From: an uncultured Pseudomonadota bacterium | GTDB lineage: Bacteria; Pseudomonadota; Gammaproteobacteria; Steroidobacterales; Steroidobacteraceae | Reading direction: 5' to 3' | Assembly: GCA_903938365.1 (NCBI GenBank) | Contig: CAJACZ010000159.1 | Coordinates: 1 to 62,962 of the forward strand | Length of the DNA: 62,962 nucleotides | Shown: piece after piece, positions 1 through 62,962 of the stretch | Numbering within the stretch: position 1 is the first letter of the stretch | Layout: each line of letters begins with the position of its first letter | Made by a program: the position numbers and the translations under genes | Notes under the pieces: generated by a model | Told to the model about the DNA's origin: nothing | What the model saw: only the letters and a program-made list of their open reading frames with translations | The model's database searches: none

Positions 1-1180
1 CGCTCGCCGGCACCGGCGCGGGCATGGACGCCTGCGCGCCCGGGGCCGGGGCCGGGCGCGGTGCCGCGGCGGGCGGCGCAAGGTCAGCGTCGCCCGTGAG
101 CGGGCGGAACGCCAGCATGCGCAGCAGCGTCATGTCGAAGCCGCTGCGCGGGTCAGGCGCCCACTCCAGGTCGCGTCGGCCGAGGATCGCGGCCTGGTAA
201 TACAGCTGGGCGTCCTCGGGCGACATTCGCGAGGCGAGGTCGGCCAGAAGTTCCGGGCCGTGCAGTTCATCGCCCTCGTAGTCCGGCAATGCCTGCCTCA
301 GCGCGATGCGCACCAGCAGTGCCGCCAGCGCGTCGAGCACTGCGCCGTAGTCGGGCGCCCATTCCTCGAGCGAGCGCGCGAAGTCGAGCAGCGGCCCGGG
401 CTGGCCGTCCGCAAGCAGGCCCGCGAGGGTGGCGACCTGCTGGCGATCCACCGTGGCGAGCATCGCCCTCGCCTCCGCGTCCGAGACTTTCCCGCCGCCG
501 AAGGCGATGAGCTGGTCGAGCAGCGACAGCCCATCGCGCATGCTCCCATCCGCCGCCTCGGCGACGAGCCGCACGGCACCGGGCTCGAAGGGCACACCCT
601 CGGCGTCCAGGATGGTCCTGATCCGGTCGGCGATCAGCCCGATCGACAGGCGCTTGAGGTTGAACTGCAGGCAGCGCGACAGCACCGTGACGGGCAGTTT
701 CTGCGGATCGGTGGTCGCGAGCAGGAACTTGACGTGCGGCGGAGGCTCTTCGAGCGTCTTGAGCAGCGCGTTGAACGAGTGGGTCGAGAGCATGTGCACC
801 TCGTCGATGAGGTACACCTTGTAGCGACCGCGCGTGGGGGAATACTGGACGTTCTCGAGCAGTTCGCGGGTGTCGTCGACCTTGGTGCGCGATGCCGCAT
901 CGACCTCGATCAGGTCGATGAACCGCCCCTCATCGATTTCACGGCAGGAGGCACAGACGCCGCAGGGCGTCGCGGTGACGCCGGATTCGCAGTTCAGGCA
1001 CTTGGAAAAGATGCGCGCAATCGTGGTCTTGCCCACTCCGCGGGTGCCCGTGAACAGGAAGGCATGATGAACACGGTTGGTGGAGAGCGCGTTCGAGAGG
1101 GCGCGTAGGACATGTTCCTGCCCCGTGAGCTCCTCGAAGCGACGCGGGCGCCACTTGCGTGCCAGAGCGGTGTAGGCCAT
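1..1180 (-). CDS. dnaX: DNA polymerase III subunit gamma/tau, 3' end cut by window edge
   Basis: Clamp-loader ATPase of the replicative polymerase; as tau it also links the core polymerases to DnaB. The frame opens at ATG 1180 (MAYTALARKWRPRRF) with an AAGGG about 8 nt upstream. In order it shows a Walker A (GTRGVGKT, near residue 45), the four-cysteine zinc module (C-x8-C-x2-C-x2-C), the Walker B DEVHML and the SRC sensor 1 motif. About 393 codons are visible; the C-terminal tau domains and any programmed frameshift site lie beyond the left edge. The ORF track misses it because the frame is open at the edge. It lies downstream of tRNA-Ser and the 4.5S RNA on the same strand. Identification is very secure. 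Confidence 0.97.
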   Translation of the reverse strand, partial: MAYTALARKWRPRRFEELTGQEHVLRALSNALSTNRVHHAFLFTGTRGVGKTTIARIFSKCLNCESGVTATPCGVCASCREIDEGRFIDLIEVDAASRTKVDDTRELLENVQYSPTRGRYKVYLIDEVHMLSTHSFNALLKTLEEPPPHVKFLLATTDPQKLPVTVLSRCLQFNLKRLSIGLIADRIRTILDAEGVPFEPGAVRLVAEAADGSMRDGLSLLDQLIAFGGGKVSDAEARAMLATVDRQQVATLAGLLADGQPGPLLDFARSLEEWAPDYGAVLDALAALLVRIALRQALPDYEGDELHGPELLADLASRMSPEDAQLYYQAAILGRRDLEWAPDPRSGFDMTLLRMLAFRPLTGDADLAPPAAAPRPAPAPGAQASMPAPVPAS

Positions 1181-1219
1181 CTAGGGACCCTTGGGCTTGG
1201 TGGCCGTGAACATAAGGGA

Positions 1220-1331
1220 GGCGGCCCGCACCAGCTTGACTCCGGCACCCGACATCACCACTACCGTTGCTCCCTTCCGGGCCTGGCGGAATTTGCGGCT
1301 GGTCGTCGCGAAGGAACCAATGCGGGACGCC
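1220..1331 (-). ncRNA. ffs: 4.5S signal recognition particle RNA
   Basis: The minus strand carries the SRP RNA domain IV core: CCAGGCCCGGAAGGGAGCAA, with the GGAA tetraloop, followed by GGTGCCGGAGTCAAGCTGG. The ends pair well: GGCGTCCCGCATTGG at the 5' side against CTGGTGCGGGCCGCC at the 3' side, which sets the approximate boundaries (about 112 nt, similar to E. coli 4.5S). It binds Ffh, whose gene is also in this window, to target membrane proteins. It sits 8 nt after the CCA of tRNA-Ser and 39 nt before dnaX. Exact ends are estimated from pairing. Confidence 0.9.
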
Positions 1332-1339
1332 ATAGAAAA

Positions 1340-1429
1340 TGGCGGAGAGGGTGGGATTCGAACCCACGAACACCTTGCGATGTTACTTGACTTCCAATCA
1401 AGCGCCTTCGGCCGCTCGGCCACCTCTCC
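1340..1429 (-). tRNA. tRNA-Ser (anticodon GGA), CCA encoded
   Basis: A class II tRNA with acceptor GGAGAGG/CCTCTCC, discriminator G and an encoded CCA. The anticodon arm is CTTGA-TTGGAAG-TCAAG, giving anticodon GGA (Ser, UCC/UCU codons). A long variable arm and a T arm with GGGTTCGAATCCC complete the cloverleaf. It precedes ffs and dnaX on the same strand. No strong promoter was seen in the 67 bases upstream, so it may be transcribed from the dapA side. Confidence 0.97.
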
Positions 1430-1496
1430 GGTAAAACAGACTCCAGCGATTTCCCGCCTCGCACCTCACCGCGGTCCACCGCGGCCCCTGATGATA

Positions 1497-1784
1497 TCAG
1501 GCCGAAGGCCGGGTTTCTTTCGGGCTGGAGAATTTAGGTGGGGTATCGAGACAGGGCGAGTCCGGTCCGATCGGCAGCTCCGGTTCGGCCAGCGGCGGAA
1601 TCGGCACGGCGTTGCGCGCATCAGGCCCCTGCAGGCCCGCGGGTATCTTCAGGGGTGCGTTGTCCTCGACCCCGGCGAAGTCCTGCGGCTTGGCGCAGCG
1701 GGTCTCGAACAGCTTGAACTGACCGCAGCCCGTCAGAAGCACGGTGGTGGCGGCCAGCAGGGACAGGGATCGTAGACGATGCAT
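1497..1784 (-). CDS. small outer-membrane-type lipoprotein at the bamC position
   Basis: A 95-residue protein with a signal peptide and a clear lipobox (LLTGC; lipidated Cys at residue 20), so a lipoprotein of about 76 mature residues. The mature part is Pro-rich and without obvious fold; it has two more cysteines (RCAKP and SPCLD) that could form a periplasmic disulfide. It follows dapA by 9 nt, exactly where E. coli has bamC (dapA-bamC). The segment APLKIPAGLQGP...AVPIP recalls the unstructured N-terminal BamC segment that wraps BamD, but the helix-grip domains of BamC are absent. The lipoprotein call is firm; the BamC relation is inference only. Confidence 0.75.
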   Translation of the reverse strand: MHRLRSLSLLAATTVLLTGCGQFKLFETRCAKPQDFAGVEDNAPLKIPAGLQGPDARNAVPIPPLAEPELPIGPDSPCLDTPPKFSSPKETRPSA

Positions 1785-1793
1785 CAGGGTTCC

Positions 1794-2684
1794 TCAGTGG
1801 GCCGCGACGGCCCGCAGGCCCGCAGCAGCCATGGCCTCGCGCAGCCGCGGGTGGAAGCGCGCCGAAAGCGGCGTCAACGGGAGACGGATACCGGAGTCGA
1901 TCAGGCCCATTTCGGACAAGACCCACTTTACAGGGATCGGGTTAGCCTCGACGAACAGGCTTTCGTGCAGCGCGCCCAGCGGCCCGTCGATCCGGGCAGC
2001 CCCTGCCGCGTCCCCCGCAAGCGCCGCTGCCACCAGGTCGGACAGCTGTCGGGGCGCAACGTTCGCGGTCACCGAAATCACCCCCCGGGCGCCCGCCAGG
2101 ACGGCCTCACGGGCCGTTGCGTCGTCGCCCGAAAGCACGTCGAATCCCGGACCGCAGAGCGCGACCAGCTCACGGATCCGGCCGATGTCGGCGACCGCCT
2201 CCTTGATTGCGGTGATTCCTGGAACCCGGGCCAGGCGCGCAGTCGTCACCGGCAGCATATCCACGGCCGTGCGGCCGGGTACGTTGTACAGCAGGACCGG
2301 TTTGCCGGCCGCCGCAGCGACCGCCGAAAAATGCTGGAAAAGCCCCTCCTGGGTCGGCTTGTTGTAGGCCGGGGTCACCACCAGCAGGCCATCGACACCA
2401 AGCCCGGAAATCCAGCGCGCACGTTCCACGGTGGCCGCGGTGCTGCTGAGGCCGGCGCCGGCAATCACCTGTGCGCGCCCGTGCGTCCGCTGGATCGCGG
2501 TGACCAGCAGCTCGTGCAGTTCCGGATCGGTGAGTGTGGGCGATTCGCCGGTAGTACCGCCCACGACGACGCCCCGGGTGCCGTTGGCCAGGTGGAAGTC
2601 GAGCAGGCGGGACCAGGCGCCGAAGTCGATCGCGCCATCCGGGCGCATCGGCGTGACCACGGCCACGAAGCTGCCTGAGAACAT
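1794..2684 (-). CDS. dapA: 4-hydroxy-tetrahydrodipicolinate synthase
   Basis: Condenses pyruvate with aspartate-semialdehyde, the first committed step of the diaminopimelate/lysine pathway. The 296-residue protein has the usual family length and TIM-barrel motifs: GGTTGESPTL near residue 43, the Tyr region TPAYNKPTQEG near 133, YNVPGRTAVDM, and the Schiff-base lysine in ITAIKEA near 160. It starts at ATG 2684 and is followed 9 nt later by the small lipoprotein gene, forming a likely operon. The gcvR-like gene is divergent, 160 bp away. Confidence 0.97.
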   Translation of the reverse strand: MFSGSFVAVVTPMRPDGAIDFGAWSRLLDFHLANGTRGVVVGGTTGESPTLTDPELHELLVTAIQRTHGRAQVIAGAGLSSTAATVERARWISGLGVDGLLVVTPAYNKPTQEGLFQHFSAVAAAAGKPVLLYNVPGRTAVDMLPVTTARLARVPGITAIKEAVADIGRIRELVALCGPGFDVLSGDDATAREAVLAGARGVISVTANVAPRQLSDLVAAALAGDAAGAARIDGPLGALHESLFVEANPIPVKWVLSEMGLIDSGIRLPLTPLSARFHPRLREAMAAAGLRAVAAH

Positions 2685-2844
2685 CTACCCACCGGGACTT
2701 AAGCGGAAGCCGGCGATGTTACGGGGGGCTGCCGCAGGCGCGCAACACTCGCGACGGACACCGCAGGGCCCGCCTGCAGGCGGGTCGCCATGGCGTGCCC
2801 CAATCGTTACACTCCAGTCCCACGCATCCAATCCATCCGGTTCA

Positions 2845-3375
2845 ATGAAACAGCACATCGCCGTCTCCGCGATCGGCACCGACCGCACCGGACTTGTCCA
2901 CGAGCTCACCAAAGTCATCAGCGACTGCGGCGGCAATATCGGCGAAAGCCGGATGGCCAGCCTGGGCTCCGAGTTCGCCATGGTGATGCTCATCGCGGGC
3001 AACTGGCACTCGCTCGCCAAGCTCGAGACCGAACTCAAGAAGTTCGCCGATTCAACCGGACTGACAGTAAACCTGCGGCGCACGGAACCGCGGGCCCCGC
3101 GCACCGACCAGCTTCCCTATTCCATCGATGCGGTGTGCCTGGACCAGAGTGGGGTCGTTTCATCGATCTCCGGCTTCTGCTCCAGCCGCGGCATCGACAT
3201 CGCCGAAGTGTCCACGCGCAGCTACCCGGCGGCGCACACCGGCGCACAGATGTTTTCGGTGCAGATGGTCGTCAACGTGCCGAGCCGGCTGCACCTCGCG
3301 CACCTGCGCGAGGAATTCATGGAGTTCTGCGACTCCCTGAACCTCGACGCCATCCTCGAACCCGTAAAATCCTGA
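2845..3375 (+). CDS. GcvR-like tandem ACT-domain regulator
   Basis: A 176-residue protein with two ACT domains (about residues 4-80 and 92-170), the layout of the glycine cleavage system repressor GcvR. The start was set at ATG 2845 (MKQHIAVSAIGTDRTG), which begins directly with the first ACT domain; the longer frame in the track extends into the dapA promoter region. Typical features are GTDRTGLVHELT and, in the second domain, DQSGVVSSISGFCSSRGIDI. ACT domains bind small ligands such as amino acids, and GcvR acts on GcvA rather than DNA. The gene is divergent from dapA and followed by bcp 43 nt later. GcvR function is inferred from family; the ligand is unknown. Confidence 0.85.
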   Translation: MKQHIAVSAIGTDRTGLVHELTKVISDCGGNIGESRMASLGSEFAMVMLIAGNWHSLAKLETELKKFADSTGLTVNLRRTEPRAPRTDQLPYSIDAVCLDQSGVVSSISGFCSSRGIDIAEVSTRSYPAAHTGAQMFSVQMVVNVPSRLHLAHLREEFMEFCDSLNLDAILEPVKS

Positions 3376-3418
3376 CCCGCGGCAGGCACGCCACACCGCG
3401 ACACCTGGAGTTCATCCC

Positions 3419-3886
3419 ATGGGCAAGATCGCCGCAGGAAAGAAAGTCCCCGACTTCACCGCCAAGACCTCCGACGGCCGGCCCTGGCGCCTTGCGGACG
3501 CCCACGGCTCGAAGCTCGTGATCTATTTCTACCCCAAGGACATGACGCCCGGCTGCACGCTGGAGGCCCAGCAGTTCCGCGACCTGCAGGGCGCATTCCG
3601 CAAGGCGGGCGCCACCGTGCTCGGCGTCTCGCGTGATTCCTGCGCCTCGCATGCGAAATTCCGGGCGCGCGACAACCTCAACTTCGAACTGCTCTCCGAC
3701 GATGACGAGGCGCTGTGCAAGGCCTTCGACGTCATCAAGGAAAAGAACATGTACGGCAAGAAGGTCATGGGCATCGAGCGCAGCACCTTCCTGATCGGAG
3801 CCGACGGCCTGCTGGCCCGCGAATGGCGCAAGGTCAAGGCGGACGGCCATGCCGCCGAAGTCCTCGAGGCGGTGAAGGCGCTTTGA
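3419..3886 (+). CDS. bcp: thioredoxin-dependent peroxiredoxin, Bcp/PrxQ family
   Basis: Reduces hydroperoxides in the cytoplasm at the expense of thioredoxin. The 155-residue protein has the peroxiredoxin fold, with the peroxidatic cysteine at about C46 in DMTPGCTLEA. The resolving cysteine found five residues later in E. coli Bcp is absent (the sequence is CTLEAQQF). Other cysteines are C75 in SRDSCASH and one in DEALCKAF, and C75 is the better candidate partner. The SD-like GGAG precedes ATG 3419. Its stop overlaps the TTG start of the PhoH-family gene by three bases, suggesting translational coupling. Confidence 0.93.
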   Translation: MGKIAAGKKVPDFTAKTSDGRPWRLADAHGSKLVIYFYPKDMTPGCTLEAQQFRDLQGAFRKAGATVLGVSRDSCASHAKFRARDNLNFELLSDDDEALCKAFDVIKEKNMYGKKVMGIERSTFLIGADGLLAREWRKVKADGHAAEVLEAVKAL

Positions 3887-5301
3887 CGAAGCGCCGCTCC
3901 AGACGGGGACGTCGGCTGTTCGTGCTCGACACGAACGTGCTGATGCACGATCCGGCGGCGATCTTCCGCTTCGAGGAGCACGACATCTACCTGCCGATGG
4001 TCGTGCTCGAGGAACTCGACGCCAACAAGAAGGGCCTGTCCGAATCCGCACGCAATGCCCGGCAGGTCAGTCGTTTCCTCGACGAACTCATGCAGGGTGC
4101 CTCGAAGGACCGGATCGATGCGGGCCTGCCGCTGCCCTCCCAGGCCAGCGCGAATCGTGACAAGTCACCCAGCAGCGGGCGGCTGTTCTTCCAGACCCGC
4201 CAGCTCGACTCCGCCCTCCCCGACTACCTGCCGGGACATGGCGGGGACAACGCGATCCTGTCCCAGACGCTCGCACTCCAGGCCCTCCACGCGGAATCGC
4301 GCGTGGTGCTGGTCTCGAAGGACATCAACCTGCGCATCAAGGCCGCTGTGGTGGGCGTGCATGCGGAGGACTATTTCAGTGACCGCACGATCGAGGACGC
4401 GGACGTCCTGTATCGCGGCCACGAGCCGCTGCCCGTGGACTTCTGGGAGCGCCACGCGCAGCAGATGCGCTCATGGCGGGAAGGGGCCAGGACTTTCTAC
4501 GAGATCACGGGCCCTGCGGTCACGGCCTGGGTCCCCAACCAGTTCGTTTTCGAGGAACGCCCCGAGGGCATCGAAGCGCGGGTGATCAAGCTGGAAGGGA
4601 GCACGGCAACGCTGGAGCTGGTCCAGGATTTCCGGGGCGACCGCCATGGCGTCTGGGGTGTCGCGGCGCGCAATCGCGAGCAGAACTTCGCGCTCAACCT
4701 GCTGATGAACCCGGACATCGACTTCGTGTCGATCCTCGGGCCGGCGGGAACCGGCAAGACGCTGCTGACCCTGGCTGCCGGCCTTGCGCAGACGCTCGAA
4801 CACAACCGCTTCACCGAAATCATCATGACCCGCGTCACGATCCCGCTGGGTGAAGACATCGGTTTCCTCCCGGGCACGGAAGAGGAAAAGATGGAGCCCT
4901 GGATGGGTGCGCTGATGGACAACCTCGAGGTCCTGACGGGGAGCTCGGAGGGCGGCAACTGGGGACGCGGCGCCACGAACGACCTGCTGCGCAGTCGCAT
5001 CAAGATCCGCTCGATGAACTTCATGCGCGGCAGGACATTCCTCAACCGTTTCGTGATCGTGGACGAGGCCCAGAACCTCACGCCCAAGCAGATGCGCGCC
5101 CTCGTGACGCGTGCGGGACCGGGCACCAAGGTGGTCTGCCTCGGCAACATCGCACAGATCGACAGCCCCTATCTCACGGAGACGACCTCGGGCCTCACTT
5201 ATGTCGTGAACCGCTTCCAGGGCTGGCCCCACTCGGGGCACGTGACACTGGTCCGGGGCGAGCGCTCGCGCCTCGCCGACTACGCCAGCGAGGCGCTTTG
5301 A
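3883..5301 (+). CDS. PIN domain-PhoH ATPase fusion
   Basis: A 472-residue fusion of an N-terminal PIN ribonuclease-like domain (LFVLDTNVLMHDP near residue 12, with conserved acidic residues ELDANKKG) and a C-terminal PhoH P-loop ATPase (Walker A GPAGTGKTLL, Walker B VIVDEAQNLTP). Proteins of this type are thought to be RNA helicase/nucleases. The start was set at TTG 3883, overlapping the bcp stop (TTGA); upstream codons in the longer track ORF lie inside bcp out of frame. GTG 3922 is a less likely alternative because it would cut into the first PIN strand. Substrate unknown. bepA follows closely. Confidence 0.93.
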   Translation: MTKRRSRRGRRLFVLDTNVLMHDPAAIFRFEEHDIYLPMVVLEELDANKKGLSESARNARQVSRFLDELMQGASKDRIDAGLPLPSQASANRDKSPSSGRLFFQTRQLDSALPDYLPGHGGDNAILSQTLALQALHAESRVVLVSKDINLRIKAAVVGVHAEDYFSDRTIEDADVLYRGHEPLPVDFWERHAQQMRSWREGARTFYEITGPAVTAWVPNQFVFEERPEGIEARVIKLEGSTATLELVQDFRGDRHGVWGVAARNREQNFALNLLMNPDIDFVSILGPAGTGKTLLTLAAGLAQTLEHNRFTEIIMTRVTIPLGEDIGFLPGTEEEKMEPWMGALMDNLEVLTGSSEGGNWGRGATNDLLRSRIKIRSMNFMRGRTFLNRFVIVDEAQNLTPKQMRALVTRAGPGTKVVCLGNIAQIDSPYLTETTSGLTYVVNRFQGWPHSGHVTLVRGERSRLADYASEAL

Positions 5302-5332
5302 ACTCGTGCCCGGCGCGCGGGTCACATTCCTT

Positions 5333-6814
5333 ATGCGTCTCCTCCTCATGTTGTTCATGGCCTGCACGCTGTCGTTCTCGGGACTGGCCGGCGCGCAGTC
5401 ATCACCCGGCAGCAACGATCTTCCGGACATCGGTTCAGGCGCCGATGCGACGCTGACGCTCAGCGACGAATACCAGATCGGCCGGATGATCGTCCGCGAC
5501 CTGCGCGAGCAGGGCCAGATCCTCGACGACCCGGAAGTCAACGACTACCTGCAGGCGATCGGCTCGAGGATCGCCGCCCAGGCCCAGGAAGGCGGCCAGC
5601 GCTTCCAGTTTTTCCTGGTGAAGGATCCGGCCATCAATGCCTTCGCCCTGCCCGGCGGCTTCATCGGCATCAACCAGGGGCTGTTCACCGCCACGGCCAA
5701 CGAAGCCCAGCTGGCCAGTGTCCTCGCGCACGAGATCGCGCACGTCACCCAGCGCCACATCGCGCGCTCGATCCGTGCCCAGGGCAGGCAGAGCCTCGCC
5801 TCGGCGGCGGCCATCCTGGCCGCCATCCTCATCGGTGCGACCACCGGCAGCCCCGACATGGCGCAAGCCGGCATTGCCATCGCGCAGGGCGCCGCGGTGC
5901 AGCAACGTATCAATTTCACCCGGTCTAACGAGTACGAGGCGGACCGGATCGGCATCAGCTTCCTCGCGAGCGCGGGCTTCGATCCCTACGCCATGTCCGA
6001 CTTCTTCTCGACCATCGGCCGTCGCGCCGGCCTCTCGGGCAGCGTGGAGGTGCCGGAATTCCTGCGCACCCACCCGGTTACCAGCAACCGCATCGCCGAG
6101 TCACGCGACCGCGCCGCGCAGATCCCGGTCGCGATCCGCACCGAATCGCTGTCGTACGCCCTGGTGCGCGAGCGCGCCCGCGTGGTCGCCTCGCCGTCCG
6201 ACAGCGACCTGCGGCCCTATTACGCTGCGCTCGCTGAATCGCGGCCGCTGAACACCGCGCAGCGTTACGGACAGGCCCTGGCGCGCATGCGGGCCGGCGA
6301 AAACGACGCGGCGGCCAGCACCCTGGTCGAGATCTCGGCCGGGCGGCCCGGGGTACCCATGCTGGAGTCGGCCCTGGGCCAGGCCCTGCTCGCAGCCGGG
6401 CGCAGCAGCGACTCGATGCAGGTGTTCGAACGCGCGCTTGCGGTGGCGCCGCGCAACGTTCCGCTGAGCCTGCGGCAGGCCGAAGCGCTCCTGCGCCTGG
6501 GCAAGGCCCGCGAAGCGCACACGCTGCTGCTGGACCTGTTCAACAACGTGCCGCCGACGCCCGAGCAGATCCGGTTCACGGCCTTTGCCGCCAGCAGCGC
6601 CGGGGACACAGGCGATGCCTATTACTACATGAGCGAGTACCACATCGGCACCGGCGACCTGCCGCTGGCGGTCAAGCAGCTCGAACTCGCGCTGGAGGCC
6701 CCGGACCTGACTTCCGTGCAGCGCGCGCGCTTCGAGGCCCGGCAGAAGGAAATCCGCGAAGTGCTGGCGCAGAGCGGCCGTCGCCGCGACCGCCGGGCCG
6801 CTGATACAATGTAA
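5333..6814 (+). CDS. bepA: periplasmic M48 metalloprotease with TPR domain, BepA-like
   Basis: A zinc metalloprotease and chaperone acting on outer-membrane assembly (LptD and Bam substrates in E. coli). ATG 5333 was chosen over the track GTG 5306 because it opens directly into a signal peptide (MRLLLMLFMACTL...GLAGAQ). The zinc site HEIAH is in VLAHEIAHVTQRH (about residue 140), with the third ligand in NEYEADRIG. The C-terminal part, about residues 310-480, is helical TPR-like. Length 493 is typical. mlaA starts 2 nt after the stop, so two envelope-homeostasis genes are co-transcribed. Confidence 0.92.
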   Translation: MRLLLMLFMACTLSFSGLAGAQSSPGSNDLPDIGSGADATLTLSDEYQIGRMIVRDLREQGQILDDPEVNDYLQAIGSRIAAQAQEGGQRFQFFLVKDPAINAFALPGGFIGINQGLFTATANEAQLASVLAHEIAHVTQRHIARSIRAQGRQSLASAAAILAAILIGATTGSPDMAQAGIAIAQGAAVQQRINFTRSNEYEADRIGISFLASAGFDPYAMSDFFSTIGRRAGLSGSVEVPEFLRTHPVTSNRIAESRDRAAQIPVAIRTESLSYALVRERARVVASPSDSDLRPYYAALAESRPLNTAQRYGQALARMRAGENDAAASTLVEISAGRPGVPMLESALGQALLAAGRSSDSMQVFERALAVAPRNVPLSLRQAEALLRLGKAREAHTLLLDLFNNVPPTPEQIRFTAFAASSAGDTGDAYYYMSEYHIGTGDLPLAVKQLELALEAPDLTSVQRARFEARQKEIREVLAQSGRRRDRRAADTM

Positions 6815-6816
6815 AA

Positions 6817-7584
6817 ATGCTTTGCCGACCTTGCTCTCGTCTGGCCCGTCTGGCCGTGGTGATCACCGCCGGCCTGCTGGCGGGCTGCGCCACCACCTCG
6901 ACCCCGCGCACCGCTGACCCGCGCGACCCGCTGGAAAGCCTGAACCGGGCAAGTTACGCGTTCAACGACAGCGTCGATAAGGCCCTGGTCCGGCCTGTCG
7001 CGCGGGGCTACAAGAAGGTGGTGCCCGTCTGGACCCAGACGGGCGTCTCGAACTTCTTCAGCAACGCCAAGTATCCGATCACGCTGGTCAACAACCTGCT
7101 GCAGGGCAAGCTGAAGGCCGCCGCATCGGACACCGGACGCTTCGTGCTCAACACGACCTTCGGCCTGGGCGGCCTGCTCGACCCTGCCACGCTGTCGGGG
7201 CTCGCGCGCAACGACGAGGATTTCGGCCAGACGCTGGGCACCTGGGGCGTACCCCCGGGCCCCTACCTCGTAGTGCCCATCCTCGGCCCCTATTCGATGC
7301 GCGACGGACTTGCCAGGTTCGCAGACGATTTCGTCGAGCCCAGCCACTACATCGAGGACGACAGCACGCGCTGGGGCTTCTGGCTCGGGGATCGCTTCGA
7401 CCGGCGGGTGCGCCTGCTCGAGGCAGACGCCGTGCTGGACCGCACGGGCGATCCCTACGCCTTCGTCCGCAGTGCCTACCTGCAGCGTCGGGAGTACCTG
7501 GTGAGGGACGGCAACGTGCCGGTGGACGAGAACGAATTCGAGGATCCCGCGCTGGAGGATCCCGAAGCGAGCGCCCAGCCCTAG
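6817..7584 (+). CDS. mlaA: outer membrane lipoprotein MlaA (VacJ)
   Basis: The outer-membrane component of the Mla pathway, which removes phospholipids from the outer leaflet and passes them to MlaC. The 255-residue protein has a lipobox (LLAGC, Cys near residue 24) and the MlaA/VacJ signatures DPLESLNRASYAFND, NNLLQGK, RFVLNTTFGLGGLLD and GPYLVVPILGPYSMRDG. It follows bepA by 2 nt. Its TAG stop interlocks with the TAG stop of mlaB on the other strand inside a CTAG palindrome, so mlaA and the mlaFEDCB operon converge tail to tail. Confidence 0.97.
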   Translation: MLCRPCSRLARLAVVITAGLLAGCATTSTPRTADPRDPLESLNRASYAFNDSVDKALVRPVARGYKKVVPVWTQTGVSNFFSNAKYPITLVNNLLQGKLKAAASDTGRFVLNTTFGLGGLLDPATLSGLARNDEDFGQTLGTWGVPPGPYLVVPILGPYSMRDGLARFADDFVEPSHYIEDDSTRWGFWLGDRFDRRVRLLEADAVLDRTGDPYAFVRSAYLQRREYLVRDGNVPVDENEFEDPALEDPEASAQP

Positions 7585-7904
7585 CCGGGTTCGAGCAGCG
7601 ATTCGACTTCGCTGATGCGCGCTATCGCGCGCAGGTTCTCGGGCACTCCGACGAATTTGAGCGTACGACCCGCCGCAGCCGCCCACGCCAGCCATTCGAG
7701 CAGCACCGCGAGCCCGGCACTGTCCGCGGAGGTGACGCCAGAGCAGTCCACCTCGAGGCCCGGAGCCGTGTCGCCAGAAAAGGCCCGTCGCCCTTCGCCA
7801 TACAGGCGCGCCGCCACCGCGAAGCTCAGTTCGCCCCGGATGCGGTAGCGCGCGGCGCCCACCTGCTCGAGGCCGGCCTCCGGCCTTGGGGCTGGCTTGC
7901 TCAC
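7581..7904 (-). CDS. mlaB: STAS-domain protein MlaB
   Basis: Cytoplasmic STAS subunit that stabilises the MlaF ATPase in the MlaFEDB inner-membrane complex. The 107-residue protein carries the anti-sigma-antagonist motif DCSGVTSADSAGLAVLLEW (near residue 57). Start GTG 7904 was chosen because it overlaps the mlaC stop as GTGA; the 316-residue ORF in the track is an artefact that runs back through mlaC in another frame. Last gene of the mlaFEDCB operon, and its stop overlaps that of mlaA on the opposite strand. Confidence 0.92.
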   Translation of the reverse strand: MSKPAPRPEAGLEQVGAARYRIRGELSFAVAARLYGEGRRAFSGDTAPGLEVDCSGVTSADSAGLAVLLEWLAWAAAAGRTLKFVGVPENLRAIARISEVESLLEPG

Positions 7905-8554
7905 TTGCGCGACTCGAGCCTCTGGATCACCGCATCGAGGCCCTTCTGGTCGATCTCCGCCCCGAAGTCTTCGCGGAAGCTCTTCACGTAGCTGATGCCC
8001 TCGATGACGACGTCCCAGGCCTTCCAGCCCTGCTCGCCCTTGCGCAAGGAGTAGTTCACCGGGATCCTGCTGCCGTTGCTCCGCGTGACCTCGGTGCGTA
8101 CGACCGCTGAGGTGGCGTCGGGGGCTACCGGCGTCGACATCACGCGGATACGGTCGCCGGTGAACTCGACGAGCGCGTCGCCGTAGTTGTTGAGCAGCGA
8201 CCGGTAGAAGGCATCGTTGAAGCGCTTGCGCTGCTCCGGAGTCGCCGTGCGCCAGTGCTTGGCAAGCACGAGGCGCGAGGCGTACTCGACGTCGAAATAC
8301 GGCAGGAGCACCCGGTCCACGACGCCATAAAGCTTGGTGGGATCCTTGCGGAACTCGGCGCGGCGCGCGTCGAGTTCCCTGAGCATGCCATTGGCCGCGG
8401 ACTCGATCAGCTGGGTCGGCCCGCTCGCGTCCACCACCGTCGAGCCTGCGACCGGAGCGGCGGCAGCAGACTGGCCCGACGCCACGCAGGGCGCCAGCAC
8501 CAGGGCGCACAGCAGCACTCCGGAGAACCATCCGACTGTCGGTCTCGGGGACAT
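7901..8554 (-). CDS. mlaC: periplasmic phospholipid-binding protein MlaC
   Basis: Shuttles phospholipid between MlaA in the outer membrane and MlaD in the inner-membrane complex. It has an N-terminal signal peptide (VGWFSGVLLCALVLAPCVASGQ) and the MlaC/Tol2 core: LYGVVDRVLLPYFDVEYAS, TPEQRKRFNDAFYRSLLNNY. ATG 8554 overlaps the mlaD stop as TGATG; the GTG just before it (8557) is an alternative adding one residue. About 217 residues, normal for the family. The stop overlaps mlaB. Confidence 0.95.
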   Translation of the reverse strand: MSPRPTVGWFSGVLLCALVLAPCVASGQSAAAAPVAGSTVVDASGPTQLIESAANGMLRELDARRAEFRKDPTKLYGVVDRVLLPYFDVEYASRLVLAKHWRTATPEQRKRFNDAFYRSLLNNYGDALVEFTGDRIRVMSTPVAPDATSAVVRTEVTRSNGSRIPVNYSLRKGEQGWKAWDVVIEGISYVKSFREDFGAEIDQKGLDAVIQRLESRK

Positions 8555-9051
8555 CACTTGGACTCCTCGGCAGCCGGGGAGTCGCTGCCCTTGCTTGCGA
8601 AATTGGCGAAGAACTTGTTGACCAGGGATTCCAGCACGATGGCCGACTGCGTGAACTCGATCAGACTGCCGTCGCGCAGATAGGTGTCTGCGCCCCCGGG
8701 GCCGATACCGACGTACTTTCCGCCGAGCAGGCCCTGTGTCTGGATGCTCGCGTCACTGTCCACGGGAATCCGGTCATAGGAGGTGTCGATCCGGAGGGTC
8801 ACGACGGCACGGAACTCGGCCGGATCGAAGCCCACGGACTCCACACGCCCGATGCGCACGCCGGCCATGCTGACCGGCGAGCCGATCTTGAGGTCACCGA
8901 CGTTGTCGAACTTCGCCTGTACCCGGTAGCCCGAGCGCTCGCCGAAGCTCAGCCCGCTGCCCGGCAACTGGGTCGTGAGGAAGAACAAGGCAGCGAAGCC
9001 GAGCACCACGAACATGCCGGTTCCGATTTCCAGAGCGCGATTGGGTCGCAT
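8554..9051 (-). CDS. mlaD: MCE-domain protein MlaD
   Basis: Inner-membrane-anchored MCE protein forming the hexameric periplasmic ring of MlaFEDB. The 165-residue protein has one N-terminal transmembrane helix (GMFVVLGFAALFFLTTQL) followed by a single MCE domain (VQAKFDNVGDLKIGSPVSMAGVRIG, and GLLGGKYVGIGPG near residue 110). A hydrophobic C-terminal helix (IVLESLVNKFF) fits the central pore helix of MlaD. It lies 8 nt after mlaE and overlaps mlaC. Confidence 0.96.
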   Translation of the reverse strand: MRPNRALEIGTGMFVVLGFAALFFLTTQLPGSGLSFGERSGYRVQAKFDNVGDLKIGSPVSMAGVRIGRVESVGFDPAEFRAVVTLRIDTSYDRIPVDSDASIQTQGLLGGKYVGIGPGGADTYLRDGSLIEFTQSAIVLESLVNKFFANFASKGSDSPAAEESK

Positions 9052-9059
9052 GGGGACTC

Positions 9060-9833
9060 CTAATTTCCGAGGAACGCAGCGGTGAGGATGTAGTCGAGCA
9101 GCAGGATCAGTACGGACGAGGTCACCACCGTACGCGTCGTCGCAAGACCGACTCCCTCTGCCGTGGGCGCCGCATGATAGCCCTCGTAGACCGCGACGAG
9201 ACTGCAGGCCACGCCAAACACCACGCTCTTGATGACACCTTCCATGACGTCGGAAAGCTCGACGGCCGCCTGCATCTGGGACCAGAACGCACCCGTGTCG
9301 ACGCCCATCAGCTGCACGCCGACGAGTTGGGCGCCGAACAGACCGATGAGATTGAACACCGCCACCAGCAGCGGCAGGGCGATGACCCCGCCCAGGAAGC
9401 GCGGCGCCACCACATGGCGCAACGGGTCCACGGCCATCATGGCCATCGCGGTCAGCTGGTCGGTGGCGCGCATCAGCCCGATCTCGGAGGTGAGCGAAGT
9501 CCCTGCACGCCCGGCGAACAGCAGCGCCGCGACCACGGGACCGAGTTCCTTGAGCAGACCGAGGGCGGCGGCGACGCCCAGTGCGTCTTCGGAGCCGAAG
9601 CGCTGCAGGAGGTCGAAGCCCTGCAGCCCGAGCACCATCCCGACAAACAGGCCGCAGAGCATGATGATGATCAGCGAACGCGCGCCGGCGTTGTAGACCT
9701 GCTGCACCACGAGCCGCGGACGGGCGAGCGCCGGCCCGGCCTGCATCAGCAACTGCACGAGGAAGATGCCCACTGCGCCGATGCGACGCAGGGGCGCGAT
9801 CAGCGTGCCCTCAACCCAGCCCAGGGGATTCAA
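9060..9833 (-). CDS. mlaE: phospholipid transporter permease MlaE
   Basis: The membrane permease of the MlaFEDB ABC transporter. The 257-residue protein has several hydrophobic segments, an amphipathic N-terminus (NPLGWVEGTLIAPLRRIGAVG) and the MlaE family signatures FVGMVLGLQGFDLLQRFG, RAGTSLTSEIGLMRATDQLTAM and YEGYHAAPTAEGVGLATT. Its ATG overlaps the mlaF stop by 4 nt. Homologues occur in many Gram-negatives and in plant TGD1. Confidence 0.96.
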   Translation of the reverse strand: MNPLGWVEGTLIAPLRRIGAVGIFLVQLLMQAGPALARPRLVVQQVYNAGARSLIIIMLCGLFVGMVLGLQGFDLLQRFGSEDALGVAAALGLLKELGPVVAALLFAGRAGTSLTSEIGLMRATDQLTAMAMMAVDPLRHVVAPRFLGGVIALPLLVAVFNLIGLFGAQLVGVQLMGVDTGAFWSQMQAAVELSDVMEGVIKSVVFGVACSLVAVYEGYHAAPTAEGVGLATTRTVVTSSVLILLLDYILTAAFLGN

Positions 9834-10678
9834 GGCTTGCCCCGACCGAGCAGTTCATCGAAATAGTCCGGTGCCGGGTAGTGGAAAGGCACGGGACCGT
9901 CAGGATGGCCACCGATAAACTGGCGGACCACCTCCTGTGGACTGTTGCGCAGTTCCTCGGGCGAACCCGAGGCCACCACCCTCCCCTCGGAGATCAGGTA
10001 GCTGCGGTGCGCGATCAGGGAAAGCTCATCGACGTCGTGGGAGACCACGATGCTGGTGATCCCGAGCGCTTCGTTCATCTGCCGGATCAGGCGGACGATC
10101 ACGCCCATGGAGATCGGATCCAGCCCCACGAAGGGCTCGTCGTAGATCAGGAGTTCCGGATCCATGACGATGGCACGGGCCAGAGCGACCCGTCGCGCCA
10201 TGCCGCCCGAGAGTTCGCCGGGCATCAGGCTGGCGGCCCCCCGCAGGCCCACCGCATGCAGCTTGGTGAGCACCAGCTGCCGCACCAGCGGCTCGGGCAG
10301 ATCCGTGTGTTCGCGCAGCGGGAACGCGACGTTCTCGAAGACGGACAGGTCGGTCAGCAAGGCACCATTCTGAAACAGCATGCCCATGCGGCGTCGCAGG
10401 GCGAAGATCCCCGCTTTGCGCATGCCGACCACCGCCTCGCCGAACACCTCGATGGAGCCTGAAACGGGCTCGACCTGCCCGGTGATCAAGCGCAGGAGCG
10501 TGGTCTTGCCCGTGCCGCTGGGGCCCATGAAAGCCGTGATGCTGCCCTTCGGTACCTCGATGTCGAGACCGGAGAAGATGCGTCGCTCACCCACCCCGTA
10601 GTGCAGGTCAGTGACGCGCACCACGGGTTCGGGACCCCGCGGTTCGCGCGGCGGACGGACAGGCGGTTCAGTGGCCAC
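9830..10678 (-). CDS. mlaF: phospholipid ABC transporter ATP-binding protein MlaF
   Basis: ATPase of the MlaFEDB complex. Walker A GPSGTGKTTLL, signature LSGGMARRVALARA, Walker B LLIYDEPFVGLDP and switch VSHDVDEL are all intact. The track ORF starts at 10789, inside fda; GTG 10678 was chosen as the first start outside that gene, giving 282 residues, with the ABC domain starting near VVRVTDLHYG. A closer start at that Val is possible. Lies 28 nt after the aldolase stop, so it may be read through from fda. First gene of mlaFEDCB. Confidence 0.93.
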   Translation of the reverse strand: MATEPPVRPPREPRGPEPVVRVTDLHYGVGERRIFSGLDIEVPKGSITAFMGPSGTGKTTLLRLITGQVEPVSGSIEVFGEAVVGMRKAGIFALRRRMGMLFQNGALLTDLSVFENVAFPLREHTDLPEPLVRQLVLTKLHAVGLRGAASLMPGELSGGMARRVALARAIVMDPELLIYDEPFVGLDPISMGVIVRLIRQMNEALGITSIVVSHDVDELSLIAHRSYLISEGRVVASGSPEELRNSPQEVVRQFIGGHPDGPVPFHYPAPDYFDELLGRGKP

Positions 10679-10706
10679 GCGGCGCGGTCGATCCCTGGGG
10701 TCCGCT

Positions 10707-11726
10707 TCAGGCCGCCTGGGTTTCGAGGTCGGGCGTGTACTTGCCGGTGGTCGCCAGGCTGTTGAGCCCCGCACGCCTCGCGAACTCACGCTGGCCTGCC
10801 GCGAAGGTGGCGGCCTGCCCGCCCCAGGCCTTCAGCGCCGAATCCTGCAGCGCGCGGCCGTAGCTGAAGGTCAGTGCCCAGGGCAGCGGCTGGCGGTTCA
10901 TCAGCGAGAGGTGCAGCGTGGCGTCGGTCGTGCTCTGGCCACCGCTCAGGAAGGCGATGCCCGGCACGGCGGCCGGAACCCAGCGACGCAGGCAGCGGAC
11001 GGTCGCATCGGCCACCTGTTGCGGCCCGGCGCGGCTGGCGTTCTTCTTGCCCGAGATGACCATGTTGGGCTTGAGCACCATGCCTTCGAGGTACACGCGG
11101 TGGGCGGCCAGTTGCTGAAAAACCTCGCAGAGCACTTCGTCGGTGACCGACTCGCAGCGCTCGATCGAATGGTCGCCGTCCATCAGGACTTCCGGCTCGA
11201 CGATCGGGACGATGCCCTGCTCCTGGCACAACGCGGCATAGCGCGCGAGCGCGTGCGCATTGGCCTCGATGCCGAAACGGGTCGGAAAACCTGCGCCGAT
11301 GTCGATCACCCCGCGCCACTTGGCGAAGCGCGCACCGAGCTTGTGGTATTCGGCCAGGCGCTCACGCAGGCCATCGAGGCCCTCGGTGATGGTCTCGTTC
11401 GGGAAGCCAGCGAGGGCCTTGGCACCGGTGTCGACCTTGATCCCCGGGATGATGCCGAGCTGGGTGAGGTGATCCGCAAAAGGAACGCCGGCGCGGGTCT
11501 TCTGGCGCAGGGTCTCGTCATACAGGATGACGCCGCTGATCGAGTCGGCGATGCCGGGGGCCGTGAACAGCATTTCGCGGTAGAGCTGGCGGTGTGCCTC
11601 GGTCGACTCGAGGTTGATCGAGTCGAAGCGCTTCTTGATGGTGCCCGAGCTTTCGTCGGCCGCCAGGATGCCTTTGCCCTTGACGACCATGCCGCGTGCG
11701 ATGCGTTCGAGTTCCTGGTGGTTCAT
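10707..11726 (-). CDS. class I fructose-bisphosphate aldolase
   Basis: Glycolytic/gluconeogenic aldolase of the metal-independent Schiff-base class, closely resembling eukaryotic aldolases. The 339-residue protein shows GILAADESSGTIKKRF near residue 19, ARFAKWRGV, EPEVLMDGDHSIERC, the Schiff-base lysine in VLKPNMVISG, FLSGGQS and the C-terminal LTFSYGRALQ. Start ATG 11726 (MNHQELERIARGMV) was preferred to the 37-codon upstream extension. A -10-like TACAAT lies on the minus strand at 11762-11767, but no good -35 was seen. The gene is divergent from the suf operon and sits upstream of mlaF. Confidence 0.95.
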   Translation of the reverse strand: MNHQELERIARGMVVKGKGILAADESSGTIKKRFDSINLESTEAHRQLYREMLFTAPGIADSISGVILYDETLRQKTRAGVPFADHLTQLGIIPGIKVDTGAKALAGFPNETITEGLDGLRERLAEYHKLGARFAKWRGVIDIGAGFPTRFGIEANAHALARYAALCQEQGIVPIVEPEVLMDGDHSIERCESVTDEVLCEVFQQLAAHRVYLEGMVLKPNMVISGKKNASRAGPQQVADATVRCLRRWVPAAVPGIAFLSGGQSTTDATLHLSLMNRQPLPWALTFSYGRALQDSALKAWGGQAATFAAGQREFARRAGLNSLATTGKYTPDLETQAA

Positions 11727-11835
11727 CAGCCGTACCCGTTGAAGTGTTTTCGGAGGCCGACATTGTACCAAACGGACTGGTGCGCACGGCTCCGTAGAAG
11801 CCCCTGATGCACTCCTCCCATGGCATCCTGCCGGC

Positions 11836-11860
11836 AATCTGGACTAAAATGGTCTGGGTT
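11836..11860 (+). promoter_or_regulatory. IscR type 1-like operator overlapping the suf promoter -10
   Basis: The 25-mer around CTGGACTAAAATGGTCTGGG matches the published IscR type 1 consensus (ATASYYGACTRWWWYAGTCRRSTAT) at about 17 of 25 positions, including an unbroken GACTRWWWY core and the GTC of the second half. It contains a -10-like TAAAAT (11845-11850) and lies 24 nt upstream of the Rrf2-type regulator start. No strong -35 is seen, which fits a regulated promoter. The inference is autorepression of the suf operon by its Fe-S-sensing regulator. Confidence 0.55.
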
Positions 11861-11883
11861 TCCCGTGGCAAGGAGTCTCGCCC

Positions 11884-12369
11884 GTGATCCGAATCAGCAA
11901 GATGACCGACTACGCGACCGTGATCCTGGCCGCCCTGGCGCATGCGCCCGGGTGCCGGCAGACCGCGCCCGCGCTGGCGGAACGCACGCAGCTGGGTGCC
12001 GCCACGGTCAGCAAGGTGCTCCGGCAGCTGAACAACGCCGGCTTCGTCCGCTCGACCCGCGGCCTGCGGGGCGGCTACGAGCTCGCCCGGCCTGCCGCGT
12101 CCATCAGCGCCGCCGAGATCCTCGACGCGCTCGAGGGACCCGTGGCCGTCACCGACTGCTCGGTCGGCCAGGGCCAGTGCGAGATCGAGGCGACGTGCGG
12201 GGTCGGCCGCGCATGGCAGCGGGTCAACCTCGCCATCCGCCGGTCCCTCTACGATGTGACGCTCGCGCAGCTGGCCGGACTCGACTCGGGCGGACTGCGC
12301 CTCGCCTCGCTCGACCGCGAACTGCGGCCCGCTGCCATGCCCACGGCGCCCAGCGCGCCGGGCCGTTGA
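11884..12369 (+). CDS. Rrf2/IscR-family SUF operon regulator
   Basis: Winged-helix Rrf2 regulator of 161 residues beginning at GTG 11884 ([19 protein letters not shown]), with the HTH around [19 protein letters not shown] and a wing [11 protein letters not shown]. The three cysteines are arranged C-x6-C-x5-C ([14 protein letters not shown]), the cluster-binding pattern of IscR-like proteins. It is the first gene of the suf operon and 23 nt from sufB. Family members of this SUF-regulator type sense Fe-S status and repress suf. The C-terminal tail is longer and Ala/Pro-rich. Confidence 0.9.
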
Positions 12370-12391
12370 ACAGTCCAAGGACGACGCCAAC

Positions 12392-13837
<1,446 letters not shown>

Positions 13838-13843
13838 GAGTCG

Positions 13844-14599
<756 letters not shown>

Positions 14600-14628
14600 G
14601 CCGCCGCGCGGCGCCTCGCTAGATCCCC

Positions 14629-15954
14629 ATGAACGCCTTCTCAAGACGCATCCTCGACGAACTGCGCGACGGCACGGTACTCGCGCCGGAGCGGCTCGGC
14701 CAGATCGAGACGGCACTCGCGCCCGGCCTGCCCACCGCACGCGACGAAAACTGGAAATACGCAAACCTGCGCGCGCTGGAACGCGCAAGGTTCAACCCGG
14801 CCACCGACATCGCCCCGGAGGCGCTCCTGGCCGCCTCCGCCGCGCTCCCCGCCGCCCTGCCCGGCTTCGACCGTGTGGTGTTCGTCGATGGCCTGCATGC
14901 GGCGGCGCTCGGCAGCAGCCCGCCGCCACGGGGCGTGGCGATCCTGCCGCCCGGGACAGCCGGCGCCGGACGCACGCTGATCGAGGCAGAGGTCGCCCCG
15001 CCGGCGCCGTCTTTGATGCCCACGCCGACGACGCTCGCCGCCGCCGACCTGCGTTTCGCGGCGATCAACCGTGCGCTCGCAAGGGAGGAGCTCTCGGTCA
15101 GCGTGGGGTCTGATGAGACCCGCGACATCGAGGTGATCTTCATCGCCACCGCGCCTTCCACGCGGCACGCCAGCCACCCTGCACTCAGCCTGACGGTCGG
15201 CGCCGGGGCGCGCGTTGCCGTCGTCGAACGCCATGTCTCCGCCTCCGCGGAGCCGAGCTTCAGCAACGCGCGCATCTCCATCGAGGCTGGAGCGGGCTCG
15301 AGGGTGGATCACATCCGCCTGCAGCAGCTCGGCGTCCGGGCGCAGCATGTCGAATCGCTCGAGCTCGTGCTCCACGACGGCGCGGATTACCGGCTCGTGG
15401 CCATCGCCACGGGCGCCGCAGCGGCGCGCTCCAGCGCGGTCGTCCGGCATGCAGGCCGCGATTCGCGGCTGCGCTGGAACGCGGTGGCACTGACGGGGGG
15501 AACCCAGGTGAATGACAGCTTCGTGCGGGTCGACCACGCCGCGCCGGGCGCGCGGACCGAACAGAGTTTCCGCGGCATCGCGGCCGGCCGCTCGCGGGTG
15601 GCCTTCAACGGGCACATGATCGTGCACGGGACCGCGCCGGGTGCGCGGTCGGACCAGTCGATGAAGTGCCTGACCGCCGGGCCCGAGGCAGAGGCGGATC
15701 TACGGCCCCAGCTCGAGATCTACACCGATGAAGTCAAGGCAAGCCACGGTGCGACGGTCGGCAAGCTGGACGACACCATGCGCTTCTACCTGCTGTCGCG
15801 CGGGCTCGAACCCGCGACCGCCGACGCGCTGCTGAAATGGGCCTTCATCGAGGAAGTGGTGGCGAGCGTCTCGCCCGCCGCGCTGCGCGCCGAGGTGGAG
15901 CGCGGCATCGCAGTGGCGCTGGGCGACAGCATCATCGGGGAGCTCGTGGCATGA
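14629..15954 (+). CDS. sufD: Fe-S assembly protein SufD
   Basis: SufB paralogue completing the SufBC2D scaffold and helping iron entry. 441 residues; the N-terminal region RDENWKYANLRALERARF is typical, and the beta-helical core ends with SMKCLTAGPEAEADLRPQLEIYTDEVKASHGATVGKLD (several short conserved motifs), with the key histidine in ASHGATVG. Its stop overlaps the sufS start as ATGA, so the two are translationally coupled. Confidence 0.97.
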   Translation: MNAFSRRILDELRDGTVLAPERLGQIETALAPGLPTARDENWKYANLRALERARFNPATDIAPEALLAASAALPAALPGFDRVVFVDGLHAAALGSSPPPRGVAILPPGTAGAGRTLIEAEVAPPAPSLMPTPTTLAAADLRFAAINRALAREELSVSVGSDETRDIEVIFIATAPSTRHASHPALSLTVGAGARVAVVERHVSASAEPSFSNARISIEAGAGSRVDHIRLQQLGVRAQHVESLELVLHDGADYRLVAIATGAAAARSSAVVRHAGRDSRLRWNAVALTGGTQVNDSFVRVDHAAPGARTEQSFRGIAAGRSRVAFNGHMIVHGTAPGARSDQSMKCLTAGPEAEADLRPQLEIYTDEVKASHGATVGKLDDTMRFYLLSRGLEPATADALLKWAFIEEVVASVSPAALRAEVERGIAVALGDSIIGELVA

Positions 15955-17186
15955 ACGATATAGTGCAACCCTACGATGTCGAGGCCATCCGTCGTGATTT
16001 CCCGGTCCTCTCGACCACGGTGCGCGGCAAGCGCCTCGCGTTCCTCGACACGGCCGCCTCGTCCCAGCGTCCGCTGCCCGTGATCGAGGCCGTCAATCAC
16101 TACGAGCGCACCAGCCACGCCAATGTGCACCGCGGGGTGTACGAACTGAGCCAGAAGGCCACCGATGCCTTCGAGGGCGCACGGGAACGGACGCGGCGGT
16201 TCCTGAACGCGGCCAGCCTCCGCGAGGTGATCTTCACGCGCGGCACCACGGAGTCGATCAACCTCGTCGCCCAGTCCTGGGGCCGCAGCACGCTGCGGCC
16301 TGGTGACGAGATCCTGATCACCTGGATGGAGCATCACGCCAACATCGTCCCCTGGCAGATGCTGTGCGAGCAGACCGGCGCGGTACTGCGGGTCGCGCCC
16401 ATCGACCTGCGCGGCGACCTCGACCTCGACGCCTTCCGCGCGCTGCTCACGCCCCGGACGCGGATCGCGGCCTTCACCCAGGTGTCGAACGCGCTGGGCA
16501 CCGTGCTGCCCATCGCGGAGATGATCGCGGCCGCCCGCGCCGCCGGGGCGCTGACCCTGGTCGACGGAGCGCAGGCCGTGGCGCACCGGCGCGTCGACGT
16601 GCAGGCGATGGACTGTGACTTTTATGTTTTCTCGGGGCACAAGCTCTATGCCCCCACCGGCATCGGGGTGCTGTGGGCGCGCGAGGCCGTGCTGCGCACG
16701 ATGCCCCCCTGGCAGGGCGGCGGCGACATGATCCTGAGCGTGTCGTTCAACGGGACCCGCTACAACGAACTGCCCTACCGCTTCGAGGCCGGCACACCCA
16801 ACATCACCGGGGCGGTAGGCCTTGCGGCCGCGATGGACTACGTGGACGCGATCGGCCTCGAACGGATCAACGCACACGAGCAGCGATTGCTGGAGCGCGC
16901 GACCACCGCACTGCTTGCGGTGCCGGGCCTGCGCATCATCGGCGAGTCGGCGCACAAGGCAGGTGTGGTGTCTTTCACCCTCGAGGGCGTGCACCCGCAT
17001 GACCTCGGCACCATCCTCGATGCCGAGGGAGTCGCGGTGCGGACGGGCCACCACTGCGCGATGCCGGTCATGGACTTCTTCGACGTTCCGGCGACCGCCC
17101 GCGCTTCGTTCGGCTGTTACTCCAACGACGCGGACCTGGACCAGCTCATCGTGGCGCTTGCGCGTGCACAAGAGGTTTTCGGCTGA
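15951..17186 (+). CDS. sufS: cysteine desulfurase SufS
   Basis: PLP enzyme that removes sulfur from cysteine for Fe-S assembly. The start was set at ATG 15951, overlapping the sufD stop (ATGA), giving 411 residues; the longer track ORF runs into sufD in another frame. The PLP lysine is in YVFSGHKLYAPTG (near residue 225), the persulfide cysteine in RTGHHCAMPVMD (near 364), and the substrate-binding RFEAGTPNITG loop is intact. The short active-site loop (HHCAMP) is the group II, SufS type. sufU begins on its stop codon (TGATG). Confidence 0.97.
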   Translation: MNDIVQPYDVEAIRRDFPVLSTTVRGKRLAFLDTAASSQRPLPVIEAVNHYERTSHANVHRGVYELSQKATDAFEGARERTRRFLNAASLREVIFTRGTTESINLVAQSWGRSTLRPGDEILITWMEHHANIVPWQMLCEQTGAVLRVAPIDLRGDLDLDAFRALLTPRTRIAAFTQVSNALGTVLPIAEMIAAARAAGALTLVDGAQAVAHRRVDVQAMDCDFYVFSGHKLYAPTGIGVLWAREAVLRTMPPWQGGGDMILSVSFNGTRYNELPYRFEAGTPNITGAVGLAAAMDYVDAIGLERINAHEQRLLERATTALLAVPGLRIIGESAHKAGVVSFTLEGVHPHDLGTILDAEGVAVRTGHHCAMPVMDFFDVPATARASFGCYSNDADLDQLIVALARAQEVFG

Positions 17187-17632
17187 TGGATCTCAAGGAC
17201 CTGTACCGCGACGTGATCCTCGATCACAACAAGCGGCCGCGCAATTTCGGTCGCCTGGATCCCTGCGACAGCGCCGCCGACGGCAGCAACCCGCTCTGCG
17301 GTGACCGGTTGAGTGTTTCGCTGAGGATGGACGGCGAGCGCGTCGCGGAGATCATGTTCGAGGGCAAGGGCTGCGCCATTTCCACCGCGTCCGCCTCGCT
17401 GATGACCGAAGCCGTGAAGGGCCTGGACGTGACCGCGGTCAACGCGCTGCACCAGCTCGTGCACGGCACCCTGACCAGCTCCACCGATTCACCGCCTCCG
17501 GCCGGGCTCGGCAAGCTTGCCGCACTGGCGGGAGTACGCGAATATCCGGCCCGCGTGAAATGCGCGAGCCTGTGCTGGCACACGCTCGAGGCCGCGCTGG
17601 AGCGGCGCCAGTCCACCGTTTCCACCGAATGA
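17186..17632 (+). CDS. sufU: SufU-type sulfur acceptor/scaffold
   Basis: A 148-residue IscU-fold protein with cysteines in NPLCGDRL, GKGCAIS and KCASLCWHTLEAAL and the Asp of C-G-D, the pattern of SufU. In Firmicutes SufU takes sulfur from SufS through a zinc site, and the same pairing is implied here because no sufE is present in the operon. It overlaps sufS by one base and lies 18 nt before sufT. Whether it acts as scaffold or sulfur relay cannot be told from sequence. Confidence 0.93.
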   Translation: MDLKDLYRDVILDHNKRPRNFGRLDPCDSAADGSNPLCGDRLSVSLRMDGERVAEIMFEGKGCAISTASASLMTEAVKGLDVTAVNALHQLVHGTLTSSTDSPPPAGLGKLAALAGVREYPARVKCASLCWHTLEAALERRQSTVSTE

Positions 17633-17650
17633 CCGGCGTCCGGAGCCCGC

Positions 17651-18202
17651 ATGCGCACCCATGAGAATGAAGCCTTCGTGATCCACCGCGACGTGCAGGC
17701 GGTGATGGTCCCGGCCGGTACCGAAATCGAACTGAAGGCCGGCCTGTCCGGATTCATAACCCAGGCACTCGGCGGGAGCTTCACGCTCTACATCGAGGGC
17801 AACCTGTACCGCCTCGCCGGCGAGGATGCCGATGCCATCGGCAAACAGAAGGTCGTCCCGCCACAGCTTCCGCCCGACGCCACCGAGGAAGACGTCCGCA
17901 GGACCGCGTGGGAGCAGATGCGCAACTGCTATGACCCGGAGATCCCGATCAACATCGTGGAACTCGGGCTCGTGTATGAGTGCGCGGTGTCCTCGAATCC
18001 CGACGGAACGCGCAACGTGAGCATCAAGATGACGCTCACCGCCCCCGGCTGCGGCATGGGCGACGTGCTCGTCCAGGACGTTCGCGAGAAGGTGGAGGTG
18101 ATTCCCACCGTCGGCAAGACCGATGTAGAGCTGGTGTTCGATCCTCCCTGGAACCAGTCGATGATGTCCGAGGCGGCACGCCTGCAGACCGGGATGATGT
18201 AG
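17651..18202 (+). CDS. sufT: Fe-S assembly factor SufT (DUF59/MIP18 family)
   Basis: A 183-residue protein whose C-terminal half is a DUF59 domain (CYDPEIPINIVELGLVY, TLTAPGCGMGDVLVQDV, VELVFDPPWNQSMMSEAAR), with the conserved cysteine in APGCGMG. The N-terminal half carries the SufT-specific extension (RDVQAVMVPAGTEIEL, GGSFTLYIEGNLYRLAG). SufT family members help maturation of Fe-S proteins under high demand. Its position between sufU and the Rieske gene supports this role. Confidence 0.93.
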   Translation: MRTHENEAFVIHRDVQAVMVPAGTEIELKAGLSGFITQALGGSFTLYIEGNLYRLAGEDADAIGKQKVVPPQLPPDATEEDVRRTAWEQMRNCYDPEIPINIVELGLVYECAVSSNPDGTRNVSIKMTLTAPGCGMGDVLVQDVREKVEVIPTVGKTDVELVFDPPWNQSMMSEAARLQTGMM

Positions 18203-18215
18203 GGAGCCGCCACCG

Positions 18216-18548
18216 ATGACGGAACGCTGGGTGGACGTAGGCTCCGCCGCCGCCCTCGAGGACGGCGGGCGCATCGACGAAGAGGTCGACGGTTTTTACG
18301 TCGCCATCGTCAGGGTGGCGGGCCAGCTCCACGCCTTCGAGGACCGCTGCACCCACGACGGCGGTCCCCTGGCCGAGGCCGAGCTCTGCGTGGACGAGCA
18401 GACCGGTTGCGGTGTCGTCGTGTGCCCGCGCCATGGGTCCCGCTTCTGCCTCGCCACCGGCGAGGCCATGACGCCGCCCGCCTACGAGCCGCTGCGCCGC
18501 TTTGCGGTACGCGTAGCCGGGGCACGCATCGAGGTGTGCACTCCGTGA
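18216..18548 (+). CDS. Rieske [2Fe-2S] ferredoxin-like protein
   Basis: A 110-residue, single-domain Rieske protein with both ligand boxes: CTHDGGPLA (C-x-H) and CPRHGSRFCLATG (C-x2-H). This is the non-heme oxygenase-type ferredoxin. It lies 13 nt after sufT and its stop overlaps the GTG of sixA, so it belongs to the suf operon. An electron-donor role in cluster building or repair is inference from context. The segment between the two boxes (ELCVDEQTGCGVVV) has two additional cysteines. Confidence 0.92.
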   Translation: MTERWVDVGSAAALEDGGRIDEEVDGFYVAIVRVAGQLHAFEDRCTHDGGPLAEAELCVDEQTGCGVVVCPRHGSRFCLATGEAMTPPAYEPLRRFAVRVAGARIEVCTP

Positions 18549-19090
18549 GCGGGCCAGGTCCTGCGCCAACCCTGCGCCTGACGCTGATGAGGCACGGCCG
18601 CGCGGAAGGTAACGACCCGCGACTGGCGGACTTCGATCGTTCGCTGGACCGGCGCGGCATAAGCGAGGTCATCGCCATGGGGCAGCGCATGGCAGGGCGC
18701 GGGCTGACCCCGGAGCTGCTGCTGGCGAGTCCGGCCGCCCGCACCGTGCAGACCGCGCAGATCTTCCTGCGGGAGTTCGACGGCGCCACGGTTGAACTGA
18801 GGCTCGAGCCCCGGCTCTACCTTGCGTCCGCCGATACGCTGCTGGAATCGATCCGCCAACGGGGCGGGCAAGCCACACACCTGATGCTCGTGGGCCACAA
18901 TCCCGGGATCACGGACTTCGCCCGCTGGCTCGCTCCCGGCTTCGACCTGCCCGGGTTCGAGACGGCAGCCACCTGCACGCTGACCCTGCAATGCGCCTCA
19001 TGGGACACGCTGGGCGCGGCCATGGCCAGGGAGGCCCACCCGGACCGCCCTGGCATAGAACGCGTCTTCAGTACGAATAGACGAGGTTGA
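18545..19090 (+). CDS. sixA: phosphohistidine phosphatase SixA-like
   Basis: A 181-residue histidine phosphatase with the RHG motif in LMRHGRAEGND and the second catalytic His in LVGHNPGITDF. In E. coli SixA dephosphorylates phosphohistidine on PTS-type proteins. Start GTG 18545 overlaps the Rieske stop (GTGA), so translation is coupled; the longer track ORF runs through the Rieske gene out of frame. Its 3' end overlaps the DUF481 gene on the other strand by 23 nt. The substrate here is not known. Confidence 0.88.
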   Translation: MSGPGPAPTLRLTLMRHGRAEGNDPRLADFDRSLDRRGISEVIAMGQRMAGRGLTPELLLASPAARTVQTAQIFLREFDGATVELRLEPRLYLASADTLLESIRQRGGQATHLMLVGHNPGITDFARWLAPGFDLPGFETAATCTLTLQCASWDTLGAAMAREAHPDRPGIERVFSTNRRG

Positions 19091-19772
19091 CCGTCGTCAG
19101 TGTGTCGGTCTTTTCGCGGCCGAGCGGCGGATCGGTGTTGTGCCGCAGGCCCAGGCCCACCGACAGCGCGAGGCTCGCGTTCATCTTGACCTCGAGCGAG
19201 AGGTCGTTGGCCGCGAAAGTGTTGTCAGAACCCGCTTCGACGACCAGTTTGTTGAGGATCTTGGTCGACTCGTTGAAGGCGTGCTCGAACTTCACTTCCC
19301 CGCCGAAGATCGGGTCGCTGGAGGTCTCGCCGGTCACCGAGTTCTTGAGGCGGCGATAACCGATACCACCCTGAGCACTGAGCTTGGTGGCATCGGTGTC
19401 GATGAACTTGTGCCCGAGACCGGTCGTGGCGCTGGCCTGATAGTCGAAACCGCTGAACCGGTCGTCTTCGTAGCGCAAGCCACCGAACCAGTAGGTCCGC
19501 TCGGAAAACTTGTAGTCCGACTGCCAGAAGCCGCCGTAGCGCTCGGCGGTCTTGTCGCCTTCGTTGGTCGAGCGCAGGGCCGCCAGACCGAAACCGTGCT
19601 TCCAGCGGTCGCTCTCGCTGGCGGCTTCCACCTTGGCGTTGACCGTGTCGGTATCCGCGTTGCCGCGCGCCAGCACCACACCCAGTTCACCCTTGCCCTT
19701 CCATGCCGCCTGCGACGGGGCCGCCGCAGCGAGCGCGAGAAGCGCACAGGCCAGATAACGCGAATTCGTCAT
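19068..19772 (-). CDS. DUF481 outer-membrane beta-barrel protein (YdiY-like)
   Basis: A 234-residue exported protein (signal peptide ACALLALAAAAPSQA) composed of alternating beta strands ending in an aromatic residue (VNLVYSY), typical of outer-membrane barrels. Phrases such as GELGVVLARGNADTDTVNA and WFGGLRYEDDRFSGFDYQA match the DUF481/YdiY family. ATG 19772 is preferred over TTG 19778 because a GGGAG lies 8-12 nt upstream. The function of the family is poorly known. Its 3' end overlaps sixA. Confidence 0.9.
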   Translation of the reverse strand: MTNSRYLACALLALAAAAPSQAAWKGKGELGVVLARGNADTDTVNAKVEAASESDRWKHGFGLAALRSTNEGDKTAERYGGFWQSDYKFSERTYWFGGLRYEDDRFSGFDYQASATTGLGHKFIDTDATKLSAQGGIGYRRLKNSVTGETSSDPIFGGEVKFEHAFNESTKILNKLVVEAGSDNTFAANDLSLEVKMNASLALSVGLGLRHNTDPPLGREKTDTLTTVNLVYSY

Positions 19773-19863
19773 TTCCAATCTCCCTTGAGAACCGGGGGGA
19801 CGGCCCCATTATGATTCAGGCTGCATTCTGCCCGATCCAAACCGGAAAGAGACCTGCCCGAAC

Positions 19864-20685
19864 ATGCAAGAAACCATCCCGGTCACCGACGAAAATTTTG
19901 CCTCCGAAGTCCTGGCCGCATCGGCGGAGGTGCCGGTACTCGTGGACTTCTGGGCGCCCTGGTGCGGCCCGTGTCGGATGCTGGGGCCGGTACTGGACAA
20001 CCTCGCGCGCGAGACCGTGGGACGTCTCAAGGTCGTCAAGCTGAACACGGACGAAGAGCCCGACACCGCAACGCGCTATCAGATCCGCAGCATCCCCGCG
20101 GTCAAGCTCTTCAGGAACGGCGCGGTGGTCGCGGAGTTCGTCGGTGCGCAGCCGCTGTCCGCGGTACGCGCCTTCGTGGAGCCTCATCTGGCGCGGGATG
20201 CGGAGTCGGGCCTGGAGCAGGCCAGGGCGCTGCGCGCCGAGGGCGCCTACGGCAAGGCCATCGATGCGCTGCGGGCCCTGCGCGCCGCGCGCCCGGACGA
20301 CACTGCTGTCGCCATTGAGCTCGCGCAGTTATCTGCCCTGACGGGAGCCGCCGACGAGGCCGAAGCCCTCCTGGGGTCCCTGAGCCCGCCTCTGCAGTCG
20401 GAGAGCCCGGTCAAGGCCGGCTATGCACTCGCGCACTTCGCGCGGCTCGCGGCCGCGCCGGACGAGACGGATGTCATCCAGACGGCGCGCGTCGCCGCGG
20501 CCCGTCAACTGCTCCGGGGCGAAGTGGCTGCGGGCATCGCAGGCTTGTTCGCCGCCGCAGAGCGCAACCGCCGTTTCGCCTCGGGCCAGGGCCGCAGCGA
20601 TCTGCTGAAGGCCTTCGACCTGGCGCAACCCGATGATCCGGTGCTGCCCGCGTCAAGACGGCGGCTGGCCGCCCTGCTCCACTAG
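19864..20685 (+). CDS. thioredoxin-TPR co-chaperone, CnoX/YbbN-like
   Basis: A 273-residue protein with an N-terminal thioredoxin domain (FWAPWCGPCRM, an intact CGPC redox site near residue 36) and a C-terminal TPR-like helical region (about residues 115-270). This is the CnoX layout; E. coli CnoX has lost the redox motif, whereas many other family members keep CXXC. Here it is complete, so disulfide reductase activity is likely. The gene is divergent from DUF481 and stands alone. Confidence 0.88.
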   Translation: MQETIPVTDENFASEVLAASAEVPVLVDFWAPWCGPCRMLGPVLDNLARETVGRLKVVKLNTDEEPDTATRYQIRSIPAVKLFRNGAVVAEFVGAQPLSAVRAFVEPHLARDAESGLEQARALRAEGAYGKAIDALRALRAARPDDTAVAIELAQLSALTGAADEAEALLGSLSPPLQSESPVKAGYALAHFARLAAAPDETDVIQTARVAAARQLLRGEVAAGIAGLFAAAERNRRFASGQGRSDLLKAFDLAQPDDPVLPASRRRLAALLH

Positions 20686-20731
20686 CGGCCTGCGACCCGG
20701 GCGCTGGCGCTCGGGGATCGGGGGTCGGCGC

Positions 20732-22576
20732 TCAGTACACCTCGCAGAAACAGTAGGCGTAGAGCCGGTTGGGCTCCGCCATCCGAGCGAGCCGCTCCGC
20801 GTCCTTCTCGAGGGGCAACAGGCGGCGCGATACCTCGGCGAGCGCGGGACGTCCCGCCTGCGTATCGATCGCTCGCACGATCACGCCGGCGCTCCAGACC
20901 TTGAGCGACAGCGCGATTTCCTGCGCCCAGGACAGACTCGGCTCGAGGTAGTCGATAGCGTATTGGTCAGGCTCAAGGCCCGCACGCTTCGCGGCGCTCT
21001 GCACAGCGTCGTCGAAGGAACCGAGCTGATCGACGAGCCCGGCAGTCCGCGCGTCGAGACCGGACCACACTCGGCCCTGGCTGATCGCATCGGTCTCGTC
21101 CCGTGTTTTCTTCCGGCCCGTTGCGACACGCCCGAGGAACTCTTCATAGCCGCGGTCGATCACCGACTGGATGAGCTGCGCGGCCGCCGGACCGACCGGA
21201 CGATCCAGACGAAACTCTCCCGACAGCGGCGTGGTGCCCACGCCATCGACGCCGACTCCCACCTTGGCGAGAGCCTTGTCCACGGTCGGGAACGCGGCAA
21301 AAATGCCGATCGAGCCCGTGATGGTCGCGGGACTGGCCCAGATCTCGTCGGCAGGCGCCGCGATGTAGTAGCCGCCAGAAGCCGCCACGTCGCCCATGGA
21401 GACCACGATGGGGCGACCCGTCGCCTTGAAGGCCAGCAGTTCGCGATGGATGATTTCAGAGGCGAAGGCGCTGCCGCCGGGGCTGTCGATGCGCAGCACC
21501 AGGGCCTTGATGTCACCGTCGAGCCGCGCCTGACGGACGAGTTCAGCCGTCGAGTCGCCGCCGATCACGCCGGCCGGATGTTCGCCGTCGAGGATCTCGC
21601 CCGACGCGACGATGACTCCGACCTTGCGGTCCTCGTGGGACTTGATCTTGTCCTCGGCGCGCACCACCCGCAGGTAATCCTTGAACGACACGCTCTTGTA
21701 GGAGGCGTTGTCGTCGTCCGCACCGGCCAGTTCGGCGACCCGCGCCTCGACCTCGATCGAGGACTTGATGCCCGTGACGAGCCTGGCCTCGAGCGCCACG
21801 CGCGCGGCGTCACCGCGGGCCGCGACCACCGCCGGAGAATAGCCGTCTACATAAGCGCGCAGCGCATCGGTCTTGAGTCCCCGCGCTTTCGCGACCGCCG
21901 CAAGATAGGTGTTCCAGAGATCATCGAGGTAGGCCTGGCTCTCCTCGCGATCTTCGGGCGACATGCTGTCGCGCGTGTAGGTCTCCACTGCGCTCTTGTA
22001 GGTGCCTACACGGTAGACGTTGACGTCGACGCCGAGCCGGTCGAGCGCCCCCTTCAGGTAGGTCCGGTAGCGTTCATAGCCTTCGAGCACCACCAGTCCG
22101 TAGGGGTCCACGTACACCTCGTCGGCATGCGCAGCCACGTAATAGGTGTCCCGGCTGTATGCCGCCGCGGTCGCGATCACTTTCTTGCCGCTGGCGCGGA
22201 ACTCGGTGATGGCGCGGGACAGCTCGTCGAGCGTCGGCTGCCCGGCACCCGTCATGGCATCGAACTCGAGCACCAGCGCCTTGATCCGAGCGTCCTTCCG
22301 GGCCGCGTGGATCGCGTCGGTGAGATCGCTCAGCGTGGTCTCGCCGCGGGCCAGGCCGCGGGCCTCGGCGATGGCGAGCTCGATCGGGTCACCCGAACGC
22401 TGCTCGACGATCTCGCCCTCCGGGCGCAGCACCAGCGCCGCCTCCTTGGGCAGCACGGGCAGCGAGGTGCCGAGGGCGCCGACGACGAAGCCGAAGATCA
22501 CCAGCAGCAACAGCAGGTGGAGGATCCGCCGGAAGCCGTCGAGGCCGCGAAACAGTATCTTGAAGAAAGCGCGCAC
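20732..22576 (-). CDS. sppA: signal peptide peptidase SppA, long 67K type
   Basis: Inner-membrane serine protease that degrades released signal peptides. 614 residues, similar to E. coli SppA. An N-terminal transmembrane helix (LHLLLLLVIFGFVVGALGT) is followed by tandem ClpP-like domains. The catalytic lysine is in GTYKSAVETYTRDSMSPED (near residue 207) and the serine in DVAASGGYYIAAPAD (near 405). It starts 18 nt after the sorbosone-dehydrogenase-like gene, forming a likely two-gene operon. Confidence 0.95.
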   Translation of the reverse strand: MRAFFKILFRGLDGFRRILHLLLLLVIFGFVVGALGTSLPVLPKEAALVLRPEGEIVEQRSGDPIELAIAEARGLARGETTLSDLTDAIHAARKDARIKALVLEFDAMTGAGQPTLDELSRAITEFRASGKKVIATAAAYSRDTYYVAAHADEVYVDPYGLVVLEGYERYRTYLKGALDRLGVDVNVYRVGTYKSAVETYTRDSMSPEDREESQAYLDDLWNTYLAAVAKARGLKTDALRAYVDGYSPAVVAARGDAARVALEARLVTGIKSSIEVEARVAELAGADDDNASYKSVSFKDYLRVVRAEDKIKSHEDRKVGVIVASGEILDGEHPAGVIGGDSTAELVRQARLDGDIKALVLRIDSPGGSAFASEIIHRELLAFKATGRPIVVSMGDVAASGGYYIAAPADEIWASPATITGSIGIFAAFPTVDKALAKVGVGVDGVGTTPLSGEFRLDRPVGPAAAQLIQSVIDRGYEEFLGRVATGRKKTRDETDAISQGRVWSGLDARTAGLVDQLGSFDDAVQSAAKRAGLEPDQYAIDYLEPSLSWAQEIALSLKVWSAGVIVRAIDTQAGRPALAEVSRRLLPLEKDAERLARMAEPNRLYAYCFCEVY

Positions 22577-22594
22577 GATGCAGTTCTCCGCCGT

Positions 22595-23719
22595 CTAGCG
22601 ACGGCCAGTGTGGGCAATACGATAGATGACGCCCGCGAGGTCGTCGGACACGAGCATCGAGCCGTCCGCGAGCAGGAGCAGGTCGACGGGCCGGCCAGCG
22701 ACCTTGCCATCGGGCCGCAACCAGCCGGTGGCGAAATCTTCGTAGCCGATGGCCCGATCGCCGTCGAGCTTCACGCGGGTGATGCGGTAGCCTGACTTCT
22801 CGCTCCGGTTCCAGGACCCGTGCTCGGCGATGAAGACCGAACCCCGATACTCGGCGGGAAACTGGCGCGCGCTGTAGAACTTCAGGCCGAGCGGCGCCAC
22901 ATGGGCGCCGAGGCTCTGGACGGGCGCCACCGCAGCGGCGCACTGGCCGAGCGCGCCGAACTCGGGATCGACCACGTCCGCGCCGTGGCAGAACGGGAAC
23001 CCGAAATGCTGGCCCTCCCGCGACACGCGGTTGAGTTCGCAGGGGGGCACGTCGTCGCCGAGCATGTCGCGACCGTTGTCCGTAAACCAGAGTTGCCGCG
23101 TGACCGGATGCCAGGTGAAACCCACCGAGTTACGCACGCCGCGGGCGACCGTCTCGCGCCCGCTGCCATCTGGGTTCATCCGGATGATCACGGCGAAACC
23201 GTCCCGGTCGCAGACGTTGCAGGGCGCACCGACCGGGACATAGAGCTTGCCGTCGGGGCCGAAGCCAAGGTAACGCCAGCCGTGGTGCCGCTCGGCGGGC
23301 AATTCGGCGATGACAACGGGCGGGGGCGGCGCCGCGAGTCGGCTCTCGATCGCGTCGTAGCGAAGGATGCGCTGCACCTCGGCGACGTACAGCGCGCCGT
23401 CGCGAAAGGCGATCCCGTTCGGCATGTTGAGGCCGGAGGCGATGGTGAGCACCTCGCGGCTGCCATCCGCGCGCGACCGCACGGCATAGACCTTGCCTGC
23501 GCTACGGGTGCCGACGAACAGCGTTCCGCCGTCCCCGAGGGCGAGCGAGCGGGCGTTCGTGACCCCTTCCGCCCAGGTCTCGATGCTGAAACCCGCCGGC
23601 AGCCTGATGCCGGAGAGATCCGGGCTCGCGGCGCGAGCCGGCATGCCGGACACGCCCAGCACCGCAACAAGTGCGCAGATCAGGGACGCCCGAAGCGTAG
23701 AGGTCTTGAGGGAAGCCAT
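22595..23719 (-). CDS. secreted sorbosone dehydrogenase/PQQ-type beta-propeller protein
   Basis: A 374-residue exported protein (signal peptide LICALVAVLGVSGMPARA) with the six-bladed propeller of glucose/sorbosone dehydrogenases: motifs LPAGFSIETWAEGVTNARSL, RHHGWRYLGFGPDGKLY, GVRNSVGFTWHPVTRQLWFTDNGRD (in parts) and FIAEHGSWNR. Relatives oxidise aldoses using PQQ, but no PQQ synthesis gene is in the window and the substrate is unknown. It is upstream of sppA on the same strand. Confidence 0.85.
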   Translation of the reverse strand: MASLKTSTLRASLICALVAVLGVSGMPARAASPDLSGIRLPAGFSIETWAEGVTNARSLALGDGGTLFVGTRSAGKVYAVRSRADGSREVLTIASGLNMPNGIAFRDGALYVAEVQRILRYDAIESRLAAPPPPVVIAELPAERHHGWRYLGFGPDGKLYVPVGAPCNVCDRDGFAVIIRMNPDGSGRETVARGVRNSVGFTWHPVTRQLWFTDNGRDMLGDDVPPCELNRVSREGQHFGFPFCHGADVVDPEFGALGQCAAAVAPVQSLGAHVAPLGLKFYSARQFPAEYRGSVFIAEHGSWNRSEKSGYRITRVKLDGDRAIGYEDFATGWLRPDGKVAGRPVDLLLLADGSMLVSDDLAGVIYRIAHTGRR

Positions 23720-23783
23720 CTGGAGGACACCGCCACGGAGATGCTGGGCAGTCTACCGCCGTCGCACGAACCCGCCAATCGGA

Positions 23784-23821
23784 CGCAAAACGGAGGACGA
23801 CCCGCGAGCGGGTCGTCCTCC
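23784..23821 (-). terminator. intrinsic terminator of the rpsP-rimM-trmD-rplS operon
   Basis: A perfect 14-bp inverted repeat (GGAGGACGACCCGC, loop GA, GCGGGTCGTCCTCC) lies about 45 nt after the rplS stop and is followed, on the minus strand, by GTTTTGCG. Stem strength and position support a Rho-independent terminator, although the T run is short. This is the only convincing intrinsic terminator I found in the window. Confidence 0.8.
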
Positions 23822-23865
23822 TGCAGAAACCGTGCGCAAGGACCGCCGGAGCGGCCCCGGAAGGA

Positions 23866-24210
23866 TCAGACCTTCTCTTCGATGCGGGCAGCCTTGCCCG
23901 ACAGCTTGCGCAGGTAATAGAGCTTGGCGCGACGCACGTTGCCGCGGCGCTTCACCGAGACATCGGCGATCGTCGGGCTGTGCGACTGGAAGGTGCGCTC
24001 GACGCCTTCACCGTGGGAGATCTTGCGCACGGTGAAAGAGGAATTCAGGCCGCGATTGCTCTTGGCGATCACGACGCCCTCGTAGGCCTGCACGCGCTCG
24101 CGGTCGCCTTCGACCACCTTCACGTTGACCACGACGGTGTCGCCGGGGTTGAAGGGAGGGAATACCCGCGTAGCGCGGCTCTTTTCGATCTCGGCAATAA
24201 AGTTAGCCAT
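23866..24210 (-). CDS. rplS: 50S ribosomal protein L19
   Basis: Ribosomal protein of 114 residues at the 30S-50S interface. Family motifs include [53 protein letters not shown] and RRAKLYYLR. Its start overlaps the end of trmD by 8 nt, and a strong hairpin terminator follows. Last gene of the rpsP-rimM-trmD-rplS operon. Confidence 0.98.
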
Positions 24211-24955
24211 TTTTGTCCACCTCTCGCTCGGCGAGATATTCGTTCAACAGCCGGCTCTCCTCTTCGGCGAGCCCGCGACTCAAAATCAGATCCGGCCGCC
24301 GCACCCAGGTGCGGCCCACGGCCTGCTTCAGCCTCCAGCGCCGGATGGCGGCATGGTTGCCACCCTGCAGCACCTCGGGCACTGCCCGTCCTTCCCACTC
24401 GATCGGCCGCGTGTAGTGCGGCCAGTCGAGCAGTGCCCCGGAAAACGATTCCTCGACACTCGAGCGCTCGTCGCCCAGTACACCGGGCAGCAGGCGCACA
24501 ACGGCGTCGATGACCGCAAGCGCGGCGAACTCGCCGCCCGAGAGCACGTAGTCGCCTACGGAAAGCTCCCGGTCGATCCGCGCATCGACCAGTCGCTGGT
24601 CGAGCCCCTCGTAACGGCTCGCCACCAGCACGAAACCCGGCAGCACCGCGAGTTCCCTCGCGATCCGCTGCTCAAACTTTTCGCCCTGCGCCGAGAGATG
24701 GATGCGCGGCACACCGGCCTGCAAACGCCCCGTCAGCGCATCGATCGCACCGGCCCAGGGCCCCGGAACCCCCACCATCCCCGGGCCGCCACCATAGGGA
24801 CGGTCATCGACCGTCCGGTGCGCATCCGGGGCATGGGCCCGTGGATCCTCGACATCGACCCGTACCAGGCCACGCTGCAAGGCGCGGCCCAGAACGCCGT
24901 GGCCGAGCGCGCCCCGCAGCAAATCCGGGAACAACGAGACCACGCCAATTTCCAT
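24203..24955 (-). CDS. trmD: tRNA (guanine37-N1)-methyltransferase TrmD
   Basis: SPOUT methyltransferase that modifies G37 of tRNAs reading CNN codons, preventing frameshifting. ATG 24955 ([15 protein letters not shown]) was chosen over the track TTG 24979: it fits the usual N-terminus and leaves 250 residues. Signatures are [23 protein letters not shown] and [18 protein letters not shown] in the knot. It lies 24 nt after rimM and overlaps rplS. Confidence 0.97.
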
Positions 24956-24979
24956 CTTCACTCCCGACCCGACGTCCAA

Positions 24980-25483
24980 TCAGAAGTCGGCCGGCCAGTC
25001 GACCCAGAGACAGCGCTCCTCCGGATCGATGCGTTGCAGGTGCTGCCGGGTCACCGGCAACCACCGCTCCGTCTCGCCCTTGACGACCATCACCGGGCTC
25101 GCCGGCATGTCGACAAAGCGCTCGAGCGTCCCGAATTCGACCCCTTCGAGGTTGCGAACCCGGAAACCGAGCAGATCGTCGCGGAAGTACTGACCCGGCG
25201 CAGGCGCCGGCAGGTCTTCCCGCCGCAACTCGATCACCGCCCCGACCAGCGCCGCCGCGTCGTCTCGTTCTGACGATCCGTCGAGCCTGGCGACCAGGCC
25301 CGCAGGGCCGCTGCGACTCGCAAGTACCTTGACTGCCACCCGTTCACGCCCGCCCCCCGTGAGGTACCAGACGCCGTGGCGAAGCAGGGATTCAGGAGGA
25401 TCGGCCCAGGACTCGAGGTGCACCCAACCCTGCAGGCCATAGGGGCGACCGATACGCCCCATTTCCACCCAACCGGACGGCAC
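24980..25483 (-). CDS. rimM: ribosome maturation factor RimM
   Basis: Assists assembly of the 30S head and binds S19. 167 residues from GTG 25483, with an N-terminal RimM domain (GRIGRPYGLQGWVHL) and a PRC barrel (YFRDDLLGFRVRNLEG) ending in PEERCLWVDWPADF. Located between rpsP (26 nt) and trmD as in most proteobacteria. Confidence 0.96.
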   Translation of the reverse strand: MPSGWVEMGRIGRPYGLQGWVHLESWADPPESLLRHGVWYLTGGGRERVAVKVLASRSGPAGLVARLDGSSERDDAAALVGAVIELRREDLPAPAPGQYFRDDLLGFRVRNLEGVEFGTLERFVDMPASPVMVVKGETERWLPVTRQHLQRIDPEERCLWVDWPADF

Positions 25484-25509
25484 GGTGTGCTACCGCCCCG
25501 CCCTGCGGA

Positions 25510-25770
25510 TCAGACGCTTGCCTGCGCCTGCTTGCGGTAATCGCGCACCAGCGAGCGCACGCGCTCCGACTGCTGGGCACCCAGGCCCTGCCAGTGCTCG
25601 ATGCGCGACAGGTCGAGTTTCAGCTTGGTTTCCCCTTTACGGGCAACCGGGTTGAAAAACCCAACGTTTTCAAGGCTTAGACCGCCCTGCCGCTTCCGGC
25701 TGTCGGTCACCACCACATGATAGAAAGGCGAGTTCTTAGCACCACGCCGCGTAAGACGGATCGTCACCAT
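25510..25770 (-). CDS. rpsP: 30S ribosomal protein S16
   Basis: An 86-residue ribosomal protein starting at ATG 25770 ([20 protein letters not shown]); the 31 extra N-terminal codons of the track ORF are not part of the family. Motifs [20 protein letters not shown] and the [12 protein letters not shown] tail are typical. First gene of the operon with rimM, trmD and rplS. The 155 bp between it and the ffh stop show no clear promoter or terminator beyond a weak 7-bp hairpin. Confidence 0.97.
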
Positions 25771-25925
25771 AGGTCGAATCGCTCTCGGTCTGAGGTCGTC
25801 GCGCCCGAAGCAAGTTGCCTCAGGCTTTGAAAAAAGAGCGCGGAGTCTACAGAAATCAGGCACTTGATGGAAGCGCCGCGTACGATTCCCTGCCTCCGAA
25901 CGGTCGCCGGGCCCGATTCGACCCG

Positions 25926-27284
25926 CTAGGGCCTGGGAAACCCAGGCGGCATGCCGCCCTTGAAGGCACCCAGCATGCGCTTGAGCTTGCCGCCTTTCAT
26001 GCTTTTCATCATGCGCTGCATGTCGGCGAACTGCTTGAGCAGGCGGTTGACGTCCTGTACCTGGACGCCTGAGCCGGCGGCAATGCGCCGACGTCGCGAA
26101 CCGTCGATCACTTCGGGGCGCCGACGCTCCCGGTGGGTCATGGAGTTGATGATGGCGATCTGGCGGCGCAATTCACGCTCGCCCTGGTCGGTGGGCGCCG
26201 CGCCGCGCACCATATGCGCCGGCAGCTTGTCGATCAGTGCGCCCAGACCACCCATCTTCTGCAGTTGCTCGAGCTGCCCGCGCAGATCGTAGAAGTCGAA
26301 GCCCTGGCCCTTCGCCACTTTGCGGGCGAGCCGCTCGGCCTCGGCGGCATCGACCTTGCCCTGCACCTGCTCCACGAGCGCCACGACATCGCCCATGCCC
26401 AGGATGCGGCCGGCCATGCGCTCAGGATCGAAGGGCTGCAGCGCGTCGGTCTTTTCGCCCACGCCGACGAACACGATCGGCTTGCCGGTTACATGGCGGA
26501 CGGACAGCGCTGCGCCGCCACGGGAGTCGCCATCCGCCTTGGTCAGGATGATGCCCGTGAGATCGAGCGCCTCGCCAAAGGCCCGGGCGGAGTTCAGGGC
26601 ATCCTGCCCCGCCATGGCATCGACGACGAACAGGCGCTCGTGGGAGGCCACGGCGCGCTCGATCTGCTGGACCTCGTCCATCAGGGCAGCATCGACGTGC
26701 AGGCGACCTGCGGTATCGATGATCAGGACATCGAAAACGCCTGATCGCGCCCGTTCGAGGGCGTTCGCGGCAATATCCGCCGGATTTTGCGCAGCATCGG
26801 AGGGCATGAAGTCGGCGCCGACCTGTTCCGACAGCCGCTGCAGCTGCAGGATCGCCGCCGGACGCCGCACGTCGGTGCTGACCAGCAGCACCCTTTTCTT
26901 CTGGGTTTCGATCAGCCAGCGGGCCAGCTTGGCCGCCGTGGTCGTCTTGCCGGCACCCTGCAGACCCGCCAGCAGGATGACGTACGGCGGCTGGGCCCGA
27001 AGCTCGAAGCCGGCCCGGGCACCCCCCATGAGCGCCACCAGCTCACGGTTGAGGATGCTGACGAAGACCTGCCCCGGCTTGAGGCTGGTGGCGACTTCGG
27101 CGCCGAGCGCCTTTTCGCGCACGGCGTCGATGAAGGATTTGACAACGGGAAGCGCGACATCGGCCTCGAGCAGCGCCATGCGCACTTCGCGCAGGGTCTC
27201 GCCGATGTTCTCTTCCGTGATGCGGCCCTTGCCCGTCAGGTTCTGGACGGTACGCGAGAGCTTTTGACTCAGGTTTTCGAACAT
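25926..27284 (-). CDS. ffh: signal recognition particle protein Ffh
   Basis: SRP GTPase that binds 4.5S RNA (also in this window) and signal peptides of nascent membrane proteins. Start ATG 27284 ([18 protein letters not shown]) gives 452 residues. It has the N domain, the G domain ([29 protein letters not shown]) and the Met-rich M domain at the C-terminus ([18 protein letters not shown]). The divergent CorC-like gene starts only 3 bp away, so the ffh promoter must lie within that gene's coding region. Confidence 0.98.
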
Positions 27285-27287
27285 CCC

Positions 27288-28577
27288 ATGATTATAGCCG
27301 TGATAGACCCCGATATAGCCCTGCCGCTGGCCCTCCTCGCCCTCTGCCTCGCCCTCTCGGCATTCTTCTCGGGAACCGAGACGGCGCTGATGAGCATCAA
27401 CCGCTACCAGTTGCGGACCATGGCCAACAATGGCCACCGCGGCGCGATTCTTGCCGAAAAGCTGCTGTCCAGGCCCGACCGCCTGATCGGCCTGATCCTG
27501 CTCGGCAACAACCTCGCCAACAACCTGGCCGCGACCCTGGTGGCGATCCTCGTGCTGCGCACCTACGGCGACGAATGGGTGGCGGTCGGCGCCGGCGTGC
27601 TCACGCTGGTCATGCTGATCTTCTGCGAGGTCGGGCCCAAGACCTACGGCGCCCTGCACCCGCGCAGCGTGGCCGTGGGCTCGGCCTACATCTACACGTT
27701 ACTGCAGTGGGTCATGCACCCGGCCGTCGTGGTGATCAGCTGGTTCACGAACGGCGCGCTGCGGCTGCTGGGGGTGAAGGTCGACCACAAGACGCAGCAG
27801 ACCATGCTGTCGAGCGAAGAACTGCGCACCGTGGTGGCCGAAGCCGGCGCAATGATTCCGCACAGCCACCAGAAGATGCTGATAAGCGTGCTGGACCTGG
27901 AGCGCGTCACCGTCAACGACATCATGATCCCGCGCCAGGAAATTTCGGGCATCGACCTCGAGGACGACTGGGAACGGATCCTGGACCAGCTCGGCCAGAC
28001 GCCGCACACGCGGCTGCCGGTCTATCAGGGCGACATCGACAACATGGTCGGCCTGCTGCACATGAAACGCGTGGCGCAGAGCCTGGCCCGCGGCGAACTC
28101 GACCGCGAGCGGCTGCAGGAAATCGCCCGCAACCGCGAACCGTATTACGTACCTGAAGGCACCTCGCTGACCGCACAGCTGGCGAACTTCCAGCGTGACC
28201 GGCGCCGCATGGCCTTCGTGGTGGACGAGTACGGCGACACGCTCGGACTCGTGACGCTGGAAGACATCCTCGAGGAAATCGTCGGCGAGTTCACCAGCGA
28301 CCCGGCTTCGGCCACGCATCGCAACATCCATCGCGAAGGCCCCGGCGTGTGCATCGTGAACGCCGCCACCACCATCCGCGCGCTCAATCGTTCCATGGGC
28401 TGGCACCTGCCCACCGACGGGCCCAAGACGCTCAACGGTCTGCTGCTCGAGAAGCTGGAGACCATCCCCCAGGCTGGCACCCTGCTCGACATCGGGGATC
28501 TCCGGATGGAGATCCTGCAGGTCGCGGACAATGCGATCCGCGCCGTACGGGTGAGATCCCCGGTCAATCCCCCCTGA
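27288..28577 (+). CDS. CNNM/CorC-family membrane protein (YfjD-like)
   Basis: A 429-residue membrane protein: DUF21 transmembrane domain (residues about 10-190; SAFFSGTETALMSINRYQL, LGNNLANNLAATLVAI), a CBS pair (about 200-330; VNDIMIPRQEISGID, MAFVVDEYGDTLGLVTLEDILEEIVGEF in parts) and a CorC_HlyC C-terminal domain. Relatives transport or regulate Mg/Co ions. Start ATG 27288 sits 3 bp from the ffh start; GTG 27300 is an alternative. In E. coli yfjD neighbours ffh through ypjD, which is absent here. Its 3' end overlaps radA by 14 nt. Confidence 0.93.
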   Translation: MIIAVIDPDIALPLALLALCLALSAFFSGTETALMSINRYQLRTMANNGHRGAILAEKLLSRPDRLIGLILLGNNLANNLAATLVAILVLRTYGDEWVAVGAGVLTLVMLIFCEVGPKTYGALHPRSVAVGSAYIYTLLQWVMHPAVVVISWFTNGALRLLGVKVDHKTQQTMLSSEELRTVVAEAGAMIPHSHQKMLISVLDLERVTVNDIMIPRQEISGIDLEDDWERILDQLGQTPHTRLPVYQGDIDNMVGLLHMKRVAQSLARGELDRERLQEIARNREPYYVPEGTSLTAQLANFQRDRRRMAFVVDEYGDTLGLVTLEDILEEIVGEFTSDPASATHRNIHREGPGVCIVNAATTIRALNRSMGWHLPTDGPKTLNGLLLEKLETIPQAGTLLDIGDLRMEILQVADNAIRAVRVRSPVNPP

Positions 28578-29931
28578 GCAGTGCCGCGGCATCGACGAGC
28601 CGCTCGATGCCGCGCACGCTGAGACCCTCGGGCGGGCGCCGCGGCACGTTGTCGGTCGCGACGAGCGCCGTGCGGAAACCCTGCTTGGCCGCCTCCCGGA
28701 GACGCTCCTCGCCATAGGCGACGGGGCGCACCTCGCCGGTCAGGCCGACCTCCCCGAACGCCACCAGGGTCTCGGGCAGCGGGCGGTCCCTGAGGCTCGA
28801 CGACAGCGCCAGCAGCAGCGGCAGGTCGCTCGCGGTCTCGCGCAGTTCGAGGCCGCCCACGACGTTGACGAACACGTCGTGGTCCTGCAGCGACAGCCCC
28901 ACGTGCCGGTTCAGCACCGCGAGCAGCATCGACAGGCGCGTGGCATCCAGGCCCTGCGCCACGCGCCGCGGATTGCCGAAGCGCATGGGATCCACCAGCG
29001 CCTGGATCTCCACCAGCAGCGGACGCCCGCCGTCGCGCGCGACGGTGACGATGCTGCCGGGCGCGATCACCTGCGGCCGGGCGAGGAAGATCGCGGACGG
29101 GTTGGCCACTTCGCGCAGGCCACCCTCGGTCATCGCGAAGAAGGCGAGTTCGTTGACCGCACCGAAGCGATTCTTGGTCGCCCGCACGATACGGAACCGG
29201 GACCCCGCGTCGCTTTCGAAGTAGAGGACCGTATCGACGAGGTGCTCGAGCATCTTGGGGCCGGCGATGCTGCCCTCACGGGTGACGTGCCCCACGATGA
29301 AGACCGCGGTGCCGGTCGACTTCGCGAAGCGCACCAATTCCGCAGCGCATTCGCGGAGCTGCGAGATACCACCGGCGCTGGCCGACACGCCCGGCAGATA
29401 CACGGTCTGGATGGAATCGATCACCAGCAGCCGGGCCTGGTGCGCCCGCGCACCCTGCAGGATCTGTTCGAGGTCAGCCTCGGGCGCGAGCTGCAGTTCA
29501 CCGCTCGCAAGGCCGAGCCGCTGCGCACGCATGCCGACCTGGTCGGCGGACTCCTCGCCGGTCGCGTACAGCACCCGCCCATTCCCGGAGACGCTGGCGG
29601 CGACCTGCAGGAGCAAAGTGGACTTGCCGATTCCAGGATCGCCCCCCAGCAGGGACACGCTGCCGGGCACGACGCCGCCCCCGAGGACCCGGTCAAGTTC
29701 AGCCAGGCCCGAGCTGAAGCGCTCCGCACCGCTGCGGCCCGCAAGCGCCGCCATGGACGGCGGAGCCAGCGCCCGGTGGGCCGTGGCCCGGGGCGCCGCG
29801 CCGGGCCGCGCCACGGGCGCGTCGCGGCGCTCCATCCTGTTCCACTCGCCGCACTGGGCACACTGGCCCTGCCATTTGGCGGACTCGGCACCGCAGGCGG
29901 CGCAGGCAAAAATGCTCAGGGGGCGGGCCAT
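28564..29931 (-). CDS. radA: DNA repair protein RadA (Sms)
   Basis: RecA-like DNA helicase that promotes branch migration in recombinational repair. 455 residues with a four-cysteine zinc finger (CAACGAESAKWQGQCAQC near residue 9), Walker A GDPGIGKST, the RadA-specific KNRFGAVNE motif near 240 and a C-terminal Lon-like domain (LELRETASDLPLLLALSSS). It converges on the CorC-like gene with a 14-nt overlap and is divergent from the PP2C gene. Confidence 0.97.
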   Translation of the reverse strand: MARPLSIFACAACGAESAKWQGQCAQCGEWNRMERRDAPVARPGAAPRATAHRALAPPSMAALAGRSGAERFSSGLAELDRVLGGGVVPGSVSLLGGDPGIGKSTLLLQVAASVSGNGRVLYATGEESADQVGMRAQRLGLASGELQLAPEADLEQILQGARAHQARLLVIDSIQTVYLPGVSASAGGISQLRECAAELVRFAKSTGTAVFIVGHVTREGSIAGPKMLEHLVDTVLYFESDAGSRFRIVRATKNRFGAVNELAFFAMTEGGLREVANPSAIFLARPQVIAPGSIVTVARDGGRPLLVEIQALVDPMRFGNPRRVAQGLDATRLSMLLAVLNRHVGLSLQDHDVFVNVVGGLELRETASDLPLLLALSSSLRDRPLPETLVAFGEVGLTGEVRPVAYGEERLREAAKQGFRTALVATDNVPRRPPEGLSVRGIERLVDAAALLRGD

Positions 29932-30128
29932 GATGTGGCGGCAATCCTAGCACGCAGGGCCCGCACGACCGGGCCGCGCACGCGCTGCGGAAACCCGGGA
30001 ACAGGCGCCGAAAATGCGTCAGGATCGGTGTTGAAATGCATCGCACTCCTCAAAACTCGTGGGCACTTGGTGCTAGTGTTGGCTACCCTTGGTAATCCTG
30101 TCGGCCGCATCGGGCGCCGGAGCCCTGT

Positions 30129-30953
30129 TTGACCCTGCGCAATAAACTTTCGTTCGCCGGCGGCACTGACACCGGTCGTGTTCGCGAACACAACGAGGAC
30201 ACCATTGCGGTGGAGCCCGATCTCGGGCTGCTGGTCCTGGCAGATGGCATGGGCGGCTACAACGCGGGCGAAGTCGCCAGCGGCATCGCCGTGCGCACGA
30301 TCGTCAACATGGTCCGCGAAACGGTACAGCGCGAGGACCTCGCCAGCTCGGATCCCACCACCCAGCTGTCCCGCCGCAGCATCGTGCTGCGCGACGCCGT
30401 ACAGCGCGCCAACAAGCTGATCTTCCACACGGCCCGCACGCAGCCCCAGTGCGAAGGCATGGGCACCACCGTGGTCACTGCCCTGTTCCACGACAACCGG
30501 GTCACCGTTGCGCATGTGGGCGATTCCCGGCTCTACCGCCTGCGCGAGGGTCGGTTCTCCCAGGTGACCTCGGACCACTCGCTGCGGCAGGAACTCGTGG
30601 ACCGGGGCTTTTACTCCCCCGCCGAGGCGCAGCGCGCCGCCAACAAGAACTACGTGACGCGGGCGCTCGGCGTCGAGGCGAGCGTGGAGGTCCAGATCCT
30701 CGAAGAGAACGTCGCGCGGGGCGACCAGTACCTGCTGTGCTCCGATGGGCTCTCGGACATGGTCGAGGACCCGGACATTCACTTAACGATAACCACCTTT
30801 GGTGATAATCTGGACTCCGTTGCCAAGCAGTTGATTCAGTTGGCCAACGAGAATGGCGGAAAGGACAACGTGTCGGTGCTGATCGCCCGTGTCCTGAACG
30901 ACTTCCCCGCGCGGCGGAAGCTCCTGGACAGGCTCGATCGCCTGTTCAGATGA
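30129..30953 (+). CDS. PP2C-family Ser/Thr protein phosphatase
   Basis: A 274-residue metal-dependent phosphatase with the full PP2C motif set: VREHNEDTIAV, LADGMGGYNAGE, GMGTTVVTALF, AHVGDSRLYRL, TSDHSLRQEL, LCSDGLSDMV and GGKDNVSVLIARV, so the metal-binding aspartates are intact. No transmembrane segment. It starts at TTG 30129, with 197 bp to the radA start, in which I saw no convincing promoter. An FHA protein follows 19 nt later, making a phosphatase/phosphopeptide-reader pair. No kinase gene is present in the window. Confidence 0.94.
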   Translation: MTLRNKLSFAGGTDTGRVREHNEDTIAVEPDLGLLVLADGMGGYNAGEVASGIAVRTIVNMVRETVQREDLASSDPTTQLSRRSIVLRDAVQRANKLIFHTARTQPQCEGMGTTVVTALFHDNRVTVAHVGDSRLYRLREGRFSQVTSDHSLRQELVDRGFYSPAEAQRAANKNYVTRALGVEASVEVQILEENVARGDQYLLCSDGLSDMVEDPDIHLTITTFGDNLDSVAKQLIQLANENGGKDNVSVLIARVLNDFPARRKLLDRLDRLFR

Positions 30954-30972
30954 AGCCCATCAGGACAGGCAC

Positions 30973-31764
30973 ATGGCAAGACTGATACTCAGCCTAGACG
31001 GCCACACCATGGCCGAATACACCATGAACAAGGAGCGGTACACCATCGGCCGCCTCCCCGACAACGATATCCGCATCGACAATCCTGCCGTCAGCGGGCA
31101 TCACTCGCTGATCATCAACATCCTCAACGATTCGTTCCTCGAGGACCTGAACAGCACCAACGGGACCTACGTCAACGGCAAGCTGGTCAAGAAGCACGCC
31201 CTGCAGCACGGCGACATCGTCACCGTCGGCCACCACCAGCTGCGCTTCGTCGAGGAAGACGACCAGCAGGACGAATTCGAGAAGACGATGGTCATCCAGC
31301 CGTCCGCACGGCCGCTGGACTCCGTGCGCCGCGCCGAAGCGCGCGTCGGCGCCTTCGGGGCGATGGCCGGCCTGCCCTCACCTGCTGCGCCAGCTGCCGC
31401 GCAACCGGCCTCCCCGATGGCGTCCTATGCGCCGCAGGCCCCGGCTGCGGAGCAGCGTCGGCCTGGCATGTCCCCCGACGTGCAGCCGGTGCTGCAGCGG
31501 GCGCGGCTCCAGGTGCTCTCGGGCCAGTTCACCGGCCGCGAGCTCGAACTCGTGAAGACCCTGACCACGCTCGGGCGCCCGGGCATCCAGGTGGCGGCCG
31601 TGACGCGCCGGGCCAGCGGTTTCCATCTCGTACACGTCGAGAGCGCCACCGAGGGCGACTACCCGCGCGTCAACGGCCAGCCCATCGGTGCACAGGCCCA
31701 TCGTCTCGCCGACGGCGATGTGATCCAGCTCGCGGGCGTGAAGATGGGGTTCTTCCTCGACTGA
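30973..31764 (+). CDS. FHA-domain protein with a second, degenerate FHA-like domain
   Basis: A 263-residue protein. The N-terminal FHA domain (about residues 20-95) keeps the phospho-threonine-binding residues: GRLPDNDIRI, SGHHS and LNSTNGTYVNG. A Pro/Ala-rich linker follows, then a second FHA-like fold (about 175-263; TLGRPGIQVAAVTRRASGFHLV, RVNGQPI, LADGDVIQLAGVKMGFF) in which the binding loop is degenerate. Between them, FEKTMVIQP offers a Thr-x-x-Ile site of the kind bound by FHA domains after phosphorylation. It forms an operon with the PP2C phosphatase; alr converges 16 bp away. Confidence 0.9.
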   Translation: MARLILSLDGHTMAEYTMNKERYTIGRLPDNDIRIDNPAVSGHHSLIINILNDSFLEDLNSTNGTYVNGKLVKKHALQHGDIVTVGHHQLRFVEEDDQQDEFEKTMVIQPSARPLDSVRRAEARVGAFGAMAGLPSPAAPAAAQPASPMASYAPQAPAAEQRRPGMSPDVQPVLQRARLQVLSGQFTGRELELVKTLTTLGRPGIQVAAVTRRASGFHLVHVESATEGDYPRVNGQPIGAQAHRLADGDVIQLAGVKMGFFLD

Positions 31765-31780
31765 CCCCCTGGGGTTGCGC

Positions 31781-32872
31781 TCAGCGCTGCAGCCGCTGCA
31801 CGCGCTGGCCGACCCCGCAGAACAGCTCGTAGGCGATCGTGCCGGAACGGGCAGCCATCTGTTCCACCGGCAACCCAGGCCCCCAGAGCAGCGCCGGGCT
31901 GCCCACGACGGCTCCCGGCACCTCCGTGACATCCACCGCGCACATGTCCATGGAGACACGGCCGACGACCGGCGCCTCGACACCGGCCACACGCACGGGC
32001 GAGCCGCACTGCAGGTGCCGCGGGACGCCATCGGCATAACCCGCCGCCAGGATCGCCACCCGCGAATCGCGAACTGCGAGCCAGCCGCCGCCATAGCCGA
32101 CTGTCTCGCCGCGCGGCACATCACGCACCGCAATCACGGTCGTCTCGAAGGACATCACCGGGCGCAGGCCAAACTCCGCGGCGGAACGCCCCGGCACCGG
32201 CGACGCGCCATACAGCGCGAGGCCAGGACGCACCCAGTCACCGCGAGCCTCCTCCCAGGCCAGCAGCCCGGCGGAGTTGCCGATGCTGGTCACGGGCGCC
32301 GGGCCCCGCCCCGCGAGCCGGCGGAGGATCTCGTGGAACCGGGCGACCTGTGTGGCTGTCATGGCCGAGGCCGTGTCGTCCGCGGAGGCCAGGTGGGTCA
32401 GCCAGCGCAGTTCACGCAGCGGGGTGCGCAGGGCGCGCAGGCGCTCCAGCGCGGCCGCGCAGTGCTCGGCGCGGAAACCCAGTCGGTTCATCCCCGTGTT
32501 CACCTTGAACCACACGAGGAAGCGATGTTCGCCGCGATGCTCCTCGAGGAGCCGCAACTGCTCGGGGTCGTGCACGACGAGTTCCAGGTCGGCAGCCGCC
32601 GCCGCCTGCAATTGCCCCGGGGTGAAGACGCCCTCGAGCAGCACGATGGGCCGCACGACCCCCGCCTCGCGCAGCGCGACCGCTTCCTCGATGCGCGCGA
32701 CCGCGAAGGCGTCGGCGAGTTCGAGCGCTGCGGTGACCTGCGCGATGCCGTGCCCGTAGGCGTTCGCCTTGACCACCGCCATGACCTTTGCGCCCCGGGC
32801 GGCCACGCGCAGGGCCGCCAGGTTCGCCCGCAATGCGGCGACATCGATCAGCGCGCGAATGAGCCCGCTCAA
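31781..32872 (-). CDS. alr: alanine racemase
   Basis: PLP enzyme making D-alanine for peptidoglycan. 363 residues, with the PLP lysine in MAVVKANAYGHGI (near residue 34) and the second-base tyrosine in VGYGGGWLAV near 255. Also present are LVWFKVNTGMNRLGF and VGRVSMDMCAVDV. It starts 6 nt after the dnaB stop, as in the E. coli dnaB-alr pair. Converges on the FHA gene. Confidence 0.97.
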   Translation of the reverse strand: MSGLIRALIDVAALRANLAALRVAARGAKVMAVVKANAYGHGIAQVTAALELADAFAVARIEEAVALREAGVVRPIVLLEGVFTPGQLQAAAAADLELVVHDPEQLRLLEEHRGEHRFLVWFKVNTGMNRLGFRAEHCAAALERLRALRTPLRELRWLTHLASADDTASAMTATQVARFHEILRRLAGRGPAPVTSIGNSAGLLAWEEARGDWVRPGLALYGASPVPGRSAAEFGLRPVMSFETTVIAVRDVPRGETVGYGGGWLAVRDSRVAILAAGYADGVPRHLQCGSPVRVAGVEAPVVGRVSMDMCAVDVTEVPGAVVGSPALLWGPGLPVEQMAARSGTIAYELFCGVGQRVQRLQR

Positions 32873-32878
32873 GGTCGC

Positions 32879-34255
32879 CTAGCGAAGCACGCCTTCGGCG
32901 TAGGAATCGGGGGCGTAATTGACGAAGCGCGAGTACTGCCCCTGGAAGGTCAGCATGAACGTACCGATCTCACCGTTGCGGTGCTTGGCGAGGTCGATCT
33001 CTGCAATGCCCTTCTTGGGGGTGTTCTTGTCGTAGACCTCCTCACGGTAGATCAGGAGGATCATGTCCGCGTCCTGCTCGATGGCACCGGATTCGCGCAG
33101 GTCCGACATCACGGGCTTCTTGTCCTGGCGCTGTTCGACGCCGCGATTGAGCTGCGAAAGAGCAATGACCGGCACCCGCAGTTCCTTGGCCAGCGCCTTC
33201 AGGCCGCGGGAGATCTCGGAGATCTCGGTGGCCCGGTTTTCCTTGTTGCCCGGAACCTGCATCAGCTGCAGATAGTCGACCACCACCAGACTTAACCCGT
33301 GCTCGCGCGCGACGCGCCGTGCCCGCGCGCGCAGGTCGGTGGGCGAGAGCCCGGGCGTCTCGTCGATGAAGATGCGTGCTTCGGACAACTGGCCGGCAGC
33401 ACCGGTGATCCGCGGCCAGTCCTCGTCGGAGATCTGACCGCTGCGGATATGGCCGAGATTGACCCGGCCGATCGACGCCAGCATGCGGGTCATCAGCTGC
33501 TCGGCGGGCATTTCCATCGAGAAGATCACGACCGAGGCCTTCACGTCCCCCTTGAGCGCGGCGTACTCCGCCATGTTGACGGCGAAGGTCGTCTTGCCCA
33601 TGGAAGGACGTCCGGCGACGATCACAAGGTCGCCCGGGCGCAGGCCGCCGGTCTTGCGGTCGAATTCGTCGAAGCCGGTCGGCAGGCCGCGCAGCCCACC
33701 CGGGTTTGCATGCCACTCGTCGATCTGGTCGATCAGCTCGGGCATCATCGACTGGATGGCGACGGCGCCCTCGCGCTTGCCCCGCATCCCCTGCTCGGCG
33801 ATGGCGAACACCTTGCGTTCGGCGAATTCGAGCAGCTCGCGGGCCGTTTCGCCTTCGTTGTTGAAGACGGAGCTGGCGATCTCGCCGCCCGCCGTCAGCA
33901 GTTGGCGCAGCAGCGAGCGCTCGCGGACGATGGCGCCGTACGCCCGGACGTTGGCGGCCGTGGGGGTATCGCGGGCCAGCGTGCCCAGGTAGGCCAGCCC
34001 GCCCGCGTCGGCGAGCCTGCCGGCGCGTTCGAGGTGCTCGCTGACGGTGACCGCATCGCAGGGCCGGTTCTGGCCCGCGAGTTGCCCGATCGCCTCGAAG
34101 ATGACGCGGTGATCGGGGCGGTAGAAATCCTCGGCGCGCAGGACGTCAGCGACGTTGTCCCACGCGGCCGGATCGAGCAGCAGCCCCCCCAGCACTGACT
34201 GCTCCGCCTCGACAGAGTGCGGAGGAGTCAGCAACTCGCCCGAGCGCCGGCTCAT
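32879..34255 (-). CDS. dnaB: replicative DNA helicase DnaB
   Basis: Hexameric 5'-3' helicase at the replication fork. 458 residues; N-terminal domain (PPHSVEAEQSVLGGLLLD), Walker A GRPSMGKTTFA near residue 205, Walker B VVVDYLQLMQ, and LSQLNRGVEQR. No intein is present. It follows rplI by 50 nt on the same strand and precedes alr, the common gammaproteobacterial order. Confidence 0.98.
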   Translation of the reverse strand: MSRRSGELLTPPHSVEAEQSVLGGLLLDPAAWDNVADVLRAEDFYRPDHRVIFEAIGQLAGQNRPCDAVTVSEHLERAGRLADAGGLAYLGTLARDTPTAANVRAYGAIVRERSLLRQLLTAGGEIASSVFNNEGETARELLEFAERKVFAIAEQGMRGKREGAVAIQSMMPELIDQIDEWHANPGGLRGLPTGFDEFDRKTGGLRPGDLVIVAGRPSMGKTTFAVNMAEYAALKGDVKASVVIFSMEMPAEQLMTRMLASIGRVNLGHIRSGQISDEDWPRITGAAGQLSEARIFIDETPGLSPTDLRARARRVAREHGLSLVVVDYLQLMQVPGNKENRATEISEISRGLKALAKELRVPVIALSQLNRGVEQRQDKKPVMSDLRESGAIEQDADMILLIYREEVYDKNTPKKGIAEIDLAKHRNGEIGTFMLTFQGQYSRFVNYAPDSYAEGVLR

Positions 34256-34305
34256 CCGAGGCTCACGCTGCGGGCGGGTTTCACGCTGGGTGCGCTATGC
34301 GACGG

Positions 34306-34755
34306 TCAGGCTTCCGCGACGACCGTCAGCGACAGCTGCATGTCGATGTCGGTGTGCAGGTGCAGGGCCACCTGGTGATCACCGACCACCCGGATCGGGC
34401 CGGCCGGCAGCCGCACCTCGGAACGAGCGAGCTTGAGGCCCTGCTGCGTGCAGGCCTCGGCGATGTCCGCGGTGCCGATCGAGCCGAACAGCTTGCCTTC
34501 GTTGCCCGCCCTCGCGGACATGCGCAGCGTGAAGGCCTTGAAGGCCTCGGCGCGGGCGGTGGCCGACTCGAGCTCTTCGCGGGCGGCCCGCTCCAGCTCT
34601 TCGCGGCGCGCCTCGAAGATGGCGACGTTGGCGGAGGTCGCCAGCGTGGCCTTGCCCTGGGGGAGGAGGAAATTGCGACCGTAGCCCGACTTCACGTCGA
34701 CGCGGTCACCGATGTTGCCGAGGTTGGCAACCTTCTGCAGGAGAATGACGTCCAT
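34306..34755 (-). CDS. rplI: 50S ribosomal protein L9
   Basis: 149-residue ribosomal protein with the N-terminal signature MDVILLQKVANLGNIGDRVDVKSGYGRNFL (in parts), a long helix rich in Glu/Arg and the C-terminal domain GKLFGSIGTADIAEA. Located 21 nt after rpsR, in the rpsF-rpsR-rplI operon. Confidence 0.98.
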   Translation of the reverse strand: MDVILLQKVANLGNIGDRVDVKSGYGRNFLLPQGKATLATSANVAIFEARREELERAAREELESATARAEAFKAFTLRMSARAGNEGKLFGSIGTADIAEACTQQGLKLARSEVRLPAGPIRVVGDHQVALHLHTDIDMQLSLTVVAEA

Positions 34756-34776
34756 GATTGACCTCTGGAACCGCGC

Positions 34777-35025
34777 TCAGTGCTGGTCCGCGTACGGGAG
34801 CAGCGCCAGGAAACGCGCGCGGCGGACCGCCTGCGCGAGCTGGCGCTGATAGAAGGACCGCGTGCCGGTGATTCGGCTCGGGACGATCTTGCCCGTCTCG
34901 GTGATGTAACCCTTGAGGGTCGCGAGATCCTTGTAGTCGATCTGCACCACCTTGTCGGCGGTGAAACGGCAGAACTTCTTGCGACGGGTGAAACGCCCAC
35001 CGCCACCTTGCTTACCATCGTTCAT
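34777..35025 (-). CDS. rpsR: 30S ribosomal protein S18
   Basis: 82-residue ribosomal protein ([54 protein letters not shown]). The N-terminus is slightly Gly-rich. It lies 20 nt after rpsF; the priB gene usually found between rpsF and rpsR in enterobacteria is absent. S18 forms a complex with S6 that can autoregulate this operon in other bacteria. Confidence 0.98.
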
Positions 35026-35045
35026 AGGTTTGTCCTCGGTGCCGA

Positions 35046-35459
35046 TCAGGCGTTGTCGGACGGCGAATCGACGCCGCCTTCGGAGTCATCGCGCCGGCTG
35101 CGGCGCGGGCGATCCATGCCTTCGCCGATGGGCTCTTCGTCCTCGCCGCGCGCCATCGGCGACGGCTCGGTCACGGGACCGTCCATCTTGACGACCAGGT
35201 GCCGCAGGACGGCGTCGCTGAAGCGGAACGCGCCGGTGAGTTCGCCGAGCGACTTCTGGTCGGTCTCGACGTTCATCAGCACGTAGTGCGCCTTGTGGAT
35301 CTTGTTCAGCGGATAGGCGAGCTGGCGGCGGCCCCAGTCCTCGACGCGATGCACCTGGCCACCGTTCTGGGTGATCAGGCCCTTGTAGCGCTCGAGCATG
35401 GCGGGAACCTGCTCGCTCTGGTCCGGATGGACCAGCACAACGATTTCGTAGTGCCTCAT
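35046..35459 (-). CDS. rpsF: 30S ribosomal protein S6
   Basis: 137-residue protein starting [19 protein letters not shown], with the ribosomal core [30 protein letters not shown] (in parts). The C-terminal tail (about residues 105-137) is charged and disordered, [25 protein letters not shown] in part, reminiscent of the E. coli S6 tail that is glutamylated. AAGGAG precedes the ATG. It has its own promoter and a structured leader. Confidence 0.97.
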
Positions 35460-35481
35460 GTGTTCTCCTTGCGGTTATGAA

Positions 35482-35510
35482 GCCACCCGGCGAGGCGCTG
35501 CCGGTGTGGC
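35482..35510 (-). promoter_or_regulatory. candidate S6:S18-binding leader hairpin of rpsF
   Basis: Minus-strand hairpin GCCAC-A-CCGGC / GCCGG-GTGGC: ten base pairs with one bulged A and the 8-nt loop AGCGCCTC. It lies 22 nt before the rpsF ATG, just upstream of the Shine-Dalgarno. In several bacteria the rpsF leader binds the S6:S18 complex to repress the operon; position and shape fit, but the loop was not matched to a covariance model. Treat as a candidate. Confidence 0.4.
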
Positions 35511-35542
35511 AAGGAAGTACGGAAACCCCGTGGTGCCCGACC

Positions 35543-35560
35543 CCCCCGTGGAAACGGGGG
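35543..35560 (-). promoter_or_regulatory. 5'-terminal leader hairpin of the rpsF transcript
   Basis: CCCCCGT-TTCC-ACGGGGG, a 7-bp stem with a 4-nt loop, whose first base falls at the start point predicted from the -10 box at 35566-35571. A hairpin at the extreme 5' end can protect a transcript from 5'-end-dependent decay. No U tract follows, so it is not a terminator. Confidence 0.45.
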
Positions 35561-35565
35561 CGCGA

Positions 35566-35594
35566 AATATAGCGAAAGCCCGGCTCAGACGCAA
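35566..35594 (-). promoter_or_regulatory. sigma70-type promoter of the rpsF operon
   Basis: On the minus strand, -35 TTGCGT (35589-35594), 17-nt spacer, -10 TATATT (35566-35571), about 107 nt upstream of the rpsF ATG. The spacing is optimal and the -10 matches consensus at five of six positions. It lies just downstream of the rlmB stop, so the ribosomal genes can be expressed independently of rnr-rlmB. Confidence 0.75.
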
Positions 35595-35608
35595 CTTTGG
35601 CCCCTGAA

Positions 35609-36385
35609 TCAGCGACTTGCGGACTGGCGCGCCGGGACACGGCGCTGCCGGACGGCCTCGTACAGCAGCATTCCCGCCGCCACCGAGACATTCAGGCTCT
35701 CGACGGCCCCGAGGCTGGGCAGCTGCACCAGCAGGTCGCAATGACTGCGGGTGAGCTGCCGCAGCCCGCTGCCCTCCGCACCCATCACCAGTACCACGGG
35801 CAGTGTCAGGTCGACTTCATCTGCGCGCTGCGGGGCGGCCCCGTCGGCGCCGACCACCCAGAACCCGGCGTCCTTGAGCAGGCGCAGACTGCGGGCGAGG
35901 TTCGTCACGACCACCACCGGGGTGGTCTCGGCCGCACCGGCGGCCACCTTGCGCACGGTCGCGTTGAGCTGGGCGGCGCGATCCCGCGGCACGATCACCG
36001 CGAGCGCACCGCAGGCATCGGCGGTGCGCAGGCAGGCGCCGAGGTTGTGCGGGTCCTGCACGCCATCGAGCGCGAGCAGCAGCGCCGGCGGAGCCTCCGC
36101 AGGACGCGCGGAGAGCGTCCTGACGAGCTGATCCTCGTTCCAGTGGGCCATGGGCCTCACCTGGGCCACGACGCCCTGGTGAACTCCTCCGGCCGCCAGG
36201 CGCTCGAGCTGCGCCGGGTCGCTGCGCACCACCTCGCAGCCGGCCGCCCGGGCCGCCGCCAGCAGCGCAGCAACGCGGGTATCCTCCCGCGCCTGCGCCA
36301 CATGCAGCCGCACCACCCGCGCGGGGTCCCGCTCCAGCAGCGCCTGCACCGCGTGCAGGCCGTGGACATGTTCGAGCGCGCTCAT
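35609..36385 (-). CDS. rlmB: 23S rRNA (guanosine2251-2'-O)-methyltransferase RlmB
   Basis: SPOUT methyltransferase of 258 residues from ATG 36385 (MSALEHVHGLHAVQALLE), whose start overlaps the rnr stop (TGATG); the longer track ORF is in another frame of rnr. Family signatures are ALDGVQDPHNLGACLRTAD, VMGAEGSGLRQLTRSHCD and SLNVSVAAGMLLYEAVRQR. rnr-rlmB is the classical order. Confidence 0.96.
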   Translation of the reverse strand: MSALEHVHGLHAVQALLERDPARVVRLHVAQAREDTRVAALLAAARAAGCEVVRSDPAQLERLAAGGVHQGVVAQVRPMAHWNEDQLVRTLSARPAEAPPALLLALDGVQDPHNLGACLRTADACGALAVIVPRDRAAQLNATVRKVAAGAAETTPVVVVTNLARSLRLLKDAGFWVVGADGAAPQRADEVDLTLPVVLVMGAEGSGLRQLTRSHCDLLVQLPSLGAVESLNVSVAAGMLLYEAVRQRRVPARQSASR

Positions 36386-38415
36386 CCAGCGAGCTCGATG
36401 TCGATCAGCCCCTCCACCGGGTTGGCGTTGGTGACGATCACGCGCACCGTCGCACCGATCGCCAGCCGGCGCCCGGTGCGGCGCCCGACCCAGGCGTGCC
36501 CGCCGGATTCCTGGGCGTAGTCGTCGTCGAGCAGCGACTCGACCCTGAGCAGCCCGTCGACCCCGATCCCGCGCAGCTGCACGAAGCACCCGTACTCGAC
36601 CACGGTCGTCACCAGCCCCTCGAAGGTCTGGCCGAGCCGTTCGCGCAGGTAGCTGCACTTGAGGAAGGTATCGACATAGCGGTCGGCCTCGTCCGAGCGC
36701 TTCTCGAGGCGCGACAGGTCCTGGCCGAGGCTGCCCAGTTCGTCGGCGCCGAAGCGCGCGCCACTGGAATCCCGGGCGTCCAGGACGGCCTTGAGGGCGC
36801 GGTGCACGACAAGGTCCGGATAGCGGCGGATCGGCGACGTGAAGTGCGCGTACTCGGAGAGCGCGAGCCCGAAGTGGCCGATGTTCGCGGGCTGGTAGAT
36901 CGCCTGCGGCATGGAGCGCACCACCAGCGACTCGACGAACGGGCGCTCGAGGGATTTGCCCAGCCGCTCGGTGATGCGCCGCAGGTCGCGCGGGGTGACC
37001 TCCTCGGGCAGTTCGCCCGGGATGCCCAGCGCCGCGAGCGCACCGAGCAGCAGGTCGAGCTTCTTCTCGTCCGGCGTGGCGTGGACGCGGAACAGGCCGC
37101 CGGCCTTCGCGGCCAGGAGCTCACGCGCCGCCGCCACGTTGGCGATGATCATGCACTCCTCGATCAGGCGGTGCGCATCATTGCGGGTGTAGCTCCCGAT
37201 CTCGCTCACGCGCTGCTGGGCATCGAAGGTGTAGGTGGGCTCCGCGCTGTCGAAATCCAGCGCACCGCGCCGCACCCGGGCCTTGAGCAGTGCGCGGTAC
37301 AGCGTGACCAGCGGCTCGAGCCGCGGCAGCAGCGCGCCCAGCGCGCTGCAGACCTCCGGGTTGCGCTCGAACAGCGCCGCGTAGGCCCGCCCGTAGGTCA
37401 GGCGGGCCTGGCTGCGCATCACCGCGGGATAGAACGTTGAGGTGAGCAGGACCCCGGTCTTGGAGATCACCATGTCCGAGGCGAAGCACAGCCGGTCGAC
37501 CTCTGGCGCGAGCGAGCAGAGATCGTTGGACAATGCCGTCGGCAGCATCGGCAGCACGCGGTTCGGGAAATACACCGACGTGCCCCGCTCGCGTGCGTCG
37601 CGGTCCAGCGGGGTACCGGGGCGCACGTAATGACTCACGTCCGCAATCGCCACCACCAGACGGAAACCCTTGGGGTGCGGCTCGGCGTACACGGCGTCGT
37701 CGAAATCGCGTGCGTCCTCGCCGTCGATCGTCACCAGCGGCATGTCGCGCAGGTCCACGCGACCCCGCGCCTGGCTGGGGTCGATGCGCTCACCGTAGGC
37801 CTCGGCCTCCTGCAGCGCCTCGCCACTGAACCCCACCGGCAGGTTGAAGCGCGCGACCGCGGTCGAGCAGGCCATCTCCAGCGGCCGTTCCGGATCCAGG
37901 CGCTGTTCGATCTGCGCCACGCCACCACGCTCCCCATCCGGGTAACGCGTGATCCGGGCGATGACCCAGTCGCCGGCCCGGACCCCGCCCAGCGACTCTG
38001 GCGGCACCAGGCAGCGCAGCGCGAGACGCCGGTCCACCGCATGGACAAAGGCCGTGCGCCCGCTGATTTCGACGGTCCCGAGGAACGAGGTCACCCCGCG
38101 CGCAAGGATGGCTTCGACCTCGCCCGAGAGGCGGCCGTCGGCACCCTTGACCACGTTGATGCGGACCTTGTCACCGGCGGTCAGGCCAGCCATCTGCGGC
38201 GGCGGCAGGAACACGTTCTCCTTCTGGCCTTCCACCCGCACGAAACCAAAACCGGAGCGATGCGGGCTGACGATGCCTTCCTGGGCCCCCATGGGCGCCC
38301 GGGGCGCCCCCCGGTGACCCGATCCGGACTTGCGAGCGGCGCCCGACCGGGGGCCAGAACCCCCGCGTGGACTGGAGCCGGATCGGTCCGGACGACTGGA
38401 ATGCGTTCTCTTCAA
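36382..38415 (-). CDS. rnr: ribonuclease R, short form
   Basis: Processive 3'-5' exoribonuclease active on structured RNA. The 677-residue protein starts at TTG 38415 with a GAGAGGG about 8 nt upstream. A low-complexity Arg/Ser/Gly N-terminus precedes cold-shock domains (GIVSPHRSGFGFVRVE near residue 47), the RNB catalytic domain (IDGEDARDFDDAVYAEPH near 230, with the metal-binding aspartates) and an S1 domain (FEGLVTTVVEYGCFVQL near 595). The winged-helix domain at the N-terminus and the Lys-rich tail of E. coli RNase R (813 residues) are missing. Confidence 0.95.
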   Translation of the reverse strand: MKRTHSSRPDRSGSSPRGGSGPRSGAARKSGSGHRGAPRAPMGAQEGIVSPHRSGFGFVRVEGQKENVFLPPPQMAGLTAGDKVRINVVKGADGRLSGEVEAILARGVTSFLGTVEISGRTAFVHAVDRRLALRCLVPPESLGGVRAGDWVIARITRYPDGERGGVAQIEQRLDPERPLEMACSTAVARFNLPVGFSGEALQEAEAYGERIDPSQARGRVDLRDMPLVTIDGEDARDFDDAVYAEPHPKGFRLVVAIADVSHYVRPGTPLDRDARERGTSVYFPNRVLPMLPTALSNDLCSLAPEVDRLCFASDMVISKTGVLLTSTFYPAVMRSQARLTYGRAYAALFERNPEVCSALGALLPRLEPLVTLYRALLKARVRRGALDFDSAEPTYTFDAQQRVSEIGSYTRNDAHRLIEECMIIANVAAARELLAAKAGGLFRVHATPDEKKLDLLLGALAALGIPGELPEEVTPRDLRRITERLGKSLERPFVESLVVRSMPQAIYQPANIGHFGLALSEYAHFTSPIRRYPDLVVHRALKAVLDARDSSGARFGADELGSLGQDLSRLEKRSDEADRYVDTFLKCSYLRERLGQTFEGLVTTVVEYGCFVQLRGIGVDGLLRVESLLDDDYAQESGGHAWVGRRTGRRLAIGATVRVIVTNANPVEGLIDIELAG

Positions 38416-38444
38416 TTGACAGACCCTCTCATGCTGCGTAGATT
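38416..38444 (+). promoter_or_regulatory. sigma70 promoter of tRNA-Leu
   Basis: -35 TTGACA (perfect, 38416-38421), 17-nt spacer, -10 TAGATT (38439-38444), followed by a GC-rich discriminator (TCGCGGCC) and the tRNA 17 nt after the -10. The -35 box is immediately adjacent to the TTG start codon of rnr on the opposite strand. Confidence 0.85.
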
Positions 38445-38460
38445 TCGCGGCCCACCTGCT

Positions 38461-38545
<85 letters not shown>

Positions 38546-38711
38546 AGTTGAATCAACAACTTGGGTTAAAAGCGCAGGTTGGTTCCTGGCCTCCGGCCGC
38601 AAGGCCGGATTGCCCTCCCCCTGCAGGGACTTCCGTCCCGCCCTCTGCGGCGAGCCTCACGAAGGGGCGCAGGGTACAGGGTTTCAGGGCCCACCGCCCC
38701 TCCGGCGCAGT
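38546..38711 (+). other. spacer after tRNA-Leu with two hairpins, no gene
   Basis: Two inverted repeats follow the tRNA: CCAAGTTG-AATCAA-CAACTTGG starting at the CCA end, and TCCGGCC-GCAA-GGCCGGA (GNRA-type loop) at 38592-38609. Neither has a T run, so they look like RNA-processing or Rho-dependent 3'-end structures rather than intrinsic terminators. No ORF here looks real. Confidence 0.6.
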
Positions 38712-39506
38712 TCATCGGTCGTGCCATTCAGGCGCGCGCTTCCCCAGGAAGGCGTCCATCCCCTCGATCGCGTCCTCGTAACCGAGATTGCAGGCCATCG
38801 CGGCACCCGCAAGTTCGTAGGCTGATTCCAGGCTCCGCCCCGACTGCGCGTAAAAAGTCTGCTTGCCCAACCCGATCACCTTGCGGCTGCGCGCGGCGAT
38901 GCGCACGGCGTAATGCTGCACCGTGGCATCGAGCTGGTCCGCCGGCACCGCGCGGTTCACCAGCCCCCGGCTGGCCGCTTCGGCTGCCGTGATAGCGTCG
39001 CCGGTCAGCAGCATCTCCATCACGTGCTTGCGCGCGACATTGCGCGCCACGCCCACCGCGGGTGTCGAGCAGAACACGCCGATGTTCACGCCGGGCAGTG
39101 CGAACGTGGCCGTCTCGGCGGCCACGGCGAGATCGCACATCGACACCAGCTGACAGCCCGCTGCAGTTGCAATGCCATGCACCCGGGCGATCACCGGCAC
39201 CGGCAACCCGGGAATCCGCTGCATCATGCTGTTGCAGCGTCCGAAGAGCTCATGCTGCCAGGCTGCGTCGCCGGCATGGGCGCGCATCTCCTTCAGGTCG
39301 TGCCCGGCGCTGAAGCCACGGCCTGCACCGGCGAGCACGATGACGCGTACCCGTGAATCAGCCGCGGCGGCGACCAGCGCCGCATCCAGCGCGTCGATCA
39401 TGGCCCGCGACAGGGGATTGAAGCGACTGCCACGGTTCAGCGTCAGCGTCAGGATGCCGCCCTCGCGGGATTCGAGGACATGGGGGCTTTCATCGGCGAG
39501 TGACAT
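38712..39506 (-). CDS. crotonase-fold protein of the ECHDC3 type
   Basis: A 264-residue enoyl-CoA hydratase/isomerase superfamily protein, closest in pattern to ECHDC3 (HGIATAAGCQLVSMCDLAVA, FALPGVNIGVFCSTPAVGVAR, GKQTFYAQ). The two glutamates used by true hydratases are replaced: the usual G-C-E-L is GCQL (Gln) and the second Glu position reads PGVNIG. Water addition to enoyl-CoA is therefore doubtful; other CoA chemistry or CoA binding is possible. It is divergent from the EamA transporter gene (78 bp between starts). Confidence 0.88.
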   Translation of the reverse strand: MSLADESPHVLESREGGILTLTLNRGSRFNPLSRAMIDALDAALVAAAADSRVRVIVLAGAGRGFSAGHDLKEMRAHAGDAAWQHELFGRCNSMMQRIPGLPVPVIARVHGIATAAGCQLVSMCDLAVAAETATFALPGVNIGVFCSTPAVGVARNVARKHVMEMLLTGDAITAAEAASRGLVNRAVPADQLDATVQHYAVRIAARSRKVIGLGKQTFYAQSGRSLESAYELAGAAMACNLGYEDAIEGMDAFLGKRAPEWHDR

Positions 39507-39584
39507 GGGCTGCTCCGGAGTTCTGCTGACGCCCGCATCCTGCCACGGGCGATCCGGAATGCCATCGGAGTACCATCGCGCGCC

Positions 39585-40544
39585 ATGAACCTGCCGCCGT
39601 CAACGCACCGGGCGCATTCCCGCCACCTCGAGGGCTTTGCCCTCTCACTCGTCCCGGTGGTCCTGTGGGGCATCCTGCCCGTCGCCATCGCGGGCGTGAT
39701 CGACCCGATGGACGGCGTCACCCTCACCTGGCTCCGGTTCCTGGTCGCCCTGGTCGCTCAGTCCGCCGTGCTGGCCCTCACCGGGACCGCAGGGTGGCCC
39801 TGGCACCACCCGCCCGCCAGCCTGCGCCTGATGCTCATCGTGGCGGTGGGCATCGTGGCGAACTTCTCGCTGTTCTCGGTGTCCCTGCAGTACCTCCCCG
39901 CCTCGACCGGCGCGACGCTGTCGCAGCTGCAGCCGATCATGATGCTGGTGCTGGCGGCGATGCTGACGGGACAGCCTCTCAGACGCGGGCAGGCGCTGGG
40001 CGCGGTGGCCATCGTCGCGGGCACCACGCTGTTCATGCACGACCGCCTGCTCGACATCGTCCAGTGGCATGCAGGCACGGGGGTGGGCGTCGCGCTCTGC
40101 CTCGCGGGCGGCCTGGTGTGGGCGATCGGTGGCGTCGCGCAGATGCGCATCCCGCGCAGCATCGGCATCGGGCACATCATGTGGACGGTCTACGCGCTGG
40201 GCTCCGTGGTTCTGGCGCCCTTCGCGAGTCCCGCCCAGGTGCTGCGACTCGACTCCCTGCAGTGGGCGCTGCTGGCGTTCCTCTGCCTGAACACCATCCT
40301 CGCCTATTCCGCCTTCGCCCTCGCCCTGCGCCGCTGGGACCTGCCGCGGGTCAGCGCCGTGCTCGCGACAGGGGTCGTGTTCACCTATGGGACAGAGTGG
40401 CTCCTGCATGCCGTCCGTCCGGGGCTCGTCACCCCCGAGGCCTGGACCTGGTTCAAAATCGCCGGCTCGCTGCTGGTCATCGGGGGTTCGCTGTCGACGG
40501 CGCTCGCCCAGCCTGCGGTCGGTACTCAGGGCACGGAGAGCTGA
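39585..40544 (+). CDS. EamA/DMT-family transporter
   Basis: A 319-residue inner-membrane protein with about ten hydrophobic segments in two EamA repeats (WGILPVAIAGVIDPMDGVTLTWLRF near residue 28; LVWAIGGVAQMRI near 185). Members export or import metabolites such as amino acids or nucleosides; the substrate here cannot be told. The nitrilase-fold gene starts 53 nt downstream on the same strand, so the two probably form an operon. Confidence 0.9.
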   Translation: MNLPPSTHRAHSRHLEGFALSLVPVVLWGILPVAIAGVIDPMDGVTLTWLRFLVALVAQSAVLALTGTAGWPWHHPPASLRLMLIVAVGIVANFSLFSVSLQYLPASTGATLSQLQPIMMLVLAAMLTGQPLRRGQALGAVAIVAGTTLFMHDRLLDIVQWHAGTGVGVALCLAGGLVWAIGGVAQMRIPRSIGIGHIMWTVYALGSVVLAPFASPAQVLRLDSLQWALLAFLCLNTILAYSAFALALRRWDLPRVSAVLATGVVFTYGTEWLLHAVRPGLVTPEAWTWFKIAGSLLVIGGSLSTALAQPAVGTQGTES

Positions 40545-40597
40545 GCATGCGCTAGCATCGGCGGGGAATGCAGCCCTCACCCCCCGGAGTCATCGGA

Positions 40598-41740
40598 ATG
40601 CGCAGCGCCGTTCTCGTGAAGATGGCAGGTCTCGTGATTTGGGCCATGGCGGCATGCGCCACGGATGCGGCCCTCGGCGCCGCTCCGGCCGCCCCGCAAC
40701 TGGTCCGTCCGGACGGCACCTACCCGAGCGTGCCGCTCGAGAAGGACGTGGTGGTCGTCAAGGTCGTGCAGAACGCCCCCCTCAACCTGCAGAAAGCACC
40801 GTCGCTCAGGGAAGGCCTGGCCACCAACGTCGAACGCATGGCGTACTGGATCAACGAGGCCTGCACCAAGGGCAGGAAGCCGGATTTCATCCTGTTCAAC
40901 GAATTCCCGCTGACCGGCTATTCGTCCGGCACCCGCGAAGAGAAGCTCAGGTTCACGATCCGGGTTCCCGGCCCGGAGACCCAGCGGCTCGGCGAACTCG
41001 CCAAAGCCTGTGACACGTACATCATCTTTGGCAGCTACGCGACCGACGCGGACTGGCCGGGCCACATCCTGAGCCTGAACCCCGTGATCGGCCGCGACGG
41101 CACACTCAGGAAGGTCTACTGGAAGTCGCGCAACGTGATCCGTCTGACGGCGGACGAGATCCCCACGACCACCATCGAGAGCGTGCGGGACAGGTTCCGC
41201 GCCCGCTACGGCATCGAGGAGGAATTCCCGGTCCTGCAGACCGAGTTCGGCAACATCGCCGTAAGCACCGTGCAGATCGACCCGTTCGTGTTCGCGGCCT
41301 ACGCCATGCGCGGAGTGGAAATCATGATGCGCACCTCGACCCTGTTCTCGAAGCTCGACGTGCAGGCTGTCGCCTACTACAACAACCTCTATTCGGCGAT
41401 GTCGAACATCACCTTCCCGGCGGACTCGGGGGTACCCGCGAGCTTCGGCGGAGGCTCGCTGATCGTCGATCCGCGGGGCAAGGTGCTGGCGGAGGATCCG
41501 AGCAACAATGAAAGCATCATCGAGGCGGAAATCCCGATTGCGGCGTTCCGCAAGGGACGCACGATCCCGCGCTACCCGCTGGAAGTGGTCAAGCCGGTGT
41601 TCGACCAGTACCGGCAGGAGATCCCGCTGAACCACATGGACCTGCCGCCCGGGCAGCTGCCAAAGACGAACGAGGAGATGAAGGGCCTGCTGGACCGGAT
41701 CAGCCGCTGGCTGAACCGCGCGCCGACCGCCGCCCGCTAA
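40598..41740 (+). CDS. exported nitrilase-superfamily protein lacking the catalytic Cys
   Basis: A 380-residue protein with an N-terminal signal (VLVKMAGLVIWAMAACATDA; a lipoprotein site at the Cys is possible but the lipobox is weak). The rest resembles aliphatic amidase/nitrilase folds: ILFNEFPLTGY supplies the Glu and DGTLRKVYWKSRN the Lys. The third triad member is missing: where AmiE-like enzymes have an I-I-C-D-D-x-x-Y-P-E stretch, this protein reads GNIAVSTVQIDPFVF, with Val in place of Cys, followed by the conserved AYAMRGVEIMMRTST. ATG 40598 was preferred (GGAG upstream) to ATG 40568. The DNA reads cleanly through this stretch, so no frameshift explains it. Confidence 0.85.
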   Translation: MRSAVLVKMAGLVIWAMAACATDAALGAAPAAPQLVRPDGTYPSVPLEKDVVVVKVVQNAPLNLQKAPSLREGLATNVERMAYWINEACTKGRKPDFILFNEFPLTGYSSGTREEKLRFTIRVPGPETQRLGELAKACDTYIIFGSYATDADWPGHILSLNPVIGRDGTLRKVYWKSRNVIRLTADEIPTTTIESVRDRFRARYGIEEEFPVLQTEFGNIAVSTVQIDPFVFAAYAMRGVEIMMRTSTLFSKLDVQAVAYYNNLYSAMSNITFPADSGVPASFGGGSLIVDPRGKVLAEDPSNNESIIEAEIPIAAFRKGRTIPRYPLEVVKPVFDQYRQEIPLNHMDLPPGQLPKTNEEMKGLLDRISRWLNRAPTAAR

Positions 41741-41773
41741 GCGGCGCGGCGGGCGCCTCGGTCCGCCTCGCCG

Positions 41774-43263
<1,490 letters not shown>

Positions 43264-43284
43264 GGACCCGTCCGCGCGAGAGTG

Positions 43285-44157
43285 TCAGCGATTCGCGCCG
43301 CCGGTCGGCGAACGCAGGTACCGGAAGAACTCGCTGTCCGGGGAGACGACCATGATGTCCCCTTCCTTGCCGAGCGAGTTCTTGTAGGCCTGGATGCTGC
43401 GGTAGAAGGAATAGAACTCAGGGTTCCGGCCATAGGCCGCCGAGTAGACCGATGCGGCCCGGGAGTCGGCCTCGCCACGGATCTTGAGCGCGTCTCGGGA
43501 GGCGTTCGCGATGATCTCGGTGCGCTTGCGGTCCGCCTCGGCGCGGATGCGCAGGGCGTCCTTCTCGCCCTCACCCCGCAACTGGCGGGCCAGGCGGTCG
43601 AAGCTCTGCTGCATGCTAGCGTAGACGCGGCTCGCCACGTCCTCCGGCAGGTCTATGCGCTGCACGCGCACGTCGACGAGTTCGAGTCCGAGGTTCTCGA
43701 CGGTCTTGCTCGCACGGCCGTACATGTCGCCCGTGAAGGCCGTGCGCTCGGCGGAGACGATCTCCTGCAGCGTCCGCTGTGCGACGGCGTTCTTGATGCC
43801 GTCCTTGACGATGTCGGAGAGACGCTGCGCCGCCGCGCCCTCGTTTTCGCCGAAGGTGCGGAAATAGCGCGCCGGATCACGGATGCGCCACTTCACGTAG
43901 TAATCCACGACCAGACCACGGTTCTCGCTGGTGAGGAAGGTCTCGCCCTGGAAGCTCTGCGACACCACCCGGCGTTCAAACTTGATGATGGTGTCGATGG
44001 GGAACTTGAAGTGCAGGCCCGGACCGTAGCCCGTGCCGCGGATCTCGCGGAACTGGGTGCGGATAGCCAGTTCGCTCTCGGCCACCGTGAACACGCAGGT
44101 GCTCAGGACGAACAGAATCGCGAGGATGGGAGCAAATATCGGGAACCCACGAGGCAT
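43285..44157 (-). CDS. hflC: FtsH protease modulator HflC
   Basis: SPFH/band 7 inner-membrane protein that, with HflK, encages FtsH and controls its access to membrane substrates. 290 residues with an N-terminal transmembrane segment (IFAPILAILFVLSTCVFTV), band 7 core (LVVDYYVKWRIRDPARYF, QRIDLPEDVASRVYASM) and the C-terminal SPDSEFFRYLR. Its ATG overlaps the hflK stop (TGATG). Confidence 0.96.
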   Translation of the reverse strand: MPRGFPIFAPILAILFVLSTCVFTVAESELAIRTQFREIRGTGYGPGLHFKFPIDTIIKFERRVVSQSFQGETFLTSENRGLVVDYYVKWRIRDPARYFRTFGENEGAAAQRLSDIVKDGIKNAVAQRTLQEIVSAERTAFTGDMYGRASKTVENLGLELVDVRVQRIDLPEDVASRVYASMQQSFDRLARQLRGEGEKDALRIRAEADRKRTEIIANASRDALKIRGEADSRAASVYSAAYGRNPEFYSFYRSIQAYKNSLGKEGDIMVVSPDSEFFRYLRSPTGGANR

Positions 44158-45308
44158 CAGCGTTCTCCCCTCTGGCGCGGGTCAGCGACGACCGGCACGT
44201 CCGGATCCGCCCCCGCAACCCCGGCGCGCGGCGCGGTCACCGTGGTCTCGTTCTCGCGGGTTCCGCGATCCAGCATCTTGTCGAGGGGCAGGTAGATCAT
44301 GTTGCCATTACCCGACTTGGAATCGATCACGACCTTTTTCGAACGGGACATCACGTTCTCGACCGCATCGATGTACAGGCGCTCGCGCGTCACCCGCGGC
44401 GACGCTTCGAATGCGGAGAGCAGCTGCGAGAAGCGGAACGCCTCACCTTCGGCGAGCGCGACCACCTGGGCGCTGTAGCCCTCGGCTTCCTGGATCTGGC
44501 GCGAAGCAGAGCCTTCGGCCACCGGCAGGATGCCGCTGGCATAAGCCTCGGCCTCCTTCATCAGCCGTTCCTTGTCGGCGAGCGCCTTGTTCGCGTCGCG
44601 CTGGGAGGGCACCACGGCCTCGGGGACCTGGATATCCGTGAGGTTGACGCTGGTCACTGCGATGCCCGCGCCGTACTGGTCGAGCGTGCGCTGGATCAGT
44701 TCGCGCGTGAGCGTGGTGACCTGCTCGCGATTGGACACGAAGATGGTTTCGAGATTGCTGCGACCCACGACCTCGCGGATGGCGCTCTCGCTGACTTCGC
44801 GCAGCGTCTGTTCCGGCTGGCGCACCTGGAAGAGGTACTTCACCGGGTCGCGCAGCTGGTACTGCACCGCCAGCGCCATGTCGATCAGGTTGATGTCCTG
44901 GGTCAGGACCCGCGCCTTGTATTCGACGCTGCTGACCTGCTGGGTATTGACCAGCGTCACCCGTTCGACGGGCCAGAAGTGGAAGCCGAGTCCGGGGTCC
45001 CGCAGGGTGACGAACTTGCCGAAACGCTGCACGACGCCGCGTTCGGCGGCGCCGACCTGGAAAAAGCTCATGTAGAGCCAGAAGGCGACCGCGATGCCGA
45101 CCACCAGCAGCGCGGTCGAACGGCCGTCGCCGCCCGCGGCCGCGTCGCCCGGGGGTTCGCCGGGGCCGCCGCCGGGGCCGGCTCCCTTCAGAAGGGCCTC
45201 GAGCTTGCGCTGGAAGCTGCGGAATGCGTCATCGGGGCCGCCGCCGCCCTTGCCGGGCTTGCGCCCCCAGGGATTGTTGCTGCTGCCGCCAGGTTGGTTC
45301 CATGCCAT
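44157..45308 (-). CDS. hflK: FtsH protease modulator HflK
   Basis: Partner of HflC. 383 residues: a Gly/Pro-rich cytoplasmic N-terminus (NQPGGSSNNPWGRKPGKGGGG), one transmembrane helix (LLVVGIAVAFWLYMSFFQV) and the band 7 domain (ERGVVQRFGKFVTLRDPGLGFHFW in parts, QDINLIDMALAVQYQLRDP). Located 26 nt after hflX. The C-terminus varies in the family. Confidence 0.96.
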   Translation of the reverse strand: MAWNQPGGSSNNPWGRKPGKGGGGPDDAFRSFQRKLEALLKGAGPGGGPGEPPGDAAAGGDGRSTALLVVGIAVAFWLYMSFFQVGAAERGVVQRFGKFVTLRDPGLGFHFWPVERVTLVNTQQVSSVEYKARVLTQDINLIDMALAVQYQLRDPVKYLFQVRQPEQTLREVSESAIREVVGRSNLETIFVSNREQVTTLTRELIQRTLDQYGAGIAVTSVNLTDIQVPEAVVPSQRDANKALADKERLMKEAEAYASGILPVAEGSASRQIQEAEGYSAQVVALAEGEAFRFSQLLSAFEASPRVTRERLYIDAVENVMSRSKKVVIDSKSGNGNMIYLPLDKMLDRGTRENETTVTAPRAGVAGADPDVPVVADPRQRGER

Positions 45309-45334
45309 AGTTTTTCTTGCGCCGAAGTGGTGGA

Positions 45335-46681
45335 TCAGGGGGCGCGGGGATCGTCGGGAGATTGTAGGTACCCGTCAGCGGACACACAAGTTTGGGCCGC
45401 AGCCTGCAGTTCGATGACTTCGACACCGGCCATGCGCGCGAGTTCAGCCTGCTGGGCCTCGGGGATTTCCGCGATGAGTTCGAGCGTGCCGTCGGCACCC
45501 ACCGTCTCCTCGCGCACCGCCCCCGCCGCGAACAGGCGCGCCCGCAGCGCGCCCGCCCGTCGCGGATCGACCCGGACCCGCACCCGGCGCGCAAACACGG
45601 AGAGGCGCTCCGCGACCGCCTGCATCAGCGCGTCGAGTCCAAGTTTGTGCGCGGCCGACACCCAGGCGCTCCGGGCCATGCCATCGGCGTCGCGCTCGAT
45701 GCGCGGTGACAGTTCCAGCCGGTCGATCTTGTTGAAGACGCGGATCTGGGGGATATCGCCGGCACCCACTTCCCGCAGCACGGCATCGACCTGGTCGATG
45801 CGCTCGTCGCGGCGCGGATCGCTGGCGTCGATCACGTGCAGCAGCAGGGTCGCCTCGCGGGCCTCGGTCAGGGTCGACTGGAACGCCGCCACCAGCTCAT
45901 GCGGCAGTTCACGGATGAAACCGACAGTGTCCGCGACGACGATCGGACTGCCGCCCGGCAGCAGGACGCGCCGGACGAGCGGGTCGAGGGTGGCGAAAAG
46001 CTGGTCGGCGACATAGGCATCGGCGCCGGTGAGGGAACGGAACAGGGTCGACTTGCCGGCGTTGGTGTAGCCGACCAGCGCCACGGAAGGAATCGGGATC
46101 TCGACGCGCCGCTGCCGCCCGGTCTCGCGCTGCTGCTGGAGCTTCTCGAGGCGCCTGGAGAGCACCTTGACGCGCTCCCCGAGCAGGCGTCGGTCGGTCT
46201 CGAGCTGGGTTTCGCCCGGACCGCGCAGTCCGATGCCGCCCTTCTGGCGTTCGAGGTGGGTCCAGCCGCGCACCAGCCGCGTCGCGAGGTGCTTCAGCTG
46301 CGCGAGCTCCACCTGGAGCTTGCCCTCGTGGCTGCGGGCGCGCTGCGCGAAAATGTCGAGGATCAGCGCATTGCGGTCGAGTACGCGCCGGCAGACGAGT
46401 TTCTCGAGGTTGCGTTCCTGGCTGGGGGACAGCGCGTGATCGACGAGCACGACCTCGGCATCGCATTCCTCGACTGCGGCACGGATCTCGTCCGCCTTGC
46501 CGCTGCCGACGAAGAACTTGGGTTCCGGGCGTTCGCGACGGCCCGTGAGGGTCCGCACGGGCAATGCGCCCGCAGACTCGGCGAGTTGTGAGAATTCGTC
46601 GAGATCTTCCTGTTCGACGGGGCCACCGAGGCCGATCCGAACCAGAAGCGCCCGCTCGCCGCCGCTGGGGCGATCAAACAT
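45335..46681 (-). CDS. hflX: ribosome-associated GTPase HflX
   Basis: Translational GTPase-like protein that splits stalled 70S ribosomes. 448 residues; N-terminal HflX domain (VGSGKADEIRAAVEECDAEVV), a coiled linker rich in Arg/Gln, the G domain (GYTNAGKSTLF, DTVGFIRELPHELVAAF, FNKIDRLE) and a variable C-terminal domain. It lies 36 nt after hfq and before hflK. Confidence 0.97.
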   Translation of the reverse strand: MFDRPSGGERALLVRIGLGGPVEQEDLDEFSQLAESAGALPVRTLTGRRERPEPKFFVGSGKADEIRAAVEECDAEVVLVDHALSPSQERNLEKLVCRRVLDRNALILDIFAQRARSHEGKLQVELAQLKHLATRLVRGWTHLERQKGGIGLRGPGETQLETDRRLLGERVKVLSRRLEKLQQQRETGRQRRVEIPIPSVALVGYTNAGKSTLFRSLTGADAYVADQLFATLDPLVRRVLLPGGSPIVVADTVGFIRELPHELVAAFQSTLTEAREATLLLHVIDASDPRRDERIDQVDAVLREVGAGDIPQIRVFNKIDRLELSPRIERDADGMARSAWVSAAHKLGLDALMQAVAERLSVFARRVRVRVDPRRAGALRARLFAAGAVREETVGADGTLELIAEIPEAQQAELARMAGVEVIELQAAAQTCVSADGYLQSPDDPRAP

Positions 46682-46717
46682 GCAGCGTTACCGGCTCACG
46701 CCGACGCGCGCAGAGAA

Positions 46718-46972
46718 TCAATCCCCGGCGACCTCGGAACCTTCGGGCTCGTCACCCGTGGGCACGCGGACGTTGCGCGCGGGCACCACGGTCGAGATCG
46801 CGTGCTTGTAGACCATCTGGCTGACGCTGTTCTTCAGCAGGATCACGAACTGGTCGAAGGAGTCGATCTGCCCCTGGAGCTTGATGCCGTTGACGAGGTA
46901 GATCGAGACCGGGATCCGCTCCTTGCGAAGCTGGTTCAGGAACGGGTCCTGCAGGGACTGGCCTTTGGCCAT
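46718..46972 (-). CDS. hfq: RNA chaperone Hfq
   Basis: Hexameric Sm-like protein that pairs sRNAs with mRNAs. 84 residues: [29 protein letters not shown] (in parts), [24 protein letters not shown] containing the YKHA proximal site, and a short acidic tail. AAGGAG precedes the ATG. In the 131 bp upstream a -10-like TATGAT is seen on the minus strand, but its -35 is poor. Confidence 0.98.
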
Positions 46973-47104
46973 GACGTTCTCCTTGTTGTAGGGGCGCCTT
47001 GGTGATGGCGCTCAGGCGGGCCGCCCCGACGGCTTGCCTTCCGTGGCAATGATCATAGGCGGACTTTTTCATCTTAACACGCTGTACATCGCGCAATCAC
47101 GCCA

Positions 47105-48040
47105 TCAGAGCAGTTCTCGAAGCGATTGCGTCCAGCGCTCTTCCGCCCCGGTTTCGAACGGGTCGATGCGGCGCCAGCCCGGGTCGGCCTGGATCCACGT
47201 CAGCTGCCGCTTGGCGAGCTGGCGGGTAGCGGCGATGCCGCGCTGCACCGCCTCGTCCAGCGTGCCCTGCCCGCCGAGGTGCTCCCAGAGCTGTCGGTAG
47301 CCAACCGCGCGCAGCGAACTTGCCTGCGAGGCGGCACCGAGCCGGTCGCGCAGCCCCTGCACCTCTTCGACGAAGCCTTCGGCCATCATCCGGTCAAACC
47401 TCGCCGCGATCCGCGCATGCAGGAGGCGCCGTTCGGCAGGCACCAGCGCCCAGCGGGCCAGGCGCAGCTGGTGCGACGGCGCGGTAGCGCGGTGCCAGTC
47501 GGACATGGGCTTTCCGCTCAAGGCGTAAACTTCGAGCGCGCGCTGGATGCGCTGGGAATCGTGCACATGCATGCGTGCCGCGGCCAGAGGGTCGACCCCC
47601 GCCAACCGGGCATGCAGGGCCGGCCAGCCGAGCCGGGCGGCCTCCAGGTCGATGGAGCGCCGGATGTCGAGGTCGGCGGGCGGCAGGACTGCGAGGCCGC
47701 GGATGAACGCCCCGAAATACATCATCGTGCCGCCCACGAGCAGTGGGATCCGCCCGCGGGCCCGGATGTCGCGGATCGCCGCCAGCGCGTCGGCCACGAA
47801 CTCGCCGGCGTTGTAAGGCTCCTCGGGCTCACGGATGTCGAGCAGATGGTGCGGTACCTGTGCCCGGACCTCGGGCGCAGGCTTAGCCGCGCCCACGTCG
47901 AAGCCGCGATACACCTGGGCGGAATCGACGCTGATGATCTCCACCGGCCACTTGGCCGCCAGACGCAGCGCCCAGTCGCTCTTGCCGCTGGCCGTCGGCC
48001 CGCACAGCAGAATGGCTTCAGGCCGCGGGTCAGCGTCCAC
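47105..48040 (-). CDS. miaA: tRNA dimethylallyltransferase MiaA
   Basis: Adds the isopentenyl group to A37 of tRNAs reading UNN codons. 311 residues from GTG 48040, overlapping the end of mutL by 11 nt; the longer track ORF includes mutL codons in another frame. Motifs: GPTASGKSDWA, SVDSAQVYRGFDVG, HHLLDIREPEEPYNAGEF, YRQLWEHLGGQG. mutL-miaA-hfq is the E. coli order. Confidence 0.96.
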   Translation of the reverse strand: MDADPRPEAILLCGPTASGKSDWALRLAAKWPVEIISVDSAQVYRGFDVGAAKPAPEVRAQVPHHLLDIREPEEPYNAGEFVADALAAIRDIRARGRIPLLVGGTMMYFGAFIRGLAVLPPADLDIRRSIDLEAARLGWPALHARLAGVDPLAAARMHVHDSQRIQRALEVYALSGKPMSDWHRATAPSHQLRLARWALVPAERRLLHARIAARFDRMMAEGFVEEVQGLRDRLGAASQASSLRAVGYRQLWEHLGGQGTLDEAVQRGIAATRQLAKRQLTWIQADPGWRRIDPFETGAEERWTQSLRELL

Positions 48041-49829
48041 GGAGGAAAAGCAGGTCGAGTTGACCGAGCGTGAGCAGTGTCCACGTCGGTCGCCCGTGAT
48101 TGCACTGCCCTGCCCGCTCGGTCTCCTCCATCTGGCGCAGCAGGGCATTCATTTCCGGGATCGACAGCCGTCGGTTGGCATGGATCGCCGACCGGCAGGC
48201 CAGGCTGCCGAGCAGACCGTGGGCAGCGGATTCGAGGTGGTGGGTGCCCTGGTCCTGAAGGACGTCGCGGACGACTTCCCGCACCAGCGCCGCGACGTCG
48301 CCTCCAGCCAGCAGCGCCGGTACCGCACGGACCGCGAGCCGACCGGGCGCCAGCAGGTCGATCTCGAATCCTGCGCGCGCAAACTCGTCGCCCACCCCAG
48401 CGAGGGCATCGGTCTCGTGCGCGGCGAGTTCGACGACCACTGGGTGCAGCAGCGTCTGCGAGGCCGGCGCCTCGCCGAACTCACGTTTGAGCCGCTCGTA
48501 GAGCACGCGTTCGTGGGCCGCATGCGCATCGACCAGGATCAGGCCGCGCTCGCTCTGCGCAAGGATATAGACCCCGTGCAACTGCGCGAGTGCGGTGCCG
48601 AGACTGCCCGCAGCCTCGAGCGGCGCCACCATGGCCGGCGCCGGCCCGGGCTCGGCAACGCCGCCGGACAGCGCCCCTGGCTCACGGCCCCAGGACAGCG
48701 TGAATCCCGGCCCAGGCGTCGGGCCCGCCGCATGCGACGGCTCACCCTGCGGGTAGCCGGGGCCTGCGGGAAAAGCGGACTGCGGCGCATCGCCGGGCGC
48801 CGCATCGAGCCCGGTGGGAGGGGCCGCCTCGCCCGCGCTCACGGCGAGCGCACCCGCCACGGCCCGGAAGACGAAATCATGGATCTGTCGGCTGTCGCGG
48901 AACCGCAGTTCGAGCTTCTGCGGGTGTGCGTTCACGTCCACCAGTTCAGGGTCGAGCTCGAGGTAAAGCAGGTACGCCGGCTGCCGCCCGTGGTAGAGGA
49001 CGTCCCGGTAACCGAGCCGCGCCGCGTTGGCGAGCAGTCGATCCCGTACCGCGCGGCCGTTGACGTAGAAGAACTGCTGGTCGCTGGAGGATCGGGCTGC
49101 CTGCGGTTGTCCGACCCAGCCCCACAGTCGGACGGGCCCCGAGGCCCGGTCGATGGGCAGGCAGGCGTCGGTAAAGCCGTCGCCCATGATGCTCGCGATG
49201 CGTGCGCGCTGCGCCTGCACGGAGGTCGCGAGGGGGGCGTCGATCAGCACCCGCCCGCCATGACGCAGCCGGAACGCCACCTCGAAACGCGCGAGCACGA
49301 AACGCTCGACCAGACGCAGGATGTGGTTCAGCTCGGTGCTTTCGGCGCGCAGGAACTTGCGGCGCGCAGGCACGTTGTAGAACAGGTCCCGGACCTCCAC
49401 CAGCGTGCCACGGGGCTGCGCAGAAGGCGCTGGTGCGGCCACCGCGCCGCCCTCGACGCTCACCTCGAACGCCGCCACGGCGCCGGCGCTGCGCGAAGCG
49501 ATGCGCAGGCGGGCGACGGAGCCAATGGACGGCAGCGCCTCGCCCCGGAAGCCCAGGGTCTCGACGGCGGCCAGATCATCGAGGGAGGCGATCTTGCTGG
49601 TCGCATGTCGCTGGATCGCGAGGGCGAGTTCGGCCGGCTCGATACCGCGACCGTCATCGAGCACCCGGACCAGCGCCATGCCACCGGACTCGACATCGAT
49701 GTCGATGCGCGTGGCGCCCGCATCGAGACTGTTCTCGACGAGTTCCTTGACGATGGACGCAGGCCGCTCGACCACCTCGCCGGCGGCGATCTGGTCAACG
49801 AGGGCGCTCGGCAGGAGCTGTATGGGCAT
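48030..49829 (-). CDS. mutL: DNA mismatch repair protein MutL
   Basis: GHKL ATPase coupling MutS mismatch recognition to strand incision. 599 residues; N-terminal motifs VDQIAAGEVVERPASIVKEL, DDGRGIEPAEL, TLGFRGEALPSIGSV; a Pro/Gly-rich linker (about 330-400); and the dimerisation domain. The latter keeps endonuclease-type elements: VDAHAAHERVLYE (DxHA-x2-E-x4-E), ACRSAIHANRRLS and CNHGRPT. It therefore looks like the nicking MutL of bacteria without MutH. Confidence 0.96.
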   Translation of the reverse strand: MPIQLLPSALVDQIAAGEVVERPASIVKELVENSLDAGATRIDIDVESGGMALVRVLDDGRGIEPAELALAIQRHATSKIASLDDLAAVETLGFRGEALPSIGSVARLRIASRSAGAVAAFEVSVEGGAVAAPAPSAQPRGTLVEVRDLFYNVPARRKFLRAESTELNHILRLVERFVLARFEVAFRLRHGGRVLIDAPLATSVQAQRARIASIMGDGFTDACLPIDRASGPVRLWGWVGQPQAARSSSDQQFFYVNGRAVRDRLLANAARLGYRDVLYHGRQPAYLLYLELDPELVDVNAHPQKLELRFRDSRQIHDFVFRAVAGALAVSAGEAAPPTGLDAAPGDAPQSAFPAGPGYPQGEPSHAAGPTPGPGFTLSWGREPGALSGGVAEPGPAPAMVAPLEAAGSLGTALAQLHGVYILAQSERGLILVDAHAAHERVLYERLKREFGEAPASQTLLHPVVVELAAHETDALAGVGDEFARAGFEIDLLAPGRLAVRAVPALLAGGDVAALVREVVRDVLQDQGTHHLESAAHGLLGSLACRSAIHANRRLSIPEMNALLRQMEETERAGQCNHGRPTWTLLTLGQLDLLFLRGR

Positions 49830-49901
49830 GGCGGAGCGGCAGGCGCGGAGGGTCGGGCGGAGACTCCGCAGCGGCAGCGGGATTCTACTGGAACGCCGGG
49901 C

Positions 49902-51170
49902 TCAGCGGTCGATCCGGGCCGCCGCGACCGGCGGGGATTTCCTCTCGTTCGCAAAGCGCGTGCCCTCGGGAGGATGAGTACCGAAGTACGAATGCACGCC
50001 GCGGAAGATGGCCTCCGCCAGCGCCCTGCGGCGGTCCTCGCGACGCAGCATCTGCTCGTCACCGGGGTTCGAGATGAACGCGGTCTCGACCAGCATGGAC
50101 GGGATGTCGGGCGACTTCAGCACCACGAAGCCCGCCTGCTGCACGGCCGGCTTGCGGACCTCGCTGACCCGCCCCATGGCGCGCAGCACGCGCTCGGCGG
50201 CCTGCATGCTGGCGCTGATGCTGGCCGACTGCGACAGGTCGAGCAGCACCGAGGCGAGCATGCGGTCCTTGTCGTCCAGCGAGACACCGCCCTTGAGATC
50301 CGCTGCGTTCTCGCGCTCGGCCAGCCACCGCGACTGCTCGTCGGTGGCGCCTTTCTCCGAGAGGACGTAGACCGAGCCTCCGGACACGCCTGGATCACGA
50401 ACAGCATCGGCGTGGACCGATACGAACATGTCGGCTTTCGCGGCCCGCGCCCGGTTCATGCGCTGCCGCAGCGTGAGGAAGTAATCGCCATCGCGCGTCA
50501 GCACGGCGCGCATGCCGGGTTCGCGGTTGATCCGCGCGGCGAGCTCGCGCGCAATGTCGAGCACGACGGTCTTCTCGTAAGTGCCGGCGCGCCCGATGGC
50601 CCCGGGGTCCGGCCCACCGTGCCCGGCGTCGATCGCGACGACAATCTCTCGGCCGTTCTCGGCCGGCGCGTGAGCCGCCCGCACCGCCACGTTGGCGGTT
50701 CTGCCCGCAGCGGCGGGCGCAGCATCCGCTGCCGCGGTCGTGGATGAGGGAGCGGGCGCGGGTGCTCCCAGTTCGATGACCAGCCTGGCCGCGCGCTCGC
50801 CTCCCGGCTGACGCAGGCGCGCCGGTGTGCCGCGGGGCAGCTCGACCACGACACGCAGATCGCCGTTGGCCTGGGGCCCGATGCGCACGGAAGTCGCCAG
50901 CCCTTCGCCCGCCGGCGCCCTGCCGCCCGCAGCGAAACGGACCGCGCGCAGATCCACCACGGCGCGACGCGGGTTTTCGAGGATGAAGAACCGGTGCCTT
51001 GCCGGCGCGGAGAGTTCGAGCACGACCTCGGTGCGCGTCGCCTCCGGCACGAGGCTGATGCGGCGCAGTTCGCTCCCGGCAGCCCATGCCGGGGCTCCCG
51101 GCGAGAGGCCGGCGAGCATCAGGCCGCAGACGGCTACAGCCCGGACGAGAAAAAAGAACGATGCTGGCAT
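49902..51170 (-). CDS. N-acetylmuramoyl-L-alanine amidase, AmiB/AmiC-like
   Basis: Periplasmic amidase that cleaves peptide stems during cell separation. ATG 51170 was chosen because it opens into a signal peptide (MPASFFFLVRAVAVCGLML...). An N-terminal AMIN domain (LRRISLVPEATRTEVVLEL, FILENPRRAVVDL) is followed by an Amidase_3 domain (VAIDAGHGGPDPGAIG with the zinc His; FVSVHADAVRDP; VETAFISNPGDEQML). 422 residues; no LysM repeat at the C-terminus. Located between mutL and tsaE. Confidence 0.94.
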   Translation of the reverse strand: MPASFFFLVRAVAVCGLMLAGLSPGAPAWAAGSELRRISLVPEATRTEVVLELSAPARHRFFILENPRRAVVDLRAVRFAAGGRAPAGEGLATSVRIGPQANGDLRVVVELPRGTPARLRQPGGERAARLVIELGAPAPAPSSTTAAADAAPAAAGRTANVAVRAAHAPAENGREIVVAIDAGHGGPDPGAIGRAGTYEKTVVLDIARELAARINREPGMRAVLTRDGDYFLTLRQRMNRARAAKADMFVSVHADAVRDPGVSGGSVYVLSEKGATDEQSRWLAERENAADLKGGVSLDDKDRMLASVLLDLSQSASISASMQAAERVLRAMGRVSEVRKPAVQQAGFVVLKSPDIPSMLVETAFISNPGDEQMLRREDRRRALAEAIFRGVHSYFGTHPPEGTRFANERKSPPVAAARIDR

Positions 51171-51236
51171 CGGGACATAATCTACGGGCCCTGCGGAGCG
51201 AAATTCAAGCAAAAAGAACGCTCTGCCGCATGATCC

Positions 51237-51752
51237 TCAGGCCGCATCGGGCTGCGAGAGCCGCTGGAGCCAGCGCTCGCCGGCCGGAGAACCGGGGCTC
51301 GCTTCCAGCCAATGTTCGAGCGGACCTGCCGTGAGCCGCAGCGTGAGATCGGGTGGTGGCAGCGCACCGGCCCCCCGCTCCGGCCATTCGATCAGCCAGA
51401 CCGAGCCTGGGAGGTCGAAATCCCCGAACCCCAGTGCCGCCACATCCTCGGGTACCGCCAGGCGATAGAGATCCACGTGGAGCACGCGGATGCCGTGCGG
51501 CTCGTACTGCTCGAGCAGGCTGTAGGTGGGACTGCGCACCGGCCCCACGACGCCGAGCTGCCGGAGGAAGCCGCGCACGAAGGTGGTCTTGCCGGCGCCC
51601 AGGTCGCCGGTGAGGTACACCCGCAGCGCCCGCGGCAGCCCTGTGGGCAGGGCGACGGCGAATTCCGCCGCAAGGGCCTGGGTGTCTGCCTCGCTGCCCG
51701 CGCGGCGCACCCAGGGGGCGGTGGGTTCCCGGTCGCTCACGCGTTGACCCAT
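51237..51752 (-). CDS. tsaE: tRNA t6A synthesis ATPase TsaE
   Basis: ATPase of the t6A tRNA modification complex (with TsaB/TsaD). 171 residues with Walker A YLTGDLGAGKTTFVRG, SPTYSLLEQYEP and HVDLYRLAVPEDVAALGF, and WLIEWPERG. Its start overlaps the nnr stop by 16 nt; an extra 15-20 N-terminal residues may not be translated. The other t6A genes are not in the window. Confidence 0.95.
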   Translation of the reverse strand: MGQRVSDREPTAPWVRRAGSEADTQALAAEFAVALPTGLPRALRVYLTGDLGAGKTTFVRGFLRQLGVVGPVRSPTYSLLEQYEPHGIRVLHVDLYRLAVPEDVAALGFGDFDLPGSVWLIEWPERGAGALPPPDLTLRLTAGPLEHWLEASPGSPAGERWLQRLSQPDAA

Positions 51753-53212
51753 GAGCGCAGCCCGCGGGCGACGTCGCCCGCCAGCAATCCGCGCTCGCCC
51801 CGCCGCGCCTCGGCATCGCCCGCCAGCGCATGCGCCAGTACGGCCACTCGCGTGGCAGCCCAGGGATCCGGCATCTGGGCGCGGATTCCGGCGAGCGCGC
51901 CGGTGAGTACATCGCCCATCCCTGCCGTGGCCATTCCCGGGTTCCCCTGCTCGCAGAACGCCGCGATGCGGCCTCGCGAACCGACCAGTGTTCCCGCGCC
52001 CTTCAGGACCACGATCCCGCCAAATCGGGCCACCAGCCGCTCCAGCGCTCCGAGCCGATCCTGCTGGACCTCGGTCGTGCTGCAGCCGAGCAGGCGCGCA
52101 GCCTCGCCGGGATGCGGCGTGAGGACCCAGTTGCCGCGCGGTCCCAGTCCCTGCGCGGCGATGAGGTTGAGTGCATCGGCATCGACGATCAAAGGTTTGT
52201 CGGTCTGCATGACCCTGTGCAGGACGGCGCGCGACCAGTCGGACGTGCCGAGGCCCGGGCCCACGGCCACGACATCGGCGCGCTCGATGAAGCCGTCCAC
52301 TGCAGCGACGTCGTGCAGGGCCTGCACGATCAACTCAGGCCGGTGCGCCGCGACAGCGGAGGCACATTCGGGGGCCGCCAGCACCGTGACCAGACCGGCG
52401 CCCACCCGCAGCGCAGCCTCGCCCGCCAGGGCGGTGGCACCGGGCATGCCGGGGCCGCTGCCCACGATCAGGATCCGCCCGAAGCTGCCCTTGTGAGCGG
52501 CCCGCGCGCGCCGCGGCAGGCCAGCGGCGATCTCGGTCTGGAGCATGCGTTGCAGGCGCGGCTCCGGCGGCGGATCGGGCGTGCCTACCCCAAGGTCGTC
52601 AAAGAACAGCGTGCCGCAATAGTCCGGACCGTCGCCCAGGAAGAGCCCCGCCTTGAGCCCGACGAAACTGATGCTCGCGGTGGCGCGCACAGCGGCGCCG
52701 CAGGGCAGGCCGGTGTCACCCGACAGGCCCGACGGGATATCGAGCGACAGGACTGGCTGCCCAAGGGCATTGATCGCCGCAATGACGGCGGCCGTGTCGC
52801 CGCGGACGGGGCCCTCGAGCCCGGTGCCGAGCAATGCATCGATGATCACCTCGGCCGAGGCCAGCGCCGCGGCGCTGAAGGGCTCGACCGCGCCGCCGCT
52901 GGCGATCCAGTCCTGCCAGGCCCGCTGCGCGTCGCCGCGCAGGCGAGTCGGCTCGGAGGCCGCAAGCACGCGCACTTGGAGGCCCGCGGCGCGCGCCATC
53001 GGGGCCAGTACATAGCCGTCACCGGCGTTGTTGCCCGCCCCGCAGACGATCGCGATGCGCTGCGCTGCAGGCCAGTGCCCGCGCAGCACACGCAGGCTCG
53101 CTTGCCCTGCGCGCTTCATCAACGTGTAGCCGGCCACGCCCTGCTGCTCGATGGCGTGGGCGTCCAGTTCCCGGACCTGACGGGTCGAATAGATCGCAGT
53201 GGGCAAGGCCAT
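51737..53212 (-). CDS. nnr: bifunctional NAD(P)H-hydrate epimerase/dehydratase
   Basis: Repairs hydrated NAD(P)H. 491 residues from ATG 53212; the 42 codons before it in the track are non-coding. The N-terminal YjeF_N epimerase domain has VCGAGNNAGDGYVLA, and the C-terminal ADP/ATP-dependent dehydratase has GSGPGMPGATALAGEAALRVGAGLV (in parts), LTPHPGEAARLLG, VLKGAGTLVG and NPGMATAGMGDVLTG. Divergent from queG (28 bp between starts), the same arrangement as in E. coli. Confidence 0.96.
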   Translation of the reverse strand: MALPTAIYSTRQVRELDAHAIEQQGVAGYTLMKRAGQASLRVLRGHWPAAQRIAIVCGAGNNAGDGYVLAPMARAAGLQVRVLAASEPTRLRGDAQRAWQDWIASGGAVEPFSAAALASAEVIIDALLGTGLEGPVRGDTAAVIAAINALGQPVLSLDIPSGLSGDTGLPCGAAVRATASISFVGLKAGLFLGDGPDYCGTLFFDDLGVGTPDPPPEPRLQRMLQTEIAAGLPRRARAAHKGSFGRILIVGSGPGMPGATALAGEAALRVGAGLVTVLAAPECASAVAAHRPELIVQALHDVAAVDGFIERADVVAVGPGLGTSDWSRAVLHRVMQTDKPLIVDADALNLIAAQGLGPRGNWVLTPHPGEAARLLGCSTTEVQQDRLGALERLVARFGGIVVLKGAGTLVGSRGRIAAFCEQGNPGMATAGMGDVLTGALAGIRAQMPDPWAATRVAVLAHALAGDAEARRGERGLLAGDVARGLRSWVNA

Positions 53213-53240
53213 GCCGCGATTATACTTCCGCCCTGCCCCC

Positions 53241-54323
53241 ATGCCCGCACCCACCGCACTCGACCTCGAAGACCTGCGTCGCGAACTGCCCGCACTCGCG
53301 GCGCAACTCGGCTTCAACGCCATCGGCGTTTCCGGCATCGATCTGGCAGCCGACGAGGCGCGCCTGCTCGAATGGCTCGCGGCGGGCCGCCACGGCCGGA
53401 TGCATTACATGGAGCGCCACGGCACGCTCCGCAGCCGCCCGGCGGAGCTGCTGCCGGGCACGCTGCGGGTGATCAGCGCCCGCATGGACTATTGGCCCGG
53501 GGATGCCGCGGACGCCGAGACCACGCTGCACTCGCCATCGCTGGGCTATGTCTCGCGCTACGCGCTCGGGCGTGACTACCACAAGGTGCTGCGCGGAGCG
53601 CTCCAGACGCTGGCCGGGCAGATCGTCGAGCGCGTCGGGGCCTTCGGCTATCGCGTGTTCTCGGACTCGGCGCCCGTGCTCGAGAAGGCGCTTGCGCGCA
53701 ACGCGCGCCTCGGCTGGATCGGCAAGCACACCAATCTCATCGCGCGCGATGGCGGCTCGTATTTCTTCCTCGGCGAAATCTACACCGACCTGCCGCTGCC
53801 CATCGACACGCCCGCCGAGGCGCACTGCGGCAGCTGCGAAGCCTGCATCCCGGCTTGCCCGACCGGCGCGATCGTCGCCCCCTGGCAACTCGACGCGCGA
53901 CGCTGCATCTCGTATCTCACGATCGAGCTGGACGGGCCGATCCCGGAGGAGCTGCGTCCGCTGCTCGGCAACCGGATCTACGGTTGCGACGACTGCCAGC
54001 TCGTCTGCCCCTGGAACAAGTTCGCGCGCAGCGCGGCGCACCCGGACCTGAGCCGCGTGCGGAACGGACTGGATGCAACTTCGCTGTCGGCTTTGTTCGC
54101 CTGGACGGCAGCGGAGTTCGACACGCGGATGCAGGGCTCGGCGATACGCCGCATCGGCTACGAACGCTGGCTGCGCAACATCGCAGTGGCGCTGGGCAAC
54201 GGGCCGCCGGTGCACGAGGCGCTGGCCGCGCTCGAGGCACGGGCCGACGATCCCTCTGGTCTGGTCCGGGAGCACGTCAGCTGGGCACGGGCGCAACTGC
54301 TGCGCCGCGGCGCCTCAGGCTGA
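53241..54323 (+). CDS. queG: epoxyqueuosine reductase QueG
   Basis: Cobalamin- and Fe-S-dependent enzyme performing the last step of queuosine tRNA modification. ATG 53241 was chosen (MPAPTALDLEDLRRE), giving 360 residues. Two [4Fe-4S] motifs are intact: HCGSCEACIPACPTGAIV and CDDCQLVCPWNKFAR, plus the N-terminal GVSGIDLAADEARL and LARNARLGWIGKHTNLI. Its 3' end overlaps panC by 9 nt. Confidence 0.96.
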   Translation: MPAPTALDLEDLRRELPALAAQLGFNAIGVSGIDLAADEARLLEWLAAGRHGRMHYMERHGTLRSRPAELLPGTLRVISARMDYWPGDAADAETTLHSPSLGYVSRYALGRDYHKVLRGALQTLAGQIVERVGAFGYRVFSDSAPVLEKALARNARLGWIGKHTNLIARDGGSYFFLGEIYTDLPLPIDTPAEAHCGSCEACIPACPTGAIVAPWQLDARRCISYLTIELDGPIPEELRPLLGNRIYGCDDCQLVCPWNKFARSAAHPDLSRVRNGLDATSLSALFAWTAAEFDTRMQGSAIRRIGYERWLRNIAVALGNGPPVHEALAALEARADDPSGLVREHVSWARAQLLRRGASG

Positions 54324-55175
54324 GCCGGCCCGACTGAAGCGCAGGTTGTCGATCAGGCGCGCGCGCCCGAGTCGCGCCGCGACCAGCACCACCAGGTCGC
54401 GATCACCCGCCGCGGGGGGTTCCAGGTCGGACGCACGCCGCAGGGTGAAGTAATCCAGGCTGAAACCGGCGCGGGCCAGCGACGCCGCCGCCTCGGACTC
54501 GATCACCTCGAGCGGGACCCGCCCGCCAACGGCGGCCACGACGGCACGCTGCAGTTCCGCGTGGATCGCCGGCGCCACGGCGCGCTCCGCGGCATCGAGG
54601 TACTGGTTGCGGGAACTCATCGCCAGCCCGTCGGCTTCGCGCACCGTCGGTGCACCCACGACGCGTAGCGGCAGGCAGAGATCACGCGCCATGCGGCGGA
54701 TCACCGCCAGCTGCTGGTAGTCCTTCTCGCCGAACACCGCGACATCGGGCTGCACGATGTTGAACAGTTTGGCCACCACCGTCGCAACACCCTCGAAGTG
54801 ACCGGGACGGAAGGCCCCGCAGAGAATCTCCGACAGGCCGGGGACTTCGACCCGCGTGGCGCGGCCCGCCCCTTCGGGATACATCTCGCCCACGTCGGGC
54901 AGGAACATCAGGTCGCAGCCGGCCTGTTCAAGCATCCCGGCATCTCGCTCGGGGGTGCGCGGATAGTGGTTGAAATCTTCGTTGGGCCCGAACTGCATCG
55001 GGTTGACGAAGATGCTCGCGACGAAGCGCTGGCCATGCTGGCGTGCAAGGTCGATGAGGCTGATGTGCCCGGAATGCAGGTTGCCCATGGTCGGCACGAA
55101 CGCGACCTGCTCGCCGCCGCGCCGCCAGTGCGCGACACGTTCACGCACCTCGGCGATTCCAGTGAGGATTTCCAT
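54315..55175 (-). CDS. panC: pantothenate synthetase
   Basis: ATP-dependent condensation of pantoate and beta-alanine. 286 residues; VPTMGNLHSGHISLID near residue 28, FVNPMQFGPNEDFNHYPRT, GEKDYQQLAVIRRM and MSSRNQYLDAAE. Its ATG overlaps the panB stop (TGATG). The family usually has GALHEGH; here NLHSGH, both His kept. Converges on queG. Confidence 0.97.
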   Translation of the reverse strand: MEILTGIAEVRERVAHWRRGGEQVAFVPTMGNLHSGHISLIDLARQHGQRFVASIFVNPMQFGPNEDFNHYPRTPERDAGMLEQAGCDLMFLPDVGEMYPEGAGRATRVEVPGLSEILCGAFRPGHFEGVATVVAKLFNIVQPDVAVFGEKDYQQLAVIRRMARDLCLPLRVVGAPTVREADGLAMSSRNQYLDAAERAVAPAIHAELQRAVVAAVGGRVPLEVIESEAAASLARAGFSLDYFTLRRASDLEPPAAGDRDLVVLVAARLGRARLIDNLRFSRAGSA

Positions 55176-56005
55176 CAGCTGAAGCAGTGCTCGGGCGCGG
55201 GATAGCTGCCGCTCCTGACCGCACCGACATAGCGCCGGATCGCATCGAGGTTACCCGCCGCTCCGTCCATGCAGTTGAGCACGAAGCGCGGCTTGCGGCC
55301 CGTCGTGATATCGAGGACGTCATAGAGCACCAGGATCTGGCCGTCCGTATGCGGACCTGCACCGATCCCGATCACCGGCACCTCGAGGGCCTCGGTGATC
55401 CGCTGCCCCAGTTCGGTGGGGATGCACTCGAGCAGCACCACGTCGGCGCCCGCGGCCTCGAGCCGGCGGGCGCTGTCGATCATAAGTTCCGCGGCATCGG
55501 CTTGCCGTCCCTGAACCCGGAAGCCGCCCGTCTTGTGCACTGACTGCGGCTTGAGGCCAAGGTGCGCACACACGGCGATGTCGTGCGAGGCCAGGAATTC
55601 GACGATGTCGATCTGCGACGGGCCGCTCTCCAGCTTCACCATCTCGGCGCCCCCTTCCTGCATCAGGCGCACCGAGTTGGCCAGCGCGGTCTCGCGCGTC
55701 GGATAGCTCGCGAACGGCAGGTCGGCCATCAGCAGCGGCCGATGCAGCCCACGCGCCACGGAACGGCAGTGGTAAACCATCTCGTCCATGGTGACCGGCA
55801 CCGTGGTGTCGTGGCCCTGGATCACCATGCCCAGGGAGTCCCCGACGAGCACCACATCCACGTCAGCCTCGTCCAGGAGCGCGGCGAAGCTCGCGTCGTA
55901 GCAGGTCAGGCTGGTGATCCTCTCACCCTGCGCCTTCATCTTGTCGAGCGTGGCCAGCGACACGGGCGGTCGTGTCGAATCACGCAACTGCAGGTGGGTG
56001 TACAT
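55175..56005 (-). CDS. panB: 3-methyl-2-oxobutanoate hydroxymethyltransferase
   Basis: First step of pantoate synthesis, using methylene-THF. 276 residues with VLVGDSLGMVIQGHDTTVPVTMDEMVYH (in parts), the Mg-binding D/E residues and GIGAGPHTDGQILVLYDVL. It lies 20 nt after the deoxynucleoside kinase gene and overlaps panC. Confidence 0.97.
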   Translation of the reverse strand: MYTHLQLRDSTRPPVSLATLDKMKAQGERITSLTCYDASFAALLDEADVDVVLVGDSLGMVIQGHDTTVPVTMDEMVYHCRSVARGLHRPLLMADLPFASYPTRETALANSVRLMQEGGAEMVKLESGPSQIDIVEFLASHDIAVCAHLGLKPQSVHKTGGFRVQGRQADAAELMIDSARRLEAAGADVVLLECIPTELGQRITEALEVPVIGIGAGPHTDGQILVLYDVLDITTGRKPRFVLNCMDGAAGNLDAIRRYVGAVRSGSYPAPEHCFS

Positions 56006-56025
56006 AGACGGTCTCCAGCGATCGA

Positions 56026-56682
56026 TCAGAGCGCTTCGTGGCGCAACGGATTGTAGTAGAGACGGCCCCGCTTCATGCGCTGGACGGCACCCATGAGATC
56101 AGAGAAATCCCCGGGACGATCCAGCGGGTCGATGGTGGCCGCGTTCACGATCAGCAGCGGCGCCGCGTCATAATCATGGAAGAACCGCGCGTAGGCCTGG
56201 TTCAGCTTTTCGAGGTAGGCCGCCTCGATGCGGCGCTCGGCAGCGATCCCCCGCCGCGCGATCCTGTCCAGCAGCACATCGACGGGAGCCTGCAGGTAGA
56301 TCACGAGGTCCGGCCGCGGCGCGTCGACCGCGATGCGTGCCGCCACCTGCTCGTAGAGCGCGAATTCAGCCTCGTCCAGCGTCACTTGCGCGAACAGCCG
56401 GTCCTTCTCGAAGAGGTAGTCCGCGACCCGGACCGGCGCAAACAGATCCTGCTGCCTGAGTCCCGCGAGCTGCTGCGCGCGCTGGAACAGGAAGGACAGC
56501 TGCGCGGGCAGGGCCGCCACCGCCGGTTCACGGTAGAAGCGCTCGAGGAAAGGGTTTTTCTCGGGCTCCTCGAGCAGCAGGTCGGCCGACAGCGCGCCGG
56601 CCATCTGGCGTGCCAGCCGCGTCTTGCCCACGCCGATCGGGCCCTCGACGACAATGAAACGCTGCGGAGAGTCGGCACCCAT
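56026..56682 (-). CDS. deoxynucleoside kinase (dGK/dAK/TK2 family)
   Basis: A 218-residue nucleoside kinase with P-loop VVEGPIGVGKTRLARQ, EEPEKNPFLERFYREPAVAALPAQLSFLFQRAQQL (in parts), DYLFEKDRLFAQVTL and PDLVIYLQAPVDVLLDRIARRG. This family phosphorylates deoxynucleosides for salvage; substrate preference is not evident. It stands between folK (3 nt) and panB in a cofactor operon. Confidence 0.92.
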   Translation of the reverse strand: MGADSPQRFIVVEGPIGVGKTRLARQMAGALSADLLLEEPEKNPFLERFYREPAVAALPAQLSFLFQRAQQLAGLRQQDLFAPVRVADYLFEKDRLFAQVTLDEAEFALYEQVAARIAVDAPRPDLVIYLQAPVDVLLDRIARRGIAAERRIEAAYLEKLNQAYARFFHDYDAAPLLIVNAATIDPLDRPGDFSDLMGAVQRMKRGRLYYNPLRHEAL

Positions 56683-56685
56683 CGT

Positions 56686-57177
56686 TCAGTCCGCCAGGCG
56701 CATGCCGCGATCGAGCACGCGTGCGGCGAGCTCGCTCACCAGGCCGAGGCCGGGCACGGTCAGCCCCGGCGCGACGTCGCGCAGCGGGTAGAGCACGAAA
56801 TCACGCTCGGGAATGCCGGGATGCGGCAGCACGAGTTCGTCTTCCGCGACGCGCAGTTCGCCGAACACGAGCAGGTCGAGATCGATTTCGCGCGGCCCCC
56901 AGCGCACCTGCCCGCGCCGACGGCCAAGCGCCGTCTCGGCGGCACGCATTGCGCCGAAGAAGGCCCCGACTGACAGCTGCGTGAGGAGTCCCGCGACCGC
57001 GTTGACGAACGCGCCCTGCTCCACCGGCCCGAAGGGCGCCGTGAGATAGAGGGGCGAGCGGGACATCAGCCGCGTCCCGGGCAGCGCCCCGAGAGCGGCA
57101 AACGCGTCCCGCACACGGGCGCGCGAATCTCCCATGTTGCTGCCGATCCCCACATACGCAGGGCACCAGCGCGACAC
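56686..57177 (-). CDS. folK: HPPK, folate pathway pyrophosphokinase
   Basis: 2-amino-4-hydroxy-6-hydroxymethyldihydropteridine pyrophosphokinase. Start GTG 57177, 8 nt after the pcnB stop, gives 163 residues (YVGIGSNMGDSRARVRDAF); the longer track ORF runs into pcnB out of frame. Signature RWGPREIDLDLLVFG and LPHPGIPERDFVLYPL are conserved. pcnB-folK is the common order. Confidence 0.95.
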   Translation of the reverse strand: MSRWCPAYVGIGSNMGDSRARVRDAFAALGALPGTRLMSRSPLYLTAPFGPVEQGAFVNAVAGLLTQLSVGAFFGAMRAAETALGRRRGQVRWGPREIDLDLLVFGELRVAEDELVLPHPGIPERDFVLYPLRDVAPGLTVPGLGLVSELAARVLDRGMRLAD

Positions 57178-57184
57178 GGGATAC

Positions 57185-58735
<1,551 letters not shown>

Positions 58736-58757
58736 GGCCGTAAGGCACTTGGTCAGC

Positions 58758-58833
58758 GCTCCTTTCGTCTAGAGGCCTAGGACATAGCCCTCTCAAGGCT
58801 GTAACACGGGTTCGAATCCCGTAAGGAGCGCCA
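58758..58833 (+). tRNA. tRNA-Glu (anticodon CTC), CCA encoded
   Basis: 76 nt: acceptor GCTCCTT/AAGGAGC, discriminator G, anticodon arm TAGCC-CTCTCAA-GGCTG (anticodon CTC), T arm CGGGTTCGAATCCCG, encoded CCA. Close in sequence to E. coli tRNA-Glu in the D and T arms. The LOG-family gene starts 9 nt after the CCA. Confidence 0.97.
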
Positions 58834-58841
58834 TTTCTTCC

Positions 58842-59669
58842 ATGGAAGACCCCACCCAGGAGCGGCTGCAGGCCATCCTAGACAGTCCGAGCTACCGTGT
58901 GGCCATCCAGGACACCCAGTTCCTGGAGAGCGACGCCGCACGCTCCAGCCGGCTGGCGCTGGAATTCGACCGCACCGACTCCTATCTCAGGGCGGCACGC
59001 ATCGACAGCACCGTGGTGGTGTTTGGCAGCGCGCGGATCGTCGAACCCGAGACGGCCGCAGCCGCGCTGCTGGCGGCGGAACGCCTGGCACCGGAGCACC
59101 CGGACCGGGCCGCAGCCGTCGCCCGCGCGCGGCGTGACGTCAATTTCAGCCGTTATTACGACGAAGCCCGGATGTTCGGTCGCGAGCTCGGTTTCCATTG
59201 CTCCACCGCCTCGGGCCGCCACCAGCTCGTAGTGGCCACCGGGGGCGGCCCCGGAATCATGGAAGCCGCCAACCGTGGCGCCAGCGACGCCGGCGCGCCC
59301 AGCGTCGGCTTCAACATCCAGCTGCCCAGGGAGCAGAAGCCCAACCCCTGGATCACGCCGGGCCTGGCGTTCAGCTTCCATTATTTCGCGCTGCGCAAAA
59401 TGCATTTCCTGCTTCGGGCGCGCGCGCTCGTGGCCTTCCCCGGCGGTTACGGCACCCTGGACGAGGTGTTCGAGGCGCTCAACCTCGTCGCGACGGGCAC
59501 CATCCCGCCGATGCCGATCCTGCTGGTGGGCCATGATTACTGGACCCGCGTGGTCAACCTCGACTACCTGATCGAGCAGGGCTTCGCGGATCCGCTGGAT
59601 CGGACGCTGCTCCAGATCGTGGAAACCGGCGCCGAAGCCGCCCGCTTCATACTCGAGCACTGTCGCTGA
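58842..59669 (+). CDS. LOG-family protein (TIGR00730-like)
   Basis: A 275-residue Rossmann-fold protein with the lysine-decarboxylase-like/LOG motifs GGGPGIMEAANRGA (near residue 131) and PGGYGTLDEVFEAL (near 200), preceded by FGSARI. Relatives are cytokinin-type nucleotide phosphoribohydrolases; this longer form has an N-terminal extension of about 55 residues. The start lies 9 nt after tRNA-Glu with no Shine-Dalgarno, so it is probably read from the tRNA promoter. The 3' end overlaps the APH/kinase gene by 23 nt. Confidence 0.9.
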   Translation: MEDPTQERLQAILDSPSYRVAIQDTQFLESDAARSSRLALEFDRTDSYLRAARIDSTVVVFGSARIVEPETAAAALLAAERLAPEHPDRAAAVARARRDVNFSRYYDEARMFGRELGFHCSTASGRHQLVVATGGGPGIMEAANRGASDAGAPSVGFNIQLPREQKPNPWITPGLAFSFHYFALRKMHFLLRARALVAFPGGYGTLDEVFEALNLVATGTIPPMPILLVGHDYWTRVVNLDYLIEQGFADPLDRTLLQIVETGAEAARFILEHCR

Positions 59670-61215
59670 ACCCCAGCGCGAGCGTCTGCGCCAGCGGATC
59701 CGCCAGAGACGTGTCGATGCGCAGCACGCGGATGCCCTCCGCCTCAGCCACCGGTTCGGCAATGCGCCGTTGCAGGCCGAGCACGTCCAGACCCGCTTCC
59801 GAGGGATCCCCACCTGCGGCCTGCCGATCCCGGATCCGCGCTTCGATCACGGCCTCCGGAGCGACGCATTCAACGAGCAGGCACTCGATACCGCACTCAC
59901 GCGCGAGACGCGCAAACGGTTCCCGCTGTTCGCCCCGCAGGAAAGTGGCATCGACAATCGCGACGCGCCCGCCGACCACGACATCCTCGGCGCAGCGCAG
60001 CAGGCGACCATAGGTCTGGCCCGTGGCTCGCGGCGTATAGATCCCACCCTCGAGCGGCGAGCCCGAATCCGCCAGGCCCTCGAGCCCCGCCAGCCGCTTG
60101 CGTTCCACGTCCGAGCGGACCAGCAGGGCGCCCGTGGCCGCGGCGGCACGCGTCGCGAGCCAACTCTTGCCGGAACCGGAGACACCACTCATCAGCACGA
60201 GGCGTCCTTGCCGACGCCGCAGCGCCGCCGAGGCCACCGCCACATAGCCGGCGCTGCGCTGCCGCGAGAGGGCGCGCACGGGTCCCGCGTCTTCGAGGGA
60301 ACGCAGCAAAAGCACCTTGGCGCGCACCAGTGCGCGGTGGGCGATGAACAGGTCAAGCACCCGGCACAGGTTGTAGTCGCCGCTGGTCTCGACATAGCCG
60401 GCCAGGAAGCCGCGAGCCAGATCCTCGCGCCCATACGCCCACAGGTCGGCATAGAGGAAGGCCACCTCGTCCGCGACGTCGATCCAGCGCAACCGGGGAT
60501 CGAACTCCAGGCAGTCGAAGGGCACCAGGACGCCCCCGATGCGCACGATGTTCGACAGGTGCAGGTCGCCATGGCACTCGCGGATCCGGCTTCCGAGCGC
60601 CCGGGTGGACAGGCTGCCGATCGCCTCGAGGAGGACGCGGTCCAGCGCACTGCCGACTGCATCGAGCCCGAGTTCCAGCGCAGCCGGAGCCGCGACGCTT
60701 CGCAGTTCGCGCAGGTTTGTCTGCAGGACTTCACCCGTCCGTGACACCACCTCGCAAGCGGCCGTCCTGGCATCCACATCCAGCTGCTCGTGGCGCATCG
60801 CGAGCGCCGCGCCGAAAGCCCGCAGTTCGCCGGGGTCCACTGCTCCCGCGAGCACGAGTTGATCCAGTTCCTGCGAGCCGTCGAAGCGCCGCATGCGCAC
60901 CGCATGCTCCAGCGGCACCCCTGCCCCGCCCATGACCGCGCTGCCATCGCGTTCGCAGACCGGCTCCACGGACAAGTAGAGCTCCGGCGAGAACCGCCGG
61001 TTGAGACGCAGCTCCTCGTGGCAGAAATGAGCGCGTGCCGCCGGATCGCGGAAATCAACGAAGGGGTAGCAGACCGGCCGCTTGATCTTGTAGGCGTAGT
61101 CGCCCGCCAGCAGCACCCAGGACATATGGGTCTGGAGCAGGCGCACCTCGCTCACCGGGTGAGGGTAGGCGTCCGCACGCAGCAGGCCGGCCAGCCGCGG
61201 CGGGAACCCCGACAT
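59647..61215 (-). CDS. APH-like/P-loop kinase fusion protein
   Basis: A 522-residue fusion. The N-terminal part resembles aminoglycoside phosphotransferase-fold kinases (ECHGDLHLSNIVRIGG near residue 235 as catalytic loop; FDCLEFDPRLRWIDVADEVAFL). The C-terminal part is a P-loop kinase of the AAA_33 type (LMSGVSGSGKSWLATRAAAATG near residue 340, then DATFLRGEQREPFARLA). Substrates are unknown; resistance is not implied. ATG 61215 was chosen because of a GGGGGCGGAAG just upstream; ATG 61254 is an alternative. A conserved two-domain architecture in proteobacteria, by recollection. Confidence 0.85.
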   Translation of the reverse strand: MSGFPPRLAGLLRADAYPHPVSEVRLLQTHMSWVLLAGDYAYKIKRPVCYPFVDFRDPAARAHFCHEELRLNRRFSPELYLSVEPVCERDGSAVMGGAGVPLEHAVRMRRFDGSQELDQLVLAGAVDPGELRAFGAALAMRHEQLDVDARTAACEVVSRTGEVLQTNLRELRSVAAPAALELGLDAVGSALDRVLLEAIGSLSTRALGSRIRECHGDLHLSNIVRIGGVLVPFDCLEFDPRLRWIDVADEVAFLYADLWAYGREDLARGFLAGYVETSGDYNLCRVLDLFIAHRALVRAKVLLLRSLEDAGPVRALSRQRSAGYVAVASAALRRRQGRLVLMSGVSGSGKSWLATRAAAATGALLVRSDVERKRLAGLEGLADSGSPLEGGIYTPRATGQTYGRLLRCAEDVVVGGRVAIVDATFLRGEQREPFARLARECGIECLLVECVAPEAVIEARIRDRQAAGGDPSEAGLDVLGLQRRIAEPVAEAEGIRVLRIDTSLADPLAQTLALGFSDSARV

Positions 61216-61557
61216 GCGACTTCCGCCCCCAGCGTTTTTCAACATCTGCTCCATCGCGCCCGCACCGCAAAGCCACATTGCTCCGGGCCGCCGAAGCCCG
61301 CCCGGAACAGCGCTTGATCTTATCCACCCGTCGCACGGCAGACCGTAAGTAGTGCCCACAGACAACTAGGTGAGCACGCTGATTGCAGGCGCGGCACCGG
61401 CAGACCGAAGATGCATTCATGGCGGCACGGTGTGCCGCAACCGCTTGGCGCCCGCCAGGGACGGTCGTCGCTGGGGCCCGGTGTCCGGCGCGAGCAAAGA
61501 GGACAAGGCCGACTGAACCCCCCTGGGGGCGCGGCCCGGGCTCACCGCTGCAGGCGG
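61216..61557 (-). other. 342-bp spacer upstream of the APH/kinase fusion, no gene
   Basis: No convincing coding region; ORFs here are short shadows. Minus-strand GTGGATAAGATC offers a weak -10 (TAAGAT) without a well-spaced -35, the best promoter guess for the fusion gene. A GC-rich stretch after the YIP1 stop contains CCCCCAGGGGGG, but the loop is too small for an intrinsic terminator. Confidence 0.5.
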
Positions 61558-62826
61558 TCAACCCGGCGTCGCGCCCTCATTTTTCAGAGCTTCGAGCCCT
61601 GCAAGGTCCAGTGAGCCAATGGCGAGCTTCAGCTGTGCCATGGTCAACTGCTCGCCGCGCAGCCGCACGATGAAGCGCTCGCCCACGACCACGGAAAATT
61701 CACCGGTGGCGCGGCTGCGATCCCATTCCTCGTGGACCATGCGATTGCCATCGCGATAGGTCTTCTCGTAGCCCTCGCCGGTCTCGCGCTCCATCTCGAT
61801 GCCAACCCAGCCTGCGAACATCATGATGCCCTGCGCCCCGCCCAGGTCGGTGACCTCCAGTTCCATCGCGGGTCCCGTTCCGTCCGCTGCGCGATAGCTG
61901 GCCTCACCCTTGCTGACCTGCAGGCCCATCGCCGACGTGCGCTGCGAGGACACGGAGGCCCTCGGCAGACCGGCCAGTGCATCCGGCAGGAATCCCTTGA
62001 GCCTGTCGGGAGGCAGCGATGTCGTTGCGCCCGCCGCGCCCGCCGCGGCGCCCACCAGGTTCTTCAGCGCTTCGGCCTGCGCCTTCGCGTCGCCGGACTT
62101 CTCCGCCGCTTTCATTTTCTCGCCCGCCGCTTCCATCTGCTGGCCCCACTTCTCCAGCTTGCCGAGCGGACTGGCGGGATCCGCGCTGGCGGCTTCCTCG
62201 GCCGCCTGACGCGACAGCACACCGGACAGGCCCGACCCCATACCGCCCATCAGCGTGCGGCCGAGCAGGCCCCAGAACAGCGCGCTGACCACGATCGCCG
62301 CCAGGATGGAGACGGCGGTGTATGCGACGGCTTTCTCCGGTGGGCATTTCATGGTGTGCGGCAGGCCCAGGTACAGCAGGTAGATGCCGTAGAGAGCCCC
62401 AGCCAGTGCGATCAGACCGCCGAGAGCCGGGATCAGGGTGCCTGCTCCCGCCACCATGCCCGCCGTGGCGGAGTACGCGACCACCTTCAACGCGGCCAGA
62501 GAATCCTTCTGCGCGCCGAAAGTCGGCGCGAGCAGATTGACGATCAGGGCGAAAACGAACACGCCCGCCAGCGAGACGACGTAAGACACCACCGCGGCCT
62601 GCAGGGCGGTGGCAAAGCCGACCCTCACCGTTCCGGCAAACGGGATGCTGTAGCCGAAGATCGTGGCGTCGATCAGCCCGGCGAGCGCAGGCAACGCCGC
62701 CAGCCACACCAGGTACTGCGTGTAGATCGAGCCGGTCGTCGCGGGCTCGGCAGCGATCACGGGCCATTCGGTCTTTGGCGCAAGGAGTATGGCCTGCACC
62801 CGGGCGATGAGCTTCTGCATGTCCAT
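61558..62826 (-). CDS. YIP1-family membrane protein with a C-terminal soluble domain
   Basis: A 422-residue protein. The N-terminal part (about 1-190) has five or six hydrophobic segments and the YIP1-type pattern (MQKLIARVQAILLAPKTEWPVIAAEP, YLVWLAALPALAGLIDA, FGAQKDSLAALKVVAYSATAG). A charged coiled segment (KLEKWGQQMEAAGEKMKAAEK) leads to a soluble C-terminal domain of about 140 residues (LKGFLPDALAGLPRAS, VTDLGGAQGIMMFAGWVGIEM) that I could not name. ATG 62826 was chosen over the track start: AGGGGA lies upstream; ATG 62820 is also possible. Function unknown. Confidence 0.8.
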   Translation of the reverse strand: MDMQKLIARVQAILLAPKTEWPVIAAEPATTGSIYTQYLVWLAALPALAGLIDATIFGYSIPFAGTVRVGFATALQAAVVSYVVSLAGVFVFALIVNLLAPTFGAQKDSLAALKVVAYSATAGMVAGAGTLIPALGGLIALAGALYGIYLLYLGLPHTMKCPPEKAVAYTAVSILAAIVVSALFWGLLGRTLMGGMGSGLSGVLSRQAAEEAASADPASPLGKLEKWGQQMEAAGEKMKAAEKSGDAKAQAEALKNLVGAAAGAAGATTSLPPDRLKGFLPDALAGLPRASVSSQRTSAMGLQVSKGEASYRAADGTGPAMELEVTDLGGAQGIMMFAGWVGIEMERETGEGYEKTYRDGNRMVHEEWDRSRATGEFSVVVGERFIVRLRGEQLTMAQLKLAIGSLDLAGLEALKNEGATPG

Positions 62827-62962
62827 GGACGGGTCCCCTGTTGTTTGCGAGGAACCCGTGGGCGCCTCGATGGGTTTCTGGCGATCAGGACAAGCCGAGT
62901 CTATACCCGTCACCTCTCAATGGTCACCGGTCACCCGGGAGATTGCGCCGACTGCGCGAGCC

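Follow-up and report, generated by a model that had tools for sequence, protein, structure and literature searches.

We analysed a window, i.e. the whole stretch of 62,962 nucleotides, that carries on its forward strand a gene for a protein of the carbon-nitrogen hydrolase (CN_hydrolase) family without the catalytic cysteine. The gene, the sites within it and its nearest upstream neighbour can be seen in Table 1. A second in-frame ATG at 40568 is a less likely start than the ATG at 40598. The gene is possibly co-transcribed with the EamA-family transporter gene, which is absent from the listed neighbours of close orthologues. Downstream lie purA, hflC and hflK in convergent orientation. The window also holds genes for tRNA-Ser (GGA) at 1340-1429, tRNA-Leu (CAG) at 38461-38545 and tRNA-Glu (CTC) at 58758-58833.

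Table 1. Features of the Cys-less CN_hydrolase locus (positions in the window)
Feature	Coordinates	Strand	Remarks
EamA-family transporter gene	39585..40544	+	3' end 53 bases before the Cys-less CN_hydrolase gene, same strand
GGAG, likely ribosome binding site	40586..40589	+	from sequence; 5' of the ATG at 40598
Cys-less CN_hydrolase-fold gene	40598..41740	+	open frame, 380 aa plus stop
Predicted export signal region, lipobox-like WAMAAC (residues 15-20)	40598..40690	+	motif scan
Glu102 codon (NEFPLTGY), equivalent of the nitrilase catalytic Glu	40901..40903	+	85/88 relatives
WPGH segment with Trp153 and His156	41054..41065	+	Trp in 88/88, His in 87/88 relatives
Lys176 codon (WKSRN), equivalent of the catalytic Lys	41123..41125	+	86/88 relatives
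Strand and turn GNIAVSTVQIDP, usual Cys site	41249..41284	+	Ser223; Val225 at the Cys column; two-residue deletion

The window protein is confidently predicted to have the nitrilase fold (alpha-beta-beta-alpha sandwich), in agreement with the initial annotation. The Pfam profile PF00795 CN_hydrolase matched it with E=1.2e-15 and 58 bits, above the cut-off of 23.2, and an AlphaFold2 model (pLDDT 78, pTM 0.81) retrieved with Foldseek cyanide dihydratase and formamidase, and also amidase, as best PDB matches (E down to 5e-17). Matches to solved structures by sequence only were weak, the best having an E of 5e-4. The protein fell below the curated cut-offs of the NCBIfam equivalogs for aliphatic amidase (27.8 vs 427 bits) and formamidase (28.9 vs 406 bits). 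The viral library of Foldseek returned little besides one phage CN_hydrolase, and the plasmid search returned distant matches only, each with less than 30% identity.

Catalysis by nitrilases relies on attack by the Cys, with the Glu as base and the Lys as stabiliser of the tetrahedral intermediate. Glu102, Lys176 and the AYAMRGVEI helix are all present in the window protein, as had been noted before, and the strand at the Cys place reads GNIAVSTVQIDPFVF. A profile-profile alignment of the family to the Cys-bearing CN_hydrolases (E=5.9e-51) put Val225 opposite the catalytic Cys, which bears out the earlier claim of Val in its place. The elbow aligns as GNIAVSTV--QIDPF in the window protein to GNLGCLVCYDINFPE in the Cys-bearing proteins, such that the turn after the Cys column is two residues shorter (V--QIDPF vs CYDINFPE). 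This deletion and the Ser/Thr at position 223 had both been missed by the initial annotation. By the strand alignment, Ser223 is two places upstream of the Cys column; in an alternative register, obtained by counting back from the next helix, Ser223 takes the Cys place itself. The predicted model has the strand at 218 to 223 and the helix from 229. The nucleophile elbow is thus remodelled, which goes beyond a simple mutation.

Relatives were collected by a contig scan, which gave 17 sequences at 38-79% identity, and by a genome search, which gave many more; 88 were aligned. The Cys is missing in 84 of them, which answers the question of whether the Cys-less form is conserved. The Cys column holds Val in 63, Thr in 16, Cys in 4, Met in 3, and Ser and Ile in 1 each. 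Trp153 and Trp175 are kept throughout (88/88), and position 223 is Ser/Thr in 82, the exceptions being Gly in three GAMQ members, His in two and Leu in one. In the subfamily of the window protein, S-T-V-Q was found in 20/20 members, which come from distant MAGs. The frame is open, and the earlier statement that the missing Cys is no sequencing slip is supported. Pairwise dN/dS values were 0.03-0.19 (ten pairs). The gene is thus held intact by purifying selection and is not decaying.

The 88 relatives form one clade with SH-aLRT 99 when the motif columns are omitted, in a tree that was obtained by a quick search with midpoint rooting and that has long branches in some deep rows (L054, L141, L004_p625). 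The only Cys-bearing members, of the SPC-K type (L036, L037, L038 and L099), are a fully supported subclade nested in the 88. Strong matches (E at most 1e-40) were found in 52 of 148 genomes, a set made up of the own genome and its relatives as far as the order. A single genome can have as many as about six paralogues (e.g. G012, G129), and the turn motifs differ among the paralogues: STVQ, SAVQ, TAVG, TSTQ, GAMQ, SITP and SPCK. Clear members were found in only 2 of 276 genomes of an even class sample, besides the window's own, and in one of 349 of a phylum sample. The branch is mainly found in one bacterial order and is rare elsewhere; where hosts are named, they are MAGs from the environment that carry the labels Gammaproteobacteria, Rhodospirillaceae, Woeseiaceae and Chromatiales, among others. 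We place the gene in a branch of the nitrilase fold that is old and Cys-less. The open literature that we searched contained no description of such a branch.

The N-terminus fits a predicted export signal, consistent with the exported protein of the initial annotation, and its WAMAAC agrees with a lipobox pattern that is loosely defined. Among orthologues of the gene both lipobox and plain Sec signals occur, with clear lipoboxes in L009, L016, L018 and L019; the subfamily as a whole has Sec or lipoprotein-type signals. A Tat-like match for the window protein was rejected as spurious, since it sits upstream of the start codon. A simple motif scan, which start codons may mislead, assigned a twin-arginine signal of Tat-like type to about half of the 88. 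The same kind of scan found no signal in the SAVQ group (L021 and kin).

No constant neighbour was found among close orthologues of the window gene. Neighbours across the clade include VanA-type Rieske oxygenases, UbiD, HpaB and a kynureninase-cyclase pair. At L164:5118-8187, a GAMQ-type Cys-less CN_hydrolase gene is in a same-strand run with genes for kynureninase and a putative cyclase, possibly a kynurenine formamidase. TonB-dependent receptors were considered as constant neighbours (18 of 79 loci) and rejected, because with 26-78 of them per genome about 14 would be expected by chance (an estimate). Of 59 loci, 8 had the domain DUF1838 within 400 bases vs 0.27 expected, and 17 had it within 4 kb vs 2.4, where the expectation was computed from each genome's own DUF1838 density; the eight close loci come from about four lineages, and at that number the Poisson chance is about 2e-4. 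DUF1838 adjoins genes of the SPC and SITP groups, L033 and L034 (both in the wider subfamily of the window gene) and a paralogue of the own genome on contig C252. Same-strand cases beside Cys-less CN_hydrolase genes are L145 (G000:C252), L033, L034, L036, L038, L150, L159, L165 and L180. DUF1838 was present in 51 of the 52 positive genomes vs 8 of the 96 others, a figure that is inflated by shared ancestry, and it is expanded to 20 or more copies in some genomes. It was not found within 5 kb of close orthologues of the window gene, so the link belongs to the clade and not to the window gene.

In the own genome, CN_hydrolase was matched 17 times, by about 16 genes, several with Cys. At least four others lack it: the SITP paralogue on C252, C120:31933 (L052, G000:C120:31933-32688, of a type common to L058), C64:2129 (L054, G000:C64:2129-2737, with FVEGE) and C315:1543 (L044, G000:C315:1543-2199, with TPR, and Asp replacing the Glu). 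The last two are highly diverged and have lost part of the other active-site residues as well. The Cys was thus probably lost more than once.

We propose, with a probability of about 0.5, that members of the clade are working non-thiol enzymes of peripheral catabolism. We infer catalysis, nucleophile and substrate class as follows. Glu102 would be the general base and Lys176 would hold the developing oxyanion, while the Cys would be replaced by the conserved Ser/Thr at 223 or by a Glu-activated water. Substrates would be intermediates of peripheral catabolism, most subfamilies would act on them beyond the cytoplasm, and a DUF1838 protein would be the partner in some lineages. The near-invariance of Glu, Lys and His argues that the old pocket is still in use: Glu is kept in 85/88, Lys in 86/88, His156 in 87/88 and Ser/Thr223 in 82/88, while Cys is present in 4/88. 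The single clade, the low dN/dS, the several paralogues with varied turns, the catabolic neighbours and the DUF1838 linkage in some subfamilies also favour working enzymes. Against this, Ser223 is not invariant and is two residues off the Cys place by strand alignment, Glu and Lys could be retained for ligand binding alone, and no neighbour recurs consistently beside the close orthologues of the window gene. A bolder version is that the whole branch, its elbow remodelled, gave up the Cys thioester for catalysis by Ser/Thr or directly by water and radiated into several, mostly exported paralogues per genome, one subfamily having Cys again at the old column; we regard this as doubtful.

The data are nearly as compatible with an exported pseudoenzyme, a solute receptor or regulator whose pocket would bind, but not turn over, a small ligand of amide or carboxamide-like type. 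We consider this a tentative alternative, somewhat less probable than catalysis: the Cys is gone, the turn is altered, export or lipoprotein signals are present, and solved structures (5h8l, 6ypa) show substrates bound by nitrilases with C-to-S or C-to-A changes. Against it, close orthologues have no constant transporter neighbour, some subfamilies (the L021 group) have no export signal, Glu and Lys are almost totally retained, and the turn motifs vary across paralogues. An inactive subunit in a hetero-oligomer whose other member is a Cys-bearing paralogue from its own genome fits the data less well and is unlikely. Nitrilases in general assemble into dimers and spirals, and a genome with about 16 CN_hydrolase genes, several of them Cys-bearing, could supply such a partner, but a Cys-bearing gene is adjacent only in L015, and the window protein and most relatives have export signals, unlike a cytosolic partner. 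The initial annotation had named close homologues with Cys, pointing to a recent loss in a decaying gene, as the finding that would refute it. The lost Cys agrees with such a pseudogene, which is nevertheless highly improbable, as the open frame, the invariant STVQ of the subfamily across distant MAGs and the low dN/dS contradict it.

Nitrilase superfamily enzymes are defined by Cys-Glu-Lys, and a branch that is large, under selection and for the most part exported, yet has no Cys, would mean either new chemistry on a classic fold or binding proteins of a new class. Every member of the branch would be labelled a carbon-nitrogen hydrolase by automatic annotation. The linkage to DUF1838, which a single paper in the literature searched names, is a first lead on this domain of unknown function.

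Compared to the known nitrilase superfamily (aliphatic amidase, formamidase, cyanide dihydratase, N-carbamoylputrescine amidase), the window protein is alike in predicted fold (Foldseek E about 1e-16), in the Glu and Lys motifs and in the helix after the Cys turn. It differs in having no Cys, a Cys turn with two residues fewer, a predicted export signal, and a C-terminal extension with conserved Pro355 and Trp371. The four SPC members are similar to it, with about 38% identity, Glu and Lys kept and an equally shortened turn, but they have Cys at the Val225 column, a Tat-like signal and not a Sec or lipobox signal, and DUF1838 directly upstream in 3/4 loci. The Cys-to-Ser CN_hydrolases L052 and L058 share with the window protein the nitrilase-fold family and the absence of Cys, whereas they belong to a separate lineage with a full-length turn (ASEEILYPE), in which Ser occupies the Cys column exactly and the Lys column has Arg.
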